From positions 1-64,000 of the forward strand of contig JAQBXR010000005.1 in the NCBI GenBank assembly GCA_027623295.1: DNA of 64,000 nucleotides, read 5' to 3'. The notes under the pieces are model-generated. The model was not told the origin of the DNA. It made no database searches and was given only the letters and a program-made list of their open reading frames with translations. Positions 1 to 64,000 of this stretch are shown here, piece after piece. The DNA is from Planctomycetota bacterium. GTDB taxonomy: Bacteria; Planctomycetota; UBA1135. Numbering within the stretch: the stretch's first letter is position 1; the number at the start of each line of letters is the position of its first letter. The translations under genes and the position numbers were made by a program.

Positions 1-54
1 TTCCTCGGCAGCATGACTGGCGAGCTGGATTTGGCCGAAAGCACTAAAGATTAG
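1..54 (+). CDS. C-terminal end of an upstream gene (partial)
   Basis: The frame that begins at base 1 is open and ends at a TAG at 52-54, giving a 17-residue tail ending AESTKD. The amino-acid mix (acidic, no oddities) is compatible with a real protein end, but 17 codons cannot prove coding. Nothing can be said about function. The stop codon lies at the start of a 19-base tandem duplication. Confidence 0.4.
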   Translation, partial: FLGSMTGELDLAESTKD

Positions 55-87
55 TCCTATCTAGAGAAATTAGTCCTATCTAGAGAA
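50..87. repeat. 19-base perfect tandem duplication
   Basis: The unit ATTAGTCCTATCTAGAGAA occurs twice in a row without mismatch (50-68 and 69-87). The first copy contains the stop codon of the upstream partial gene. The repeat lies 40-77 bases before the OPT transporter start, so it could be a doubled operator or a recent replication-slippage duplication. Confidence 0.9.
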
Positions 88-126
88 GGTGGGGACTGAA
101 ACCCGCGGCCACGTTACCTTTGTGCC

Positions 127-2367
127 ATGGCTCTGTTTCAGAAACCTCCTCAAACAGCTGAAGAAGCTGAAAAATACGCCCCGCTCGAAATTGGACCAGA
201 AAAGGTCCTCGAAATGTCGGAGGAGGAGTGGTATGAAAAAATCTACCGCGGGGCAGATGTCCCGCAGTTGACCGTTCGTGCGGTGGCCATGGGATCCGTT
301 CTTGGATTCCTGCTTGCCTTCACCAACCTTTACATCGGTTTGAAAACGGGTTGGGCGTTGGGTGTGGCGATTACCGCCTGCATCATGTCTTACGCGATTT
401 GGACCTTCGCGGTGAAATCTGGCCTAGCAAAGTCGCCCATGACGATTTTGGAAACCAACTGCATGCAATCCACCGCATCGTCAGCTGGTTATTCCACCGG
501 AGGAACCATGGTGTCGGCGATTGCAGCTTTGTTCCTGCTATCGGTCACGGCAGAAAATCCAAACGGCGTTCACATGAACATTTGGGTTCTCAGCGGATGG
601 ACCATCGCACTCGCTGCGCTTGGAACGGTCATGGCCATTCCGATGAAGCGGAACCTGATCAACCGAGATCGCTTGAAGTTCCCGTCTGGAACTGCCGCGG
701 CGGTGACTCTGCAATCGCTTTATTCGCATGGTGCGACGGCTCTAAAGAAAGCTAAGGTGCTGGCATGGTCTGCAGGCGCTGGCGCTTTGTTTCCCCTAGC
801 CTTGGACTTCAAGTGGCTAGTCGTCGAGAAGGTCAACGAAGTGACCGGCGCTCTAGAGAGAACCCGCGATACTCTTCTTCCTGGTGGGATTAATCTTTTC
901 GACAAAATCTTGCCCGCTCCAGGATCTCGCGACGTCGATGGCGTCAAAACAGACTTCGTTCCTTCCAACTGGAATATGCTGTTAGATGCCAACCCAGTCA
1001 TGATTGCCGCAGGTGCCCTGGTTGGTTTACGCATTGGCTTCTACATGCTGATTGGTGGATTGGTTTTGGTTTACGGTCTCGGTCAACCGGGTATGGATTC
1101 CAAATGGACGAGCCCTTACGGCGAGGCCTTGAATCAGGTACTTCTAGAAACCGAAGGGGTGACGACTGCCGATGCCTACATCGCTGCACTCGATCCTCTA
1201 CGCGAATCATTCCCAGGTTTCTCTGCCAAGCTGAAATCGATTCAAGAAACGGCCCCTCTCTTGTCCCAACCAGAGAGCTTGGTGCATGATTTAATGCGCG
1301 CCGAGATCGTGACTCTTGCTGAGATGGAGACTGATAAAGGCGGTATTTCGAACCCTGGACTTGCATGGAAAGAAGTTGGGCTTTGGCTTGGCGTTTCCAT
1401 CATGCTCGCTTATGGAATCCTCCAGTTCCTAACTCAGTGGCGCACCATCCTTGCTGCCTTTACTGGCTTAGGGAAACGTGACGAGGACTTGAATGAAGCC
1501 ATCGTTGCAGAGACTGAGGTCCCCGGCAGCTGGTTCGCGGTTGGTACCGCCATCGCTGGCGCTGCAGCGATCTTGCTCGCTCACTTCGCCTTCGGCATTC
1601 CGTTTTACTTTGGCGCCCTTGCGGTTGGCTTAACCTTCTTCCTTGCGATGGTTGCCGCACGCGCCACCGGTGAATCTGACATTACTCCTGTTGGAGCAAT
1701 GGGCAAGATCATGCAGCTGACCTTCGGTACCATCATGCCGCAGTCCACCAATGCAAACTTGATGTCCGCTTCGATTACCGCCAACGCTGCGGGAAGTGCT
1801 GCTGACTTACTGAATGACTTGAAGTCGGGTTACCTACTCGGCGCAAACCCGCGCAGACAGTTCATTGCTCAGATTTGGGGCATTGCTGCCGGTACGCTTG
1901 CCACGGTAATTGGCTTCCGCCTCCTTGTGCGCGATGCCTCTTCCATGGTTCCAGAGATTCTGGCCGACGGCACCGCAACCACGCCGGATTTCCCGGCGCC
2001 TGCTGCCCAAGCTTGGAAAGCGATTGCCGAAGTCATGACCAGCGGTGGGCTAGATGCAATGCATCCAATGCACCGCACCATGATTTTCTGGGGCCTTGCA
2101 CTGGGTACCGCCATGCTTGTTTTGGAATTGCTGTTCCCGAAACAACGCGGTTGGCTTCCGTCCGCAACCGGAATTGGCCTCGGGTTAATCCTTCCGTTTA
2201 ACTACCCACTCTCTATGTTCCTCGGCGCAGTCATTGCTGCGGTTTGGACCAAGCAAAGTAAAGAGTCTTCGGAGTTCTACCTGATTCCAATCGTCTCTGG
2301 CTTGATTGCTGGCATCTCAATCTTTGGAGTCATTGGCGCGGTTATGAACACCTTCGTGCTGAATTAG
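127..2367 (+). CDS. OPT family oligopeptide transporter
   Basis: This 746-residue protein has many hydrophobic membrane segments alternating with small loops, as in the OPT (oligopeptide transporter) superfamily of proton-coupled importers of peptides or metal chelates. An N-terminal cytoplasmic stretch of about 50 residues is followed by the first membrane helix with a typical LAFTNLYIGLKTGW element. The later SDITPVGAMGKIMQLTFG segment is also characteristic. The length is normal for bacterial OPT proteins. ATG 127 is the first start of the frame that gives the full N-terminus; no clear Shine-Dalgarno site precedes it. The substrate cannot be read from the sequence. A GC-rich hairpin follows the stop, so the gene is probably transcribed alone. 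Confidence 0.93.
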   Translation: MALFQKPPQTAEEAEKYAPLEIGPEKVLEMSEEEWYEKIYRGADVPQLTVRAVAMGSVLGFLLAFTNLYIGLKTGWALGVAITACIMSYAIWTFAVKSGLAKSPMTILETNCMQSTASSAGYSTGGTMVSAIAALFLLSVTAENPNGVHMNIWVLSGWTIALAALGTVMAIPMKRNLINRDRLKFPSGTAAAVTLQSLYSHGATALKKAKVLAWSAGAGALFPLALDFKWLVVEKVNEVTGALERTRDTLLPGGINLFDKILPAPGSRDVDGVKTDFVPSNWNMLLDANPVMIAAGALVGLRIGFYMLIGGLVLVYGLGQPGMDSKWTSPYGEALNQVLLETEGVTTADAYIAALDPLRESFPGFSAKLKSIQETAPLLSQPESLVHDLMRAEIVTLAEMETDKGGISNPGLAWKEVGLWLGVSIMLAYGILQFLTQWRTILAAFTGLGKRDEDLNEAIVAETEVPGSWFAVGTAIAGAAAILLAHFAFGIPFYFGALAVGLTFFLAMVAARATGESDITPVGAMGKIMQLTFGTIMPQSTNANLMSASITANAAGSAADLLNDLKSGYLLGANPRRQFIAQIWGIAAGTLATVIGFRLLVRDASSMVPEILADGTATTPDFPAPAAQAWKAIAEVMTSGGLDAMHPMHRTMIFWGLALGTAMLVLELLFPKQRGWLPSATGIGLGLILPFNYPLSMFLGAVIAAVWTKQSKESSEFYLIPIVSGLIAGISIFGVIGAVMNTFVLN

Positions 2368-2385
2368 CGATTCATTAAGAAAAGG

Positions 2386-2410
2386 GCAGCGCTCCAACGT
2401 GGGGCGCTGC
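2386..2410 (+). terminator. GC-rich hairpin after OPT gene, possible terminator
   Basis: GCAGCGCTCC and GGGGCGCTGC form a 10-base-pair stem (one G-T pair) around an AACGT loop, 18 bases after the OPT stop. No T-run follows on the + strand. On the - strand the stem is followed by CCCTTTTC, so it could act better in that direction. Confidence 0.4.
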
Positions 2411-2518
2411 AATAGATGCCTTGCTCGTTTGTAGTCGAGCATGCGAAACATCGTCCTCCTGCTCCCCCACCCGACACACTTGCACGCGATCACCGATGGC
2501 AAGCTCCGATAAGTAGTG

Positions 2519-2552
2519 TTGCGGCTGATAGAACACCAATATTGAGCCGCAA
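2519..2552. repeat. Inverted repeat upstream of the ferritin-like gene
   Basis: TTGCGGCT and AGCCGCAA form perfect 8-base arms around an 18-base A/T-richer spacer. The downstream arm ends 25 bases before the start codon at 2578. It may be an operator or mRNA leader hairpin; no known binding-site family was recognised. Confidence 0.5.
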
Positions 2553-2577
2553 GAAGGCCTGATGGTAGAATAGCCTC

Positions 2578-3261
2578 ATGGAACGCTACGCCGCACTCGT
2601 CCGGAATCAGCCCTGCATGGAGCGCCTTGCCGCCACTTTGCCAGGAATTGTGGCTGAGCCGTTCCTGCACGCGCGCATGGTGAACACGCTTTCGCGCATG
2701 GAATATGTTGGCGTGCGCAAAATGCTTAAGGCGCGACACGTCGACCAGCTCGACCTAGATGGCGTGCAGCACATTGTGGAGGAAGCCACCCATGCATTGC
2801 GCCTGAAAAAGGCCGCGGTGAAGCTCCTCGGCGGCGTGGAAGATGGCGTGCGCACTTACTCGGAAGAAGACACGCTCGCTGGCGATGGCGCCGAAGCTTA
2901 TTTGCAAGGCGTGGACCGTGGCTGTGAGGAACTTCTCTCCAATCTTGATTTTGATGAGCCTGCGCGCAGCGAAGCAAACTACTTACTCTCGAGTTTCATT
3001 ATTGAGATTCGCGCGGAAGCCTTCTACCCCATGTACGAGCAAGTCCTGCAAGACGCCGGCGCACCTTTCTCGGTGCGTTCGATTCTGAAGGACGAGGAGC
3101 GTCACCTAGCGGAAATGTTCGAGCGCACCCAAGAGCTGTTCGGCGACGCATGGCGCGAACTCATGGACGCTGCTGTCGCAGAAGAAAGCGTTTGCTTTGA
3201 AAGTTGGGTCGATGTCATCTCCCAAGGCGCCGCCCAAAAGTTGGCAAACCTTCAGTCTTAA
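2578..3261 (+). CDS. Ferritin-like helical protein, putative diiron/dimetal site
   Basis: This 227-residue, strongly helical, soluble protein has no signal peptide. Metal-ligand-like residues occur in the spacing of ferritin-like four-helix proteins: a Glu in SRMEYVG (about residue 43), EEATH (about 66-70), a Glu-rich helix around IIEIRAEAF (about 142-150) and DEERH (about 172-176). The repeated E..H pattern in helices 2 and 4 supports dimetal binding; the chemistry (oxidase, hydroxylase or iron handling) is not identifiable. It ends 6 bases before the HI0933-type flavoprotein start, so the two are probably co-transcribed. A paired redox function is possible but unproven. Confidence 0.7.
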   Translation: MERYAALVRNQPCMERLAATLPGIVAEPFLHARMVNTLSRMEYVGVRKMLKARHVDQLDLDGVQHIVEEATHALRLKKAAVKLLGGVEDGVRTYSEEDTLAGDGAEAYLQGVDRGCEELLSNLDFDEPARSEANYLLSSFIIEIRAEAFYPMYEQVLQDAGAPFSVRSILKDEERHLAEMFERTQELFGDAWRELMDAAVAEESVCFESWVDVISQGAAQKLANLQS

Positions 3262-3267
3262 GGTCGC

Positions 3268-4488
3268 ATGGAGCATGATTTCCAAATCGCCGTGATTGGA
3301 GCGGGGGCTGCAGGGTTAATGTCTGCGCTCTGGGCTGCACGCGGAGGGGCGAAAGTGGTTTTGCTCGAAGGATCCGAACAGACCGGTCGCAAAATTCTTA
3401 TTAGCGGCGGTGGGCGCTGCAATTTGCTGCCCTCAGTTTCGGAGGACGATGACTTCTTCACCTCCGGCTCGCGCAATGTTTTAAAGCGTTTATTCCGCAC
3501 TTGGCGCCTGCAGCAAATGCAGGACTTCTTCACTTGGGAAATGGACCTTCCCATGGAAGAAGAGGAAGGCACCGGAAAATTATTCCCCGTAGTGCAAAAG
3601 GCAAAGGTCGTGCGCGACAAAATGTTGGCCGCGGCGGAAGAGGCTGGTGCCACAGTGCTTTGTCCTTACCGAGTCGAGAGTGTTGGCAAGACTGACACCG
3701 GCTTTGTCATAAAAGGAATCGACCAAGATGACCTTCTTGTCGACCGGGTCATTCTTGCCACCGGTGGGCAATCGGTCCCACAGACTGGAAGTGACGGTAA
3801 GGGTTATCTCATGGCGAAAAGCCTGGGGCACAGAATCCTTCCTACCTATCCGGCTTTGGTCCCACTCACCGGGCCCGCCGAAGATTTGGCTTCGCTTTCA
3901 GGTCTGAGCCTTAAGGTTCGCTGGCGTGCAGTACTCAACGACAAGGTGGTTGAAGAACGCGAACGTGAGCTTTTGTTCACGCATAGAGGATTCAGTGGGC
4001 CTGCAGTGCTCGACGCGAGTCATCATGTGGTCCGCGACAAAGCCGAGATTTTGGTGGCCTGGGAAGGCTACACCCGTGAGGAATGGATTCCCTATATCAA
4101 GGCACGGGCACGGCAAAGCCTAACCAAGGCCATCTCTGCACAACTGCCCAAACGTCTCACCGAAGTCTTGCTCGAACGATGCGGCTTACGTGGCGAAATG
4201 CGTTGCGGAAATCTTGACCGCAACAAAACCGATGTCCTGCTCACCCACCTTTGCGATTTCCCGCTGCCCGTAAAAGGCAATCGCGGTTTTCAAGTTGCAG
4301 AAGTCACCGGCGGCGGCATCCCGTTAGATGAGGTGAATCCATCCACCTTGGAATCTCGCAAAACGCCAGGGCTATTCCTTTGCGGTGAGATCCTCGACGT
4401 CTTCGGACGTATTGGGGGATTCAACTTTCAGTGGGCTTTCACAACCGGACGTCTGGCCGGCGAAGCCGCCTCAAGATTTGAAGACTAG
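3268..4488 (+). CDS. HI0933/BaiN-family FAD-dependent oxidoreductase
   Basis: This 406-residue flavoprotein has an N-terminal Rossmann dinucleotide-binding motif (GAGAAGLMSALWAA, about residues 10-23). The family-typical GRKILISGGGRCNL stretch follows near residue 40. The C-terminal FAD-contacting part includes GLFLCGEILDVFGRIGGFN. These features match the HI0933/YhiN/BaiN family of NAD(P)/FAD-dependent oxidoreductases, whose physiological substrates are mostly unknown. ATG 3268 follows the ferritin-like gene by 6 bases. The 3' end overlaps the end of the convergent broken gene by 18 bases. No missing key residue was noticed. Confidence 0.9.
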   Translation: MEHDFQIAVIGAGAAGLMSALWAARGGAKVVLLEGSEQTGRKILISGGGRCNLLPSVSEDDDFFTSGSRNVLKRLFRTWRLQQMQDFFTWEMDLPMEEEEGTGKLFPVVQKAKVVRDKMLAAAEEAGATVLCPYRVESVGKTDTGFVIKGIDQDDLLVDRVILATGGQSVPQTGSDGKGYLMAKSLGHRILPTYPALVPLTGPAEDLASLSGLSLKVRWRAVLNDKVVEERERELLFTHRGFSGPAVLDASHHVVRDKAEILVAWEGYTREEWIPYIKARARQSLTKAISAQLPKRLTEVLLERCGLRGEMRCGNLDRNKTDVLLTHLCDFPLPVKGNRGFQVAEVTGGGIPLDEVNPSTLESRKTPGLFLCGEILDVFGRIGGFNFQWAFTTGRLAGEAASRFED

Positions 4489-5034
4489 GTCGAGCACTTT
4501 CTTGTCTGCGTTTGCCGCAATCACCAGTGGCACCGCTTGCACTTTTTGATCGCGCCCACGGAAGTAAAGGGTGTAGGAACCTGGTGGCAGAGATGCGATT
4601 TCTGCCGGGCGCAAGGCCATCCCCTTGCGCGAAGTACTGCGTAAACCGAAGGGCAACGCCGTCACTGGGCCAATTGGAAATACCTGTCCAGCTTGCGTAT
4701 GCGCGGCCATCGGCATAACGCACACTGCGCACATGTACGGGAACCAGAGTGAGTGCCTCTGCGGTTACCTTTTGATGTTCATAAGAAGCGGGGACTTGCG
4801 CAACCCACATAGTTTTGGATCGAGTGCGGGTTAAGTACAAACGCCCAGACTCACGCGGCACACCCCAAACTCGATAGCCGGTGTTGTCGTCCAAGCGCCG
4901 CACCCCTCCTCAACCCCTTCTTCTGCAAGGCCTTCCGTATGCTCGGCAGTCGCCTCTCCCACCCACCACGGCATGGAAACTGCGGCGGCTAGCAACAGCA
5001 GCAAAATAGTTAGGCGGAGAGTGCGGGGGTTCAA
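4471..5034 (-). pseudogene. Secreted/anchored protein gene with two compensating frameshifts
   Basis: The start is a TTG that overlaps the esterase stop (TTGA). It gives a signal-anchor sequence (LRLTILLLLLAAAVS), then an acidic stretch. At a G4 run (+ strand 4903-4906) the coding frame jumps. The middle (VRRLDDNTGYRVWGVPRE to FTQYFAQG) is read in another frame. At a second G4 run (4621-4624) coding returns to the first frame and ends with MALRPAEIASLPPGSYTLYF and DLVFKS. Corrected, it would be a roughly 187-residue protein with a C-terminal beta-rich, carboxypeptidase-regulatory-like segment. Both breaks lie in G4 runs, so homopolymer sequencing error is as likely as true decay. Function is unknown; coupling to the esterase is likely. 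Confidence 0.65.
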
Positions 5035-6044
5035 AGTGCGCCGAGAAGCATGGGCAGGCTGACCGCGAAACGATCATCCATGCGGAAATGCCCGCCCGGG
5101 AAAAACTCAATGTGGGCAGGAACATTTAATCCTACGAGCTTCTCTCGAAAACGTTTGAGTCCCCATTGCAGCGCGAACTCATCGGTCTCGCCGGCGTCTA
5201 GGTACAAGCAGTTCAAGTCACGCAGTGCTTGCGCGCACGCCTCCTGCTCCACCAAACGCAGGGGGTCGAACTTTAGCCACTTGGCGAAAACATCGTGGCA
5301 GATGTCACCCGTCTCCGGGTCCACCGGCAAATCAAAACCCAGCTCCGCGTTGGGGTTCGGGGAATAGCACGATGCCATTGCAAGTCCTTCCACACCCGCA
5401 TGTTCGGAGAATCCGAGATGCAACTCTGGCAACTTCTCCAAGAACGCTGCCGGACCGCCGTGCTTTTCCCAGCAAGTCAGGGCATCGGCAAAACCGCGGA
5501 AGTGACTCATGTCGAAACCAATATCGCCGGCGTGTGAGGCTGCCGCGGTGAAATACCCTGGGCGGTTCATAACCAAACTCAAGGCACCAAAACCTCCACT
5601 CGACTTTCCAGCAATCACGCGACGTCCAGCGCCACCGCATGCATATTCCGACTCGACCGCAGGAATGATTTCATCGAGCACATACGACATGTAGGGTCCG
5701 GTTCCCGAACTATCGACATATTGAGAGCCGCCGAGGCGCGTTTCGCAACTTGGCCACACACAAATCGCCGGTGGAATTTCGCCACTTGCCATGCCACTGG
5801 CAATACGCTCGGGCACGGTTGGCTCCCACATGGACGACTTGTTCACCACCTTATGGTTAAATCCGGTGTAGCCGACCAGGATTGTGACCAGGGGAAGGCC
5901 CGGCTGTGCGTTGGGCGGGAGCAACACCACATGGGAGCGCACATAAGGATCACCCAGCGGATTGCCCTGAAGCAGCTCCGATTCTAGATTCAGCGTCGTC
6001 AGCAAGGCGCCGCCAGCAAGTTCACGTCGGTATTCGAAAAGCAT
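5031..6044 (-). CDS. Putative esterase, alpha/beta hydrolase (esterase D-like)
   Basis: This 337-residue soluble alpha/beta hydrolase has a nucleophile elbow GKSSGGFGAL (about residues 169-178, pattern GxSxGG). A C-terminal catalytic His is likely in PGGHFRMDDRF, and an Asp in YLDAGETDEF. This matches the PF00756 esterase family (esterase D, S-formylglutathione hydrolase, mycolyltransferase-like). No signal peptide is seen, so it should act in the cytoplasm on an ester not identifiable here. It is transcribed divergently from mltA and overlaps the downstream broken gene by 4 bases (TTGA), indicating translational coupling. Confidence 0.85.
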   Translation of the reverse strand: MLFEYRRELAGGALLTTLNLESELLQGNPLGDPYVRSHVVLLPPNAQPGLPLVTILVGYTGFNHKVVNKSSMWEPTVPERIASGMASGEIPPAICVWPSCETRLGGSQYVDSSGTGPYMSYVLDEIIPAVESEYACGGAGRRVIAGKSSGGFGALSLVMNRPGYFTAAASHAGDIGFDMSHFRGFADALTCWEKHGGPAAFLEKLPELHLGFSEHAGVEGLAMASCYSPNPNAELGFDLPVDPETGDICHDVFAKWLKFDPLRLVEQEACAQALRDLNCLYLDAGETDEFALQWGLKRFREKLVGLNVPAHIEFFPGGHFRMDDRFAVSLPMLLGAL

Positions 6045-6068
6045 GGGCCCACAGGATACGCTGTAGCA

Positions 6069-7262
6069 ATGCCGCGCCGACTCCTTGTTCTTGCACCTTT
6101 GCTCGCCGCCACATCTTGCCAGCAGCCCATGGCAGAGGTGGAGCAGGTGAGCCCTTACGATTATCAGCTTGCCGATGGCGAGTACGGTATTGAACGCCTG
6201 CCTTTTGGAGAAGCCTGGCCCGATTTTTCGATTGGCTGGCAGCGGCGCGAGGAATTGCTCGATGCATCGCGCAATAGTTTGAACTATCTAGGTAAGCCTA
6301 GTTCGCAAGGCTTCTTTCCGGTTGGCCCGAACGATGACATTACCCACGACCGCATGGTGCGTTCGGTCACGGCCTTCGCTTCTATACTCGAAGAAAGCGA
6401 TTCCTCGGAAGATTTCCTGCAGCGCCTCAACGCGGACTTTGAAGTTTGGATTGCGCGCGGCCGCAGTGCCACCGGCGATGTTTTCTTTACTGGTTACGGC
6501 ACTCCGATTCTTGACGGTGCCCTGCAGCAAGGCGGCGAGTATCAGTTTCCGCTTTACACCAAGCCCGAGGATCTTGCCAAGGCAGACGACGGCACCATTC
6601 TCGGCCGCATGACTTCCGATGGCGGTTTGGTCCCCTATTTCACCGCTACGGAGTTGCGTGATAACCATCACCTAGATGGCAAGGAATTGGTTTGGCTGAC
6701 CAATCCTTTCGATGCCTATATTGCACAGGTCCAAGGCAGTGCAGTCATTCGTTTCGCCGATGGCACGCTTTTTGAAGTCGGCTATGACGGTAAAAATGGT
6801 CACGACTATGTCAGCATTGGCGGCATCTTGATTGACGAAGGCAAGCTAGAGCGCTCCGAGTTGTCCTTGCAAAAACTGCGCGACTACTTTGGCAATAACC
6901 CAACCGAAGCAAGCCGTGTTCTTCCCATGAACCCAAGCTTCGTCTTCTTCCGCGAAAGCCCTGGCGGACCCTTCGGATGCCTTGGCCAACCGGTCACCGC
7001 AATGCATTCCATCGCCACTGACAAAGATGTCTTTCCACGTGCCGCATTGGTTTACGTAGAAACGCGGCTCCCAGAATTCGATGTCGACGGCAAGTTAGTG
7101 CAACGCCCGATGCGTTTCTTTGCGCTAGATCAAGACCGTGGTGGCGCGATCCGGTCCGCCGGCCGTTGCGATGTCTACATGGGCCTCGGCGATGACGCGA
7201 TGGCACGCGCCGGCCATGTCAGCAGTCGTGGTCGCATGTACTACCTATTCCTAAAGGACTAG
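6069..7262 (+). CDS. mltA: Membrane-bound lytic murein transglycosylase A (MltA)
   Basis: The protein has 397 residues with an N-terminal lipoprotein signal (LLAATSC, predicted lipidated Cys at about 17). The MltA domain includes FTGYGTPILDGA followed by YPLYTKP-like FPLYTKPEDL around residues 140-170. The C-terminal 3D domain with conserved Asp residues (ALDQDRGGAIRSAGRCDVY) completes the double-psi barrel. MltA cleaves peptidoglycan strands to 1,6-anhydromuropeptides at the inner face of the outer membrane. A lipobox fits that location and a diderm envelope. The GH3/NagZ-like gene at 11894 and nagA at 53033 could process its products. Confidence 0.92.
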   Translation: MPRRLLVLAPLLAATSCQQPMAEVEQVSPYDYQLADGEYGIERLPFGEAWPDFSIGWQRREELLDASRNSLNYLGKPSSQGFFPVGPNDDITHDRMVRSVTAFASILEESDSSEDFLQRLNADFEVWIARGRSATGDVFFTGYGTPILDGALQQGGEYQFPLYTKPEDLAKADDGTILGRMTSDGGLVPYFTATELRDNHHLDGKELVWLTNPFDAYIAQVQGSAVIRFADGTLFEVGYDGKNGHDYVSIGGILIDEGKLERSELSLQKLRDYFGNNPTEASRVLPMNPSFVFFRESPGGPFGCLGQPVTAMHSIATDKDVFPRAALVYVETRLPEFDVDGKLVQRPMRFFALDQDRGGAIRSAGRCDVYMGLGDDAMARAGHVSSRGRMYYLFLKD

Positions 7263-7271
7263 GAGGTTGCC

Positions 7272-8753
7272 TTAACGGGGGACATCAGCCCAGTCTTCCG
7301 GTTCTTCCCAACCCTGCGGTGCAGCCCCCAAAGTGACTTCCTTAGGTTTCTCGAAGACATTGCCTGGGGCTTGCTCCTTCATCCAAGCACGCAGAGCTTT
7401 TTCCAACTCATCGGCAAGCTCCGGGTGTTCCGCCTTAAGATTTACTTTTTCCGATGGATCTGAATCAATGCGGAACAGTTCTCGCGTGATGCCTTCATTC
7501 GCGAAACGTACGCGGAATACGAACTTCCACGGCCAGCGAATCACCGCATAGCTCAAGGATGGAGTGGTTAACGCTCCGAAGAACATGTCCTCGCGAGAAG
7601 CCGCGTCGGCAAGCTCAAGGACTGGTTCGAAAAGTTTATGCGCCACATTGCGGCCATCTAACTTCGGATCCGCCTCGACGCCGGCGAAGTGCATGAGGGT
7701 AGGCATCCAATCTAGGACTTGGATGACGTCGTGGCTAACCTCGCCTTCCGGAAGATGTCCGGGCCAACGCAAAACCGCAGGCACCCGCAAAGCTCCTTCA
7801 TAAGTGGAGCCCTTGTTACCACGCAGCGGACCATTACTTCCATGTTCGCGCTTGGAGGCTCCGTTGTCGGAAAGGAAAATCACTAAGGTGTTGCCGCGAC
7901 CACGGCGCTCGACTGCTTCCAAGACGTCGCCGATGGCTGCGTCCATGGCAGCAACCATGCCGCAAAATTTGCGTCGTTCAAGATCCGGAACCTCCTCCTT
8001 ATAAGGCAAAATGAATTCTTCCGGCGCCATTAGCGGGCTATGCGGTGCACTGAATGGCAAATACAAAAAGAGCGGTCGCTCCTTGTCTTGGTCGTCAATC
8101 CAGTGCGCAGCCTCTTCTCCCAGAAGGGTAGTGACATAGCCTTTTTCGTCTACCGATTCTCCATTGCGTTGCCAATCAAGGCCAAAGTTTCCACTGCGAT
8201 GCGTGAAATAATGAAGCGCCCCAGTGAGGAAGCCATAAAAGTGATCGAACCCACGTTGGTTGGGGTGCATCCATGCTTCTGCTTGACCCAAATGCCACTT
8301 TCCAACCAATGCGGTTTGATATCCGGCAGGCTGAAGGCGCTCGGCAAGGGTCACGGTTCCCAAAGGCAGGGAACGCGATTCCCAGCGACGCAAAGGGGAA
8401 AAGGCCATGCCGGAACGATTAGGCGACATGCCGCCGACTAAGGCCGTCCGCGTTGGGGTGCAGAGGGAATGCGTGTAATAGCGATCCAACCGCACCCCCT
8501 CTTCGCACAGCTTCATGAGGTTCGGAGTGCGCATGGGACCGCCGGTCGGCTCCCAATCGCCATAACCCATGTCATCGGCCAAAATCAAAATGATGTCAGG
8601 CTGTGTACCCCTGCCGAATTCGGCGCCAAGGACTTCTTGCTCGGGAGCAGAAGATTTTTCACCCTCTTGCGCAGCGCCAGACGCTTCCGTCTTGGTACAG
8701 GCAAAAAAGAGTAGTGCGATCGTTGCAATGGGAAGTCGGCGCCACATGTCCAT
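7272..8753 (-). CDS. Sulfatase lipoprotein (formylglycine-dependent)
   Basis: This 493-residue protein has a lipoprotein-type signal (IALLFFAC). The sulfatase core starts with PDIILILADDMGYGD (metal-binding Asp pair). It contains CTPTR (about residues 97-101), the C-x-P-x-R motif whose Cys is oxidised to formylglycine by an anaerobic or aerobic maturase. VGKWHLG and LFLYLPFSAPHSP are further family signatures. The second metal site appears as IFLSDNGA. It is predicted to hydrolyse sulfate esters, probably on polysaccharides or aryl compounds, outside the inner membrane. Its stop lies 10 bases from the convergent mltA stop. No maturase is seen nearby, which is common in sulfatase-rich genomes. 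Confidence 0.92.
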   Translation of the reverse strand: MDMWRRLPIATIALLFFACTKTEASGAAQEGEKSSAPEQEVLGAEFGRGTQPDIILILADDMGYGDWEPTGGPMRTPNLMKLCEEGVRLDRYYTHSLCTPTRTALVGGMSPNRSGMAFSPLRRWESRSLPLGTVTLAERLQPAGYQTALVGKWHLGQAEAWMHPNQRGFDHFYGFLTGALHYFTHRSGNFGLDWQRNGESVDEKGYVTTLLGEEAAHWIDDQDKERPLFLYLPFSAPHSPLMAPEEFILPYKEEVPDLERRKFCGMVAAMDAAIGDVLEAVERRGRGNTLVIFLSDNGASKREHGSNGPLRGNKGSTYEGALRVPAVLRWPGHLPEGEVSHDVIQVLDWMPTLMHFAGVEADPKLDGRNVAHKLFEPVLELADAASREDMFFGALTTPSLSYAVIRWPWKFVFRVRFANEGITRELFRIDSDPSEKVNLKAEHPELADELEKALRAWMKEQAPGNVFEKPKEVTLGAAPQGWEEPEDWADVPR

Positions 8754-8910
8754 GGATTCTACTGAATCTGAATCTCACACTCGGCCTGCTCCGCCGCAAC
8801 TCCATCGACCACGTCCAAGAGGAAGAAGGATGGAGCAGAGCATCGCTTGTCGACTGGGAATAAGCACTTCCAGTTTCCCATAATCTTCGTTATCTGGGAT
8901 ACTAACCCCC

Positions 8911-9996
8911 ATGGGTTTCTCCCCGCGTAATGGGTTTATTTTCCTTCTTTTGCTGGTCTCTTTGAGCGCCTGCAACGGCGGCAGTTCTACTGCACAGCTG
9001 AACGATGCCGTGTTGCCCGAATCCCTGCGTGGTGGGTTAACGGTGAGCGGCCCGGAAGCCGCAGAGACCTTTAATCAGTGGCGCGATGCTTTACCACAAG
9101 CGGCCACGCTCCCGGTTTCTGTGGACTATACACTTAACGCAAAGTTTGAGCAGCAGAGCTCAGACCCAGAAATTTCAAGTTTGAGTGGCTCAGCAACGGG
9201 GAACTTCACTTATCAAGGCATCGATGCGCAACGTTCTCGCCTAGATGCTTTCCTGGTGCTCCGTCTCCCTGAAAAAGATGCCAATTGGAACCTAACGGGG
9301 TCCATGCTTTGCGATGATTTCTTTACCCGGGCTTGGGGCACAGCTCATGGCATTGCGGAGGTGGATCCCGATAAAGTTTATGCGGTGCAATTCGAGCAAA
9401 CTGTTTTCGAAAGAGCTTATTCTTCGCTCACTCGGCTCATGCCGAAATTCTTAAACAGCCTTGAGGGTTATGGCATTGCGGGATCTGCGTTCTTAAGAGA
9501 AGGTGCTGCCATTGCGCCGGCACATTTATTTCACCCTCGGCATTTCCTTGACCTTACGGTAACAGCAATTTCTTGCCGTTCTTTGCGCTTTGAGGACAAT
9601 CGCATTGACTGCAAACTTGGGCTCAATTTGAATGAAGGTACTCCACTCCACGCTATCTTTTCAAACTTACTCGACGGCCCCGAGCAAGCGCTACTTACCT
9701 TGTGGGCCAACAGCATTGTGATCGATGCCGTGTTCGAAGCACGCACCGGTGTTTTGATTGGCGCAAAGTTTCAGGCGACTTATCCTCCGGCAGCAGCACT
9801 GACAGGCGCGTCCACCACCACCATTGAATTTGTTTTTGAGTCCACCGAAATCGAGTGGATGATTCAAGACCTCGACCGCGCCCTCGACCGCCCCGATGTC
9901 GATGCATTTGACCTAACCGCCATGCTTCAACTCGCGGATAAGTTTTTGCGCGAGCAAGGCGACAAGATGGATGCGGAAAAGGACTTTGAGTTCTAG
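8911..9996 (+). CDS. Orphan lipoprotein with acidic Phe-terminal tail
   Basis: This 361-residue protein has a lipobox (LLLVSLSAC, Cys about 21). The body is beta-rich with hydrophobic/polar alternation and no recognised domain. A Glu-rich C-terminal helix region ends MDAEKDFEF. The general plan is shared with the secreted proteins at 56803 and 57897: signal, beta-rich body, short helix, acidic residues, terminal Phe. I therefore consider it a distant member of the same group. It could resemble LolA/LppX-type carriers in fold, but that is a guess. It is a monocistronic or two-gene unit with the possible microprotein directly downstream. Confidence 0.75.
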   Translation: MGFSPRNGFIFLLLLVSLSACNGGSSTAQLNDAVLPESLRGGLTVSGPEAAETFNQWRDALPQAATLPVSVDYTLNAKFEQQSSDPEISSLSGSATGNFTYQGIDAQRSRLDAFLVLRLPEKDANWNLTGSMLCDDFFTRAWGTAHGIAEVDPDKVYAVQFEQTVFERAYSSLTRLMPKFLNSLEGYGIAGSAFLREGAAIAPAHLFHPRHFLDLTVTAISCRSLRFEDNRIDCKLGLNLNEGTPLHAIFSNLLDGPEQALLTLWANSIVIDAVFEARTGVLIGAKFQATYPPAAALTGASTTTIEFVFESTEIEWMIQDLDRALDRPDVDAFDLTAMLQLADKFLREQGDKMDAEKDFEF

Positions 9997-10006
9997 AGAA
10001 GGATAA

Positions 10007-10099
10007 GTGGGGATCTTCCTCCTCCTAGCCGTAAGTGCGTGCGGCGCATTGGTTTGGATGATGGCACTCCGTGGTGCACTCATCCTTTGGCGGGGCTAG
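10007..10099 (+). CDS. Possible 30-residue membrane microprotein
   Basis: A GTG start is preceded by GAAGGA at a spacing of 3 bases, an unusually good ribosome site for this window. The ORF encodes 30 residues, nearly all hydrophobic (GIFLLLAVSACGALVWMMAL), ending LWRG. It would form one membrane helix. It begins 11 bases after the lipoprotein stop and its end overlaps the convergent DMT transporter gene by 20 bases. It is too short for the ORF track. It could also be chance; no family was recognised. Confidence 0.3.
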   Translation: MGIFLLLAVSACGALVWMMALRGALILWRG

Positions 10100-10958
10100 C
10101 ACTCTTTGACGTCGCTTTTTGGCCGAGTAATAAGCTCCAGAAGATCAGCGCGGCTCCACCAATTTGCGCCGCGCCGGGGAGGCCATCGCCGAGAACAATG
10201 CCGAGCAACATGGCAATGACCACTCCAATAAATCCAATTTGCGTTGCCCACGATGCGGAGTGATAACCCAAGGCATGGGTTAAACAAACTTGTCCGCTCT
10301 GCGTGGCTAAGCCTAACGCGACTAACCAGAACCACTCCATGCCTTCGGGCATGCGAAAGTTCCAACCACCGAACATTATGGTCAGTGGAATAGAAACCAA
10401 AGGGAAGGCCATTACGATGGTGAGGGAATGCTCGGTTGCTTTGAGTGCGCGTACCAAGGTATAGGCAACCGCGGAAAAGAATGCGGTGCCTAAAGCAAAG
10501 GTCACACCGGGCCAAGTGACCTCGGAGGAAAATCCTTTGATAAGCGCAACCCCTCCAATGCCAATCAAAATGGAGATTGCTTGACGTTTTGATATTTTCT
10601 CACCTAAGAACAACAAGCCCACGATGGCGGCAAAAACTGGCGTCAGGTTGTAAATCGTGACTGCGGTGCCAAAAGGGATGCGCCCAATCGCTTCTAGATA
10701 ACAAACCAATCCTGCCATGCCGAACACGGCACGCAAAAAGAGAAGCATGGGGCGTTTGGCTTTGAAGGTGCCCGCTGGAGCCTTCACCCGCTTCATCATC
10801 CAAGCGGTAATGGCTACCGACAAAACGCTGCGGCCGAACACCATTTCCAAGGAAGAAAGTGCTGGCATCATTTTGGCGGCGGCCGCCATGAGCACAAAGG
10901 AACTTGCCGCCGCGACCATCCACCAGGTGCCGGGAGACACTTTGTGCAAGGAACTCAA
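10080..10958 (-). CDS. EamA/DMT-family transporter
   Basis: The protein is about 292 residues with roughly ten membrane segments in two EamA repeats (for example LFLRAVFGMAGLVCYLEAIG in the first and LGLATQSGQVCLTHALGY in the second). This is the usual size and layout for the drug/metabolite transporter superfamily. The ORF track extends it to 11105, but that part is a shadow of the asparaginase gene. I choose the TTG at 10958, whose TTGA overlaps the asparaginase stop; a GTG at 10943 is an alternative. It may export a metabolite or amino acid; the overlap with an asparaginase gene hints at amino-acid metabolism. Substrate unknown. Confidence 0.85.
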   Translation of the reverse strand: MSSLHKVSPGTWWMVAAASSFVLMAAAAKMMPALSSLEMVFGRSVLSVAITAWMMKRVKAPAGTFKAKRPMLLFLRAVFGMAGLVCYLEAIGRIPFGTAVTIYNLTPVFAAIVGLLFLGEKISKRQAISILIGIGGVALIKGFSSEVTWPGVTFALGTAFFSAVAYTLVRALKATEHSLTIVMAFPLVSIPLTIMFGGWNFRMPEGMEWFWLVALGLATQSGQVCLTHALGYHSASWATQIGFIGVVIAMLLGIVLGDGLPGAAQIGGAALIFWSLLLGQKATSKSASPAKG

Positions 10959-11830
10959 ATACCGCTCCCGGTGCCATCTGGAGACCACCATGCATGCGAC
11001 ATGCCAACCGTGGTCCAAAAGTAATGCGGGCCACTTTCTGCAGTGATTAGAATCGCACCACCATAGCCGCCGAAAAAGTCGCGCGTCCGATCCAACATAC
11101 GACATAAAGCTTTTTGTGGATCCTCACCGTAGCGCACGGCATCAGCGACGCGGGCAGCAAACACCGCACGCATGAAGGCCTCACCATGCCCGGTGGTGCT
11201 CAGTGCACACCTGTCATCGGCATAAGTGCCAACCCCAATCAGCGGCGAATCACCGACCCGACCAGGCATTTTGCCCATAGTGCCGCCAGTACTGGTGGCC
11301 GCAGCTAAGTTGCCACTGGCATCGCGTGCGACACAGCCCACCGTGCCCCCGGCAAAGTTCGGGTCGGCACCTTCATCCACCACTTTATGCCATTGCTTGC
11401 GGGCGGACTCGGTGGTGAGCTCATCTTCCGGAACGCGACGGAATCCATGGCGCTCGGCCCACTCCGACGCCGGCTGCCCCACCAATAGAACCTCAGGCTC
11501 TTCCATCATGCGCTGGGCGATCCGCACCGGATTCGGAAAGGCATCGAGTGCGGCCAAACCTGCGGCGTTGCGCGATTTGCCATCCATCACTGCGGAATCC
11601 AAAGAAACCCGGCCGTTACGGGTGAGCGCACAACCAACCCCAGCGTTGTAAATCGGGTTATTTTCCAGCACCTCGACCGCCGTGCACGCGGCCTCCACCA
11701 CCGAACCGCCGGACTCCAAAACAGCACCGCCCGCCTCGGCAGCCTCAAGGCAGCCGGCAGCATGGAGCGGGCGCGAGGCTTCTGGCAAATCGCCAGCGCC
11801 GCCGTGAACAAGGAGAAGGGGTTTGACCAT
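10955..11830 (-). CDS. Isoaspartyl peptidase/L-asparaginase, Ntn hydrolase (T2 family)
   Basis: This 291-residue protein begins KPLLLVHGGAGDLP, typical of plant-type asparaginases. It carries the self-cleavage site GGTVGCVA (about residues 158-165), in which Thr becomes the catalytic N-terminal nucleophile after autoprocessing. Downstream, ATSTGGTMGKMPGRVGD lines the substrate site. The family hydrolyses beta-aspartyl dipeptides and asparagine, or glycosylasparagine in related members. No signal peptide is present. The gene is first in a two-gene unit with the DMT transporter (4-base TTGA overlap) and is divergent from the GH3 gene 63 bases away. Confidence 0.9.
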   Translation of the reverse strand: MVKPLLLVHGGAGDLPEASRPLHAAGCLEAAEAGGAVLESGGSVVEAACTAVEVLENNPIYNAGVGCALTRNGRVSLDSAVMDGKSRNAAGLAALDAFPNPVRIAQRMMEEPEVLLVGQPASEWAERHGFRRVPEDELTTESARKQWHKVVDEGADPNFAGGTVGCVARDASGNLAAATSTGGTMGKMPGRVGDSPLIGVGTYADDRCALSTTGHGEAFMRAVFAARVADAVRYGEDPQKALCRMLDRTRDFFGGYGGAILITAESGPHYFWTTVGMSHAWWSPDGTGSGI

Positions 11831-11893
11831 GAAATGGGGATTCTACGGCCTCCGGGTCGACGCCACCCAAGGCCGCTACTAACCTAATGCGTT

Positions 11894-13267
11894 GTGACTC
11901 ACGCACCTACCGATTACCTCGTCGCCCCCACACTGCGTCTGGATAAGGGCGAAGGGCTCGCCGAGGGCTTACGCTGCCTTCGCGAGTTCGACCCGCGAGT
12001 TTTCATGATCTTCGGCGGCGATGCTGAAGACGTGCAATGGCTCCATGAGACCATGGAGGACCAGGCCAATCACCCGATTCTGTTCTGTGCCGACCTTGAG
12101 CGAGGTGCTGGCCAGCAGTTTGAAGGATTGACCCCGCTTCCAGACGCTTGGGCGCTGGGATTGCTCGGCACCGAAGCCTCCTACAACGCTGGACATCGCA
12201 CCGCATCGGAAGCGGCGTCGGCGAGTGTGCGTTGGATTTTGGGCCCGGTGTTGGACTTGCATCGCACCAACCTAGATGCCGTGCGTTCTCCGATTATTGC
12301 GAACCGCTCTTTCGGCGGTGAGATTCAACGAGTCATTGAATGTGCCGGCGCTTACCTTCAAGGGGTGAAAGATGCTGGTGGACTCGCCTGTGCCAAGCAC
12401 TTTCCAGGCCACGGTGGCGTGTCGCAAGATAGTCACACTGAAATGGCGATCTGTTTTGAAGACGCCGGCCAACACTTGGAGCCGTTCAAAGCTTTACTCG
12501 GCTTGTGCCCATCCATCATGGTTGGCCACATTGAGTTCCCACTGATTGATCCAGAAGGACGTCCGGCCAGTCGCTCGCAAGTGATGATGGACATCCTGCG
12601 CAAGGATTGGGGTTACGACGGCGTGGTCGTCACCGACTCCCTTCAAATGGTTGGGTTTGGCGATGGCCCGGCCGATGAACTCGCCGTCGAGTCGATTCAT
12701 GCTGGTGTCGATTTGTTGTTGGATCCGGAAGACCCCATCACCCTCGCCATCACTTTGCGCGATGCTCTAGAACGCGGTGACCTTGATCAAGAGCGCGTTT
12801 TTCAAGCGGTTGGGCGACTAGAAAAGCTGATTCGCCTCGGCCTTGACACTGAAGTCGCGCCGCCAAAACCATTGGTGCTCGGCGGTGGAGCCAAGACTTT
12901 GTTGCGTCCACTTCCGGGTGGCGCCGCCGGCCGCACCCATGCACGTCCGGTGTGTGCACTCAACCTGGCCTCCACTCCAGATGCACTCAAATACCTACAT
13001 GAGTGGGATATGCCGGTGTTTAGCCCCGATTCCGCTCCGCCAAGTTCTTTCCCAGGACCGCTGTTAATCCTTTGCGGTGCGCGTGAAGGTCATGGCCTGC
13101 CGAACATTCCGGGACCCTGGCTCGAAGCGATTCAGCAGCATCATCCGGCGCTTTACATGGCCGGCGCACCCGATGCCGCACAACTCGCACCTGCAGCCGC
13201 CCGCGGTTGGTACCTCCCCGGCGTGTCCCCGGCTTTGCTGGGTATGCTGATTACCGCTGGCGAGTAA
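11894..13267 (+). CDS. Glycoside hydrolase family 3 enzyme, NagZ-like
   Basis: This 457-residue cytoplasmic protein starts at GTG. The GH3 barrel shows KHFPGHG (about residues 176-182) followed by the His-containing SQDSH loop used as acid/base in NagZ-type enzymes. GVVVTDSLQM (about 245-254) supplies the catalytic Asp nucleophile. NagZ removes N-acetylglucosamine from muropeptides during cell-wall recycling. A C-terminal extension of about 110 residues beyond the barrel makes it longer than minimal NagZ and resembles two-domain Bacillus-type enzymes, though no signal peptide is present. It is followed by a sodium:solute symporter 15 bases away, so uptake and hydrolysis of a sugar or muropeptide may be linked. 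Confidence 0.85.
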   Translation: MTHAPTDYLVAPTLRLDKGEGLAEGLRCLREFDPRVFMIFGGDAEDVQWLHETMEDQANHPILFCADLERGAGQQFEGLTPLPDAWALGLLGTEASYNAGHRTASEAASASVRWILGPVLDLHRTNLDAVRSPIIANRSFGGEIQRVIECAGAYLQGVKDAGGLACAKHFPGHGGVSQDSHTEMAICFEDAGQHLEPFKALLGLCPSIMVGHIEFPLIDPEGRPASRSQVMMDILRKDWGYDGVVVTDSLQMVGFGDGPADELAVESIHAGVDLLLDPEDPITLAITLRDALERGDLDQERVFQAVGRLEKLIRLGLDTEVAPPKPLVLGGGAKTLLRPLPGGAAGRTHARPVCALNLASTPDALKYLHEWDMPVFSPDSAPPSSFPGPLLILCGAREGHGLPNIPGPWLEAIQQHHPALYMAGAPDAAQLAPAAARGWYLPGVSPALLGMLITAGE

Positions 13268-13282
13268 AACCTTTCACGCGTG

Positions 13283-15097
13283 ATGCAATTTCATTTCCTC
13301 GACTGGATCGCCATCGGGGGATATCTGGTTTTTGCGTTGGGGGTTGGCATATACCTCACCAAACGCGCATCGCGTTCCACCGGTGATTTTTACTTAGCCG
13401 GACGCAGCCTGACATGGTGGGTTGCAGGCACATCCTTAGTTGCAACCTCGTTCGCAGCGGACACACCTTTGGTCGTCAGTGGTTGGGTGCGCAGTTCCGG
13501 CATCTCGCAAAACTGGCTGTGGTGGGGCGCGGCCGTAGGAGGCTCACTCTCCTTTGTTTGCCTCGCCGGTTGGTGGCGACGCCTTGAGGTCACCACGGAT
13601 GCAGAAGTCATCGAGTGCCGCTATTCCGGTTCAGCGGCACGATTCCTACGCGGTTTTTACGGCGGTTATCACGCCATGGTCACCAACACCGTTGTCCTCG
13701 CATGGGTGTTGCTTGCCATGTTGAAGTTGGTGCGCGTCATCCTCAACCTCGATGACTCGAGCCTAGACGCCTGGATTGTTGGCGGCGCACTGGTGCTCGC
13801 GCTGTCCTATTCCTTCCTCTCCGGTTTATGGGGTGTGGTCATGACCGACTTATTTCAGTTCGCGCTCGCACTGTTCGGCGCTGTATTACTCGCCTACAAA
13901 TCGGTCGATGCCCTCGGCGGCCTCACCGCCGCCCGCGATGCCTTCCGCGATTTAGGTCCGCAAACCACCGACCTCATGCCTACCGCCATTAATTCCGAAA
14001 CCGGAGAAGCCTCGCCGTGGACCGCGGTCGCTTGGTGGACCCAAGGCTTTGGAGCATTCCTGATTTTCACTGGAGTCCAAGGCTGGCTAAATAAGAATGC
14101 CGATGGCGGCGGTGCTGGCGTACAGCGCTATTCCGCATGCAAATCCGAAGGCCATGCCCGGGGTGCCGCTTTGTGGTTCCACTTAGCGCATTACTGCCTA
14201 CGCCCATGGCCGTGGATTATTGTCGGTCTGGCTTCCATGCAGCTGGTCCCAACCGGTGACCTCAGCTTAATCGCAAGCTCCAGCGGTGAGATGGTTCCGG
14301 ATTATGAGGAGGCCTACCCGCGCATGATGGCCATGTTGCTCGGGCCGGGTTTGTTCGGTTTGTTATGCGCAAGTTTCCTCGCCGCATTTATGAGCACCCT
14401 CGACACCCACTTCAACTTGGGTTCGGCTTACTTAGTCAACGACCTCTACCGCCGCTTTATGCGCAAGGAGGCCAAGCCAACCCATTACGTCTGGGTCGGA
14501 CGTTTCGCTGAAATCCTCATCGGTATTCTCGCCGGATTATTCGCGCTTTCCGCCGACAGCATTTCCAACCTCTTCACCTTCTCACTCTCCTTATTAGGCG
14601 GTGTTGGCCCAGCACTTCTCATGCGCTGGTTCTGGTGGAGGGCCAATGCGTGGACCGAGCTTTCCGCCCTGGTCACGTCGACCATGCTTACGATGGCCTT
14701 AAACCTCACCATGTTTGGGGCGAGCGCAGATCTGATTGATATTCCCTACCCACTGTCCTACCTAATCGTGGTAGGCCTTTCGCTTGCGATCAGCCTCTGT
14801 GTGACCATGCTTACGAAACCGGTCGACCGCGAACATTTACGCGCTTTCCACGACAAGGTGCTTCCGGCAGGCGCCTGGGGCGTGTTTGGAGACGGAAGTC
14901 GCAAACGCCTCCGCCCCATCCTCGTAGGCTGGGCTGGCGGGGTCGCTCTGATTTACGGACTTCTGTTCGGAATCGGCGGCTGGGTGCTCGGCAACAACGC
15001 CTGGCTTCCTTTCGCCATCGCCATCGTCGGCGCCCTGGTCCTCCGCTGGAGTTGGCCACGCTGCGCGATTGCACCCACCCACGAAACGATAGAATAG
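13283..15097 (+). CDS. Sodium:solute symporter family protein
   Basis: This protein of about 604 residues has some 13-14 membrane segments. The N-terminal FLDWIAIGGYLVFALGVGIYL and DFYLAGRSLTWW segments are classic SSS (sodium:solute symporter) signatures. Hydrophobic stretches continue to the C-terminus. It should import a solute with sodium at the cytoplasmic membrane; its position after the GH3 gene suggests a sugar or cell-wall fragment, but this is inference. The frame offers GTG 13280 immediately before ATG 13283; I use ATG. The following BI-1 gene starts 5 bases after its stop. Confidence 0.9.
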   Translation: MQFHFLDWIAIGGYLVFALGVGIYLTKRASRSTGDFYLAGRSLTWWVAGTSLVATSFAADTPLVVSGWVRSSGISQNWLWWGAAVGGSLSFVCLAGWWRRLEVTTDAEVIECRYSGSAARFLRGFYGGYHAMVTNTVVLAWVLLAMLKLVRVILNLDDSSLDAWIVGGALVLALSYSFLSGLWGVVMTDLFQFALALFGAVLLAYKSVDALGGLTAARDAFRDLGPQTTDLMPTAINSETGEASPWTAVAWWTQGFGAFLIFTGVQGWLNKNADGGGAGVQRYSACKSEGHARGAALWFHLAHYCLRPWPWIIVGLASMQLVPTGDLSLIASSSGEMVPDYEEAYPRMMAMLLGPGLFGLLCASFLAAFMSTLDTHFNLGSAYLVNDLYRRFMRKEAKPTHYVWVGRFAEILIGILAGLFALSADSISNLFTFSLSLLGGVGPALLMRWFWWRANAWTELSALVTSTMLTMALNLTMFGASADLIDIPYPLSYLIVVGLSLAISLCVTMLTKPVDREHLRAFHDKVLPAGAWGVFGDGSRKRLRPILVGWAGGVALIYGLLFGIGGWVLGNNAWLPFAIAIVGALVLRWSWPRCAIAPTHETIE

Positions 15098-15102
15098 ACA
15101 TC

Positions 15103-15879
15103 ATGCGTGCAAACTCACCTGGAGCTTTTGGCCGGATTGCCGTCCCGATGGACGGCAGTGTTGCCCAAGCGGACCCTCTCTCTCGTATTGCTTTTTTGCG
15201 CAAAGTTTATGCTTTGTTCGGCGGAGCGATGGCGGTGTGGATGGGAACGACCTACCTCGTTGTCACCAACGAAGGATTATTGCAAATGGCCTTAGGGTTC
15301 ATGGGCGGGGGATTGCTCGGCCTCATTTTGCTGTTTGCCGCAATGTTCTTTCTACTGCGCCTGACAGCTTCTCGGGGAACGGCCATAAGTTTATTCGGCC
15401 TTGGCGCATTCGGTGTCCTTGAAGGATTTCTGACTGCACCTTTGGTTTATATCGCCTCGATGAGCCAGGCTGTATCAGAGACCCTGACTGGAGAGGAAGT
15501 GCAAACCCTTGCGCTTACCAACACCAGCAACATTGTCACCCAAGCCTTTGTTCTCACTTGCGCGGTCTTCGGCGGCCTTAGCTTTTACGCCCTAACCACC
15601 AAACACGATTTTTCTTGGATGCGCGGTGCCCTCTGGATGGGCTTCTTCGCACTCCTTGCGATCGGCATTCTTTCGTACTTCGGCATCGGCGGCGGCGCCA
15701 GCACTTGGGCCTTCTCAGCTGCCTTCGTGGTTCTCATGGGTGGCTTTGTGCTGTACGACACGCAAAACATCATGCGCCGGTATCCAGAGAACATGGCCGC
15801 TTCTGCAGCCGCGACCCTTCTGATTGACTTCGTGATGATGTTCCAACACATGCTCATGCTGTTAATGCGTCGCGACTAA
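15103..15879 (+). CDS. Bax inhibitor-1/YccA family membrane protein
   Basis: This 258-residue protein has about seven membrane helices. A soluble N-terminus (MRANSPGAFGRIAVPMDG) leads into DPLSRIAFLRKVYALFGGAM, typical of bacterial BI-1/YccA proteins. The late helices carry GFVLYDTQNIMRRYP, the conserved Asp-containing segment of the family. The ORF track begins at 15052, but ATG 15103 gives the family-typical start. Bacterial members act as membrane pH/calcium-leak proteins or modulators of FtsH-type proteolysis. It is last in the GH3-symporter-BI-1 run and is followed by a strong terminator. Confidence 0.88.
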   Translation: MRANSPGAFGRIAVPMDGSVAQADPLSRIAFLRKVYALFGGAMAVWMGTTYLVVTNEGLLQMALGFMGGGLLGLILLFAAMFFLLRLTASRGTAISLFGLGAFGVLEGFLTAPLVYIASMSQAVSETLTGEEVQTLALTNTSNIVTQAFVLTCAVFGGLSFYALTTKHDFSWMRGALWMGFFALLAIGILSYFGIGGGASTWAFSAAFVVLMGGFVLYDTQNIMRRYPENMAASAAATLLIDFVMMFQHMLMLLMRRD

Positions 15880-15888
15880 ACCGAAGCG

Positions 15889-15929
15889 CTTTGGCCCTGC
15901 GACCTAAATTCGCAGGGCCAAAGGTTTTT
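15889..15929 (+). terminator. Rho-independent terminator after BI-1 gene
   Basis: A perfect 14-base-pair stem (CTTTGGCCCTGCGA / TCGCAGGGCCAAAG) with a 7-base loop is followed by GTTTTT. It lies 10 bases after the stop and closes the GH3-symporter-BI-1 unit. Confidence 0.93.
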
Positions 15930-15964
15930 CACCCGCCGGGGGGTTTCTGTGGTAACTTTCTTCC

Positions 15965-16933
15965 ATGGCCATACCCCATCTGTTGACCGGCTCTACCGTC
16001 CGTAGAGCACTGCTAAGCCTCTGCCTTGCTTATCTCAGCGCATCACTGAGCGCGCAACAGATCACCACCGTCGACACCAGTATTCAGACACGGTCCATCG
16101 TGTTTTCTCCGGCGCTGCCTCCTAATAGCACGGAGATTTTTTATGACGATGGCGACTTCTCCGGGGTCTCGCGGAACTTGCAGAACGCCAACATCATCCC
16201 AGGCTGGAGTTATTGGGCGCACTCGGTTTTGTTTACACCGACCCCTATTGCAAGCGGTCGTTTATTAGAAGTGCGTTATGTCGGTGCTACCCAATGGGGC
16301 ACCAGCCTTGATTTCGACATCCTTATTCGCGATGCTAGTGGCCTCGTCCTCGGCAGCTTGCTCCAGCAAACCGCCGTAATGGACACGGCCAACTGGCAAG
16401 TGATCGATGTCAGCAGCTTGAACCTCACGGTCGGCACCTCAGATTTTTCGATCGAGCTTCGACCCTCCAATCCTTGCGGCGGCGACACTGGCTTCACCAT
16501 CCCCTACAGTGTCCCTTCCGTCGGGCGCAGTTCGTTTAGCGCGGACTGCAATGACAGTGCAGCGTCCTTCGTGACCGAATCGCGCAACTTATTCCTTCGT
16601 GCTGTGGTTGAAGACGGCGTGACTGGGCCAAGTTTAAGCATCACCCCTTTGATTGCTGGGCAAAGCGCCACCCTGAGCGCAGGCAATCTCACGCCAAGCC
16701 AAACCGCCTTTGTCGGGCGTAGTTTGGCCGGCGGCGGACCATGGACTTCTCCAGTCGGAGTGGCCAACCTGACCCCGCCCGTCACCTCGTTTTCTATTCT
16801 TGCCGATGCTCAGGGCAATGCGTCGCTCACCTTTAACGTCCCTGCCGGACTCGCTGGCACCCCGGTGTGGCTGCAAATCTATGACCCAGGCACACTGACC
16901 CTCGGCGAAAGTATCGCAACTTCGGTCCAGTAA
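15965..16933 (+). CDS. Secreted protein, beta-rich, function unknown
   Basis: This 322-residue protein has a Sec signal peptide (about 1-30, LSLCLAYLSASLSAQQ). Residues about 40-215 form a beta-rich domain including TEIFYDDGDFSGV and a Cys pair that may bridge (NPCGGD, SADCND). The C-terminal about 80 residues (QGNASLTFNVPAGLAGTPVW) resemble the all-beta C-terminal modules common in planctomycete secreted proteins. No enzyme motif is visible. It has its own start after the terminator and no SD site. It is probably an extracellular or periplasmic structural or binding protein. Confidence 0.75.
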   Translation: MAIPHLLTGSTVRRALLSLCLAYLSASLSAQQITTVDTSIQTRSIVFSPALPPNSTEIFYDDGDFSGVSRNLQNANIIPGWSYWAHSVLFTPTPIASGRLLEVRYVGATQWGTSLDFDILIRDASGLVLGSLLQQTAVMDTANWQVIDVSSLNLTVGTSDFSIELRPSNPCGGDTGFTIPYSVPSVGRSSFSADCNDSAASFVTESRNLFLRAVVEDGVTGPSLSITPLIAGQSATLSAGNLTPSQTAFVGRSLAGGGPWTSPVGVANLTPPVTSFSILADAQGNASLTFNVPAGLAGTPVWLQIYDPGTLTLGESIATSVQ

Positions 16934-17004
16934 ACCGTGGCGCCTCTGCGCCGCCTTTAAAAGCGGAATCGTGAATCGCCGTCGTCAGTGCTAGGCTGAC
17001 GGCG

Positions 17005-19299
17005 GTGTTCCTGTTTCCCTCCCTAGCCCTAGCCCTCCTCTGCGCGACCCCATGCACCCAAGAACCTACAGCCAAAGTGGAGCTTGGCCCCTGGCTGGTC
17101 ATGGGACCTTTTGCCCAAGAAAAGCCCGATGACCTCAGCCTTACGCATCCGCCAGAACGGTTTTTAAAGAATATGCTGCCGGGCGAATATTGGCTCCCGG
17201 CAGAAAATGGCGTGGAGGTTTCCGGCAAAATGACCCTGTGGAAACCCGCGACGTCGACCAAGCCACGCGGCAAAGAACTCTTCGATGTCGGGCAGTTTGA
17301 TTTAGTGGCACTCACCGGAGAAGCCAAACCGCTGCAGGCCGCATACCTCTACTGTGCAATCCAAACTGATCTTGCCACCGAGGAAACAATTTTCTTTGGC
17401 AGTGACGATGGCCTGCGCATGTGGCTGAACGGCGCTTTGGTTTGTGAGAGCACAGAAAATCGCGGCACCAATGCTTATCAGGAGAATGTCACTCTGTCTT
17501 TGGAGCCCGGCATCAATCACTTGATGGTTAAGGTGACGCAGAACGGAGGGACTTGGAAATTTGAAATGCAGTCGCCCCGCTTTGAAGATCAGGCGGCTAT
17601 TAACCTGGCGGTAGATCGTGGCGTGCAATATATGTTGGGCCGACAACTCTTAGATGGTTCTTGGCAAGACAACCAAGATACTTACCGCAACGGCGCCACC
17701 GCTTTAACGATTTATGCCCTTCTAAGCTCAGGATTAGATCCCCGGCACCCAGCCATTTTGCGCGGCTTAGAGTACCTGCGCACCGAGCCTTCCGATCGCA
17801 CCTATTCTGCTGGATGTGAGCTTATGGCTTTGGCAGCCCTAGATGACCCGAGCGTTTTCCCCTGGATAGAAGAACGTGCAGAAGACTTGATCTCGTGGCA
17901 AGAAGACAGTGGGCAGTGGGCTTATCCAGGAGGCCATTGGGATCTGTCTTGCACCCAGTTTGCTATTCTTGGATTGCGTGCTGCAGCCCAACGGGGCGTG
18001 GATATTCCGCGCAATGTTTGGGATGAAGCGGTTCGGGGAACTTTGGTTACCCAAGCACAAACCAACCGCAAAACGGCTGGCGAAGGTGCGCCGTTCATTT
18101 ATTACCCGGGACATCCAACGGGTTGGTCGGGCACCATGACCTCTGCCGGAATTTCTGTTTTGGCGATTGCCAAAGAACAGCTTGGCGAACGCATCAAACG
18201 AACCGACTTGGAGAAGATCGACGCCTCGATTGAAAGCGGTTTATTGTGGTTGGGCCAGCAGTTTTCTTTGGGGCATAACCCAGGACGGCCAGGCCGCTCC
18301 CACTATTACTACTGGCTATATGGAGTCGAACGGGTTGGCGCCTTGCTCCACATTCAAAAAATGGGCGATCACGACTGGTACCAAGAAGGTGCGAGCTTCT
18401 TGGTGGAGGATCAAGGGGCCGATGGGCAGTGGTCAACTCCCTGGGGAGAAGAAGATATAGCTACAAGCTTTGCCTTGCTCTTTTTGAAACGAGCAACCGC
18501 ACGCTCAGCAATCACCGGTGGCTTAAGTGAAAACACCAAGCGCCATCATGAAACTCCAACTAGTGAAGACCATCTAGTGCTGCATGCGATAAGTGGTGAC
18601 CCCATGGTTCTGTGGGTCGTGCCACCCAAAGGCGTAACCTTGCTTAATGCTCATTACTTCGCACGCAGGAAAGGCGCTGAGTGGCTGCCGGCTGGCGACG
18701 GAGAAGGCAACCGTTTCGGGTATCGTTTCAGCGCGGACACACCTGGTGCTTGGGAGTTCCAGGTCAAAGGGGAGAGTGATCAGGGAAAGACCTGGGAAAG
18801 CACCGTACTTACCATGGAATATGAAACCGGAATTCGCGTGACTGATATGCAATACGCCAGTGATTCTTCGCGCAACTTACTGCCGGCTTATCGCCCAGAA
18901 GTTAGCATTTCCACTCAGCATAGTGACCACAGCGGTACGCGCTTAGTGGATAACGTTTGGTACTCCTTTTGGGATTGCGATATTTCGGATACTAGCCCAA
19001 CTGTAGAAATCAAGTTGCGCAAGAAGGCAAAGGTAGATCGTATTCTTCTTTCACAAGCACATACGCGAAAGTCCGAACAGGGTGCGCATCCGCATGTGGC
19101 GCAGATTGAGTTGTGGCTTAACAAAGATAAAGAGCCCACCATTTACCAAGTGGAAACTTCCCCGGCGCGGAAGACCATCATCAGCTTTGAGAAGACGATG
19201 AAAATCGACCTCCTCAAAATTGTCATTACCGAAATCGAGGGCGGCGTCTTAGGCAACGCCATCGTCGGTTTTTCTGAAATCGAATTCCAACGCGACTAG
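17005..19299 (+). CDS. Secreted PA14-like/squalene-cyclase-repeat protein with discoidin-like C-terminus
   Basis: This 764-residue protein starts at GTG with a signal peptide (FLFPSLALALLCATPC). Residues about 30-200 resemble a PA14-like module (SDDGLRMWLNG). Residues about 205-500 show alpha/alpha-toroid repeats with QLLDGSWQDN-like QxxDGSW motifs of the prenyltransferase/squalene-cyclase fold. The catalytic DxDD or DDxxD signatures are not evident, so enzyme activity is doubtful. A C-terminal region of about 150 residues (VDNVWYSFWDCD, ending GFSEIEFQRD) looks like an F5/8-type carbohydrate-binding fold. The gene at 22753 is a clear paralogue of the first half. It is predicted to be extracytoplasmic, perhaps binding polymers. 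Its end overlaps the convergent metallopeptidase gene by 4 bases. Confidence 0.75.
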   Translation: MFLFPSLALALLCATPCTQEPTAKVELGPWLVMGPFAQEKPDDLSLTHPPERFLKNMLPGEYWLPAENGVEVSGKMTLWKPATSTKPRGKELFDVGQFDLVALTGEAKPLQAAYLYCAIQTDLATEETIFFGSDDGLRMWLNGALVCESTENRGTNAYQENVTLSLEPGINHLMVKVTQNGGTWKFEMQSPRFEDQAAINLAVDRGVQYMLGRQLLDGSWQDNQDTYRNGATALTIYALLSSGLDPRHPAILRGLEYLRTEPSDRTYSAGCELMALAALDDPSVFPWIEERAEDLISWQEDSGQWAYPGGHWDLSCTQFAILGLRAAAQRGVDIPRNVWDEAVRGTLVTQAQTNRKTAGEGAPFIYYPGHPTGWSGTMTSAGISVLAIAKEQLGERIKRTDLEKIDASIESGLLWLGQQFSLGHNPGRPGRSHYYYWLYGVERVGALLHIQKMGDHDWYQEGASFLVEDQGADGQWSTPWGEEDIATSFALLFLKRATARSAITGGLSENTKRHHETPTSEDHLVLHAISGDPMVLWVVPPKGVTLLNAHYFARRKGAEWLPAGDGEGNRFGYRFSADTPGAWEFQVKGESDQGKTWESTVLTMEYETGIRVTDMQYASDSSRNLLPAYRPEVSISTQHSDHSGTRLVDNVWYSFWDCDISDTSPTVEIKLRKKAKVDRILLSQAHTRKSEQGAHPHVAQIELWLNKDKEPTIYQVETSPARKTIISFEKTMKIDLLKIVITEIEGGVLGNAIVGFSEIEFQRD

Positions 19300-22200
19300 T
19301 CGTTGGATCCTGCTTGGCCAGGTCGCGAGTGATCTTGGAATTCCAAAAGTTGCTGCAGGAAATCGCGATGCAATCCAGACTGCGAACTCGATAAGCGTCG
19401 GGCGAACTGAAGGATGCCCGCCGGGTCTGCAAACAGAAGCAAGGGACGCTTCCATCCGCCTACGGTCATGCCGCTTTCCATTAAATCACTGCGTCCCGGA
19501 TGCGTCGCCCAAAACAAACCACCGCGCGGCAAGACAAGGTCTTCCACTTCTCCCCCTTCGTAGCGCTGACGCAAAACGGCTTGGGTTTCTTCGGGCATGG
19601 ACGCAGGCCAAACAATAACGATGCCTTGGCTTGGATCTTCAATCATCCATTGCTCTAAGAACAAGTCGATGCGGCTTTGCACTTGTTCGGCCCATGCGCC
19701 CTCCTCTAGCTCGCTGAGTTTCTCTTTGGCCTCTTCCGGGAACCAAAGGATGGCGGTCCCCGCACCTGCGAGTGGCAAACCTGTCACTGGTCTTCCATGC
19801 AGGGCGCGCAAGCTCGTTTCGCCCAGGCGGGTTGGATGCAACCCATTACCCAAGGCGGGGGCATCGAATAAGTAGGTTTCACGATCGCGGCGCTCGACTT
19901 CTGGTGCCACAACGCGAATCGCACCGGTAGAAGTGTAAAACCCAATGTATCCCTGGATCGGACGCGCATCCAAAGTAGTCATGCGACCGGTGAACTTGCC
20001 ATCGACGAAAACTTCCACTGTGGGGCCATCCACGCGCAACTCCAAATCCCAGGTGCGCTTCTCTCGCTCAAAGGCCACGCCTCCTGAAATGCGTGGCTGG
20101 CGTGCGTATAAACCATTCAGGGTCCATGAGAAACCATTGGCTGCATCGCGGCTTTCGCTTTCACCGAAAGCAAAACGCGCATCGCCGCCAGCAAAGTCGA
20201 ATCGAATGTTGCGGTCTCGACGTGTCCAGCCGAGCACTACCCCGCCATGGAAAAACGAAGTCGTTTGCTCCACCTTGGTGCGTAAGCGATAGCGCCCCGG
20301 ATCTTGCCATTCTTTTGACAAAACGAAAGCATCGCGGTTGTGGGATTGACGGTCCATAGTGTCGGTCCCGCTGCGCGCCTCTTTGCGCCCTACGTGCAAG
20401 TCGCCTTCGCGATCCACGAACCACAATCCTTCTACGCGATTGTCCTCGTGCCCAGTCAAGCCATCTTCCATCCACCCGGCATTGCCCAATTGATGCGCCG
20501 GGCGATGAATCGGATGCAAGGTCTTCTCCATGTCTTCACGCACAAAGCTCACCGTCGATTCAGGTGCACCCAGCGCGCGCGCCAAACGATTGTGATCGGC
20601 CGCCATTGCCGCAGCGGCAACCGAATGGCCGGCCTTCGCATAAAACGTTGCGGCTTCCCCCATCTCTTTCATGAAACCTTCGGTTTTAGAAAGCTTGTCC
20701 AAGAAAGGCGCTTCCTCATTTGCAACCGTAGCCAGATAAGCGCGCCGTGGCGCATCAAAACGATGCCAGTTACGCATGACCCATGCCGCATTCTTTTCGT
20801 CCACACGATCTAGGGCGTTCGCAATTTCCTCCAAGACAGCATCAGATGGTTCGTCCACGCTTAACGCCCATTGATAAGCGACTAGTGCGGCGCGATCCTT
20901 GCCGGCTTCCACCAATAACTCTGCCCCCATACGTGCTTGATCTTGGCCAAACCATGGTTCTGCACGATTGCGTAACCAAGTAGAGGTCGGCTCATCCATG
21001 ACTCGCGGTGCGGGTTCGCTGCTGGGAGCACCTGGATCGTAACGGTTGGTCCATGGCTCCATTTCCTTCCAATAAAAACCGCGTAAAAAGCGATCGAAAT
21101 CCTTGGCGAAATCTTCCAAGCTCTCGGGGCGCCCTTGCTTGCCATCGGCAAAGTAAGCAGCGAAGCCTTCCGCTCCACCACCACGGGAACGTTTCCTATT
21201 TTTTTGATAGGCCTCTAGCTGAGACTGGAAAATCGGTGATCCGCCTTCTTCAAAACCAGTCCAACTACGCAAGTAAACGAACAAGGCATAACCGGCCGAG
21301 TAATTATCGCGGTACTCCTCAATACTGCCATCAACCAGAGAGGTGAAGTCCTCCAACCCGCCATAGCCTTTCTGCGCTACCGAGAACAGCGTGCCGAAAT
21401 TCACATAATCCTCTTTGAAGTGACGGTCGCTCATTTTGCCGTAGCCACCGCCAGTCCAAACGGCGCGGCCTTCTGCAAGCCAAGCCGGCAGCCCCCCAAA
21501 GAGGGCGCCATCGAAGCGGTGAGTTAACTCGTGAGTAATCGTACGCCCCAGCGATGGAATATTGCTCAGCGTAAAAGCAATGGTTGTGGTGTCACCACCT
21601 TGAAAGCCTCCGACCCACCAAAAGCCCGCGCCTTCCATTTCCAAGCCGTGCGATTCGGGAACAATGCGCATGGTGCCGGGCTGGTTTAAGAAAGGATCCT
21701 CGCCGTACCAGGCCACCAAACGTTCATGATGTTCTTCCACGGTCGAAGCCACGCCCAACAGGGTCCAGTATCCGCAAGAAGTTTCCACACGGTAACGGTC
21801 GGTCAGAGAATTGGCGACGCCCGGATCTGCAAAACTTGCATGATCCAAAGTGTAAGCACGCTGAAGGTCTTCATCGAAATCTTCGAGTTGCTCCACCGTA
21901 AGCACTTCCGATTGCTGCAGTAATTTTGCGCGCGCACGATTCAAGGAAGCATCCGCAGCCGCGATTTCTTTGCTCATATCCAGCGGCTCTGGGCCTTCTA
22001 AGTCTTGAAAGTTCGACTGCGCACCCAATCCACGTAAACAACGAGCCGCGCGCACCACCAATTCGTTTCTACTTTCTGCAAATCCTTGGCTAATAGCGTT
22101 TTGCAAAGACTTTAGGACCTGCCGTTGCGCGTCCTTGGACACCTCGAAGGCTGGGGTTAAATCCGCCGCGTGTTTTTCCTGCAAAGCCGGTGACGCGAGC

Positions 22201-22715
22201 GCCAAACTGCGCGCTAAATCTTCCGCCCACTCCGCAATAAATGCATCTCCAGCCCCGCGCCCCTTGGCTTCTCGATCGCGCATCTCGACCAACTCTTGCA
22301 CCGCAGCCGCACGCGATGCCGCTAGCTGACTTGGCCAGGGATCGTCTTCCAGCATCCATGCAGCTTGGTTCTTTTGTAAGTTCAAGCGGCCGCGTGCATC
22401 GGCACCAGCTGCATAAAACTCATGCGCCCATAAGGCTTGCGCATCAGCATCGGCAGCCGAGGCTGCATTTTCCAACAACAGTCCTACTACTTCGAAGGGA
22501 TGATTCACCCGAGCCAGGCCGAACAAGAAATGCTCATAAGCCTCGGTGAAATCACCCTTGGCATGAGCTGCACGGCCATACTCCAAACTCACGTGCTCTT
22601 TCGCGAGGTCAGGAGTTTCTTGGGCAAAACTCGCGCTGGCCAAAAGGAGGACGGCTGCAAACAAACTCAGCGGGGATTTGAGGGCAAGGGGCAGGGTAGG
22701 AGCCACGATATTCAC
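19296..22715 (-). CDS. Large secreted MA-type (gluzincin) metallopeptidase
   Basis: This 1139-residue protein has a signal peptide (ALKSPLSLFAAVLLLASASFA) after a GTG start. The N-terminal about 300 residues are helical and TPR-like. THELTHRFDG (about residues 389-398) gives the HExxH zinc motif. GLPAWLAEGRAVW, about 15 residues later, supplies the third ligand Glu, a pattern of peptidase MA-like domains. Residues about 760-960 form a beta-sandwich concanavalin/LamG-like module (FHGGVVLGW, LELRVDGPTVEVFVDGKFTG). The C-terminal about 150 residues are unassigned. It is probably a periplasmic or extracellular peptidase. It sits between the two cyclase-repeat paralogues and is divergent from the shorter one, 37 bases apart. 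Confidence 0.78.
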   Translation of the reverse strand: MNIVAPTLPLALKSPLSLFAAVLLLASASFAQETPDLAKEHVSLEYGRAAHAKGDFTEAYEHFLFGLARVNHPFEVVGLLLENAASAADADAQALWAHEFYAAGADARGRLNLQKNQAAWMLEDDPWPSQLAASRAAAVQELVEMRDREAKGRGAGDAFIAEWAEDLARSLALASPALQEKHAADLTPAFEVSKDAQRQVLKSLQNAISQGFAESRNELVVRAARCLRGLGAQSNFQDLEGPEPLDMSKEIAAADASLNRARAKLLQQSEVLTVEQLEDFDEDLQRAYTLDHASFADPGVANSLTDRYRVETSCGYWTLLGVASTVEEHHERLVAWYGEDPFLNQPGTMRIVPESHGLEMEGAGFWWVGGFQGGDTTTIAFTLSNIPSLGRTITHELTHRFDGALFGGLPAWLAEGRAVWTGGGYGKMSDRHFKEDYVNFGTLFSVAQKGYGGLEDFTSLVDGSIEEYRDNYSAGYALFVYLRSWTGFEEGGSPIFQSQLEAYQKNRKRSRGGGAEGFAAYFADGKQGRPESLEDFAKDFDRFLRGFYWKEMEPWTNRYDPGAPSSEPAPRVMDEPTSTWLRNRAEPWFGQDQARMGAELLVEAGKDRAALVAYQWALSVDEPSDAVLEEIANALDRVDEKNAAWVMRNWHRFDAPRRAYLATVANEEAPFLDKLSKTEGFMKEMGEAATFYAKAGHSVAAAAMAADHNRLARALGAPESTVSFVREDMEKTLHPIHRPAHQLGNAGWMEDGLTGHEDNRVEGLWFVDREGDLHVGRKEARSGTDTMDRQSHNRDAFVLSKEWQDPGRYRLRTKVEQTTSFFHGGVVLGWTRRDRNIRFDFAGGDARFAFGESESRDAANGFSWTLNGLYARQPRISGGVAFEREKRTWDLELRVDGPTVEVFVDGKFTGRMTTLDARPIQGYIGFYTSTGAIRVVAPEVERRDRETYLFDAPALGNGLHPTRLGETSLRALHGRPVTGLPLAGAGTAILWFPEEAKEKLSELEEGAWAEQVQSRIDLFLEQWMIEDPSQGIVIVWPASMPEETQAVLRQRYEGGEVEDLVLPRGGLFWATHPGRSDLMESGMTVGGWKRPLLLFADPAGILQFARRLSSSQSGLHRDFLQQLLEFQDHSRPGQAGSND

Positions 22716-22752
22716 AAGTTACCTCATACGCACGGATAACCTACAAGCAACT

Positions 22753-23850
22753 ATGTCCTTGGCTGCATCCATCCTGCTCCTCGTCGCCGCGCCAATCGCC
22801 GCACCGCCCCAAGCCGACGGGGTCGATGCCCTGCGACTCGGAGAATGGCACATGCTCGGACCCTTGCCGAAAAGTTCCGTCACTGGACTGAAAAGTCCTT
22901 CGGTGCTCGCGGGAAAGATGCAGGCGGGCGTGCCTTACACCAATCTCGCCGAAACGCATGAAGGCCCCGAAAACATGCGACTGCCTTGGACCCAACCCGA
23001 TGTCGCAGCTTTCTTAACTAAACAAGATGCGGATGCCATCAACCCTCGCTCACGATTGGGATTGGACACCGGAAAGATTGAGATCGCGAAGTTATTGCCC
23101 TTAGTTCAAGCGGCTCCGGAGTATTCCAAAAACGCAACGGCATATTTGTATGTTCCGGTTTATGCCAATGCCATGAGTACGACTCCGGTGCAGTGCGGTG
23201 CTGAAGGGAAGGTCTCTCTGTGGTGGAATGGGAAGCCGCTGATTTCCCAAAAACGCACTTCGCAATTTAGTGCCTCGAGTTTTCCCTTGAAGCTCGACGT
23301 CGTCCCAGGCTTGAATCATCTTTTGGTTGAAGTCCAAAGCAATACTGTGGGTTGGAGCTTTGAAATGCAATCCCTGCGTCGGATTGATAACCCACGAATC
23401 CATCGCGCGATTGATTTGGGAGTGCAGTATTTACTCGACCGCCAAGCCATTGATGGATCTTGGCCAACCTTTCAGGGCTACCCAAATGGAGTGAGTGCTT
23501 TAGCGATTTACACCTTAGTAAAAAGTGGAGTAAGCCCACGCCACGAATCGGTGTTGAAGGGCCTGGAGCATTTACGCCAGAAGCGCGGCGCTCACACTTA
23601 TGTTGTGGCTCTGGAGCTCATGGCGTATCACGCAGGCGCCGACCCGCAGGATCGGGAACTCATTGAGGAATTGGCAGAGGATCTTGTCGACTGGCAAATG
23701 CCCAATGGTCTGTGGGCTTATGGTCAAGGTTCTGGTGGTTGGAGTGGAGATTTATCCAATGCTCAATACGCCGCTCTCGGTTTGCGTGCCGCAGCGGCAA
23801 GCGGCGCCAAAGGATCCCATCCGATGGGTTCAAAGCCGCAAGTAAAGTGA
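22753..23850 (+). CDS. Shortened paralogue of the PA14/cyclase-repeat protein
   Basis: This 365-residue protein starts at ATG 22753 (the ORF track start 22678 lacks support) with a signal peptide (LAASILLLVAAPIAA). It matches the first half of the 764-residue protein at 17005 throughout. Shared elements include the PA14-like module (KVSLWWNGKPLI), a near-identical EMQS junction, and the repeats RAIDLGVQYLLDRQAIDGSW and YAALGLRAAA. Homology stops at that point; the last about 15 residues run antisense through the end of the tryptophanase gene. The rest of the cyclase fold and the discoidin-like domain are missing, so this is likely a 3'-truncated copy, functional or not. Confidence 0.75.
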   Translation: MSLAASILLLVAAPIAAPPQADGVDALRLGEWHMLGPLPKSSVTGLKSPSVLAGKMQAGVPYTNLAETHEGPENMRLPWTQPDVAAFLTKQDADAINPRSRLGLDTGKIEIAKLLPLVQAAPEYSKNATAYLYVPVYANAMSTTPVQCGAEGKVSLWWNGKPLISQKRTSQFSASSFPLKLDVVPGLNHLLVEVQSNTVGWSFEMQSLRRIDNPRIHRAIDLGVQYLLDRQAIDGSWPTFQGYPNGVSALAIYTLVKSGVSPRHESVLKGLEHLRQKRGAHTYVVALELMAYHAGADPQDRELIEELAEDLVDWQMPNGLWAYGQGSGGWSGDLSNAQYAALGLRAAAASGAKGSHPMGSKPQVK

Positions 23851-25196
23851 CGCAGCGTGGGCGGCTCGTTTTTGATGCGTAAGCCACCGAGCTGGTTTCT
23901 GTGTTCAAAAACATAACGCACCGCTTCGATAACGTAATCCATGTGCGATTGGGTATAAACACGACGCGGAATCGCTAAACGCACTAAGTCCATGGGGCCT
24001 GGAGATTGGGAACCATCGTCTTGAGTTCGGCCGAACATGACGGTACCTATTTCACAAGTGCGGACGCCTCCTTCAAGGAACAGTGATGCGCTAACCGATT
24101 GTCCTGGTAGTTCTGATGGTGGTACGTGCGGTAGGAATCCACGCGCGTCTAGGTAAACCGCGTGTCCCCCCGCAGGGCGCAAGAGTGGAACTCCGGCTTC
24201 ATCTAAGCGACGCCAAACATAACGCGTGCTCCGAATGCGATACTCCAAGTAGTCTTCTGCAAGGACCTCTTGCAAACCTACGGCCAAGGCTTCCAAGTCA
24301 CGACCGGCCAAGCCGCCGTAAGTTGGGAAACCTTCGGTGAGGATCAATAGGTTGCGGCATTGCTCGGCGAGAGCATCGTCCTTCAGCGCAAGAAAGCCAC
24401 CGATGTTTCCAAAGGCATCTTTCTTCGCCGACATCCAAGTGCCGTCGGCGAGCCGAAACATTTCTTCAGCAATGTCTTTGGGGCTGCGCGACTCCTGACC
24501 CGGTTCGCGTTCACGAATGAACCAAGCGTTTTCAGCAAAGCGCGCACAATCCAAAAACAGTGGGATCTGAAAGCGATCGCAAACGGCACGAACTTGGCGC
24601 ATGTTGTCCAATGAAACCGGCTGCCCACCCCCCGAGTTATTGGTAATGGTGACCACCACCATGGGCACGCTGCCGGCATGCTGCTCCAACATTTTCTGCA
24701 AAGCCGGTACATCTAGGTTTCCTTTAAAGGGGTGCTCGGTCGAAGGTGAACGCCCCTCTTCAATCACCAGGTCAACCGCGACTGCGCCCGAAGCTTCCAC
24801 ATTGGCTCGCGTGGTATCAAAGTGCGTGTTCGCGGGAATTGTTTTGCCCTCCCCTCCCACCACACTGAATAAAATGCGCTCTGCAGCCCGACCTTGGTGT
24901 ACCGGAATGACGTGGTGCATGCCGGTCAATTGCGAGACCACCTCGCGAAAGCGGAAAAAGGAACTGGCCCCGGCATAGGACTCATCGCCGCGGAAAATGG
25001 CTGCCCATTGCTCCTGACTCATTGCCGAGGTGCCGGAGTCGGTCATGAGGTCCACCGTGACCTCGCACGCCCGAACGGAGAATAGATTGAGCTGGGCCGC
25101 CGCAAGAGCCTCCGCGCGCTGGGCACGTGTGCGGACTGGAAGAGGCTCGACAACCTTCACGCGGAAGGGCTCAATGATGGTTTTAGGTTGAAACAT
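23763..25196 (-). CDS. tnaA: Tryptophanase (L-tryptophan indole-lyase)
   Basis: This 477-residue PLP enzyme begins EPFRVKVVEPLP, as in TnaA. Motifs include DLMTDSGTSAMS, HQGRAAE (phosphate/PLP region), TNNSGGGQPVS, DCARFAENAWF and the PLP-lysine stretch MSAKKDAFGNIGG (about residue 265). Tyrosine phenol-lyase is the close alternative. At the position where that enzyme has its substrate-specific Arg (MERG), this protein has CEIG, as in tryptophanase, so I favour tryptophanase. It degrades tryptophan to indole, pyruvate and ammonia. No tnaB permease or leader peptide is seen. The 3' end overlaps the truncated paralogue gene by 88 bases. Confidence 0.87.
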   Translation of the reverse strand: MFQPKTIIEPFRVKVVEPLPVRTRAQRAEALAAAQLNLFSVRACEVTVDLMTDSGTSAMSQEQWAAIFRGDESYAGASSFFRFREVVSQLTGMHHVIPVHQGRAAERILFSVVGGEGKTIPANTHFDTTRANVEASGAVAVDLVIEEGRSPSTEHPFKGNLDVPALQKMLEQHAGSVPMVVVTITNNSGGGQPVSLDNMRQVRAVCDRFQIPLFLDCARFAENAWFIREREPGQESRSPKDIAEEMFRLADGTWMSAKKDAFGNIGGFLALKDDALAEQCRNLLILTEGFPTYGGLAGRDLEALAVGLQEVLAEDYLEYRIRSTRYVWRRLDEAGVPLLRPAGGHAVYLDARGFLPHVPPSELPGQSVSASLFLEGGVRTCEIGTVMFGRTQDDGSQSPGPMDLVRLAIPRRVYTQSHMDYVIEAVRYVFEHRNQLGGLRIKNEPPTLRHFTCGFEPIGWDPLAPLAAAARKPRAAY

Positions 25197-25327
25197 GGCA
25201 GGCTTAAAGGCGATATTAAGACCTCATTGTCCTCTATCCATTCCAGATGGCTACCCAAATGCGTGACAACCTCCCCTAAAACGCCTATTTTCTTTGCTCT
25301 GGAGCCCTAGCCTCCGATAAACCCGTG

Positions 25328-27355
25328 ATGCTCCCGCACCTCCTTGCGCTGGCGCTGGCTGTAGTCCCCACTGCGACCGCCACCGCTCAGCAATCCACGC
25401 CCGTCGCTGCCGACTCGCTCGAGCAGCAGCTGGATCACTTCCAGCAATTGCGCCGTACGCAAGGCGCCAAGGTAGAAGAAGCGGTGGCCTGCCTTCACTC
25501 CATCGGACAGCTCGGCTCCGAAGAAGCGGTCGATACCTTGCTGCGTCTGGTTCCCAATCTAGAAGGCCCCATGCAGCTCGCTGCTGTCCACGCCATTGCG
25601 CTGAATGAAACGGAGTATGCACACGACAAGCTGCGAATCCTGGCGCGCGATCGCACCCACCCCAATGTTCGACGCCAGGCCTGTGTCGACTTAGCGAAGG
25701 GAAATGAAGAGGACCTTTTCTACCTGCGCGACAGCCGCCTGAATAAGGAGAAAGACTTGCGCATTCGTGGTGAAATCTTGCGCAACCTGATTGATCTAGA
25801 TGTACCGAAGCTAGACAACGCGATCTTGAAAGCTGCGAAGTCTAAAGACAAGGTTTATGCCAGTGTTGGAGTTTATGGAATTGGCAAGCTTCACTTGGAG
25901 CGTGGATTACGCACCGTAGAAGATTACCTCACCAGCCCAGATCTGCGTTTACGTTTGGAATCCTTTCGCGCCCTTTCCACTTTTGGCGGAGAAGAAAGCT
26001 TTCATACCTTGCTCGCTGCTTATGCGCATGCCAACAACCTTGCGCTACGCCCCGACATTGAGGCTTTGCTGGAATCGGCAACCACGATTCCTGAAGTCAA
26101 TGTATTAATTCAAAGCGGACTCACCCATGAAAATCCCGAAGTCGTTGGTGCTTGCGCAAATGCATTATCGATTGCGGCCGTACGCCAGCCAGATTTAGCT
26201 GCCCCAGCATTGCTGAAATTACTCGACCACAAGAATGCTCGCATTCGCGATTATGCCATCGAAGGATTGGTGCGCGCGCACCCCGATAAGGTGGTCGAAA
26301 TTTTACTGACCCAACTTGGGCACGACGATCCACGCACACGCACCACTGCGGCATGGGCCCTGTCTCAGATTGGCGACTTGCCGGCAGAGCTTGCACCTCA
26401 ACTCATTCTTCTGGCCAGCGACTCACGCTATGCCATTCGTCTGCATGTAGCCACCGCCCTAAGTCAATTCCAGGAATCGAACCAGGCCTTTCAAGCCTGC
26501 CTCCAACTATTGCAAGACACACAATGGTCGGTGCGTTCCGCTGCGGTTGCCTCCTTACTCCTTTTCCGCCGCGTGGAATCCGTCGGCCCACTAGTGGATC
26601 GCGTCGACACTGAGATTGGACGGGTGCAAGACGATGCGGTCGAGGCTTTGCGTCAACTCACTGGAGAAGACTTTGGCCCAGCGCGCAGCATCTGGCGTAA
26701 GTGGTTTAAAGATCTGCCCGAAGACTACATTTTGCCAGCATCCGAAGTGGCCTCTGAAAGGCTAGCGAGGCGGCGCGAGCGTCAGGCGAAAGGGCATGAT
26801 TCCATTGTGACCAGCGTTTATCACGGAGTGCAAGTCCCGAAAGGTGGTGTGATTTTTGTGATGGACATTAGTGGTTCCATGATGGAACCGTTTGCCGATG
26901 GTGAGTCTTTTTACCAACACTTCTCCAACGCTTTGATTGAAACCATTTCGTTGTTAGATGAAGAAACGCGATTTAATATCATCCTATTCTCTGGCGGGGT
27001 ACAACCCTGGAAGGAAGAGCTCCTCGCGGGGACTCCAGAAAATGCCCAGGACGCTCGCTCGTTCCTGGAAGACGTGCGACCTGATGGCCCGACCAATCTT
27101 TATGCAGCACTGATGACGGCGCTTGGATTTGAAGAGGTTCAAACCATCTTCTTGTTGACCGATGGCGACCCAACCTTCGGCCGCGTGGTGCTTCCCGATG
27201 CCATCCTGGTGGAACTGGAACGTGCCAACCGAGACCGCAAAGTAGTGATTAACACGATTGCTGCCGGAGAAGTGCGCGCCGAGTTTCTTGCCGAACTCGC
27301 CACCAGCAATGGCGGCGCTGCGGTTGACCTGACCGACTCTGCTAAGCAAGACTAG
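25328..27355 (+). CDS. Secreted HEAT-repeat and von Willebrand A domain protein
   Basis: This protein of about 675 residues has a signal peptide (LALALAVVPTATATAQQ). Residues about 40-460 are serial alpha-helical HEAT/armadillo-type repeats (for example AVHAIALNE, RTTAAWALSQIGD, VRSAAVASLLLF). A linker leads to a C-terminal vWA domain of about 180 residues with an intact MIDAS metal site (IFVMDISGSMM, DxSxS; later GPTNLY and LLTDGDP). It is probably a periplasmic protein-interaction scaffold with metal-dependent ligand binding. GTG 25325 directly precedes ATG 25328; I use ATG. It converges on priA with 9 bases between stops. The partner is unknown. Confidence 0.82.
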   Translation: MLPHLLALALAVVPTATATAQQSTPVAADSLEQQLDHFQQLRRTQGAKVEEAVACLHSIGQLGSEEAVDTLLRLVPNLEGPMQLAAVHAIALNETEYAHDKLRILARDRTHPNVRRQACVDLAKGNEEDLFYLRDSRLNKEKDLRIRGEILRNLIDLDVPKLDNAILKAAKSKDKVYASVGVYGIGKLHLERGLRTVEDYLTSPDLRLRLESFRALSTFGGEESFHTLLAAYAHANNLALRPDIEALLESATTIPEVNVLIQSGLTHENPEVVGACANALSIAAVRQPDLAAPALLKLLDHKNARIRDYAIEGLVRAHPDKVVEILLTQLGHDDPRTRTTAAWALSQIGDLPAELAPQLILLASDSRYAIRLHVATALSQFQESNQAFQACLQLLQDTQWSVRSAAVASLLLFRRVESVGPLVDRVDTEIGRVQDDAVEALRQLTGEDFGPARSIWRKWFKDLPEDYILPASEVASERLARRRERQAKGHDSIVTSVYHGVQVPKGGVIFVMDISGSMMEPFADGESFYQHFSNALIETISLLDEETRFNIILFSGGVQPWKEELLAGTPENAQDARSFLEDVRPDGPTNLYAALMTALGFEEVQTIFLLTDGDPTFGRVVLPDAILVELERANRDRKVVINTIAAGEVRAEFLAELATSNGGAAVDLTDSAKQD

Positions 27356-27364
27356 CTTGAAGCT

Positions 27365-29593
27365 TTAAAGTGGATCCACGGTTACGCCTTGCTTTTCGCT
27401 CAAGGCATAAAGCACTTCGCGCAAAGCGTGCAATCCATCGCGATCCGTTTTGATTAATATCTGACGACGGATTCTGCCACGCAACTTTTCCATCGGCGGC
27501 GCAGAGGGGCCCAATATTTTTGTTCGCCCCACCATATTGGCACGCAGCGCCGCCGCCGCTTCTTCGGCTGTTTGCTCCACACGCTGACGATGTTCAGCCT
27601 CAAAAGTAAGCCGCAAAGCTTTACCGTATGGGGGGAATCCGAACAGCTTGCGTTCTTCCAACTCCTTCTGTGCAAAACGCACGTAATCATGCTTCGATGC
27701 CGCGAGGATTGCCGGGTGATCTGGAAGCCATGTTTGCACCACCACCTTGCCTCCACGCGCACTACGCCCAGCGCGTCCAGCAACCTGCGCGATTAAGTTA
27801 AAGCAACGCTCACTCGCGCGGAAGTCCGGATGGTGCAAGGCCGTATCGGCATTCAGTACACCAACTAAAGTGACTTCGGGAAAATCTAATCCCTTGGCAA
27901 CCATTTGCGTACCAAGCAAAATATCCTTGTTGCCGGATCCAAAATCAGCGAGCACTTCTTCATAGGATTCGCGGCGCAACATGGTGTCGCGGTCCATGCG
28001 AGCTAAACGGGCATGCGGGAACATACGCTGCACCGAGTCTTCCACGCGCTCGGTTCCAACCCCTACCATTTCTACTGGGCGTCCGCACCCGGTGCAGACT
28101 TGCGGAGGCGGCTCTTCATGCAAGCAGTAATGACAAATCGCTTTCTTGCGCCACCGGTGGTAGGTCAACGCGACATCGCAAGTTTTGCAATGCACACTTC
28201 CACCGCAACTTTTACAGTGCCACGCGGGAGCAAAGCCACGTTGATTCAAAAACAAGATGGCGCGTTCCTTGCGTTGCAGGGCATCGCCCAGAGCTTTGAC
28301 AAGTGGTTGCGAAAGGACCAGCCACTTCCCCTTCTCTGGTTTTTGCACACGCATGTCTACCACTTGAATCGATGGCAATACGCCGCCGGCAACCCGTTCG
28401 CGCAACTCCAGTAACCGTAGGCCACCAGGATTCATTGCCGAAGCCCAAGACTCCAAGGCTGGTGTGGCGCTACCCAAAATACAAACCGCGCCTTCCAAAC
28501 GACAACGTTCCAAGGCGACATCGCGCGCGTGATAACGGGGTGTTGATTCCTGCTTAAAGGAAGACTCATGCTCCTCATCGAGAACAATTAATCCTAACCT
28601 TGGCATGGGCGCAAACAGGGCCGAGCGTGCGCCCACCACCACCCGCACCCGACCTTCTCGAATCGCTAGCCACTGATCATGGCGTTCGGCATCGGTCAAT
28701 CCGGAATGGAGCACTGCAACTTGACCACAGCGGGCGCGAAAGCGAGAAACGGTTTGTGGAGTCAGCGCGATTTCCGGAACCAGCACGATGGCGCCGCGGC
28801 CTTGTTCAAGGCAATGCTCCATCGCATGCAAGTACACCTCCGTCTTGCCAGAACCGGTAATTCCAAAAAGTAAGAAGGCATCGTAAACCTCGCGGCCGAG
28901 CGCACCGATGACCTCATCTACGCAGGCTTGTTGCGCGGAGGTAAGTTTCGGCGAAGAATCGCGCACCACTTCGATATCTGCAAAGGGGTCGAGCACCTCT
29001 TGTTTGCGACCAAACTTCACCCAACCTTTCTTAGCCAAAGTATCCAGCGGCGACTTGGACAGGCCGGTGCGATTACGAAATTCGCGCACCTCCATGGGCC
29101 CACCTGCTTGCTGCAAATACGCCACGGCTTTCGCTTGCTTCGGATGCTTCTTTTCCAGCTCCTCGATTTCCTCGGTGCTCACTTCCTTGAGCAACTCCAC
29201 CACCGGAATCGTGCGTCGTGGGCGATCGCGACGTAAGGCCGCCGGCAACATGGCAGAAAGTGCCTGGCCCCACGAACAATAAGTGTCATCGGCAATGCGA
29301 TGAGCCAAGCGCAAAAGCGCCGGCGTTAAGAGAGGCTCGACATCGAGCACTGCGAGTAAGGACTTAATCCGATCCGGAGGAACGTTGGCTGGTGGGTGGT
29401 CATCGACCGCGACCACAACCCCAACACTCTCGCGGCGGCCAAAAGGAACGCGCACTCGGCACCCTGGCGCCAGCGGCTCACAACGCGAGGGCACGCAATA
29501 GGCAAACTCACGACGCACTGGCGTATCCAATGCAATCTGCGCAAACCGACCCTCCGGCACGCCAAACAATGAGCCCTGAAATCCCACCACCAT
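27365..29593 (-). CDS. priA: Primosomal protein N' (replication restart helicase PriA)
   Basis: This 742-residue protein has an N-terminal 3'-DNA-binding domain, then helicase motif I GITGSGKTEVYLH (about residues 240-252). Motif II is DEEH, and GSATPALESW is another helicase motif. An inserted zinc-binding module has paired CxxC motifs (CKSCGG, CKTCD, CHYC, CTGCG). C-terminal motifs V/VI include GTQMVAKGLDFP and QVAGRAGR. PriA reloads the replisome at stalled forks. Length is typical. The first ATG at 29593 gives the usual N-terminus. Confidence 0.95.
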   Translation of the reverse strand: MVVGFQGSLFGVPEGRFAQIALDTPVRREFAYCVPSRCEPLAPGCRVRVPFGRRESVGVVVAVDDHPPANVPPDRIKSLLAVLDVEPLLTPALLRLAHRIADDTYCSWGQALSAMLPAALRRDRPRRTIPVVELLKEVSTEEIEELEKKHPKQAKAVAYLQQAGGPMEVREFRNRTGLSKSPLDTLAKKGWVKFGRKQEVLDPFADIEVVRDSSPKLTSAQQACVDEVIGALGREVYDAFLLFGITGSGKTEVYLHAMEHCLEQGRGAIVLVPEIALTPQTVSRFRARCGQVAVLHSGLTDAERHDQWLAIREGRVRVVVGARSALFAPMPRLGLIVLDEEHESSFKQESTPRYHARDVALERCRLEGAVCILGSATPALESWASAMNPGGLRLLELRERVAGGVLPSIQVVDMRVQKPEKGKWLVLSQPLVKALGDALQRKERAILFLNQRGFAPAWHCKSCGGSVHCKTCDVALTYHRWRKKAICHYCLHEEPPPQVCTGCGRPVEMVGVGTERVEDSVQRMFPHARLARMDRDTMLRRESYEEVLADFGSGNKDILLGTQMVAKGLDFPEVTLVGVLNADTALHHPDFRASERCFNLIAQVAGRAGRSARGGKVVVQTWLPDHPAILAASKHDYVRFAQKELEERKLFGFPPYGKALRLTFEAEHRQRVEQTAEEAAAALRANMVGRTKILGPSAPPMEKLRGRIRRQILIKTDRDGLHALREVLYALSEKQGVTVDPL

Positions 29594-29602
29594 GCGGGGA
29601 TT

Positions 29603-29962
29603 GTAGCTAGGCCGGAAGCGACTCCCAACTTCAGGGGATTAAGATTCCCGTCGTACGCCTCAAGCAATTCGCTATCCGAGAAATCGGCATCGTTACGCGC
29701 AAACCAGTCACCCGCTCGCGGCCGAAGTCCGCGCACATCTTGATTATCGCCAGAAGTTTCAAAGCCAAAACCACGCATCTCTCCAGAAGACGTGACTGGA
29801 AAACGCGCCTGAGTTTCCGACAAAGTGCTCCTGAAAAAACTGTCCACCTGGGGGAACCCAACACTATCTGGAGCTGTGAAGCCACCGTCCACTGCGTCCA
29901 CCCTGATGGGTAGCGCTAAAGCATCGACGGTGATGCTTTCGATTCTACAAAAATAAGTTCGT
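29603..29962 (-). pseudogene. Open coding-like stretch without clear start or end (possible gene remnant)
   Basis: The 370-base gap between priA and the CobW gene holds, on the - strand, about 120 codons without a stop and with sensible composition (for example FTAPDSVGFPQVDSFF, RPRAGDWFARNDADFSD). The frame runs on into priA antisense-frame nonsense, and no convincing start lies upstream. The first 40 bases belong to the divergent CobW leader. It may be a fragment of a decayed gene. I recognise no family. Confidence 0.3.
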
Positions 29963-30000
29963 ATGAGCGGAGTCTCCGACCCTGTTATTCTTAGCGCCAT

Positions 30001-30988
30001 GTCAGACCCAACCCAGGCCTTGCAAACTCCGGTGACCTTGCTCTCCGGCTGGTTGGGCGCGGGAAAAACCACCCTGCTGAATCATCTTTTGGCGAATGAC
30101 ACCGGCACGCGCTACGCCGTTCTGGTGAATGAGTTCGGCGAGATCGGGATTGACGACCGCCTTATTGCCCGCAGCACCGATGACATTGTGGAGTTGTCGA
30201 ATGGCTGTGTCTGCTGCACAATCCGCGGTGACTTAGTCGAGAGTCTGAAAAAATTACGACGCCGACGTTTGCCATTCGGGAAGCGGCTTAACTTTGATCG
30301 CGTGGTGATTGAAACCACCGGTGTTGCCGAACCCGCACCCCTGTTGCGAACTTTCTTAGTCGAAGATGAAATCGCAACCTACTATCGGGTGCAATCGGTA
30401 GTCACTTTGGTCGACGCCGCCAACCTGGAAACGGCACTCCCCCAACGGAGCGCCGTGGAGCAAATTGCATTGGCCGATTTGCTGGTGCTAAACAAGACTG
30501 ATTTGGTAGATGCGCTTTCACTCAAGCGAATTCGCGAACGTCTAATCGGCATCAATCCAACTGCCGACCTAGTTCATGCGACCAAAGCGCAAGTCCCTTT
30601 GCATGCGGTGCTCCAAGCGTACGAACGCGAGCTCCCGAGCTTGCCGGAACGGGCGACGCACGAGGATGGACCTGCACACGCAGGCATTCAATCGATTAGC
30701 ATCACTAGCGATCGCCCGCTTGATGAACTCAAAACGCAACTATGGCTCGACGCCTGCGTGCAACAGCTTGGTGAACGTTTAGTCCGCTACAAAGGATTCT
30801 TGCACATCAGCGGATTGCCTTACCGATGCGTTCTTCAAGGCGTCTACGACTTATATAGCGTCGAAGCGCATGGAGAATGGTCCGAGGAGCATCCGGCGCA
30901 CACCGAAATCGTATTCATCGGGCACGACTTAGACCGCAGCTTTTTTGAACGCGGCTTAGCCGCAACGCTTAGCGATTCCGACCAATAG
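30001..30988 (+). CDS. CobW/G3E-family GTPase (COG0523), metal chaperone-like
   Basis: This protein of about 328 residues has Walker A GWLGAGKTTLLNHLL (about residues 16-30). The family hallmark CxCC metal-binding motif is GCVCCTIRGDL (about 65-75). ETTGVAEPAP and the NKTD guanine-specificity motif follow. A CobW C-terminal domain (FLHISGLPYRCVLQGVYDLY) ends the protein. COG0523 GTPases insert or deliver metals (Zn, Co, Ni, Fe) to client proteins. Which metal is not shown; no Zur-like operator was recognised. ATG 30001 fits the family start; ATG 29963 in the same frame would add 13 residues. Confidence 0.9.
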
Positions 30989-31160
30989 TTTCGAGGTCTT
31001 GCTCCCTCTGTGGGCGCAAGTCGGTTTCTATAAGTGTTGCCGGTCCATTGTTGGATTCCCAAGAACCCGAAAAACGATCCCGCGAAGAATCGCCATCGTC
31101 TTGACGGACTGGGGCCGTACAGGCGCCACACAGCATCATTAAAATCAAAACGCGTTTCAT
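30969..31160 (-). CDS. Small lipoprotein, function unknown
   Basis: This 63-residue protein starts at ATG 31160, whose ATGA overlaps the RNase D stop, so it is translationally coupled to rnd. The N-terminus has a lipobox (ILMMLCGAC, Cys about 14), followed by a short polar, acidic mature part with no domain. The end overlaps the convergent CobW gene by 20 bases. No role can be assigned. Confidence 0.65.
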   Translation of the reverse strand: MKRVLILMMLCGACTAPVRQDDGDSSRDRFSGSWESNNGPATLIETDLRPQREQDLETIGRNR

Positions 31161-32335
31161 GCTTGCTCCGGGTCGGGAAGTTGTTCCAAAGCAGCGAGCA
31201 AGGACGGCTCCAAGTTTTCGCGCTGCCAATCATTCAACGGTACCACCTTCAGCAATTCTTCGCTGCTCTGAGGGAGTGCTTTCCCAATCGCCTCAAGATG
31301 GCGGCGATGCAGGAGGCGCTCACTCGGCAAGTCTAAATCGCGCGCTACTTGCTTACGCCAATCACGGAGCGCATCCATATTTTCACGTTGCACTTTCCGC
31401 TTACGACGTTCTTCTGGCGAAACCTTAGGCACATTGTTCTCAATGGTTTTCCCTTCCGCGGAACCTAGGGCAGCCAACATTTCGTCGCCGTAACGCTTAG
31501 CCTTCTTCCAGCCGACTCCTTTGATCTCCGCCAACTGTTTACGGTCCTTCGGCGGACGCACTGCCATGTCGACCAAAGATTGATTACCCAACACTCGGAA
31601 CAAGGGCACGTCACGACTTTCTGCAATCGACTCGCGCCAATCAAAAATCGCTTTCAAAGTCGCCATGCTCGATGGATTCAGTCCGCGAACACCTTTGATT
31701 TTGCGATAACGTTCTGGGTTCGGTGGACCAGGAATCAAAATCTCGCGCTCTTGACGTTCGAACTCGCCATAGGCAGCGCCCGTCATGTCGGCCTCTTCTA
31801 GCTCCTTCACCAAGCGGCCGTGCAGGTCTACCAAGAAGTGCGTATCGATCCGCGCATAAGCAATCTGCTCTTCGGTGAGCGGACGTTGCCCCCAGTTAGA
31901 GCGCTGCTCCTTCTTGGACAACTCCATGCCGTAGTAACTTTGAATCAACGCTGCCAGGCCGGTCTTATCGTGGCGCAACAAAGTCATAGCGACTTGCGTA
32001 TCAAACATGCCGCGCACCTCGACATCTAGATCTTTGCGCAGGATCATTAGGTCAAACTCGGCGGCGTGAAAAATCTTCACGATGTCCGGGTTGGCCAACA
32101 GCGGATTAATCAGCTTGAGGTCATCGCCGAGAGCAATCGGATCCACAATGTAATCCTCGCCCTCTGCCGTAATCTGCAGCAAACACATGCGCTCGTGATA
32201 AGCGAAGAAGGAGTTGGCCTCGGTATCAACACCGATAATCCCAGCCTTCTCCCAAATCTCGATTCCCCTTTTCAGAGAATCGACATCTTCAACCCGGCGC
32301 ACCGGGGACCAATCTGCAGGAATCCTATCTGGCAT
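31157..32335 (-). CDS. rnd: Ribonuclease D
   Basis: This 392-residue protein has an N-terminal DEDD exonuclease domain with IGVDTEANSFF (Asp/Glu of motif I). FHAAEFDLMIL is motif II, and YARIDTHFL carries the Tyr/Asp of motif III (DEDDy subtype). One or two C-terminal HRDC helical domains follow (FRVLGNQSLVDMA; DLDLPSERLLHRRHLEAIG). RNase D trims 3' ends of tRNA and other small RNAs. Length is normal. It is upstream of, and overlaps, the small lipoprotein gene. Confidence 0.92.
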   Translation of the reverse strand: MPDRIPADWSPVRRVEDVDSLKRGIEIWEKAGIIGVDTEANSFFAYHERMCLLQITAEGEDYIVDPIALGDDLKLINPLLANPDIVKIFHAAEFDLMILRKDLDVEVRGMFDTQVAMTLLRHDKTGLAALIQSYYGMELSKKEQRSNWGQRPLTEEQIAYARIDTHFLVDLHGRLVKELEEADMTGAAYGEFERQEREILIPGPPNPERYRKIKGVRGLNPSSMATLKAIFDWRESIAESRDVPLFRVLGNQSLVDMAVRPPKDRKQLAEIKGVGWKKAKRYGDEMLAALGSAEGKTIENNVPKVSPEERRKRKVQRENMDALRDWRKQVARDLDLPSERLLHRRHLEAIGKALPQSSEELLKVVPLNDWQRENLEPSLLAALEQLPDPEQA

Positions 32336-32371
32336 CCGCCGGGATTCTAACAGACTGGCCCTAGTTCAAAC

Positions 32372-34180
32372 TCATCGAAGCGTGATGAACGTTGGGGTGG
32401 TCACTGCGGCTTCCTGGAAAGCTGCGTTGTGAACCTCGGCGCGGTACCAGCAGCTCGAGGTCGGCAAGGTATCTTGCACCTGAAAGCTGCCTGCGCCAGT
32501 CAGGCCGGTCGAAGTATGAATCCGAGTTTCACCCACGCCTACCTCACCGCGGTAAACGGTAAGGGTGGAACCAGTTAGGTCTACGTTGTAGCTCACGTCC
32601 ACAAACACTTGGAATCCTGGTGGAATGCGCGAAGCACGGGTCGATGCCTTGCCACCCATCGGCAGGCCACGGCTTCCGCCATCGCTCAGAGTTGCTTCCA
32701 GGAACGGGCCGTTGGAGAGGTAGCTATTGCCACCGCGCAAAGCAGAGGTCAGTGAGGATTGGTCCAGCGCGCCTGCCACAAAAGTGTGCATGGCACCGAA
32801 GTTGTAAACCGTGTCGTGCGTGTCGCTACCTGAGTATGGGTAGAGGATCATGCCTTCAGTCATCCGATCTACCCACCAGTTGCGGTGGAAGGCTTGCCAG
32901 AAATTGGCGCCCTCGGAGCCGTTCCAAACTTCTACACCCCACACGCGGTTGGACTCCTGTCCGTGCATCCAGCCAGTGCTGTTGTAAGCCCAGAAATCGG
33001 AAGCTGGGTGGTGTGCCACCGCAAAACCGCCCTCTCCGTTAATCGCCTGGCTGTTCGCCCCTTGGTCTGACATAGGAAAGTCGCAAAAGTCGAGGAAGCC
33101 ATCGCGGCCGCCCGCCTTGCGCGAGCTGATGTTGTGCGCACCCATGTGATGGACGTCGAAATCGCCAAAACCCAATGCGCAGAGCAGGTCGGCGCTGTCG
33201 TTAGCGGTTTGAGGTCCAAGCTCCGCTCCAGAAACCTCTGTACTTGCCAACATGACAAAGCTCGGGTCGGAGAGTGTTGCGGATTCCGTCAGCACGGCGT
33301 TGAACTCAGAATCCGAATTAATGCAGTAAGAGTGCGTGGTGGAGCTAAAGAAGTCGAAGCCTATGGACTGGAACTGGGTCTTCAGCTGAGCATTGGTGAA
33401 GGCGCCAGTAATGTTAGTGGACTCCGCTGCACAGGAATCGCAACCACCAATTGCCTCGTCGCGGCAGTTGTGCACATGCATGTCGCCAACAATCCAAGCG
33501 CCGACGCCACGCCCGAAGGACCAATGTCCTGGAGGTGGTGGCAAGAATGGACTGATCATGCTGATGGTACGGGGCAAGAATGCCTGCTGAGTTAGGCCGG
33601 AGCCATCGTTCCAACGTACGCGAATCTCAAAAGGAACTAGGTCTCCGACCTGTGCGTCGGCACCGAAGAGGGCGCTGAGATCGACCTCGAAGGGAGCGTT
33701 ATGCAGCTGAGGAGCTCCGGTGCGCTTGAGTTCCTCGACCCCATCGATGACTCGGCGCATGCCTTCGGCCTCGGCTTCCGGTCCAATCTCCTCGCGATCT
33801 GCGAGAGGAATGTAGAGGCGGTTGGTGTGGCGATGACTGAAGTCGGGGTTGACCCGCTCCATATCCATATAGATTTCACGCACTGCGCCGCCATCGCCCT
33901 GCAAAGGCATGTCATTTAAATCCCACTGGGACAAGATTTCACCTTCCGGAGTCAGCAAACTGAGGTCCAACAACCGGACCGTCGATGCGCCAGGATTGTA
34001 AAGCTGGACCTGCATTGGCACCGTCAGGTCAGCACGCCGCACTTCGTCCATGAGGCCGAAAGGCAGAATTTCGACCGTAGAAGGGCCTAATTCGAGGGTT
34101 TTTGAGCCAGCATCGGCCTGTGTTAACAGACCAATCGCCAAAGCACCGCCGCAGAAGATAGGAATGAGGAAATGACGCAC
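32372..34180 (-). CDS. Secreted CehA/McbA-type PHP-fold metallohydrolase
   Basis: This 602-residue protein has a GTG start and signal peptide (FLIPIFCGGALAIGLLTQADA). The N-terminal about 200 residues are a beta-rich accessory domain. IVGDMHVHN (about 217-225) is the HxH metal motif of PHP-like CehA/McbA hydrolases. A Cys-rich loop follows (CDSC), unusual and possibly disulfide bonded. Further metal-ligand-like segments are TTHSYC, HHMGAHN, AVAHHPASD and GSDTHDT. The C-terminus (about 520-602) is a beta-sandwich. It is probably an extracytoplasmic phosphoesterase or other hydrolase; substrate unknown. Confidence 0.8.
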   Translation of the reverse strand: MRHFLIPIFCGGALAIGLLTQADAGSKTLELGPSTVEILPFGLMDEVRRADLTVPMQVQLYNPGASTVRLLDLSLLTPEGEILSQWDLNDMPLQGDGGAVREIYMDMERVNPDFSHRHTNRLYIPLADREEIGPEAEAEGMRRVIDGVEELKRTGAPQLHNAPFEVDLSALFGADAQVGDLVPFEIRVRWNDGSGLTQQAFLPRTISMISPFLPPPPGHWSFGRGVGAWIVGDMHVHNCRDEAIGGCDSCAAESTNITGAFTNAQLKTQFQSIGFDFFSSTTHSYCINSDSEFNAVLTESATLSDPSFVMLASTEVSGAELGPQTANDSADLLCALGFGDFDVHHMGAHNISSRKAGGRDGFLDFCDFPMSDQGANSQAINGEGGFAVAHHPASDFWAYNSTGWMHGQESNRVWGVEVWNGSEGANFWQAFHRNWWVDRMTEGMILYPYSGSDTHDTVYNFGAMHTFVAGALDQSSLTSALRGGNSYLSNGPFLEATLSDGGSRGLPMGGKASTRASRIPPGFQVFVDVSYNVDLTGSTLTVYRGEVGVGETRIHTSTGLTGAGSFQVQDTLPTSSCWYRAEVHNAAFQEAAVTTPTFITLR

Positions 34181-34417
34181 CTACTTATTATGCCATGGAA
34201 AGCCGCTTTTATCCTAGAAAATGGCCTTTCACGTCCGATTCAGCGGGTAGAACTAAGGGCTGGAGTTACGTCGCGTTCTCCCCCACCTTCGCCTAATCGG
34301 TTGATAAATGGGGGAATTGGGGAACCTAGACGTCAATTTCGGTGTCAATTTTAATACACCGGCCGTTGGCGTCCCCCAGCTGGCTCCGAAACCCTCCCTT
34401 AGACCCCAAAAATAGAG

Positions 34418-34951
34418 ATGAAAACATTGCGCTGGCTACTTGCAGCTACGTCCATGCTCCTGCTTGTGCAGGTTGGATCTGCTTGCATCGAAGAGTTGGA
34501 CCTTGCCAAGATGACTTCCCGAACTGATTCTGCAGTTCACGGGACCATCACCGACGTACGCACCACTGCGTACACCCCGGAAGACGGCGTCCAGCTGATT
34601 TACACTATCCTCACTGTAGAAGGCGAGGACCTTTACACCGGTCAACAGACTTCTGTAGAGGCTGCCTTCTTGGGCGGTACCTACCAAGGCGAGTCCATGA
34701 CCGTAACCTCCATGCCAGCACCTGCAGACTACCGCTTGGGTAACGACGTTGTCGTTTTCCGTGGCAAAGTCGAAGGATGGGGTCCGGAGATTGACCACTG
34801 CGTTTACGCAGCAATGGGCGGAATCTTCCGCACCGTCGACACCAAGAATGGTGTTGTGGCCCTCGGTAAAGGCGAAGGTTTTGCAATCGAAGGTAACGTT
34901 CGCGTTACCGCACTGCAGACTTCCATCAACAGCCTGCGGGAGGCGAAGTAA
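34418..34951 (+). CDS. Secreted small protein coupled to the matrixin gene
   Basis: This 177-residue protein has a clear signal peptide (WLLAATSMLLLVQVGSA). The mature part, about 155 residues, starts CIEELDLAKM and is predominantly beta (VHGTITDVRTTAY, DVVVFRGKVEG). It has two Cys that could bridge (CIEEL and DHCVY). No known domain was recognised. Its stop shares one base with the start of the matrixin gene (TAATG), so the two are made together. It may be an inhibitor, prodomain-like partner or substrate of the protease; this is inference from position only. Confidence 0.75.
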   Translation: MKTLRWLLAATSMLLLVQVGSACIEELDLAKMTSRTDSAVHGTITDVRTTAYTPEDGVQLIYTILTVEGEDLYTGQQTSVEAAFLGGTYQGESMTVTSMPAPADYRLGNDVVVFRGKVEGWGPEIDHCVYAAMGGIFRTVDTKNGVVALGKGEGFAIEGNVRVTALQTSINSLREAK

Positions 34952-36228
34952 TGAAGAACGTCCTACGATTTGGTCTTGGTAGTGCAATCCTTGTGGGTTC
35001 TACTTTCCTCGCCATGCCGGAAACCGCGGAAGGTTTCACCACCATCGGTGGTAGCTTGAACCTCGGTCAGCGTGACTTCCGTCACTTCAACGATTTCACT
35101 GGCGCTGCAAATAACAACACCGTCATTCACCCAAACTGGCCTCAGTACACTGGCGCCGAATTGGCCATGTGGAAAGGTGGTGCAGAGTGGAACTCCCGTT
35201 CGCACGGCGACGGCTCCGGTGACTCCTCTCAGAGCCTTGTTGGCTCTGGCGATGCTGACTTCAGCTTCTTTTGGGAAGGCGACGCAAGCGGCATCGGAGG
35301 ATCTAATGACAACATCATCTCTTCCCTCGGTGGAAGCAGTGGTGGTGTTTTGGCCTACACCGAAACTCCAATCAGCACTGGCTGGCGCATCCGCTTCTAC
35401 AGAGATTCATGGAGCTGGCAAGACGGTCCTGGCACCGTAAGCTCCGGCATTGACATCCAGGGTGTTGCCTGTCACGAGCTCGGTCACGCTTTGGGCCTTG
35501 GCCACACTGGTGTCAGCGGTTCGACCATGACAGCTTACATTAGTGGTTCCGGTCAGCCTCAGCGTTCGATTCAGAGCGATGACATTGCTGGTGTTCAGTC
35601 GATCTACGGCGCGTTGTCCAGCAGCATGCCAAGCATCTCCTCGATTACTGGCTCGATGGTTCCTGGTGGCACGATCACCATTACCGGAACGGGCTTCTCA
35701 ACCAGCACCAACCGCATCTGGTTGCAGAGTGATGTTGTGAACGGTGCAAACTCTGGTGGTGATCACGCCACCATTCCAGATGTTCCTTCGACCAATGGTG
35801 GGACTCAAATCTCTGTCGCCCTGCCCGCCAGTGGCTGGGAAGGCGGTGCTTTGCACGTCAAGCGCAGCACCGGAAGCGGCGGTGAGTTGCTTTCCGAAAG
35901 TCACCCATTCGATGGTGGCGGAGTTGGAGGCGGTAACGACACCATTAACTTCTCCATTTCGGATACCACTCCGAACGCCGGGCAAACCATCACCTTCTCG
36001 GCTGATAGTGCACCTGCGAATCAACCCTACACCGTAGTTTGGGCGAACTCGGACAACAGTCCGTTCTTTGCAACCTTCAACGGTACGGTTAGAACCGGAA
36101 CCACGGACGGCGTTGGAGCCTTGAGCTTCAGTCGCACCGTACCTAACGCTGGAGCTGGCCGCACTTTCTACATGGAAGTCCAGGTTGCAGGCGAAGATTC
36201 CAACACGGTTCAACTTAACGTTAACTAA
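34951..36228 (+). CDS. Secreted matrixin-type zinc metalloprotease with IPT/TIG domain
   Basis: This 425-residue protein has a signal peptide (GSAILVGSTFLAMPETAEG). The catalytic domain carries HELGHALGLGH (about residues 176-186), the HExxHxxGxxH metzincin motif. The downstream STMTAYISG provides the Met turn. An IPT/TIG immunoglobulin-like domain follows (SISSITGSMVPGGTITITGTGF, about 226-310), then a Gly-rich linker and a second beta-sandwich to the end. It is secreted and likely degrades or processes extracellular protein. It is coupled to the upstream small protein and closed by a strong terminator. Confidence 0.9.
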   Translation: MKNVLRFGLGSAILVGSTFLAMPETAEGFTTIGGSLNLGQRDFRHFNDFTGAANNNTVIHPNWPQYTGAELAMWKGGAEWNSRSHGDGSGDSSQSLVGSGDADFSFFWEGDASGIGGSNDNIISSLGGSSGGVLAYTETPISTGWRIRFYRDSWSWQDGPGTVSSGIDIQGVACHELGHALGLGHTGVSGSTMTAYISGSGQPQRSIQSDDIAGVQSIYGALSSSMPSISSITGSMVPGGTITITGTGFSTSTNRIWLQSDVVNGANSGGDHATIPDVPSTNGGTQISVALPASGWEGGALHVKRSTGSGGELLSESHPFDGGGVGGGNDTINFSISDTTPNAGQTITFSADSAPANQPYTVVWANSDNSPFFATFNGTVRTGTTDGVGALSFSRTVPNAGAGRTFYMEVQVAGEDSNTVQLNVN

Positions 36229-36250
36229 GCGAACCCGTCCGTTGGACCTA

Positions 36251-36283
36251 ACAGGTCAGGCTTTTTGCCTGACCTGTTTTTTT
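36251..36283 (+). terminator. Rho-independent terminator after matrixin gene
   Basis: ACAGGTCAGGC and GCCTGACCTGT form a perfect 11-base-pair stem around TTTTT and are followed by six T residues. It lies 22 bases past the protease stop. Confidence 0.95.
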
Positions 36284-36376
36284 GTTGCCATAAAACTTGA
36301 TGGGTCTGGGCTTAAGCAGCTACTCCCATGCTGTCGATAAAGGCCTGTCGCGCCACTCATAGCGCCGCTCACGTCC

Positions 36377-36724
36377 ATGCCTACCTCCCAAGAACTGCTC
36401 CGGCACGCCCATCAATGCCATGAAGAGGGGCGTTTTGTTGCTGCCGCTGACTTCCTTCTCGAAGCTTTCCGCGCAAATCCGGAAGCCCCGGAAGTTGCAC
36501 GTGAATTGGGCAAGGTCTTGCGCTCAGTAGGTGATCTGGAAGGATCGGTGGCTTACTTAAAGCGATCTTGGCAGCACGAGCCATCCGACCCGATTACGGT
36601 CGCCGAACTGGTACTCGCCCTGCATGAACTTGGCCGTGGCCAAGAAGCGGTACAAGTCATGCTTGGAAGCCTCGAGGCCGGGTTGGAAGAGAACAGCTTC
36701 GCGCTCAACTTGATGAACAGCTAG
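36377..36724 (+). CDS. Short tetratricopeptide-repeat protein
   Basis: This 115-residue protein consists almost wholly of helix-turn-helix repeats of TPR type (GRFVAAADFLLEAFRANPEAPE, then DLEGSVAYLKRSWQHEPSD, then GRGQEAVQVMLGSLEAG), so about three repeats. No signal peptide. It is probably a cytoplasmic protein-protein adaptor. It is followed after 31 bases by an unknown gene, then Nudix and zinc-ribbon genes, probably one operon. Confidence 0.75.
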   Translation: MPTSQELLRHAHQCHEEGRFVAAADFLLEAFRANPEAPEVARELGKVLRSVGDLEGSVAYLKRSWQHEPSDPITVAELVLALHELGRGQEAVQVMLGSLEAGLEENSFALNLMNS

Positions 36725-36755
36725 GTTCGCGGTTTACGCGTACACTGGCCGGGAC

Positions 36756-37403
36756 GTGATTGAACCGTCCCCACATAAATCTTCCGAGTCTCAACGCTCC
36801 ACTTCAGCGAAGCCGCTGAGTGAAGATGCGATTGTGCTGGAAGATCTTGCGGCAGCTATTCGCATCCCAAGTCTTTTTCGTCGAGTGCGTCACGTTTTGG
36901 CACGCGCATTTTCGATTTATCACCTGCCAGACGATTCGCCGTTTCAATTAACCTCGGCAAATCCTGGCAACGGCGAAGTGGATTTTGGGTTTCGATGGAT
37001 GGATCCGCAGGGACTCCTCCAAATCTTCCTCGGTATGTGTTGGGGGGAAGAGGGCCATGATCCGATTTGGGAGGTCCGCGTTGAGGCCACCTCGGTCGAC
37101 CTTGCGGCGCATTTGCGGACCCAACATTGGCATCGTTTGGCCGCCCGGCGCGCCGACTCACGCTTTAGTGAGTGGGATCGTTTTTGGCAAGAAGAAGAGC
37201 CAACCACAACCCTGTTGTTTGGAGCTTCCGCAGCAGTCACGCGCTTCTTTGAAGAAGAATACCCGGAACGCAAGGCTGCCGATTATTTGGCTGGAGCGCT
37301 TTACGCTTTGTATGCATCCGGCGCAGTGACTGCAATTTTAGAAGTGGCCAAAGAGGCCGTTGGCGGCGGCCATTCTGGAAATACCGCATCTGGTCATGGC
37401 TAA
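36756..37403 (+). CDS. Conserved-looking protein of unknown function
   Basis: This 215-residue soluble protein starts at GTG 36756. The first about 25 residues are polar and probably disordered. The rest is mixed alpha/beta with an aromatic, acidic middle (WMDPQGLLQIFLGMCWGEEG) and a helical end (EEYPERKAADYLAGALYALY). No motif of a known family was recognised. Its stop overlaps the Nudix gene start by 8 bases, so the two are translationally coupled. Confidence 0.65.
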   Translation: MIEPSPHKSSESQRSTSAKPLSEDAIVLEDLAAAIRIPSLFRRVRHVLARAFSIYHLPDDSPFQLTSANPGNGEVDFGFRWMDPQGLLQIFLGMCWGEEGHDPIWEVRVEATSVDLAAHLRTQHWHRLAARRADSRFSEWDRFWQEEEPTTTLLFGASAAVTRFFEEEYPERKAADYLAGALYALYASGAVTAILEVAKEAVGGGHSGNTASGHG

Positions 37404-37971
37404 ACGCTGGAAAAAACATCACTCGAAAACGCACGGAAACTATCGCATTTTTTCTGTTCGCGAAGATTTTTACACACACCCAGATAAAGATGGGGAGCGT
37501 TCGTTTTTTGTCATCGAAGCCTCCGATTGGGTGAACGTGATTGCGGTAACTGAAGACGATGAGATTGTGGTAATTCGTCAACATCGTCCAGGAATCGGTG
37601 CCGTGCGTTTGGAAATTCCAGGCGGCATCATTGAGCCTGGCGAAAAGCCCATCGTTGCAGCGGTGCGCGAGCTTGGAGAAGAAACTGGCTATCGTGGTGA
37701 TGCCCCGGAGCTGATTTGTTCCGTGGAGCCAAATCCTGCAACGCACAACAATCACTGCTTCTCGTATTTGGTGCGCAATGCCAAGCGAGAAATCGCCCGC
37801 GACCTGGATCACGATGAAGTGATCGATGTTGAGTTGCTTCCGTTCGCGGAGTTAAGCGGAATCATAGAAGCTGGCAAAATTCCGCATGCATTGCTGCAGT
37901 TGCCGCTGTTACATTATTTGCGATGGCGCGAGACCGGACGTGAGTCGGCGCCTACAAAGAAGACGTCATGA
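37396..37971 (+). CDS. Nudix hydrolase, ADP-ribose pyrophosphatase-like
   Basis: This protein is 191 residues from ATG 37396; the ORF-track start at 37360 would overlap the preceding gene more deeply. The complete Nudix box is GGIIEPGEKPIVAAVRELGE followed by ETGY (about residues 76-99), which satisfies Gx5Ex7REUxEExGU. The preceding VVIRQHRPG resembles ADP-ribose/nucleoside-diphosphate-sugar pyrophosphatases. It is predicted to cleave a nucleotide-diphosphate-X substrate with magnesium. Its stop overlaps the zinc-ribbon gene by ATGA. Confidence 0.9.
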   Translation: MAKRWKKHHSKTHGNYRIFSVREDFYTHPDKDGERSFFVIEASDWVNVIAVTEDDEIVVIRQHRPGIGAVRLEIPGGIIEPGEKPIVAAVRELGEETGYRGDAPELICSVEPNPATHNNHCFSYLVRNAKREIARDLDHDEVIDVELLPFAELSGIIEAGKIPHALLQLPLLHYLRWRETGRESAPTKKTS

Positions 37972-38270
37972 GTGCTGCCAAAATTGTTGTACGCTGCCCA
38001 CTTTGTTCCTACGAAGTGATGACCTACAGCGATGCCGTCGAAGCCCTGGAGGGTGGAGCGAAATGTCTGCTGTGCGCCGGGAGTCTTGACCAGGAAACCC
38101 TGCGCCGCGCCGTCGACCATTGGGAAGATAAGGCCATTCTTAAGGAAGGCCACACCCAGGCGCTGGACAAGAGCGAATGGCTTGCAGAAAACGAGTGGAC
38201 CGAAGGTGGCATGGACTTTGGCGACGAAGGCGAGGACGAGGGAGAAGAACTCGGCCCTTCCCAAAGCTAG
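37968..38270 (+). CDS. Small zinc-ribbon protein with acidic tail
   Basis: This 100-residue protein has two CxxC knuckles, CPLC (about 10-13) and CLLC (about 33-36), which together can bind one zinc. The C-terminal 30 residues are very acidic (GDEGEDEGEELG). Start ATG overlaps the Nudix stop (ATGA). The function is unknown; the acidic tail may bind basic partners. It ends 95 bases before the receiver-groES-groEL unit. Confidence 0.7.
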   Translation: MSAAKIVVRCPLCSYEVMTYSDAVEALEGGAKCLLCAGSLDQETLRRAVDHWEDKAILKEGHTQALDKSEWLAENEWTEGGMDFGDEGEDEGEELGPSQS

Positions 38271-38305
38271 AGAAAGCCTGATTTAGTCCGCTTTTTGGGT
38301 AGAGA

Positions 38306-38344
38306 CTGCCGATACGGCAGACCGCGCCTGGCACGAGGATTGCT
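38306..38344 (+). promoter_or_regulatory. Sigma-54-like promoter with upstream palindrome (receiver-groES-groEL)
   Basis: The element TGGCACGAGGATTGCT (38329-38344) matches the sigma-54 consensus TGGCACG-N4-TTGCW completely, with GG and GC separated by 10 bases. Nine bases upstream of the GG lies the palindrome CTGCCGATACGGCAG (38306-38320). The predicted transcription start is near 38355, 11 bases before the receiver ATG. The same two-part arrangement with the same spacing precedes clpB. No CIRCE inverted repeat is visible. Confidence 0.75.
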
Positions 38345-38365
38345 CTTAACGAGCGAGGAAACCTC

Positions 38366-38797
38366 ATGACTTACCGAATTCTCGTAGCCGACGACCAAGA
38401 CGACCAGCTCCGCGCTGTCGTTGCCCTATTGCAGGGGCCGGACGTTCGCATTGAGATGGCCTCCACCGGCGCGGATGCACTCCGTCAGCTACTGGAGACT
38501 CGTTATGACCTCTCCCTGCTCGATATGCACATGCCAGGCCTCACCGGTTTGGAAGTCATCGGGCAAGTCCAACAAGCTGGGCAGCTTGTTCCTAGCATTT
38601 TGATGACCGGCAACCCATCGCGTGAGATTGAACTCGCCGCCATGGAGTTAGGTGTCATCACCATGCTGAAAAAACCCATCCCGGCGGAGTTGCTACGCAT
38701 CACCGTCCAACGCATCTTTTCCCAGTCGCCATTGCACCCCCGTCCTGCCCAGGACGAGCCCAAGAGCCCGCCACCGTCGAGTGGTGAGCCTTGGTAG
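38366..38797 (+). CDS. Stand-alone response-regulator receiver domain
   Basis: This 143-residue CheY-like receiver has RILVADDQDDQ (acidic pocket, about 5-13). The phospho-acceptor Asp is in DLSLLDMHMPG (about residue 52). The Thr of SILMTGN (about 80) and the Lys of LKKPI (about 102) are present, so all active-site residues are there. A Pro-rich tail of about 20 residues follows, and there is no DNA-binding output domain. It is the first gene after the sigma-54-like promoter and ends 29 bases before groES. Co-expression of a phospho-receiver with GroESL is unusual. The partner kinase is not in the window. Confidence 0.9.
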   Translation: MTYRILVADDQDDQLRAVVALLQGPDVRIEMASTGADALRQLLETRYDLSLLDMHMPGLTGLEVIGQVQQAGQLVPSILMTGNPSREIELAAMELGVITMLKKPIPAELLRITVQRIFSQSPLHPRPAQDEPKSPPPSSGEPW

Positions 38798-38826
38798 CCA
38801 GGCGCTACGAGAAACCTGAATTAACC

Positions 38827-39135
38827 ATGGCCAAAACCGCCAAGAAAGTCGCAATCCGCCCATTGGGCGACAAAGTTCTCCTTCAGCGCCTCGCTGCTGC
38901 TGACATCTCTGCCGGTGGCATCGTGCTGCCTGACTCCGCAAGGGAGAAGCCAGCCGAAGGCACCATCATCGCATTGGGCGAAGGTCGTCTTTTGGATGAC
39001 GGCAAGCGCACCGAATTTGCCGTGAAGACCGGCAACCGCGTGTTGTTCACCTCCTACGCCGGCACCGAAGTCGAGTGGGAAGGTGTGGAATACCTCATCA
39101 TGTCGGAAAACGACATCCTCGGCATCGTCGGTTAG
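38827..39135 (+). CDS. groS: Co-chaperonin GroES
   Basis: The 102-residue protein has the standard GroES start (VAIRPLGDKVLLQRL). The mobile loop region is AADISAGGIVLPD, and the ending YLIMSENDILGIVG is typical. It caps the GroEL ring during ATP-dependent folding. The ORF-track start at 38791 overlaps the receiver gene; ATG 38827 gives the family length. It lies 10 bases ahead of groEL in the same unit. Confidence 0.96.
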   Translation: MAKTAKKVAIRPLGDKVLLQRLAAADISAGGIVLPDSAREKPAEGTIIALGEGRLLDDGKRTEFAVKTGNRVLFTSYAGTEVEWEGVEYLIMSENDILGIVG

Positions 39136-39145
39136 GACTTAGATC

Positions 39146-40780
39146 ATGGCTAAAAAAATCGCATTCGACCAGGAAGCTCGTGAGGGCATCCGCGCAGGCG
39201 TGAAAAAGCTTGCTGCAGCAGTCAAAGTCACACTCGGCCCACGTGGCCGCAACGTCATCATCGAGAAGTCTTTCGGCACCCCGATTGTCACCAAGGATGG
39301 TGTCACGGTTGCCCGCGAGATTGAGCTCGAAGATGCCTACGAAAACATTGGAGCACAACTCGTGCGTCAGGTTTCCGCCAAGACCAGCGACATTGCTGGC
39401 GACGGCACCACCACTGCAACTGTGCTCGCAGAAGCCATCTTCGAAGAAGGCCTGCGCAACGTTGCTGCTGGCGCAAACCCGATTGAGCTGAAGCGCGGCA
39501 TGGAAGCTGCTGTAGAGGCCGTCACTGATTTCTTGAAAGAGAAGTCGACCAAGGTCAAGAGCACCGAAGAGATTCGTCAGGTTGCAACCATCGCTTCCAA
39601 CAACGACCTGGAAATCGGCGCCAAGCTCGCTGAGGCCTTCGAGAAGGTCGGCAAAGACGGTGTCATCACTATTGAGAAAGGCCGTTCGCTCGAGACCGAA
39701 ATCGAGTGGGTAGAAGGCATGCAGTTCGATAAGGGCTACTTGTCCCCGCACTTTTCTACCAACATGAAGAAAATGGAAGTTGAGTTGGAGGATCCATACA
39801 TCCTCATCTTCGAGAAGAAAATTTCCAGCGTACGCGACATGCTTCCTGTGTTGGAAGCCGTGGCTAAATCTGGCAAGCCTTTGTTGGTTCTTGCGGAAGA
39901 TGTCGAGGGTGAAGCTCTCGCAACTTTGGTGGTCAACAAGCTGCGCGGCATCTTCAAGTGCGCCGCAGTCAAAGCTCCTGGTTTCGGCGATCGTCGTAAA
40001 GCTATGCTCGAAGACATTGCAGTCCTCACCGGCGGCACTGCTCTCATGGAAGATCTCGGGCTTAAGCTTGAGACCGCTACCGTCGAGCAGCTCGGTCAAG
40101 CAAAGCGCGTGGTCATCACCAAAGACACAACCACCATCGTCGAAGGTGCTGGCAAGAAGTCTGCAATCAAAGAGCGCATGGATTTCATCCGCGCTGAGAT
40201 TGAACGCACTTCCAGCGACTACGACAAAGAGAAGCTCATGGAGCGCCTGGCCAAGTTGGCCGGTGGCGTTGCGGTGCTAAACGTTGGCGCTGCAACCGAA
40301 GCTGAAATGAACGAGAAGAAGGACCGTGTCGATGACGCGCTTGCTTCCGTCCGCGCAGCCGCTGAAGAAGGCGTGCTTCCTGGCGGTGGAACTTCCCTAC
40401 TTCGTGCGCAAGCCTGCATTGCTGAGTTGGGCTTGAAGGGCGACCAGAAAGCAGGTTCTGAAATCATCAGTCGTGCTCTCGAAGCTCCGATTCGTCAGAT
40501 TGCTGCAAACGCAGGCGTCGATGGCAGTCTCATCGTAGACAAGGTTCGTAACGCTAAATCATTCACGCAAGGTTACAACGCTGCAACTGGCGAGTTAGGC
40601 GATATGATCAAGATGGGCATCATTGACCCAACTAAGGTTGTGCGCACCGCTTTGCAGAACGCATCTTCCGTCAGCACTTTGCTGCTCACCACTGAGGCGA
40701 TTGTCTCCGTAGTAAAGGAAGCTGCTCCACCAATGCATGCCGGTGGCGGCGACCCAATGGGCGGAATGGGCGGCTTCTAG
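39146..40780 (+). CDS. groL: Chaperonin GroEL
   Basis: This 544-residue protein aligns by eye with GroEL throughout. Features include [11 protein letters not shown], the ATP-binding [14 protein letters not shown] (about 85-98), the apical domain around [19 protein letters not shown], and [15 protein letters not shown]. The Gly-Met tail [12 protein letters not shown] is present. It forms the double-ring folding chamber with GroES. The canonical C-terminal GGM repeat marks it as a housekeeping chaperonin. It is followed by a strong terminator. Confidence 0.97.
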
Positions 40781-40800
40781 AGCTGACCAATTCATTCTTC

Positions 40801-40839
40801 AAAAGCTCGCATCGATTCCTTCGATGCGAGCTTTTCTTT
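40801..40839 (+). terminator. Terminator after groEL, possibly bidirectional
   Basis: AAAAGCTCGCATCGA and TCGATGCGAGCTTTT form a perfect 15-base-pair stem with a TTCCT loop, followed by CTTTA. The A4/T4 ends mean it could also stop the convergent carbonic anhydrase transcript, whose gene ends at 40838. Confidence 0.92.
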
Positions 40840-41413
40840 ATAGAAAGCTCACTGCACCGCTTTCCAGGCAGTACTCCGCGCCAACGATTTGGAGGTTGCC
40901 CTGCGCCATTTGCGAAGCAAGCACCTTCGATTGGGATTGTAAAACTTGAACGCTATGCCGCACATTGGCGCGGACAGCATCGGCCGGCGAATCTGCATCC
41001 ACCACAGGCCGAATTTCATCGACCACGCTACGCAAATGGGGCGACTCAATCTCCAGCCCCCCCCTGTTCTGAGCGATGGCTGCTGCGACCGCACCGCAAA
41101 AAGTGTGGCCCAGGACCACGACCAACTGTGCGCCTAAGAATTCGACCGCATATTCAATGCTCCCAATTTGCGAAGGTGCCGCAATGTTCCCGGCAATACG
41201 CACCACAAAAAGTGCTCCTAAGCCTTGGTCAAAAATCACCTCGGTTGGCACTCGAGAATCCGAGCAACCCAAAATAACCGCAAACGGTTTCTGCCCTTCC
41301 ACCAAAGCCTCCCGATGAGCCTGCACCTCCCAAGGCTCACAATGCGTTTCTCCTGCCACAAAGCGGAGGTTTCCATCGACCAATTTCTGTATTGCTGTTG
41401 TTCCTGGAATCAT
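40838..41413 (-). CDS. Beta-type carbonic anhydrase
   Basis: This 191-residue protein has the zinc ligands of beta carbonic anhydrases: Cys in GCSDSRVP (about residue 49, with the Asp/Arg dyad), then His and Cys in GHTFCGAV (about 102-106). FVVRIAGN is another family signature. It interconverts CO2 and bicarbonate in the cytoplasm. It is divergent from the SulP transporter gene, 155 bases apart, a pairing compatible with bicarbonate import and use. Confidence 0.94.
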   Translation of the reverse strand: MIPGTTAIQKLVDGNLRFVAGETHCEPWEVQAHREALVEGQKPFAVILGCSDSRVPTEVIFDQGLGALFVVRIAGNIAAPSQIGSIEYAVEFLGAQLVVVLGHTFCGAVAAAIAQNRGGLEIESPHLRSVVDEIRPVVDADSPADAVRANVRHSVQVLQSQSKVLASQMAQGNLQIVGAEYCLESGAVSFL

Positions 41414-41568
41414 GAATGTGAGTTTCGGGTTCCCAATTGGGCAACGTCATATTAGCCCTTAGCGACCCCTGTTGCGCTATCCAGTTAGGGAATCCGAATT
41501 GTGATTGACCACACTGCTTAAACAGATAAGGTGTTGCGCCCAGATTCTGGTTGGGACACTCCGATACC

Positions 41569-43125
41569 ATGTTTCAACTCAATCCAAGCCCCGGCTTCAG
41601 CCTCAAAAACGACCTGCTGTCCGGTCTCACAGTAGCGCTGGCCCTGGTCCCTGAAGCTGTTGCCTTCGCCTTCGTTGCTGGCGTGGATCCGATTGTGGGT
41701 TTGCACGCCGCCTTTATGGTGGGTTTGATTACCGCGGTCCTTGGCGGACGCCCGGGCATGATTTCCGGAGCGACCGGTGCGATTGCTGTAGTACTTGTCG
41801 CCCTAGTTGCCGAACACGGCGCAGAATATATGTTCGCAGCGGTCCTGCTCATGGGGCTCATCCAGGGAGCTGCGGGAGTTTTCCGATTAGGAAAGTTCAT
41901 TCGCATGGTGCCCCACCCCGTCATGCTTGGTTTCGTGAACGGATTGGCGATTGTGATTTTCCTCGCCCAACTTGGTCAGTTCAAATCCTTAGGCGCCGAT
42001 GGCGAAATGCACTGGATGACCGGATCGCAAATGTACACCATGCTCGGCTTAGTCGCAGCAACCATGGCCACGATTCACTTTCTGCCCAAACTCACTAAGG
42101 CAGTACCCGCTTCTCTGGTTGCGATTGTAGGTATCACGCTCGCCACGATTGGCTTGGGTTTAGATTCGCCATCGATTGTCGACTACCTGCGTTCGATGAC
42201 CGGCGATGAAGGCGCCACCCTTGCCGGAACGCTTCCTCATTTTTCCATCCCATCGGTTCCGTTCACTCTGGAAACGCTGTGGATTATTCTGCCTTACTCC
42301 ATCATCCTTGCGGCAGTTGGTTTGATTGAGTCCTTGCTGACTTTGACTCTGGTGGATGAACTCACCGAGACTCGCGGTCGCGGCAATAAGGAATGTGTGG
42401 CACAGGGTGTGGCTAACGTCACTTGCGGACTGTTCGGCGGCATGGGCGGTTGCGCCATGATCGGCCAAAGCATGATCAACATCAACTCGGGTGGACGCGG
42501 GCGTACTTCTGGAATCACTGCTGCTTTAGTGTTGCTCGCTTTCGTATTGGTGGCCTCACCCTTGATTGAAGTCGTGCCGGTTGCCGCGCTCGTCGGCGTG
42601 ATGTTCATGGTGGTCATCGGAACCTTCGCCTGGTCGAGTCTGCGCGTCATGACCAAAGTTCCCATGTCCGATGCCTTCGTCATCGTATTGGTTTCCGGAG
42701 TTACGGTAGCCACCGACCTCGCCATGGCAGTGTTCGTAGGAGTTATCTTTTCGGCTTTAGTGTTCGCCTGGAAACACGCCAAGGTGATTCACGCGATTAC
42801 CCACGTTCAGGAAAACGGCTCCAAGGTTTACTCCATCCGTGGCCCACTGTTCTTCGGTTCCACCAAGAGCTTCGGCGAGTTATTTGACCCGAAGGGGGAC
42901 CCGCAAGACATCATTGTCGAGTTCGAGCACGCACGTGTTTCTGATCACTCTGCGATTGAGGCCATCGACTCCCTAGCCGAGCGTTACATCAAAGTTGGGA
43001 AGCAACTGCACCTGCGCCATCTAAGCCCAGACTGTAAAGAGTTGCTCGGCAAGGCTGGCAGCTTGATGGAGATTAATGTCTTGGAAGATCCGCACTACCG
43101 CGTTGCGGACGATGCCTTGGCATAA
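41569..43125 (+). CDS. SulP-family anion transporter with STAS domain
   Basis: This protein of about 518 residues starts at ATG 41569; the ORF-track start 41551 adds 6 residues. The SulP core begins DLLSGLTVALALVPEAVAFAF and continues through GLHAAFMVGLITAVLGGRPG and GLIESLLTLTLVDELT over about 12-14 membrane segments. The C-terminal about 120 residues form a cytoplasmic STAS domain (SIRGPLFFGSTKSFGELF). The family carries sulfate, bicarbonate and other anions. The divergent carbonic anhydrase makes bicarbonate a plausible substrate, but the sequence alone does not settle it. Confidence 0.92.
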   Translation: MFQLNPSPGFSLKNDLLSGLTVALALVPEAVAFAFVAGVDPIVGLHAAFMVGLITAVLGGRPGMISGATGAIAVVLVALVAEHGAEYMFAAVLLMGLIQGAAGVFRLGKFIRMVPHPVMLGFVNGLAIVIFLAQLGQFKSLGADGEMHWMTGSQMYTMLGLVAATMATIHFLPKLTKAVPASLVAIVGITLATIGLGLDSPSIVDYLRSMTGDEGATLAGTLPHFSIPSVPFTLETLWIILPYSIILAAVGLIESLLTLTLVDELTETRGRGNKECVAQGVANVTCGLFGGMGGCAMIGQSMININSGGRGRTSGITAALVLLAFVLVASPLIEVVPVAALVGVMFMVVIGTFAWSSLRVMTKVPMSDAFVIVLVSGVTVATDLAMAVFVGVIFSALVFAWKHAKVIHAITHVQENGSKVYSIRGPLFFGSTKSFGELFDPKGDPQDIIVEFEHARVSDHSAIEAIDSLAERYIKVGKQLHLRHLSPDCKELLGKAGSLMEINVLEDPHYRVADDALA

Positions 43126-43146
43126 GCACTAGGTCAAAGCGCGTCA

Positions 43147-43177
43147 TAGACTGAATTCAGTCTAGCCCGCAAATGCG
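43147..43177. terminator. Back-to-back palindromes between convergent genes
   Basis: TAGACTGAATTCAGTCTA (43147-43164) is a perfect 18-base palindrome. It is followed directly by CCGCAAATGCGG (43166-43177), a 4-bp hairpin. They occupy the 56-base gap between the SulP and methyltransferase stop codons and may end transcription from both sides. No T-run follows, so the terminator role is uncertain. Confidence 0.45.
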
Positions 43178-43181
43178 GTCT

Positions 43182-44042
43182 CTACCTGCCGCCCTTCTTC
43201 CAAGGGCCTTTGCTTCCACGGCGATTTCCACCGCCGCCGCCACTGCCGCCAGAGCTGCGGCCACGGCCACTCTCATCGGTACGCTTTGGATCTCCCATCT
43301 CGCGGGACTCTTTGCGTTGACGCACCTTGCCTTCCACCTTTACACGACGCACTTCGTCAGCTTCAGGGTTTTTGAAAATCAGCAAGTGATTAAACCCGCG
43401 CAAGAAGAAGTTCTCCTCCTCCGCAGCTTTGTGATAGTTGCCCTTCTCTAAATCTTTATTGCCACGCGCGACCACAATGTGATCCACTGGCAAAAAACGT
43501 TGTGCCAACATCTCAGAAAAGATGCTGCCGATGGGAACAAAGGCTGCACTCTTCCAAACATCGGAAACGTAAACCGCCAGGTAGCGGCCGGGCCGAAGAA
43601 TACGAGCCGCCTCGTTAAAGACGTGTTCGAAGGCTTCGAGGTAACGAGGGTCGGTTGCAGGTAATTCCCCAATGCACTCTGGCAAGCCAGAGTAGGTCAA
43701 GTTGTCGCCATAGGGCGGGTCCATAAACACGAAGTCCGCTTTGTTGTTTTCCAACGGTAAGTCGCGCGCATCGGCCCGAATCACTCGCGGATGATGCGGC
43801 TGCAAGTCATAGCCCAACGCCTTGCGCTTCATGTCGGCGGCGACATCTAGGGTCGTGCCGCTCCCGCAGAAGGGATCGACCACCAAATCATTCTTCTTGG
43901 TGTACCTCTGCAAAAGGTTCCAAATGATGTACGACGGTGTGGCGCCACGGTAATCCTTGCTCCCTTGCTCGCCATCACCGTAGTGCTGCGAAGGGTACTC
44001 CCAAAGAGTGGTGGTCTGGAGGCTCAGTTTCGGGCTAGGCAT
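43182..44042 (-). CDS. Orphan SAM-dependent (DNA) methyltransferase with Gly/Arg/Ser-rich tail
   Basis: The protein is 286 residues from ATG 44042 (the longer ORF start is not supported). Motif I is LVVDPFCGSGTTLDVA (about 54-69) and motif IV is FMDPPYGDNLTYSG (about 109-122). The DPPY motif fits N6-adenine or N4-cytosine DNA methyltransferases; RNA guanine-N2 enzymes with DPPYG are an alternative. The last about 55 residues are disordered and rich in Gly, Ser, Arg and Lys (SSGGSGGGGGNRRG), resembling nucleic-acid-binding RGG tails. No restriction endonuclease is adjacent. Target unknown. Confidence 0.8.
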   Translation of the reverse strand: MPSPKLSLQTTTLWEYPSQHYGDGEQGSKDYRGATPSYIIWNLLQRYTKKNDLVVDPFCGSGTTLDVAADMKRKALGYDLQPHHPRVIRADARDLPLENNKADFVFMDPPYGDNLTYSGLPECIGELPATDPRYLEAFEHVFNEAARILRPGRYLAVYVSDVWKSAAFVPIGSIFSEMLAQRFLPVDHIVVARGNKDLEKGNYHKAAEEENFFLRGFNHLLIFKNPEADEVRRVKVEGKVRQRKESREMGDPKRTDESGRGRSSGGSGGGGGNRRGSKGPWKKGGR

Positions 44043-44083
44043 GGTTCTGGATTCTAGGACTTCAGGCGCGCAACGCGAGGGCC

Positions 44084-44114
44084 AAAAAAAACGAGCCACC
44101 CGGAGGTGGCTCGT
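44084..44114 (-). terminator. Rho-independent terminator of the tRNA-Leu gene
   Basis: Read on the - strand, ACGAGCCACC and GGTGGCTCGT form a 10-base-pair stem with a 4-base loop and are followed by a run of T residues (A-run at 44084-44091 on the + strand). It lies 5 bases after the tRNA CCA end. Confidence 0.92.
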
Positions 44115-44118
44115 GATT

Positions 44119-44207
44119 TGGTGCCGGGAACAGGAGTCGAACCTGCACTGGGTATTAACCCAACATGGCCCTCAACCATGCGCGTCTGCCAATTCCGCCA
44201 CCCCGGC
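44119..44207 (-). tRNA. tRNA-Leu (anticodon GAG)
   Basis: The - strand folds as a class II tRNA: acceptor GCCGGGG/TCCCGGC, D-arm GGCAGACGCG, anticodon arm CATGG-TTGAGGG-CCATG giving anticodon GAG, a long variable arm (GTTGGGTTAATACCCA), and T-arm with GGTTCGACTCC. CCA is encoded (44119-44121). It reads CUC/CUU leucine codons. It is transcribed alone with its own terminator. Confidence 0.95.
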
Positions 44208-44289
44208 TGGGTTGCGAGGAGAAATTCTAGCCCTCTCCTGGTTTCTGTACAGCCCTAGCGCGACAAAAATGCATCCCGCAGGGCAATTT

Positions 44290-46344
44290 TTAGCCGCCAA
44301 GTTTCGCGTGAATGACAACCTCGGCATGGCGGCGGCTCACACGCAGTCCGAAGGAGAACCAATCCATGACCTGCGTCGAGAGCCAGGCCTTACGGTTTTC
44401 TTCGGTGAGTTCTGGAATACGGCTTGCCGATCCAGAGTCCGAACGGAGCAGGGCATCGTCGATGGCACCCAACAACTCTGCCTCCTCCACCGCATTCAAA
44501 TCGGTGCGACCATCAAACATTTTGCCGCGTAAACGCTTCTCTTCTTGCGGGCGCAAACTTCTCCAGACAGCTTCTTTTTCCGCACGGTAGGTTTCTTCGG
44601 CTGCGGCCAAGGAGCTTTTCTCCAACCACATGCGTGCCTTACCTGGATCCATCCATAAAAATAAGTGTGCGCCGTTGCTACTTGCAGCCAATGCTTTCGC
44701 GAATCCCTCTTGGTGCAAAAGCTGTTTGCGTTTCGCTGCATCACTACGGCGCTCTTCGAAGGCAGCACTATTAATGCTCTGCGCAAAATCTGCCGAGTTA
44801 GTCAGAATCAAAGTCTCTAAAGTTGGAACGTAAAGCAAAACCAGTTCCCCGGTACCAGGGACTACGCGAGACACAAAACTAGTTGCAGTGGCGCCACTGT
44901 TAAAGCGCACCGTTTGAATCGGATCTTCGCGACGCCCAGTGAACTCCGTCCAGTTCTGTTTCAAAAAATCGAAGATGCGTTGGTAGGCCACCATGTCGCG
45001 CACCTTCCCCATGACAGCGAAAAACGGAACCGGAGTATTGTCGTGCGCAGGCGCAGTGCTCGGGCCTCCATCCTCCGGGGGTTTCGGCGCAACGTACTCA
45101 CTCATGACCACAGCAATGCCCGGCTTATAGACGCTCCCGATCTCGCGAAGTAAATGCGCCATGCCTTGGTATTGCCCACTCTGGGCAACCGCTTCATCCA
45201 TGGTGCGGCGCAAATCGCCTGCGGCCAAATCATAGGCTTCGGTCAATACCTTGCCTGGGTCACCGCCAATTGCGGAAAAGGAGAAACTGCTCGCCGGAGT
45301 CATAGCAGCGAAATCCTTCATCCGCTGCGCACTGACACCAGAGCCCTCTAACCAAGAAGAGGTGAAGCTGTCGGCCGTGCTCAAGTCAACGTCCCCGGAC
45401 AATCGCAACACCATGTGCTCATCAAGCTCCAAATACCCTGACAAGTAACGCAGTAAACCAGTATGGAACAAGCGTCCCACAAAGCGAGAGCCAACACTCT
45501 CACTGTTTGGGTCTGGCCAACGCCCCACCTGACTACCAATCTTGTCCCATCGAAAGAACACCTCTAAAGGATGTTCGTCCGGTCCAAGATAGGCCGTCAC
45601 ATTATCACGAAAGTTCGAGGCTTGCGCCAAAGAGTCTTGACCTGACCGTATATTCAAATCGCGCGCTTCTCCAATCATTTCCAAACGACTGGTCAAAATA
45701 ATGATGTCCTGGACGCGTCCAAGGTAAGCGTCTTGAAAACCAAAGGACTCGAACTGTGGAATTTTATAGATGTCATCGTCCAGCTCTTCAATCTGAATGC
45801 TTTCCGGCAACTTCTCTCGTATAAAACCAAAGCCGAGCATGGCTACACCCATTTTTACCTTGCTTGAACCGCGCAGCATGACCATGCCTTCGAAGCGACT
45901 ATCGAAATGCATTTCGCCTTTACCGGTAACCACCACTTCACCGAGGAAGTCGTCTTTCAAAGAAAGGCCGATAGGCAGGTATTGCGAGATGTTTCCGATC
46001 TCAGCCAGCATGTTAGTCACGCCGATTTTTGCACCCAATGCATCCATGGCGCCGGCCGACTTAGCCTCCTTGTAGCTTGGACTATCCTCGACAAAGGACC
46101 AGGCTTTCGGCTGCGGGAATTCCCCGAACTGCTCGCCTGCCTTATCCCAGCGAACGAAGTAATCCACCTGCGCCGGCACAATGGTCGCTGTGTCCTCTAA
46201 CTTTGCCTCAAAAGGATTAAAGATTAGGGTGACAAATAGCATATATAGGAACAGCGCCACCGCGAAGGTGATGGTGATGATCCACATGAAGCGACGGCTA
46301 CGAACAAATTCGCGCAGCCGATCTAAAAATCCGAGTTCAGTCAT
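44290..46344 (-). CDS. Large membrane-anchored periplasmic protein, unknown function
   Basis: The protein is 684 residues from ATG 46344; the ORF-track N-terminal extension to 46500 overlaps the divergent aminotransferase start and is rejected. A short basic cytoplasmic N-terminus and one membrane helix (FMWIITITFAVALFLYMLFV, about 19-38) anchor a long extracytoplasmic part. The motif FVRWDKAGEQFGEFPQP (about 63-79) recurs as FFRWDKIGSQVGRWPDP (about 263-279), indicating an internal duplication. There are few Cys residues and no catalytic motif. It resembles the DUF3352-like group in plan, without certainty. Function unknown. Confidence 0.75.
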   Translation of the reverse strand: MTELGFLDRLREFVRSRRFMWIITITFAVALFLYMLFVTLIFNPFEAKLEDTATIVPAQVDYFVRWDKAGEQFGEFPQPKAWSFVEDSPSYKEAKSAGAMDALGAKIGVTNMLAEIGNISQYLPIGLSLKDDFLGEVVVTGKGEMHFDSRFEGMVMLRGSSKVKMGVAMLGFGFIREKLPESIQIEELDDDIYKIPQFESFGFQDAYLGRVQDIIILTSRLEMIGEARDLNIRSGQDSLAQASNFRDNVTAYLGPDEHPLEVFFRWDKIGSQVGRWPDPNSESVGSRFVGRLFHTGLLRYLSGYLELDEHMVLRLSGDVDLSTADSFTSSWLEGSGVSAQRMKDFAAMTPASSFSFSAIGGDPGKVLTEAYDLAAGDLRRTMDEAVAQSGQYQGMAHLLREIGSVYKPGIAVVMSEYVAPKPPEDGGPSTAPAHDNTPVPFFAVMGKVRDMVAYQRIFDFLKQNWTEFTGRREDPIQTVRFNSGATATSFVSRVVPGTGELVLLYVPTLETLILTNSADFAQSINSAAFEERRSDAAKRKQLLHQEGFAKALAASSNGAHLFLWMDPGKARMWLEKSSLAAAEETYRAEKEAVWRSLRPQEEKRLRGKMFDGRTDLNAVEEAELLGAIDDALLRSDSGSASRIPELTEENRKAWLSTQVMDWFSFGLRVSRRHAEVVIHAKLGG

Positions 46345-46402
46345 GGCAGTTCTTTGGGACGCTCGGAGAGTAGAATTCCGTCCCCCCTGCCACACGTCAA
46401 CC

Positions 46403-47626
46403 ATGAACCCTTCTTCTATGACATCTTCACCTCGCCCTTTTTCCCAAAGAGCAGCTGGCCTAGAGCCATCGGCCACCCTGGTCATGTTTGCCCGGGTCAA
46501 GCAATTGGCTCAAGAAGGGGTCGAAATTCTCGATCTGACCGCAGGTGAGCCAGACTTCAGCCCGCCAAAATGTGCCGAAGAAGCTGGCATAAAGGCCATT
46601 CAAAATGGCGCTGGCCGCTACACCCCAGCTGCAGGCATTTTGGCACTCCGCCAGGCTGTTGCGGACCAGCTCAAGCGCGAGCAGGGACTTGAGTACACCG
46701 CAAAGCAGATTCTGATCACCAATGGAGCCAAAATCGCAATCACCCAGGCTCTGCTGGTCATGGTGGAAGCGGGCGATGAAGTCCTGGTCCCCACACCTTG
46801 CTGGACCTCCTATCCAGAAATGGTAAAGCTGGCCGATGGAGTGCCCGTCATTGTCCCCTGTGGGCCGGACCACCTACCCATCGTGGCAGAACTGGAAAAG
46901 GCTCGGACGGGGAAAACGTCGGCCATCATGCTGAACTCGCCGAACAACCCGACGGGAGTGGTGTATCCGGAGAGCATCCTGCGCGAAATCGGTGAATGGG
47001 CCGTGGCCACTGGAGTACGCATCATTTCCGATGAGATTTACTGCAGCCTCACTTACGGAGACGCCAAGCACGTTTCTCCACTGGCCTTAGTGCCCGAGCT
47101 CATGGAGACCAGCGTGTGGATCGGTGGCATGAGCAAGGCTTATGCCATGACGGGTTGGCGGATGGGTTTCCTCGCTGGCCCGTACGATGTCGTCGATCGG
47201 ATTGGAACGGTGGCAAGCCAACTAACCGGCTCCCCTAACGCTATTTCCCAGCTAGCCTCCTTGGCCGCACTTGAGAATGCCGGTGAAGAGCGCGAAGCGA
47301 TGCGCAAGAGTTTTGAGAGCCGCTGCAACCTTGTCTATGAGGCTTTACAGGCCATGCCGCTAGTGGACTGTCCAAGGCCTGAAGGGGCCTTCTACGCCTT
47401 TATTGGTGTAGAGAAGATCCTAGGGAAAACTGACCCGGAAAGTGGTCGCGCCATCCATTCAGGTGATGACTTTGTGGAGCTCCTGCTCGAAGTCGATCGC
47501 GTGGCGTGTATTGGCGGCAAGGCCTTTGGTGCACCCAATTGTTTCCGGCTGTCGTTTGCAACGTCGGAAGATATTTTGCGCGAATCGCTTAGACGAATTG
47601 CTGCGCGCTTAAATGCATTAAAGTAA
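46403..47626 (+). CDS. Class I PLP-dependent aminotransferase (aspartate aminotransferase-like)
   Basis: The protein is 407 residues from ATG 46403; the ORF start at 46181 is a divergent-gene shadow. Features include ILDLTAGEPDFSPP (substrate-binding region), NSPNNPTGVVYP (PLP Asn/pocket) and GGMSKAYAMTGWRMGF with the PLP Lys (about residue 240). The C-terminal Arg in NCFRLSFATS binds the substrate carboxylate. It fits the Ib subgroup (bacterial aspartate/prephenate aminotransferases). The exact amino donor is not determined. The intergenic space to the divergent large membrane protein is 58 bases. Confidence 0.92.
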   Translation: MNPSSMTSSPRPFSQRAAGLEPSATLVMFARVKQLAQEGVEILDLTAGEPDFSPPKCAEEAGIKAIQNGAGRYTPAAGILALRQAVADQLKREQGLEYTAKQILITNGAKIAITQALLVMVEAGDEVLVPTPCWTSYPEMVKLADGVPVIVPCGPDHLPIVAELEKARTGKTSAIMLNSPNNPTGVVYPESILREIGEWAVATGVRIISDEIYCSLTYGDAKHVSPLALVPELMETSVWIGGMSKAYAMTGWRMGFLAGPYDVVDRIGTVASQLTGSPNAISQLASLAALENAGEEREAMRKSFESRCNLVYEALQAMPLVDCPRPEGAFYAFIGVEKILGKTDPESGRAIHSGDDFVELLLEVDRVACIGGKAFGAPNCFRLSFATSEDILRESLRRIAARLNALK

Positions 47627-47730
47627 AAGGCAAGGAGCCTGGAAGAGGTCCTAGTGCGCCTTCAGCAGAGGTTGTTGTCGCGATATTGTCCACGCTCTTA
47701 TTTACTTCCATTCACCCAGACAGTTAGCAA

Positions 47731-47758
47731 ACTTTCACAAATTTCAATTTGAGAAAGT
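47731..47758. repeat. A/T-rich imperfect palindrome between convergent genes
   Basis: ACTTTC-a-CAAATT and AATTTG-a-GAAAGT flank a TC centre; the 13-base arms have one mismatch. It is strikingly A/T-rich in a GC-richer region and lies between the ends of the aminotransferase and the secreted-protein gene. It could be a terminator-like hairpin or a protein-binding site. Confidence 0.6.
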
Positions 47759-47809
47759 GCTTTCAATTCTTGGAACACCAGTGCGGGATCTTCGGCGCTG
47801 AAAAGAACC

Positions 47810-48631
47810 CTAATTCACAAAAGGGAAGCCATCGTTCTCGAGCGTGACTGCCCAATCGAGGCTTGCTGCAGCACTTGTCCCCAAGAAGGGATGCACGATA
47901 TCGGGACAGAGGAACTGCTTGGTTCCTTTCTCGTTTTCCAGCAACAACATAGAGTCGATGTCGCGTAAGAAGAGGTCCAAAACCAGGCGCTCTTCTCGCA
48001 CCGAAACCTTCAGTGAATCAAGCTTTTCTTTAGCCGCGGTGGTCAGGGTTGGCAAATCCGCGCCATCGTTAGTCGAGAATTCGAACTCTTGGTGATAGAA
48101 GGCGACCTTTGCCTCGGTCTTGCGGAACATGCCTTCGATTTTTTTACCGCTTAGCTTTGACTCGTGGAAAATCCAAACACCGGGGCCACGGCGGTCAGCC
48201 CATACAGCCCAGACCTGGGTGTCGTCTTCGATGGTACGAGAGGCAGTGCGCATAGCCTTGGCGTCGTTCTGGAGTGGCTGCACCACAGAGAGTTGCAACT
48301 GGGTCGCCTTGAAACCGAGTTTATTCAGCGGCTTATCCAGCTTCTTCGATACCTTTTTGGGCTCGTCGGTGCGGATTGCCCAAACCCGACGGCTACGATC
48401 ACCCATTGCGCCAATGGACTCACCTACAAAAGCAATGTCTTCCTCGCCGGCAAGGCGAATAGCAAGATCCTCTGCGCTAACTTCCCTGTAGTCCCCGGTA
48501 ATTCCGAGGAAAACCACACTTTCGGCGGCAGACAACGAAAGTGTGCCACGGTCACGGAGGAAATCCGGTGAGGCCTGGAGGGCACCGAAAAGCAATACGG
48601 TACCGCAGACGAGTAGTAGGGTTCTAATCAT
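47810..48631 (-). CDS. Secreted protein, function unknown
   Basis: The protein is 273 residues from ATG 48631 with a signal peptide (LLLVCGTVLLFGALQAS). The mature part has mixed alpha/beta character with repeated charged segments (DEPKKVSKKLDKPLNKLGF, EKLDSLKVSVREERLVLDLF). No catalytic or binding motif was recognised. It lies 81 bases downstream of the HD phosphohydrolase gene and could be the last gene of the manA-rluB-HD run or separate. Confidence 0.7.
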   Translation of the reverse strand: MIRTLLLVCGTVLLFGALQASPDFLRDRGTLSLSAAESVVFLGITGDYREVSAEDLAIRLAGEEDIAFVGESIGAMGDRSRRVWAIRTDEPKKVSKKLDKPLNKLGFKATQLQLSVVQPLQNDAKAMRTASRTIEDDTQVWAVWADRRGPGVWIFHESKLSGKKIEGMFRKTEAKVAFYHQEFEFSTNDGADLPTLTTAAKEKLDSLKVSVREERLVLDLFLRDIDSMLLLENEKGTKQFLCPDIVHPFLGTSAAASLDWAVTLENDGFPFVN

Positions 48632-48712
48632 TTCCTCAGGGCACAAAATTGGCCGAGACACGACCAATGAGGCCTTTCATTGTAGACGACTTCTAAGCAG
48701 TCGTTACAGAAA

Positions 48713-50101
48713 TTACCGTGCTGATGTGGCCTTAGGAGAGGCCAGAACATTGGTCGCCTCGGGGAAGAAATCGGCGCACACCTTGTGGGCGGCGGCAAGC
48801 TCTGCCGGGTCGTTACTGAGTACATGAACATAGAACTTCCACCCTCTTGTGTAGCTTTGTTCTAAGTCACGGAGGCGTGGGACCTCGTCTGCATAATCAG
48901 CGAGTGGTGCCAATCCTTGAGCTCCTGGCCAGTGCACAAGCATCTTAGCCTGTTTAAGTTGCATGTGCCCGGCTGGGCAATACAACATGACCGGAATTTT
49001 GCGGCCAGTGACCTTCTCCAAAGCCTCTGACATTTTGCCCTCAATGGAGCGACGGTGCTCGGCAGAACCCGAACCAAAGAAGCGGTCGATCAAGCTTTGC
49101 TGAATTTCCTTGTTGGCATAAACCGGATAAACCGCGGCGCGCTTGGGAAGCACTCGGCGTGAGAGGGCCGAAAGATAAAGGTCCAGTTGCTCCCGACGGC
49201 TGGCATCGGAGATTTCAGCACGCTCTAGAAGGCCAAAGAGCCCAGAATCGGTGGCGGACTGCAGCTCCTCAAAGCTGACCGCATTTTCAAGCAGGACAAT
49301 TTCGACAGCCTTGGCCACTAAAGAACCAGCGGCAATTTTTGCGTGGTGGTAGTACACCCGCTCCGAAAAGTAATAACGGGCTTCGAGACAGCGGATGATT
49401 TCGCTGAGCACGGCTTCCTTCAAGTAACCCTGACGTCCGAGGTCGACGAAAAGTTGTTGGCTGTGACGGTCAACGCGGAAGACGTTGAAGATGCGCGGGT
49501 CGTACTCCAGCTTGAGGCCGGTGAACATGGCATCGCGTGCGAGGTAGTCGAGCATGTCTGCATCGATGGTGCCGCTGACTAAGCCACCCCAGAATTCCGG
49601 TACGCGACGACTTTCAGGAACTAGCTCCGGCGCCAAGATCGACATGACATCTTCGCGGGCGCCGGTGTCGCGCAACGCACGCCCGAGCTCCGTGGAGTCC
49701 GAGAACATTTGCTCAAAGCGACTCGGGGTATCGTGCCGCGGCAACAACCCCGTTTGGTCTTCAATATTATGGCCAAAAGGAAGGTGCGTAGAATCATGCA
49801 CTAAAGCCGCGAGGCGAATGATGCGTAAGCCATGATCGTCATAACCATCGAGGCGACCGTCATTCTGTTGATCACGCACTTGGTTCACGGCGGTGACCAT
49901 CTTGGTTGCCAAGTGGGCGGTACCAACAGAATGTTCAAAGCGCGCGTGTTGTGCGCCCGGGTAAACCAAATAGGCAACACCCAACTGGCGCACATTCCGA
50001 AGGCGCTGCATTTCTTTGGTATCGAGGATGCCCATCTCCTCACGCGTAAGCGAAATATCTCCGTGCACTGGGTCCCGCAAAGTGCAGTCGAACCTAAGCA
50101 A
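48713..50101 (-). CDS. HD-domain phosphohydrolase (SAMHD1/dGTPase-like)
   Basis: The protein is 462 residues, taken from a TTG at 50101 that overlaps the rluB-like stop; the longer ORF to 50371 is a shadow. The conserved start LRDPVHGDISL is the same as in SAMHD1-type proteins. RLRNVRQLG, HARFEHSVGTAHLA (first metal His), LAALVHDSTHLPFGH (HD motif plus His) and SGTIDADMLDYLARDAMFTG follow. It probably hydrolyses dNTPs or related nucleotides. It is coupled to the upstream RluB-like gene by overlap. Confidence 0.88.
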   Translation of the reverse strand: MLRFDCTLRDPVHGDISLTREEMGILDTKEMQRLRNVRQLGVAYLVYPGAQHARFEHSVGTAHLATKMVTAVNQVRDQQNDGRLDGYDDHGLRIIRLAALVHDSTHLPFGHNIEDQTGLLPRHDTPSRFEQMFSDSTELGRALRDTGAREDVMSILAPELVPESRRVPEFWGGLVSGTIDADMLDYLARDAMFTGLKLEYDPRIFNVFRVDRHSQQLFVDLGRQGYLKEAVLSEIIRCLEARYYFSERVYYHHAKIAAGSLVAKAVEIVLLENAVSFEELQSATDSGLFGLLERAEISDASRREQLDLYLSALSRRVLPKRAAVYPVYANKEIQQSLIDRFFGSGSAEHRRSIEGKMSEALEKVTGRKIPVMLYCPAGHMQLKQAKMLVHWPGAQGLAPLADYADEVPRLRDLEQSYTRGWKFYVHVLSNDPAELAAAHKVCADFFPEATNVLASPKATSAR

Positions 50102-51188
50102 AAGGAGCGCTCCCCTTCTTTGGGTATGACTTCTTTGACGTCTTTTTCGTCGTCTTAGGCATCCGCTTAAAACTACTCTTGCTGTTCTTGGACTTGTTCT
50201 GGAAACGCTCTGGAACTCCCTGCTGAGGCTTACTCGGCGCTTTACGCGGTCGCTTTGGAGCATACTGCGGCTCCGGCAACAAGCTGTGATCTTCATTCTC
50301 GCTACGAGCATCTTCCACCAAAGCATCGCGCTCGGCGCGTGACAACGGACGTAGCATGCCTTTCTTAACACCCTTCACGCTAAGCGACCCGATACGCACG
50401 CGCTTCAAGCGCTGCACTCCAAAACCAAAGCGTGCAAGCAAGCGACGAATCTCGCGGTTACGTCCTTCACGAATACTAATCTCGATTATCGTGGTCTTCG
50501 GGAGCTTTCGAATCACCCGTACGCTTTTGGGGATGACCTTGACTCCGTCGACCCAAGCTCCGCCCTTCAGTCGCTCCAAGTCCTCGCCGGCAATCGCCGA
50601 GTTGATTTGACAGACGTAGGTTTTTTGCACACCAAAACTTGGGTGTGCAATCAGGTTGGAGAAATCGCCGTCGTTGGTGAGAAGGATTAAACCCTCAGAA
50701 TCTTCGTCTAATCGACCAATTGGGTAGACTCGGCTGGGGACCATCGGGTCGACCAAGTCACACAAACGAGTCCTTGTTTCACGTGGATCGTTGGTGCACA
50801 GAACGCCGCGTGGCTTGTAAAAAATGTAGTAAAGACGACGGCTCACACGAATGCGTGCACCGTTCACCGAAACTTCATCTTCCATCTGCACGCGATATCC
50901 AGGCTTGTCGATAATGCTGCCGTTCACCATGACTTCGCCGGCGAAAATCTTCTCATCGCATTTACGACGAGAATCTACCCCTTGCTCCGCCAGCCAACGG
51001 TTCAGTCGCACACCTTGATCGGAAACATCTTCGATGCCCCCGCGATCTGCAGCGACTGAAGTGTCTGCAGAATTACTTGCAGCCACAAAGCCGTGCGCGA
51101 CACGTTTCGCGCGTTTGGAAATTTTTGGTTTGCCCCGGCCGCTACCGATACCAGGGCGTTTTTTTCTACTTGCTTTTCGACGTGCCAT
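50094..51188 (-). CDS. RsuA/RluB-family rRNA pseudouridine synthase
   Basis: This 364-residue protein has a basic N-terminal extension of about 60 residues. An S4 RNA-binding domain follows (VRLNRWLAEQGVDSRRKCDE). The catalytic domain contains GRLDEDSEGLILLTNDGD, with the nucleophilic Asp in GRLDxDSEGL, and the family-typical REGRNREIRRLLARFG. A C-terminal tail of about 90 residues is Lys/Pro/Ser-rich and probably disordered, longer than in model enzymes. It modifies uridine in large-subunit (RluB/E/F) or small-subunit (RsuA) rRNA. Start overlaps the manA stop by one base (TAATG). Confidence 0.92.
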   Translation of the reverse strand: MARRKASRKKRPGIGSGRGKPKISKRAKRVAHGFVAASNSADTSVAADRGGIEDVSDQGVRLNRWLAEQGVDSRRKCDEKIFAGEVMVNGSIIDKPGYRVQMEDEVSVNGARIRVSRRLYYIFYKPRGVLCTNDPRETRTRLCDLVDPMVPSRVYPIGRLDEDSEGLILLTNDGDFSNLIAHPSFGVQKTYVCQINSAIAGEDLERLKGGAWVDGVKVIPKSVRVIRKLPKTTIIEISIREGRNREIRRLLARFGFGVQRLKRVRIGSLSVKGVKKGMLRPLSRAERDALVEDARSENEDHSLLPEPQYAPKRPRKAPSKPQQGVPERFQNKSKNSKSSFKRMPKTTKKTSKKSYPKKGSAPFA

Positions 51189-52171
51189 TACAACGCAACT
51201 CCCATTAAAATTTCCAAGGGAGCATGATCGTTGCCCAGGATCTTTACCTGCTCCAAACTTCCCGGCACCAAAACCGTGTCGCCGAATTGCAACTTACGAT
51301 CTCCAATGCACCCACTCCCGCCGACGACGGCTAACGTATGTGCAAAGCCTTGCGTCTCGAGAGTTCCACCTTCCGCACCAATTTGCAGTGCGGCGAGTTC
51401 GAAATACTGACAACTCGCCAGCTTCCGCTTTTCTAGACCTGGCTGAGCTTCAAACTCAGCGCGACTTGGCAATGCGGGGCCAAGATTATAATCCACGACT
51501 TCTAACGCCTGCTGTAAATGAGTTTCACGCGGCTTGCCGTCTAGACCTAAACGGTCCCAATCGTACATACGATAAGTAACGTCGGAGGTTTGCTGCACTT
51601 CGCACAACACAACGCCGGCGCGAATGGCATGAGTTTGCCCCGAAGGCACAAAGACGCAATCGCCTCGTTTCACTTCAATCTCAGCAAGATGATTACGCAC
51701 CCGCTTGTCGCCAGCTTCTGCTTCAAACACTTCGCGTGAAGTGCCGGGCTTCAAACCACAGATCACTCCAGAGCCGGGCGCTTGCTCGAGGATATACCAC
51801 GCCTCGGTTTTGCCTACACCTGTTGGCGACTGCGGGCCATCGCCGGGATGAATCTGCACACTGAGGTCATCGCCAGCGTCGATGAACTTCACCAACAGGG
51901 GGAAGCGTCCGTCGGCTGAGGGCTTGGAGCGGCCAAGAAGTGCCGCAGAATCCTGCTCCATAAGAGTGCGCAAAGTCACGCCATCTTGCGCTCCGCCACG
52001 CACGGTGGTTTCTTCGCCGGGGTAGTCGCTCAACTCCCATGTTTCCCCCAATGGACCCTCAAAAGGAAGGTCCAAATCTAGGGTTTTGGACAAACTCTCC
52101 CCACCCCACACTTTCTCTTTCAAGATGCGGTGGAAAAAGAGCGGTTCCAAGGGCGAATGGGGAGCTGCCAT
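51188..52171 (-). CDS. manA: Mannose-6-phosphate isomerase, type I
   Basis: The protein is 327 residues from ATG 52171. The N-terminus FFHRILKEKVWGGESLSK is typical of ManA. The metal site comprises SVQIHPGDG (Gln/His), a Glu in KTEAWYIL, and the His in SGQTHAI. A C-terminal cupin part follows. It interconverts fructose-6-phosphate and mannose-6-phosphate with zinc. Length matches short bacterial ManA proteins. It is first in a unit with the RluB-like synthase and HD protein; this grouping shows no obvious metabolic link. Confidence 0.9.
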   Translation of the reverse strand: MAAPHSPLEPLFFHRILKEKVWGGESLSKTLDLDLPFEGPLGETWELSDYPGEETTVRGGAQDGVTLRTLMEQDSAALLGRSKPSADGRFPLLVKFIDAGDDLSVQIHPGDGPQSPTGVGKTEAWYILEQAPGSGVICGLKPGTSREVFEAEAGDKRVRNHLAEIEVKRGDCVFVPSGQTHAIRAGVVLCEVQQTSDVTYRMYDWDRLGLDGKPRETHLQQALEVVDYNLGPALPSRAEFEAQPGLEKRKLASCQYFELAALQIGAEGGTLETQGFAHTLAVVGGSGCIGDRKLQFGDTVLVPGSLEQVKILGNDHAPLEILMGVAL

Positions 52172-52224
52172 AGCCCCGTATCTTACCACTCCACCTAAAT
52201 CCTGTGCCCTTAGATGAATAGGAT

Positions 52225-52470
52225 TCAGTCTGATTTCACGCCGGGGAAAATCATTTGGCGCAACTGTCCTTCTACCTTCGCACCCGGCAACTCAAAGCTG
52301 TGTTCGAGCCCCTGGTATTTACAAACTAGGCGATACGCCTGAGTTTCCGGGACATGGCTCAAAGCAACTTGCCCCCTGGCATCGGTGGTTGACCATTCGC
52401 GGAAGCCGCCACCTAAGAGACCGCCCTGTAAAAGCAGGCCACCATAGAAACCGCTAAAGCCTGCAGCCAC
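52225..52470 (-). CDS. Remnant or small protein with carboxypeptidase-regulatory-like fold
   Basis: GTG 52470 is the first usable start and gives 81 residues, with a Gly/Leu-rich segment (GGLLLQGGLLGGGF) and then STTDARGQVALSHVPETQAY, typical of carboxypeptidase-regulatory-like beta domains. The same frame is open upstream to about 52581, and the first strand of that fold (EIYVSGARGNIQQARVAAG) is encoded before the GTG with no start codon. The gene therefore looks 5'-truncated or uses an unusual start. It is downstream of the SprT-like gene on the same strand. Confidence 0.5.
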   Translation of the reverse strand: MAAGFSGFYGGLLLQGGLLGGGFREWSTTDARGQVALSHVPETQAYRLVCKYQGLEHSFELPGAKVEGQLRQMIFPGVKSD

Positions 52471-52555
52471 TCTAGCTTGCTGGATGTTTCCTCTAGCTCC
52501 AGAGACATAGATTTCGCTCCCATGCCTAGTTGTTGCCGAGGGAGCCTCGACCCCT

Positions 52556-53032
52556 TCACCCTTTCCACGGACGACGCCAAGTTATGCCTGCAATGCGCAC
52601 CACTTTCCGGCGCCGCTTACGCCGCTTAGGGGAACGCAACCCCTCCACGTTCAGGTTGTGCGTTGCGCTGGTGGATTCGCCAGCAAGACGCATCAAGTTT
52701 TTCCACTCTGCCCCATGTGGAGCTACCCGCAAGCCGCGCCGCGTCGTCACCACTAAATGGGCAAGCTCATGGATCACCACCCCGCGCATTTCTTCGGGAT
52801 GACGTCCGAGCAAAAGAGGGTTCAACTCCAATAAACCCTCCTCCAACAAGGCGCGGCCAATGGTGGTGCGCAGTCTTGGATTCCAGCACCACTTCAACTT
52901 GTCCTGCAAGTTTTCGGCGCCCCAGCGATACAGCTGCTCCTCAATGACCTTCTCGATTTGACCGGGAGGCCAGTCACGCAACAAGGCCGCGATGTTCCCG
53001 CGTTCCCGTTCGAGAGGATTCTCCCGCGCCAT
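52556..53032 (-). CDS. SprT-like zinc metalloprotease domain protein
   Basis: This 158-residue protein carries HELAHLVV (about residues 89-96, HExxH zinc motif) and a downstream His in VAPHGAEWKNLM, matching SprT-like families. An N-terminal helical stretch and a basic C-terminus (PKRRKRRRKVVRIAG) resemble DNA-associated SprT/Spartan-type proteases, though the usual zinc ribbon is absent. Cellular role in bacteria is poorly known. ATG 53032 starts immediately after the nagA stop, so they are co-translated. Confidence 0.85.
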   Translation of the reverse strand: MARENPLERERGNIAALLRDWPPGQIEKVIEEQLYRWGAENLQDKLKWCWNPRLRTTIGRALLEEGLLELNPLLLGRHPEEMRGVVIHELAHLVVTTRRGLRVAPHGAEWKNLMRLAGESTSATHNLNVEGLRSPKRRKRRRKVVRIAGITWRRPWKG

Positions 53033-54181
53033 CTAAGCCCCGACCACCCGACGGCCGCCAACCCAGACCGGACCCACACTGTCGCCCTCTTCTAGAACTA
53101 CAAAATCTGCACGATGCCCTGCTTCCAGCGAACCACAATCTCCGATAAAACGTCCGGGGTTGGTGCAACCAATGCGGATGACATCGGCCATAGATAAATA
53201 GCCCTCGCGATGTGCACGCAGCAGCATTTCGGCCAATGGATCCAGAGTGCCGCCGAGGTTGCCCTTTGCATCGACGGCCACTGCACCACTTCTATGCAAT
53301 CGTTTTCCACCCGATGCAAATCCATCTGCAACTAATCCTGCATGAGATAAGTTGTCTGAAGTTGCGATTAAGGTTTTCTTCATGGCCGGCGTCTTCGCCC
53401 ACAAACGTAAAGTCTCCGGCGCGACGTGCACCATGTCTGGAATGACTCCGACCCACTCCGCTTTGCCTTCCATGGCAAATCCAATCGGTCCCATTTCGCG
53501 CGCAGTCAGGGCTGGAAGACGATTCCCCATATGGGTGATGGCGCAATCCCCATGATCCGCCAACGAGATGCAATCTCGGTATTCAGCCTCAGTATGCCCG
53601 ATGGAAGGAAGCACCTTGGCGGCATGAAAAACTTCGGCGACATCTAGGCTTCCTTTGAGTTCTGGCGCGAGCGTGCAGATCTGCAACCACCCGTCGCAAG
53701 CTTTCACTAACTTTTCCGCATGCTCCCGACTTGGCTTCCGTAAATCTTTACGCGGCAGTGCGCCACGCAAAGCTGGCGCCAAAAACGGGCCCTCAAGGTG
53801 CCATCCGGTGATGCGAGTGCGCGCCGTTCCACGCTCCGACTTCCATTTCCCCCACCGCTTCGCCGCGGAACGCAACTTCACATTGGACAGCGGATAGAAA
53901 CCGGCAAGAGCCGTGGTCACACCACTTGCTGCCAAGGCGCGCGTCATGCGTTGTAGATCTTTCACGGAGCCTTCGCCGCAATCGACTCCGCCAAATCCGT
54001 GGAGTAGGGTGTCGACAAAGCCTGGCATTACGCGGCTTTGGCCGAGGTCATGCAGAGAGGCGGCTTGCATCTTCGAAGGAGGCTCAAAGCTAACCTTCTC
54101 GAAACATCCGGACTTCCATGTCATCCAACCTGAGCTGAACGTTCGTCCATTCCAAAGCTGTGCTTGAATGCCGCGTTTCAT
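53033..54181 (-). CDS. nagA: N-acetylglucosamine-6-phosphate deacetylase
   Basis: This 382-residue amidohydrolase has LPGF-like VMPGFVDTLLHGFGG after the beta-strand N-terminus. HLEGPFLAP carries the metal Glu; IGHTEAEY and ITHMGNRLP carry metal and substrate His residues. The catalytic Asp is in ATSDNLSHAG. It deacetylates GlcNAc-6-P to glucosamine-6-P in the cytoplasm. The usual THLFNAM stretch reads THMGNRLP, a variation seen in some homologues. Start overlaps the rsmD stop (ATGA). nagB is not in the window. Confidence 0.9.
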   Translation of the reverse strand: MKRGIQAQLWNGRTFSSGWMTWKSGCFEKVSFEPPSKMQAASLHDLGQSRVMPGFVDTLLHGFGGVDCGEGSVKDLQRMTRALAASGVTTALAGFYPLSNVKLRSAAKRWGKWKSERGTARTRITGWHLEGPFLAPALRGALPRKDLRKPSREHAEKLVKACDGWLQICTLAPELKGSLDVAEVFHAAKVLPSIGHTEAEYRDCISLADHGDCAITHMGNRLPALTAREMGPIGFAMEGKAEWVGVIPDMVHVAPETLRLWAKTPAMKKTLIATSDNLSHAGLVADGFASGGKRLHRSGAVAVDAKGNLGGTLDPLAEMLLRAHREGYLSMADVIRIGCTNPGRFIGDCGSLEAGHRADFVVLEEGDSVGPVWVGGRRVVGA

Positions 54182-54753
54182 GATTTAGGTTTATGCCACC
54201 AGTAAAGGGAGGTGTTGCTGTAGTCGCGACGCTCCATTCCTGGAAGCGCGCAGACTTCGCCATCTACCAGGATACCGCGTGGGGTGTGCACCACCGCGCA
54301 ACCGCCCGGCGTGGTCATCTCCGCCAAATCGAGGAACAACCGCCACACTTTCAGGCGCTGGTTGCCACCTTTTCGAAAATCGTCATACGGAGGGTCGAAG
54401 AAAACCAAATCGGGAGGCGGGCCAAGGCCTTTCATGGTGGGGAGTCGATAAGCGTCGCCACACAGGCATCGATGGGTCTCCTTGGTCCCCAAAAGGTCCG
54501 CATTTTCCTCAATCTGCAGAGCAGCAGGACGGCTGTATTCCACTGCCAGCACAGACTTTGCACCTCTCGACAGAGCTTCAAAACCCAATATTCCGCTGCC
54601 CGCGTAGACATCCCAGACCACGGCATCGTCCAGCAACTCTTGGAGATGGTTGAACAAGCCTTCCCGCGCCCGCTCGACAAGGGGGCGGGTCGCTTCCACC
54701 TTCGGCACCTTAAGCCGACGGCCGCGAAACTCTCCGGCAGTGATTCGTAGCAT
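54178..54753 (-). CDS. rsmD: 16S rRNA (guanine-N2)-methyltransferase RsmD
   Basis: The protein is 191 residues from ATG 54753. LRITAGEFRGRRLKVP and TRPLVERAREGLFNHL are the classic RsmD start. WDVYAGSGILGFEALSRGA is the SAM motif I and FFDPPYDDF is the catalytic motif IV. It methylates G966 (E. coli numbering) of 16S rRNA. It is first gene of the rsmD-nagA-sprT-like run and divergent from pdxJ with 23 bases between starts. Confidence 0.92.
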   Translation of the reverse strand: MLRITAGEFRGRRLKVPKVEATRPLVERAREGLFNHLQELLDDAVVWDVYAGSGILGFEALSRGAKSVLAVEYSRPAALQIEENADLLGTKETHRCLCGDAYRLPTMKGLGPPPDLVFFDPPYDDFRKGGNQRLKVWRLFLDLAEMTTPGGCAVVHTPRGILVDGEVCALPGMERRDYSNTSLYWWHKPKS

Positions 54754-54776
54754 GGAAGGCGTAGAATACGCGCGCC

Positions 54777-55511
54777 ATGCCACGACTCCACGTGAACATT
54801 GATCATGTTGCCACCTTGCGACAAGCCCGCCTCTCTCAAGAGCCTGATCCAGTCATTGCTGCTGGGATCTGCGAATTGGCCGGCGCCAACGGAATCACCG
54901 TGCACTTGCGCGAGGATCGTCGTCATATTCAAGAGCGCGATGTGCGCATTTTGAAGCAGACGGTAAAAACCTTACTCAACCTCGAGATGGCCTGGACCAA
55001 GGAAATGCTCGACTTCGCAATGGATCTGAAACCGAACCAGATTTGCGTGGTCCCAGAGAAGCGTGAAGAACTCACCACCGAAGGCGGCCTCGATGTTGGA
55101 CAGTATGAACAGAGTCTGAGCGAAGAGATGGGCGACCTGCAGAAGGCTGGAATTGAGGTCAGCCTTTTCATTGACCCGCTGCCAGATGCCATTGAGTGTG
55201 CTGCGCGCGCTGGGGCAGATTTTGTGGAGTTGCATACCGGCAGTTATGCCAACGCCCGCGGCAAGAATCGCCTGAATGAATTGAAGCGCTTGGAAACCGC
55301 AGCCAACTATGCCCACGAACTAGGTTTGCGCGTGAATGCTGGTCATGGTTTAGATTTTGACAATGTGTTACCGATTGCGCAGCTCCCTTGGGTTGAGGAG
55401 CTGAACATTGGCTACGCCATCATTTGTCGTTCGATTTACTCCGGCCTCGACCAAGCTGTGCGCGAAATGCAGGACCGCATTTTGGCCGCAGCGCCGCCTG
55501 ACCAAGAGTAG
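54777..55511 (+). CDS. pdxJ: Pyridoxine 5'-phosphate synthase PdxJ
   Basis: The 244-residue protein starts [17 protein letters not shown], the hallmark PdxJ N-terminus. [16 protein letters not shown] supplies phosphate and substrate contacts. [11 protein letters not shown] and [13 protein letters not shown] complete the TIM barrel. PdxJ condenses 1-deoxyxylulose-5-phosphate with 3-amino-2-oxopropyl phosphate in vitamin B6 synthesis. Tryptophanase and the aminotransferase in this window need its product PLP. The glycosyltransferase gene follows after 6 bases. Confidence 0.96.
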
Positions 55512-55517
55512 GCCACC

Positions 55518-56627
55518 ATGGCGAATCCGATTCCGGTGTTCATCAATGCGCGATTCCTCACCGAACCGCTCACGGGTTTGCAACGTTGGGGTCGCGAGGT
55601 TTTGCGCGAGCTCGATGCGATGATTGAAGACGGCAGCATCGATGGAAGTGCTTACCGGTTTCAGTTACTCACGCCATCACAACCGGAGGACATGCCGGAG
55701 TATCGACACCTGCAACTAAAAGTGAAGGGTCCGCTGCGTTCTCACTTATGGGAGCAATTGATTTTGCCTAGAGCGGCGAAAGGCTTTTTACTCAACTTCA
55801 AGAACACGGCGCCAACGCGACATCGGAATATGTCGGTGCTGATTCATGACTTGCAACCCATCGCGCGACCGGAAACCCATAACGCTATGTTTAACCGGGT
55901 TTACCAGTGGATTCTTCCGCGCGCTACACGTCGGGCGAAAGTTGTGTTCGCTGTATCGAAGAGCACGGCCTTAGAGATGCACAAGCACTTCGGGACTCCC
56001 CTGGAAGACATCACAGTGACGGGTGACGGCCATGAGCATGTGCTGCGTATAGAGCCGGACGATGGCATCATCAAGAAACATGGCTTAAAGCAAAATGGGT
56101 TCTTACTTGCGGTAAGCAGTTTGAATCCGAATAAAAACTTCGCTGCCATTTTGCGGGCGATGAAAATTGCCAACATCAAAGTACCGCTAGTAATTGCGGG
56201 CGGCACCAACCCACGCGTATTCGAAGGCACGGACGGCATCGACGTACTTCCGAAGAACGCGATCCATGTTGGCCGGGTTAGCGATGAAGAGTTACGCGCA
56301 CTTTATGAACATGCGCTCGGCTTTGTTTACCCCTCTTTTTACGAGGGATGGGGCTTGCCGCCTGGAGAAGCCATGTTGCTCGGATGCCCCGTCATCAGCA
56401 GTAACACCACTTCACTGCCAGAAGTTTGTGGCGATGCCGTCCTTTATTGCGATCCCGCCGACGATGAATCCATCGCCAAGCAACTCTTCCGCTTAGTCGA
56501 AGATGGACCGTTACGCCAAGAGCTCTCCGCACTTGGAAGAGCGCGCTCAAGTCAGTTCACTTGGCGCGCCGTTGCGGAAAAGGTTTGGGCGGCAGTAGAA
56601 CCTGCGATTCAGGCTAGTGCCAAGTAG
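55518..56627 (+). CDS. GT-B glycosyltransferase, family 4
   Basis: This 369-residue cytoplasmic protein has two Rossmann-like halves. The donor-binding half contains LLAVSSLNPNKNFAAIL and the E-x7-E motif (EGWGLPPGEAML, about residues 275-286) followed by GCPVISSNTTSLPEVCGDA. This is standard for GT4 retaining enzymes such as mannosyltransferases. The FINARFLTEPLTGLQRWGRE start is common in GT4 enzymes of polysaccharide synthesis. Sugar specificity is unknown. It is 6 bases after pdxJ, probably co-transcribed. Confidence 0.88.
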   Translation: MANPIPVFINARFLTEPLTGLQRWGREVLRELDAMIEDGSIDGSAYRFQLLTPSQPEDMPEYRHLQLKVKGPLRSHLWEQLILPRAAKGFLLNFKNTAPTRHRNMSVLIHDLQPIARPETHNAMFNRVYQWILPRATRRAKVVFAVSKSTALEMHKHFGTPLEDITVTGDGHEHVLRIEPDDGIIKKHGLKQNGFLLAVSSLNPNKNFAAILRAMKIANIKVPLVIAGGTNPRVFEGTDGIDVLPKNAIHVGRVSDEELRALYEHALGFVYPSFYEGWGLPPGEAMLLGCPVISSNTTSLPEVCGDAVLYCDPADDESIAKQLFRLVEDGPLRQELSALGRARSSQFTWRAVAEKVWAAVEPAIQASAK

Positions 56628-56629
56628 AG

Positions 56630-56785
56630 CTAAAACTCAAAGTCGTCCGAGGACTCTTATTCGCCTTGTTGCTTCTTGACCTCTTCAGCCATCATCTCCA
56701 TGCTCATTGCAAGCCCAATGAACATTTGTACTGGATATTCCAGTTCCGTGAATGGGGAGGCCAGGAGAAGTGTAGAAATAATCAT
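56630..56785 (-). pseudogene. Remnant of a fourth acidic-tail secreted protein
   Basis: From ATG 56785 the - strand encodes 42 residues (MIISTLLLASPFTELEY... ending VKKQQGE), then TAA, then in the same frame ESSDDFEF and TAG at 56630. The part PVQMFIGLAMSMEMMAEEV resembles PVDTFMQMALGSMQGQMEEV at the end of the neighbouring protein (56803). The final DDFEF is the acidic Phe tail of this family. It is best read as the 3' end of a duplicated gene with an in-frame stop. A short expressed peptide is less likely. Confidence 0.6.
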
Positions 56786-56802
56786 TTTGGATTCGGGCTT
56801 GG

Positions 56803-57816
56803 TTAGAAGGGTATGTCGTCGTCGACTTCTTCCATCTGGCCTTGCATAGATCCAAGTGCCATTTGCATAAAAGTGTCTACTGGGAAGGGAGCGCGTCCTT
56901 CCATGCTCTGATGCTTAAAGTGATCCGACGAAAAGAGGCCATCGCCAATCTTGAAGTCCAAAAACTCGACCGAGAACTCCATGCCCATTTTGCCTTCGGC
57001 GGACATGGTCATCCCCATGTTGGTGGGGATTCCCGAGTAACGATCAAAGCTCATTTCATAGGTTGCGCTCTCCATGAGTGTTCGCGTTTCTTGATCGTGA
57101 ATGCGCTGGATCCATTCATCCTTAATGCTGGCGGTCACATGAACTTCACCAGAGTCGACGCGGAAGTCATCGATATTTGCCGTCAACATATACATTTGCG
57201 CCCAAGCAGCTGGGTTGATGCCTTGCTGGAAGAACTCCTCGGCATCCATACTCTCAGGCAAAAGGTTCGAAAGGTCAATGTCTTCGCTGTCAAAATACTT
57301 CCAATAGACTTCGAGCATTTGCTCTAAGACGTCGAGATCGAGGGTGAACACCATTTTCTCGAAGCCCATGTTGGCCTGCTCAACCATAGCAAGCAGCCAA
57401 TCATCGTGAAAGCCCGGGGCGGCGTGAAGGGATTCGCCGTCCGCATTCATGTTTAGTGATAGCTTTATCGGCCCCATGGCCATGTTCCCAGGCAGGTCGC
57501 CCAGGTCAAGGTGCAGGTCGATGATTTGGCGGAAGTGACGCACATCTGCATATTCCATGGACCCGCTTATTTGGACTTCGACAGAAACCTTTTCCGTCGG
57601 GACGTTCACCAAAATCTTACCGGTGAAGCCAACCTGGAACGGCTTGCTTGCTTCTTGAGTGTGGCTCGGCAAAGACTCTAACCACTGTTCATAATTCGTG
57701 GGAGTCGCCGGAGCCTTAACGCTTCCGCCCGAAAGCCCGGTTTCGGCATTGGGCGAATTCGTCTGTGGCGCAGTGCATGCGCCAAGAAGAAGAAGGCAAG
57801 TTAGGAGGTGTTTCAT
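56803..57816 (-). CDS. Lipoprotein of the acidic-tail secreted family
   Basis: The protein is 337 residues from ATG 57816, with lipobox LLLLGAC (Cys about 14). The body is beta-strand rich, with repeated amphipathic strands (VSVEVQISGSMEYADVRHF; MAMGPIKLSLNMNADGESLH). The short C-terminal helix region ends EEVDDDIPF. Its plan matches the proteins at 57897 and 8911. No enzymatic motif. A periplasmic carrier or binding role of LolA-like type is possible but not shown. A good terminator separates it from the upstream paralogue. Confidence 0.78.
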   Translation of the reverse strand: MKHLLTCLLLLGACTAPQTNSPNAETGLSGGSVKAPATPTNYEQWLESLPSHTQEASKPFQVGFTGKILVNVPTEKVSVEVQISGSMEYADVRHFRQIIDLHLDLGDLPGNMAMGPIKLSLNMNADGESLHAAPGFHDDWLLAMVEQANMGFEKMVFTLDLDVLEQMLEVYWKYFDSEDIDLSNLLPESMDAEEFFQQGINPAAWAQMYMLTANIDDFRVDSGEVHVTASIKDEWIQRIHDQETRTLMESATYEMSFDRYSGIPTNMGMTMSAEGKMGMEFSVEFLDFKIGDGLFSSDHFKHQSMEGRAPFPVDTFMQMALGSMQGQMEEVDDDIPF

Positions 57817-57835
57817 TCGAAGAAAACTTCGCTGC

Positions 57836-57871
57836 ATTAAAAAGAGCGGGCACCCCGCAATGGGGTACCCG
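57836..57871 (-). terminator. Rho-independent terminator between the two acidic-tail genes
   Basis: On the - strand GCGGGTACCCC and GGGGTGCCCGC pair over 11 positions (one U-G pair that would be a C-A mismatch on the + strand, supporting - strand use), with a 5-base loop and TCTTTTTAA after it. It lies 26 bases past the stop of the 57897 gene. Confidence 0.9.
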
Positions 57872-57896
57872 CCGGATGTTTGAGGTCCAGGGGGCC

Positions 57897-58709
57897 CTAG
57901 AACTCGAGGTCGTCGTCAGCAACCTCTTCTTGTGGCATCTGCATCTGGATCATCGGGCTGAGATCCATGACGGTCTGGCCTTCGGTAACCGTGAAGGTAA
58001 AAGTGCCTTCAGGAAACTCTTCGATGAAGGCATTTTCCGTTGCGTTCACAACAGTTTTGCCTTCATCGATGCTCATCTCCATGGCGGAAAGGAACCAGTG
58101 CTCTTTCTCGAATGCAATGAAACCGTTGACGTCAGCACCAGTCAAGGTGTAGCGACGCAGGCCTTCGCCTGAACCTTCTTCCTTAAAGGTGAAGCCTTCG
58201 AGAGCGCCAGAAGCCATTTTCTTAATGGCAGCCTTGTCCATTCCACCTTCTCCAGACATGCCACCACCCATTTGGGAGGACAGCATTTTTCCCAGAAGAG
58301 CTAACTCTACTTTGACCGGACCACTTGCCAGGCCGCCGGAAAGCTCGGCCAGGCTTGGGGAGTCCACGTAAATGTAGGTGCCGTCTGCGAGGACAGTGAA
58401 CTGCATTTGCTTCTCACCTTCAAAATCATCTTGAACAGTCATGTCCAAGTTGACGGAGAAGTGCTTCGCGTCCTGGAATTGAACGCCGGCAACGAGTGCC
58501 CAGGACTGGACTTCGCCTTCATGGACGGACACGTTGAAAGTGGACTTCCAAGCGTGATCGAGAATGGCAGGGACGTGCTCCAGGATTGCATCAAGTGCAG
58601 GGTTGGAGACTGGTGCTGGAGCTTCAATTGGAGCGTCTACTTCTTGAGCGAAGACAGGCGACAGTAGGGCTGCCGAGACTGAAGCGAAAAGAATGGTTTT
58701 CTTGAACAT
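57897..58709 (-). CDS. Secreted protein of the acidic-tail family
   Basis: This 270-residue protein has a Sec signal peptide (TILFASVSAALLSPVFAQ) and no lipid Cys. The body is beta-rich (HFSVNLDMTVQDDFEGEKQ, FTVLADGTYIYVDSP), with a Gly/Met-rich loop (QMGGGMSGEGGMD) in the middle. The C-terminal segment ends QEEVADDDLEF. In overall design it recalls LolA/LppX-type lipid-binding half-barrels, but I cannot confirm that fold. On the - strand a TACAAT -10-like hexamer lies upstream (+ strand ATTGTA at 58743-58748). Confidence 0.78.
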   Translation of the reverse strand: MFKKTILFASVSAALLSPVFAQEVDAPIEAPAPVSNPALDAILEHVPAILDHAWKSTFNVSVHEGEVQSWALVAGVQFQDAKHFSVNLDMTVQDDFEGEKQMQFTVLADGTYIYVDSPSLAELSGGLASGPVKVELALLGKMLSSQMGGGMSGEGGMDKAAIKKMASGALEGFTFKEEGSGEGLRRYTLTGADVNGFIAFEKEHWFLSAMEMSIDEGKTVVNATENAFIEEFPEGTFTFTVTEGQTVMDLSPMIQMQMPQEEVADDDLEF

Positions 58710-58817
58710 GTGTCTGTTTTCCGGGGAGGGAAATGTTTGCGGATTGTACCGCTTCCACAGGGATTGCGTGGCCCATTCCCTACGCCCGAATGCATAAACG
58801 GTTGGCTACAGATTTGG

Positions 58818-59345
58818 TTAAGTCCAAATTTCAGTGAACACCGCGTAGCCCCAGTATCCCATTTGGAATGCGCCTATGGCCATTTTTGCCCCCTTCCCCA
58901 GCAATATGCCCAGGAAAGCCCCAAAACCGATACCCATGAGCTCCTTGCTTTCTCGATTTGCAAAAACGATTTCAAAGAAAATCGCCCCGCAAAAGGCACC
59001 CACTGCAGCTCCGATAAGAGTCCCCAGGATGGGAATGGGGATAAATGGAGTGGCGAAAATCGCCCCTACGAAACCTCCGAAAAAGGCTCCCCACTGACCG
59101 GATTTCCCCGCGCCGGCCTTTTTTGCGGTTTTGGTCGCCAACAGGAGCTCGAGAAGTTCGGCGACGCCTGCAGCAACCAAAAGGATGAGAAAGGGGGTCC
59201 AGCCGAGACCTAGAGATGGCCCGAGCAAGCCGGCGGCAGCGATGAGCCAGTTGCCAGGAATGCTAAATGGAATCAGCAACAAACCTATCCCAGCTATAAG
59301 AAAACTGAGTAGTCCTAACATGAGGAGGCTGATTTCGGGCACCAA
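58818..59345 (-). CDS. DUF456 family membrane protein
   Basis: This protein of up to 175 residues has about four membrane segments rich in Gly and Ala. GIGLLLIPFSIPGNWLIAAA at the N-terminus and the later KTAKKAGAGKSGQWGAFFGG linker followed by FIPIPILGTLIGAAVGAF are typical of DUF456. The start is uncertain: TTG 59345, GTG 59342 or ATG 59321. Function of the family is unknown. It is divergent from clpB, and the palindrome of the clpB promoter lies 21 bases before this start. Confidence 0.85.
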   Translation of the reverse strand: MVPEISLLMLGLLSFLIAGIGLLLIPFSIPGNWLIAAAGLLGPSLGLGWTPFLILLVAAGVAELLELLLATKTAKKAGAGKSGQWGAFFGGFVGAIFATPFIPIPILGTLIGAAVGAFCGAIFFEIVFANRESKELMGIGFGAFLGILLGKGAKMAIGAFQMGYWGYAVFTEIWT

Positions 59346-59365
59346 GGGAGTTTACGAGCGATGCG

Positions 59366-59404
59366 CTGTCATATTGGCAGAACTTCTTCGGCACGGGCAT
59401 TGCA
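59366..59404 (+). promoter_or_regulatory. Sigma-54-like promoter with upstream palindrome (clpB)
   Basis: CGGCACGGGCATTGCA (59389-59404) matches TGGCACG-N4-TTGCW at all but the first base, with GG and GC 10 bases apart. Nine bases before the GG lies CTGTCATATTGGCAG (59366-59380), the same CTGYC-N5-GGCAG palindrome found before the receiver-groES-groEL unit. The predicted start of transcription is near 59415, about 33 bases before the ATG. Confidence 0.72.
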
Positions 59405-59447
59405 TATTATCGGACGTTGGCGAGCAACCTTCGTCGGCCATAATGAC

Positions 59448-62006
59448 ATGAACCCAGATTCTCTCACGCAGAAAACTCAAGAGGCCCTGCATCTCGCAGA
59501 GCGCTTCACCCGTGATCTCTCACACAGAGAGGTCATGCCGGCACACCTTCTTCTTGCTCTTTTAAAACAAGAAAAAGGACTTGTACCTGCCCTCATCTCG
59601 AAGACCGAGCTCAGTCCATTATTGGCTGAAGCCCTTGCTAATGCTGCCTTAGCAAAACTGCCCAAGGTTCAGCCGGGCGACGTTTTGGCCTCAAAGGAGC
59701 TTGGTTTTTTGCTGCAGGCCGCTGACGCATGCCGCCAAGCAAAGGGTGATGACTTCTTATCCACCGAGCACCTACTCATTGCTTTAGTCTCGGCCGACTC
59801 CCCTCTTGGCAAAGAACTGCAGGAAGCTGGAGCGACTCAAGCTGCAGTCCGGGAAGCCCTGGAAGAAATCCGAGGAGACCGTCGAGTCACCGATGCCAAT
59901 CCGGAAGCCAGTGATGATGCGCTTGGAAAGTATGCGCAGGACCTCACTCAGCTTGCCCGCGAAGGAAAGCTGGATCCAGTCATTGGTCGCGATGAAGAAA
60001 TACGTCGGGTCATGCAAATCTTGTCGCGCCGCACCAAGAACAATCCGGTGTTGGTCGGCGAACCTGGGGTCGGCAAAACCGCGGTGGTCGAAGGATTGGC
60101 CCAGCGCATTCTGTCCGGCGATGTGCCCACCGGTCTCGAAAACAAGCGCTTGATGTCTTTGGACTTGGGCGCCCTTTTGGCCGGTGCAAAATATCGCGGT
60201 GAGTTTGAGGAACGACTCAAAGCTGTGCTTAAAGAAGTCCAAGATGCAGACGGCGGCATCATTTTGTTCATCGATGAGCTGCACACCATGGTGGGTGCGG
60301 GAGCTGCTGAAGGAGCGGTCGATGCCGCGAACCTACTCAAGCCAGCCTTGGCCCGCGGCGCACTGCGTTGTATTGGCGCAACCACTTATGGAGAGTACCG
60401 TAAATACATCGAGAAAGATGCGGCGCTCGAACGAAGGTTCCAGCCGGTAAAAGTGGAAGAGCCCGATGTCGCGGAAACCATTGCCATCTTGCGCGGCTTG
60501 CAAGAACGTTATGAAGTGCATCATGGTGTGAAAATCACCGATGCTGCTTTAGTCGCTGCCACTAACTTGTCGCATCGTTACATCGCAGATCGTCAGCTGC
60601 CAGACAAAGCGATTGACGCCATGGATGAAGCCATGAGTCGTTTGCGGTTGGAGTTGGATTCCATGCCTGCGGAACTCGATGCCATGGAGCGCCGTTTACG
60701 CCGCATTCAAATTGAGCAAGCAGGATTGGAAGCGGAAGGCGGTGAAGATGCCACTGCCAAAATTAAGGCTTTGGAAGAAGATAAAGCCGAAGTGGAGGAG
60801 CATGCGCAAGCCCTTCGTGCACGTTGGCAAAATGAAAAACAGCAAGTGGATTTGATAAAGGATTCCATGGCCAAGGTGGAAGAGTTGCGTATTCGCGCTG
60901 GACAATTAGAGCGTGAAGGTAACTTGGAAGAAGTCGGACGCATTCAGTTTGGCGAGATTCCGGCACTTGAAGCTGCCGCGGAAAAGGCTGCCTCCAAACT
61001 GCATGAACTTCAAGGCGAGCATCCAATCTTGCGCGAAGAAGTCGGCCCTAGCGAAATTGCTGAGGTGGTTGCCGCGTGGACTGGAATCCCAGTGGATCGC
61101 ATGATCGAAACCGAGCGCCAACGATTGTTGGAGCTGGAATCCTTGCTGAAGAAGCATGTCATCGGACAAGATGAAGCCGTCACGGCGGTAGCAGAAACCG
61201 TGCGCCGTGCGCGTGCCGGCCTGCAAGATGAGAGCCGCCCACTGGGTAGTTTTATTTTCCTGGGACCGACCGGAGTAGGCAAAACCGAATTGTGCAAAGC
61301 CATCGCTACGGAACTGTTTGGAGACCAACAAGCCATGGTCCGCCTCGATATGTCGGAGTACCAAGAGAAACACACGGTTGCGCGCTTGATTGGTGCGCCT
61401 CCGGGTTACATCGGCCATGATGAAGGCGGCCAACTTACCGAACTGGTAAGGCGTCATCCTTATTCCATCGTTCTCTTCGACGAAGTGGAAAAGGCTCACC
61501 CCGATGTCTTCAACACTTTGCTGCAAGTGCTCGATGACGGTCGCTTGACGGACAGCAAAGGGCGTACGGTGGATTTCCGCAATACGCTCTTGGTGATGAC
61601 CTCGAACTTGCGCAGCATGTCGGATTTGAAAGCGCACTTCCGCCCTGAATTTGTAAACCGTATCGATGAAGTTTTGGTGTTCGACTCCTTGTCGAAAGAA
61701 GCACTAGTACGCATTGTTGATTTACAAATGACCGAGCTTGCAAAGCGCCTCATGAAAAACACCCAGTTGCACCTCGAGGTTGACGCTGATGCCCGAGCCT
61801 GGTTAGCCGAGCGAGGTTACGACGCCGACTTTGGAGCCCGCCCACTGCGGAGGCTCATTCAACGAGAGATTCTGAATCCACTTTCGGAAAAACTCCTCAG
61901 GGGTGAGCTCGAGGATTGTGATGGAGTGCGTGTGGGAGTTGCAGATGGGAAGCTCGCTTTCGAGTCGACGCAAGTCGGCGTCGAGGCGTACCATTCCATT
62001 TCGTGA
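59448..62006 (+). CDS. clpB: ATP-dependent disaggregase ClpB
   Basis: The protein is 852 residues from ATG 59448. The N-terminal Clp_N double repeat ([20 protein letters not shown]) is followed by NBD1 with Walker [14 protein letters not shown] and Walker [10 protein letters not shown]. The ClpB-specific coiled-coil middle domain spans about 390-520. NBD2 has [26 protein letters not shown] and [12 protein letters not shown]. The segment after TSNL in NBD2 is about 20 residues shorter than in E. coli ClpB. With DnaK it reactivates aggregated proteins. Its stop overlaps the next gene (GTGA). Confidence 0.95.
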
Positions 62007-62887
62007 TCCGCACCCAAGACCTTTTCAAGAGTTACGCTGCGCAGCAAGTGCTGCGCGGCGTTTCCCTTCAAGTAGAGAGAGGTGAAATTTTCGGATTCGT
62101 TGGTCCCAATGGGGCTGGCAAAACAACCTTTCTAAAATGTTTGCTCGGCATCGCCCAGCCTTTGTCGGGCAAGATCCATATTGGCGGTGTCGATGTAAGC
62201 AAGCAGCCGCTCGCGGCGCGAAAGCTTTGTGGTTATGCGCCGAGTGAAACCGCCATGTACGACTCGCTTTCGGTATGGAACATGGTGCGATTCTGTTTAG
62301 CCTCCTATAAGCAAGCCGATTATGCGCGCGCGAAACAGCTGCTAGATTTATATCAACTACCGCACAAAACTCGTGTTCGTTCCTTGAGCCATGGAATGAA
62401 GCGCAAGTTGCTGTTGACCCAAGCGATAGCAAGTGGTGCGCCCGTTCTCCTTTTGGATGAACCCATGGAAGGTCTCGACCCCGAAGCCAGACGCCTCTTT
62501 GAACGGCAACTACAGGGGGAAGCTGCTGCTGGCCGCACCGTGTTCTTCAGTTCCCACGATCTCGCAAGCGTGGAACGCGTTTGTGAACGCGTTGCTTTTT
62601 TGCGTTCCGGAAAACTGCTCGCTTGTGACCGTGTAGAAAATATTCTAGAGCAAGCCGGTCACACTCTACGCGTGCATCTCCGTGAACCTCGCGCCCTGAA
62701 TACTATGCCCAAAGCACCCGGCATTACCTGGTCAGGAAAAGATGCGCTTTGGAAAATGTATTTCGATGGCCCCATGGAAAACGCCATGGCCTTGTTGCAG
62801 GACCTTCCCATCGCTGGCCTACGCGATGCCTCTGGGGGACTGGAAGAAGTGTTTGAAGCGCTTTACGGACCGGAGCTTGAAGCATGA
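62003..62887 (+). CDS. ABC transporter ATP-binding protein
   Basis: This 294-residue protein starts at GTG overlapping the clpB stop (GTGA). Walker A is GPNGAGKTTFLKC (about 34-46). The signature region reads LSHGMKRKLLLTQAIA, followed by Walker B VLLLDEPMEGLDP and the H-loop in FFSSHDLASVE. This is a CcmA/ABC-2-type exporter ATPase. A C-terminal extension of about 80 residues follows the nucleotide-binding domain. Its permease is the next gene, which is broken. Substrate unknown. Confidence 0.92.
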   Translation: MIRTQDLFKSYAAQQVLRGVSLQVERGEIFGFVGPNGAGKTTFLKCLLGIAQPLSGKIHIGGVDVSKQPLAARKLCGYAPSETAMYDSLSVWNMVRFCLASYKQADYARAKQLLDLYQLPHKTRVRSLSHGMKRKLLLTQAIASGAPVLLLDEPMEGLDPEARRLFERQLQGEAAAGRTVFFSSHDLASVERVCERVAFLRSGKLLACDRVENILEQAGHTLRVHLREPRALNTMPKAPGITWSGKDALWKMYFDGPMENAMALLQDLPIAGLRDASGGLEEVFEALYGPELEA

Positions 62888-63439
62888 TGCTTGCCCTGCA
62901 CTACGCACGCGAACAACGCTTCCTTGTCATGGGGTACTTCGTCCTACTCCTCATCAACTTAATTGCGGGCACTCTTTATTGGCCGGAGATGCGCGATAAC
63001 TTCCCGGAGATCATAAAGCTCATCCCGATCGAACCCATGCAGAAATTCGTGCGCGCCTTCGAAGAGCAAGGATTTTGGGCTTACTTTTGCGTGCAGCACT
63101 TCTTCAAAGGGGCCGGCATGTTTGGTCTCGCAGCAGGCGGTCTCATGGGATCGGGGATTATTGCCGGGGAAGTCGATCACCGCAGCAACTGCGCTCTCTT
63201 CGCGATTCAGCCATAACTTAAAAGGTGGCTTACTCGTGCTTGGCTTTATGCTCCTCCAGCTCGCGGTCTACATGATTGACAAACTGTGGGACTACTCGCT
63301 TTACAACCTCATTGACCTCGACGTCACCCTGCCCATCGAGCAGGGCATTTCCCCTTGGTATGAAACGACCTGGCTAGCAGGATTAATTGTTCTGTTTTAC
63401 GGCCTCGCCTACATGGGATTCCGTAAACGAGATTTCTAG
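62884..63439 (+). pseudogene. ABC-2 type permease, frameshifted and short
   Basis: ATG 62884 (ATGA overlap with the ATPase stop) encodes MMLALHYAREQRFLVMGYFV and further membrane segments to GSGIIAGEVDHRS and CALFAIQP, where a TAA at 63214 ends the frame. The +1 frame continues with NLKGGLLVLGFMLLQLAVYM and ends LAYMGFRKRDF, a typical ABC-2 permease C-terminus. Removing one base near 63214 would join them into about 184 residues, still shorter than a usual 250-residue permease, with the middle membrane helices missing. It is either decayed or affected by a sequence error. Confidence 0.7.
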
Positions 63440-64000
63440 TCGCGGTAATCGCAGTCGCCTTGGCAATAAAACCAATTCTTGCCATCCATGACCGCGCCTA
63501 AGGTTTCATAAGCTTCCTCGCTTTGCTGGTAAGGAGTCGAGCCCGGCATAGGAGTACAAATCACTTTGTCGACGCGTTCATAGGGACTCTTGCGGCCATT
63601 GCGGAACTCCTCAAAAGCCTTTTGCTCCACGCCGTTCTCCTTAATGGCAAAGCGCAGGAAAGCGCATCCGCTTTGAGCGGCTAAGCGACGCGACTCATCG
63701 AGTAGGCCCATGACGGTGGATTCATCCTCGCCGTGCCATAAGTCGAGGATGGTCGCAATGCGATTGCCTTGATCCTCCCACTCACGCCACACGACATAGC
63801 CCACCAGCTTTCCATCGCGGCGTGCTTCGACAATGCGATGGTCCCAAAAGGGATTCTCTACGTATCGCCAGTTCAAGGTGGCTGCATCGCGCCAAAACAC
63901 TACGGCATATTGATCGCGAAAGTCTTCCCACAGGGCATCGAATTCGGAGCTGAACCGCTCGACCTGCTTAAAGTTCAAACCAGTCGGTGGCGTTTTCCAA
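63436..64000 (-). CDS. GNAT-like acetyltransferase (partial, runs off the window)
   Basis: The frame is open to the right window edge; the TTG at 63978 used by the ORF track is probably internal, as the preceding codons (WKTPPTG) continue sensibly. The visible 188 residues contain FWRDAATLNWRYVENP, seen in GNAT/FemAB-like acyltransferases with an RD..LNWR.. pattern, and KLVGYVVWRE of the acetyl-CoA fold. The N-terminal part and start lie outside. Its end overlaps the permease end by 4 bases. Confidence 0.65.
   Translation of the reverse strand, partial: WKTPPTGLNFKQVERFSSEFDALWEDFRDQYAVVFWRDAATLNWRYVENPFWDHRIVEARRDGKLVGYVVWREWEDQGNRIATILDLWHGEDESTVMGLLDESRRLAAQSGCAFLRFAIKENGVEQKAFEEFRNGRKSPYERVDKVICTPMPGSTPYQQSEEAYETLGAVMDGKNWFYCQGDCDYRD

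Follow-up and report, generated by a model that had tools for sequence, protein, structure and literature searches.

Two chaperone units in the window, i.e. the whole 64,000 nucleotide stretch of Planctomycetota DNA analysed here, are preceded by the same composite block, in which a palindrome stands beside the -24/-12 element of a putative sigma-54 promoter. It is quite likely that this block is a sigma-54 chaperone promoter with an abutting enhancer for an NtrC-type activator, the gene for which adjoins dnaK, and that it coordinates dnaK, the receiver-groES-groEL unit and clpB.

The composite block precedes groESL and clpB in the window

The block consists of the palindrome CTGYC-N5-GGCAG followed after 8 nt by YGGCAC-N5-TTGC; its fuller form is CTGYC-N5-GGCAG-N8-YGGCACG-N4-TTGCW. 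The original prediction was that a common 39-base block with a full match to the -24/-12 consensus precedes both groESL and clpB, and this was borne out: exact copies lie at 38306-38344 (before receiver-groES-groEL) and 59366-59404 (before clpB), each with an exactly matching element. The spacing of 9 bases given there holds when counted to the GG; the gap between the palindrome and YGGCAC is 8 bases. With up to three mismatches allowed, 0.06 block matches would be expected in the window, and two were found, both exact. The palindrome alone (0.36 expected) likewise occurs just at the two block positions, and a PWM scan of the window gave ∼21 bits for these two palindromes and less than 10 bits for the runner-up. 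CIRCE (TTAGCACTC-N9-GAGTGCTAA) was absent from the window with up to three mismatches allowed, in line with what had been claimed.

Assuming the usual distance from the element, transcription is predicted to start at about 38355 for the groESL unit and about 59415 for clpB. This would put the centre of the palindrome at about -42 at both promoters, with predicted leaders of 11 nt and 33 nt respectively. The most likely clpB start, judged by comparison with relatives, is that given in Table 1; a longer reading frame from 59361 was rejected because its start lies just 5' of the promoter block, so that it is not the clpB gene.

Table 1. Features of the two chaperone promoters and of the genes behind them in the window
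Feature	Position	Strand	Remarks
Palindrome CTGCCGATACGGCAG	38306..38320	+	Putative NtrC-type activator site (enhancer); 21.5 bits, the top PWM score in the window
Sigma-54 -24/-12 element TGGCACGAGGATTGCT of the receiver-groES-groEL unit	38329..38344	+	Exact consensus match, conserved in relatives
Single-domain response regulator	38366..38797	+	First gene of the groESL unit; receiver only; D53, T81 and K103 present
groES	38827..39135	+	PF00166
groEL	39146..40780	+	PF00118
Palindrome CTGTCATATTGGCAG, putative activator site of clpB	59366..59380	+	Pattern and PWM
Sigma-54 -24/-12 element CGGCACGGGCATTGCA of clpB	59389..59404	+	Exact consensus match
clpB, start ATGAACCCAGATTCTCTC	59448..62006	+	ClpB domains; start by comparison with relatives

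The block marks the main chaperone units of the genome and of the family

The 2.45 Mb genome of the window's organism (G000) contains three exact block matches, against about 0.0005 expected in i.i.d. sequence, and all three precede chaperone units i.e. receiver-groES-groEL, clpB and dnaK, the third copy (G000:C34:2669-2706) lying directly 5' of dnaK. The block therefore marks the three main chaperone units of this genome. A site profile run over the genome gave no additional convincing site, and with this profile no block was found upstream of grpE, hsp20, htpG or lon. Of the further genes that the original prediction had proposed to search, dnaK thus carries the block, and grpE, hsp20 and lon in this genome seem not to. 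The same proposal named rpoN and genes for enhancer-binding proteins, and both rpoN and a dedicated activator were found. Both promoters of the window have a GG-N10-GC element flanked by consensus bases, and the genome encodes rpoN, as expected of sigma-54-dependent promoters.

The window's family (f1) was represented by 26 genomes, all genomes compared being incomplete metagenome-assembled genomes (MAGs). The block was found by pattern in 24 of these, with zero control matches, and in 23 it is kept nearly always before dnaK, groESL or clpB; the remaining genome (G018) has a pattern match (L097) that does not adjoin a chaperone gene. When the loci were read gene by gene, 23 genomes had the block upstream of dnaK, 12 had it upstream of receiver-groESL and 9 had it at the clpB locus. 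A profile search of the family showed a clear score gap, nearly all of the strong matches lying before the same three units. Because the sites were gathered by pattern, their invariant columns are partly selected and their uniformity is partly imposed; columns 4, 12, 24 and 30, which the pattern leaves free, are conserved all the same, and at the dyad pair 6/10, likewise left free, 25 of 41 sites have complementary bases. The presence of the block at orthologous dnaK, groESL and clpB genes of relatives, and at this organism's own dnaK, runs against the outcome named in advance as refuting the prediction, i.e. its absence from relatives and from other chaperone genes. The genome search of the family found rpoN; hrcA was found in none of the 26 genomes, so the system is not of the HrcA/CIRCE type.

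Among 392 sampled Planctomycetota genomes the strict block was present in all 12 members of the family and in 6 others, and these 6 look like chance once their loci are read. Matches in Bradyrhizobium and Oxalobacteraceae, and most of the order-level matches outside the family, were also judged to be chance. Two good blocks, at L083 and L097, have no chaperone gene downstream, and in G003 (L068, 3951-3988) a clpB-type block is kept although clpB is missing, its -24 element having decayed to GGCAG.

A kinase and an NtrC-type activator are encoded beside dnaK

G000 encodes few sigma-54 activators. The candidate is a protein of 479 aa comprising a receiver, an AAA+ domain and a Fis-type HTH (PF00072, PF00158 and PF02954), with the loop GSFTGA; it thus has the receiver, the AAA+ domain with a GAFTGA loop and the Fis-type HTH that define NtrC-type activators. 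A soluble histidine kinase of 247 aa, with HisKA and HATPase domains only, is encoded before it. The activator gene ends 14 nt 5' of the dnaK palindrome, and most of the family keeps the order activator-block-dnaK. Across 20 activators of the family the recognition helix has the sequence [IM]G[EQ]RTLYRK, IGERTLYRK being nearly invariant. The closest solved domains to this HTH are those of NtrC-family regulators, ZraR and Fis, and the palindrome shares its dyad core, CCA-N3-TGG, with the NtrC box TGCACCAnnnTGGTGCA (PMC8743547).

A profile of the HTH domain gave one strong match in nearly every block-carrying genome, G543 being an exception, and no strong match in G015 and G023, the one genus (g11) without the block; as these two genomes are incomplete and belong to one genus, the joint absence of block and domain amounts to a single case. 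A similar domain, with the helix SERTLYRK, occurs away from dnaK in families f5 and f6 (L279, L287, L288 and L292), and the activator loci read there had neither dnaK alongside nor a palindrome nearby. This counts against the mechanism proposed below.

The block recurs in Gemmatimonadota

In Gemmatimonadota the block was found before grpE-dnaJ, clpB, hsp20 and dnaK, and, with an imperfect palindrome, upstream of groESL; one planctomycete MAG that carries the name Planctomycetaceae also has it before dnaK. The block, and not the genes, served to find these loci, so the agreement of the target genes is independent evidence. Dozens of genomes from two phyla keep the GG and GC together with the consensus bases around them, in a near-fixed geometry to the palindrome. 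The spacing of palindrome and promoter before chaperone genes takes values of 8, 9, 10, 19, 20, 29, 32 and 33 nt; a strict helical-phase rule (9, 19, 29 nt) was dropped because 32 and 33 do not fit. HrcA is present in 8 of 10 Gemmatimonadota genomes checked.

Two Gemmatimonadota genomes and G455 each encode one activator with the same HTH as in the family, and the other activators read there differ. These candidates show, by eye, no phospho-acceptor Asp, and the one in G452 has no Pfam receiver match. Candidate activators of Gemmatimonadota (L144, L148 and L155) have a receiver-like N-terminal domain that lacks the phosphorylation site; their HTH is preceded by a coiled-coil-like insert, VRSLVEVKLQLEELRR. 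Because the receiver-like domain lacks a phosphorylation site, the activator in the two Gemmatimonadota genomes and G455 probably senses something else.

Two further observations were made in this phylum. In three genomes (L122, L123 and L124, about 1501-1538) a Ser/Thr kinase gene is faced by a similar block, which lies between it and lon, and in one relative (L172, about 1448-1485) a block with one mismatch precedes rpoN, which may reflect chance or autoregulation.

Proposed mechanism and alternative explanations

In the mechanism that we propose, the enhancer would be placed directly against the -24 element of the sigma-54 promoter. A dimer of the activator would bind CTGCC-N5-GGCAG, centred near -42; once phosphorylated, the activator would oligomerise and remodel the adjacent sigma-54 polymerase, so that dnaK, receiver-groES-groEL and clpB would be switched on together. 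We infer from the arrangement of sites and genes that the activator binds the palindrome, that this binding activates transcription, and that heat or misfolded protein is the signal. Such activators normally bind 80-150 bp upstream, and at -42 the site would lie directly against the polymerase, which counts against the proposal. The usual enhancer distance (about 80-150 bp) is indeed not kept in the window's family, where the centre lies at about -42, but it is kept in sister families.

In these other families of the order the gene order kinase-activator-dnaK is often conserved, and at 9 of 10 dnaK loci beside such an activator one or two palindromes lie 63-125 nt before the GG of the sigma-54 element (the distance at L289, where the PWM scan gave no sigma-54 element at threshold, was taken from a separate reading of the site). 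They usually form a tandem pair with copies about 40-43 bp apart, and the arrangement as predicted from sequence is the classical geometry of an enhancer. The same palindrome at enhancer distance points to an NtrC-type activator site that is unusually close to the promoter in the window's family. A tree of the activators separates this family from the rest (99/98), although, being unrooted, it does not indicate whether the distal or the proximal site is ancestral. Two palindromes also lie where the kinase gene of G032 begins (L284, 8155 and 8207), which suggests autoregulation.

Three other explanations of the block were considered. The first is that a separate repressor, which heat would release, occupies the palindrome and obstructs the sigma-54 polymerase, with the activator acting from elsewhere or from solution. 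The palindrome does abut the -24 element, a typical position for an operator, and other bacteria have chaperone repressors, HrcA among them. However, steric repression is improbable from the palindromes of the sister families, which lie far upstream, are often doubled and stand beside the same activator gene. In addition, a fixed operator would not be expected with a spacing that varies between 8 and 33 nt, HrcA is absent from the window's family, and linkage to the sites was seen for no other regulator gene. A repressor is therefore unlikely. Of the two possibilities originally raised, a repressor or an atypical activator, the second is thus favoured, in the form of an NtrC-type activator bound unusually close to the promoter, and the distance of the site in the sister families is that of an enhancer.

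A slightly less probable explanation is that the activator, bound to the proximal palindrome, acts as a brake (a 'governor') at high activator levels, and that activation needs no fixed site. This would fit feedback control of chaperones, and we take the position at -42 to resemble that of the weak, promoter-near NtrC governor sites at E. coli glnAp2. However, the palindrome is a perfect, high-scoring site, unlike a weak governor site, and within 400 nt before dnaK the genomes of the window's family have no second, distal palindrome except in G018 (154 nt from the GG, with a half palindrome at the proximal place) and a weak one in G014. Finally, the -24/-12 match could be fortuitous and the palindrome could serve an ordinary sigma-70-type promoter, as the transcript starts in these organisms are predictions, but this is highly improbable given rpoN, the GG and GC and flanks conserved at near-fixed geometry across two phyla, and the mapped sigma-54 starts of chaperone genes in Flavobacterium psychrophilum (PMC9723704).

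The original inference of a sigma-54 promoter with an adjacent regulator site is thus supported by rpoN, by the dedicated activator and by conservation in relatives. We also lean, by a smaller measure, towards the broader view that a sigma-54 activator dedicated to proteostasis acts at a promoter-proximal enhancer in at least Planctomycetota and Gemmatimonadota, and stands in for HrcA in the window's family.

Relation to known systems

Sigma-54 promoters before core chaperone genes are known from other bacteria. In F. psychrophilum sigma-54 starts have been mapped before groESL, dnaK, grpE-dnaJ, lon, htpG and clpB (PMC9723704), and such promoters have been predicted for the chaperone genes of Bacteroidota and Planctomycetota (PMC12316311). 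The promoters of the window resemble these, whereas the accessible parts of the two papers name no activator, activator site or palindrome; here an activator, a kinase and a site abutting the -24 element are proposed. The original description of an undescribed heat-shock control system therefore does not extend to the sigma-54 chaperone promoters themselves, and would apply to the activator, its site and the promoter-proximal geometry, which appear to be undescribed. A literature search that mostly did not extend to subscription papers found the palindrome and the activator named nowhere. Studholme and Dixon reportedly treated the sigma-54 activators of Pirellula sp. strain 1 in 2004.

HsfA/HsfB of Myxococcus xanthus, which acts at lonD, sets a precedent for heat-shock control by an NtrC-like activator (PMC9109919). 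Like the pair proposed here it combines a two-component kinase with an NtrC-like activator, and it controls a heat-shock gene. However, the kinase here has HisKA and HATPase only and HsfB is of the hybrid type, so the pair is not of the HsfA/HsfB type; moreover, the targets given there are lonD, pilY1 and secondary-metabolite genes (PMC9109919), whereas here the operon adjoins dnaK and the proposed targets are core chaperones. NtrB/NtrC of E. coli at glnA shares the soluble kinase, the NtrC-type activator and the dyad core (PMC8743547), and the distal tandem sites of the sister families match its classical enhancer geometry; unlike it, the system described here has CTGCC/GGCAG half-sites, chaperone targets and, in the window's family, a single site near -42. 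With HrcA/CIRCE it shares an inverted repeat before groESL and dnaK, but the sequence is another one, the promoter is of the sigma-54 type, and both CIRCE in the window and hrcA in the 26 genomes are lacking.

In Rhodopirellula baltica a heat response is seen for the chaperones but not for the genes of known stress sigma factors (PMC2754498). For the control of planctomycete heat-shock genes there is now a concrete candidate regulator with a named site and named targets, and this can be tested directly. The same enhancer, distal in the sister families and abutting the promoter in the window's family, also makes up a natural series, in which one can ask how near to the promoter a sigma-54 activator can bind and still work.

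The single-domain receiver of the groESL unit

In 12 family genomes the receiver gene stands first in the groESL unit. Our guess is that the receiver, made together with GroES, serves as a phosphate sink or as part of a feedback; DnaK and this receiver could both feed back on the kinase-activator pair.
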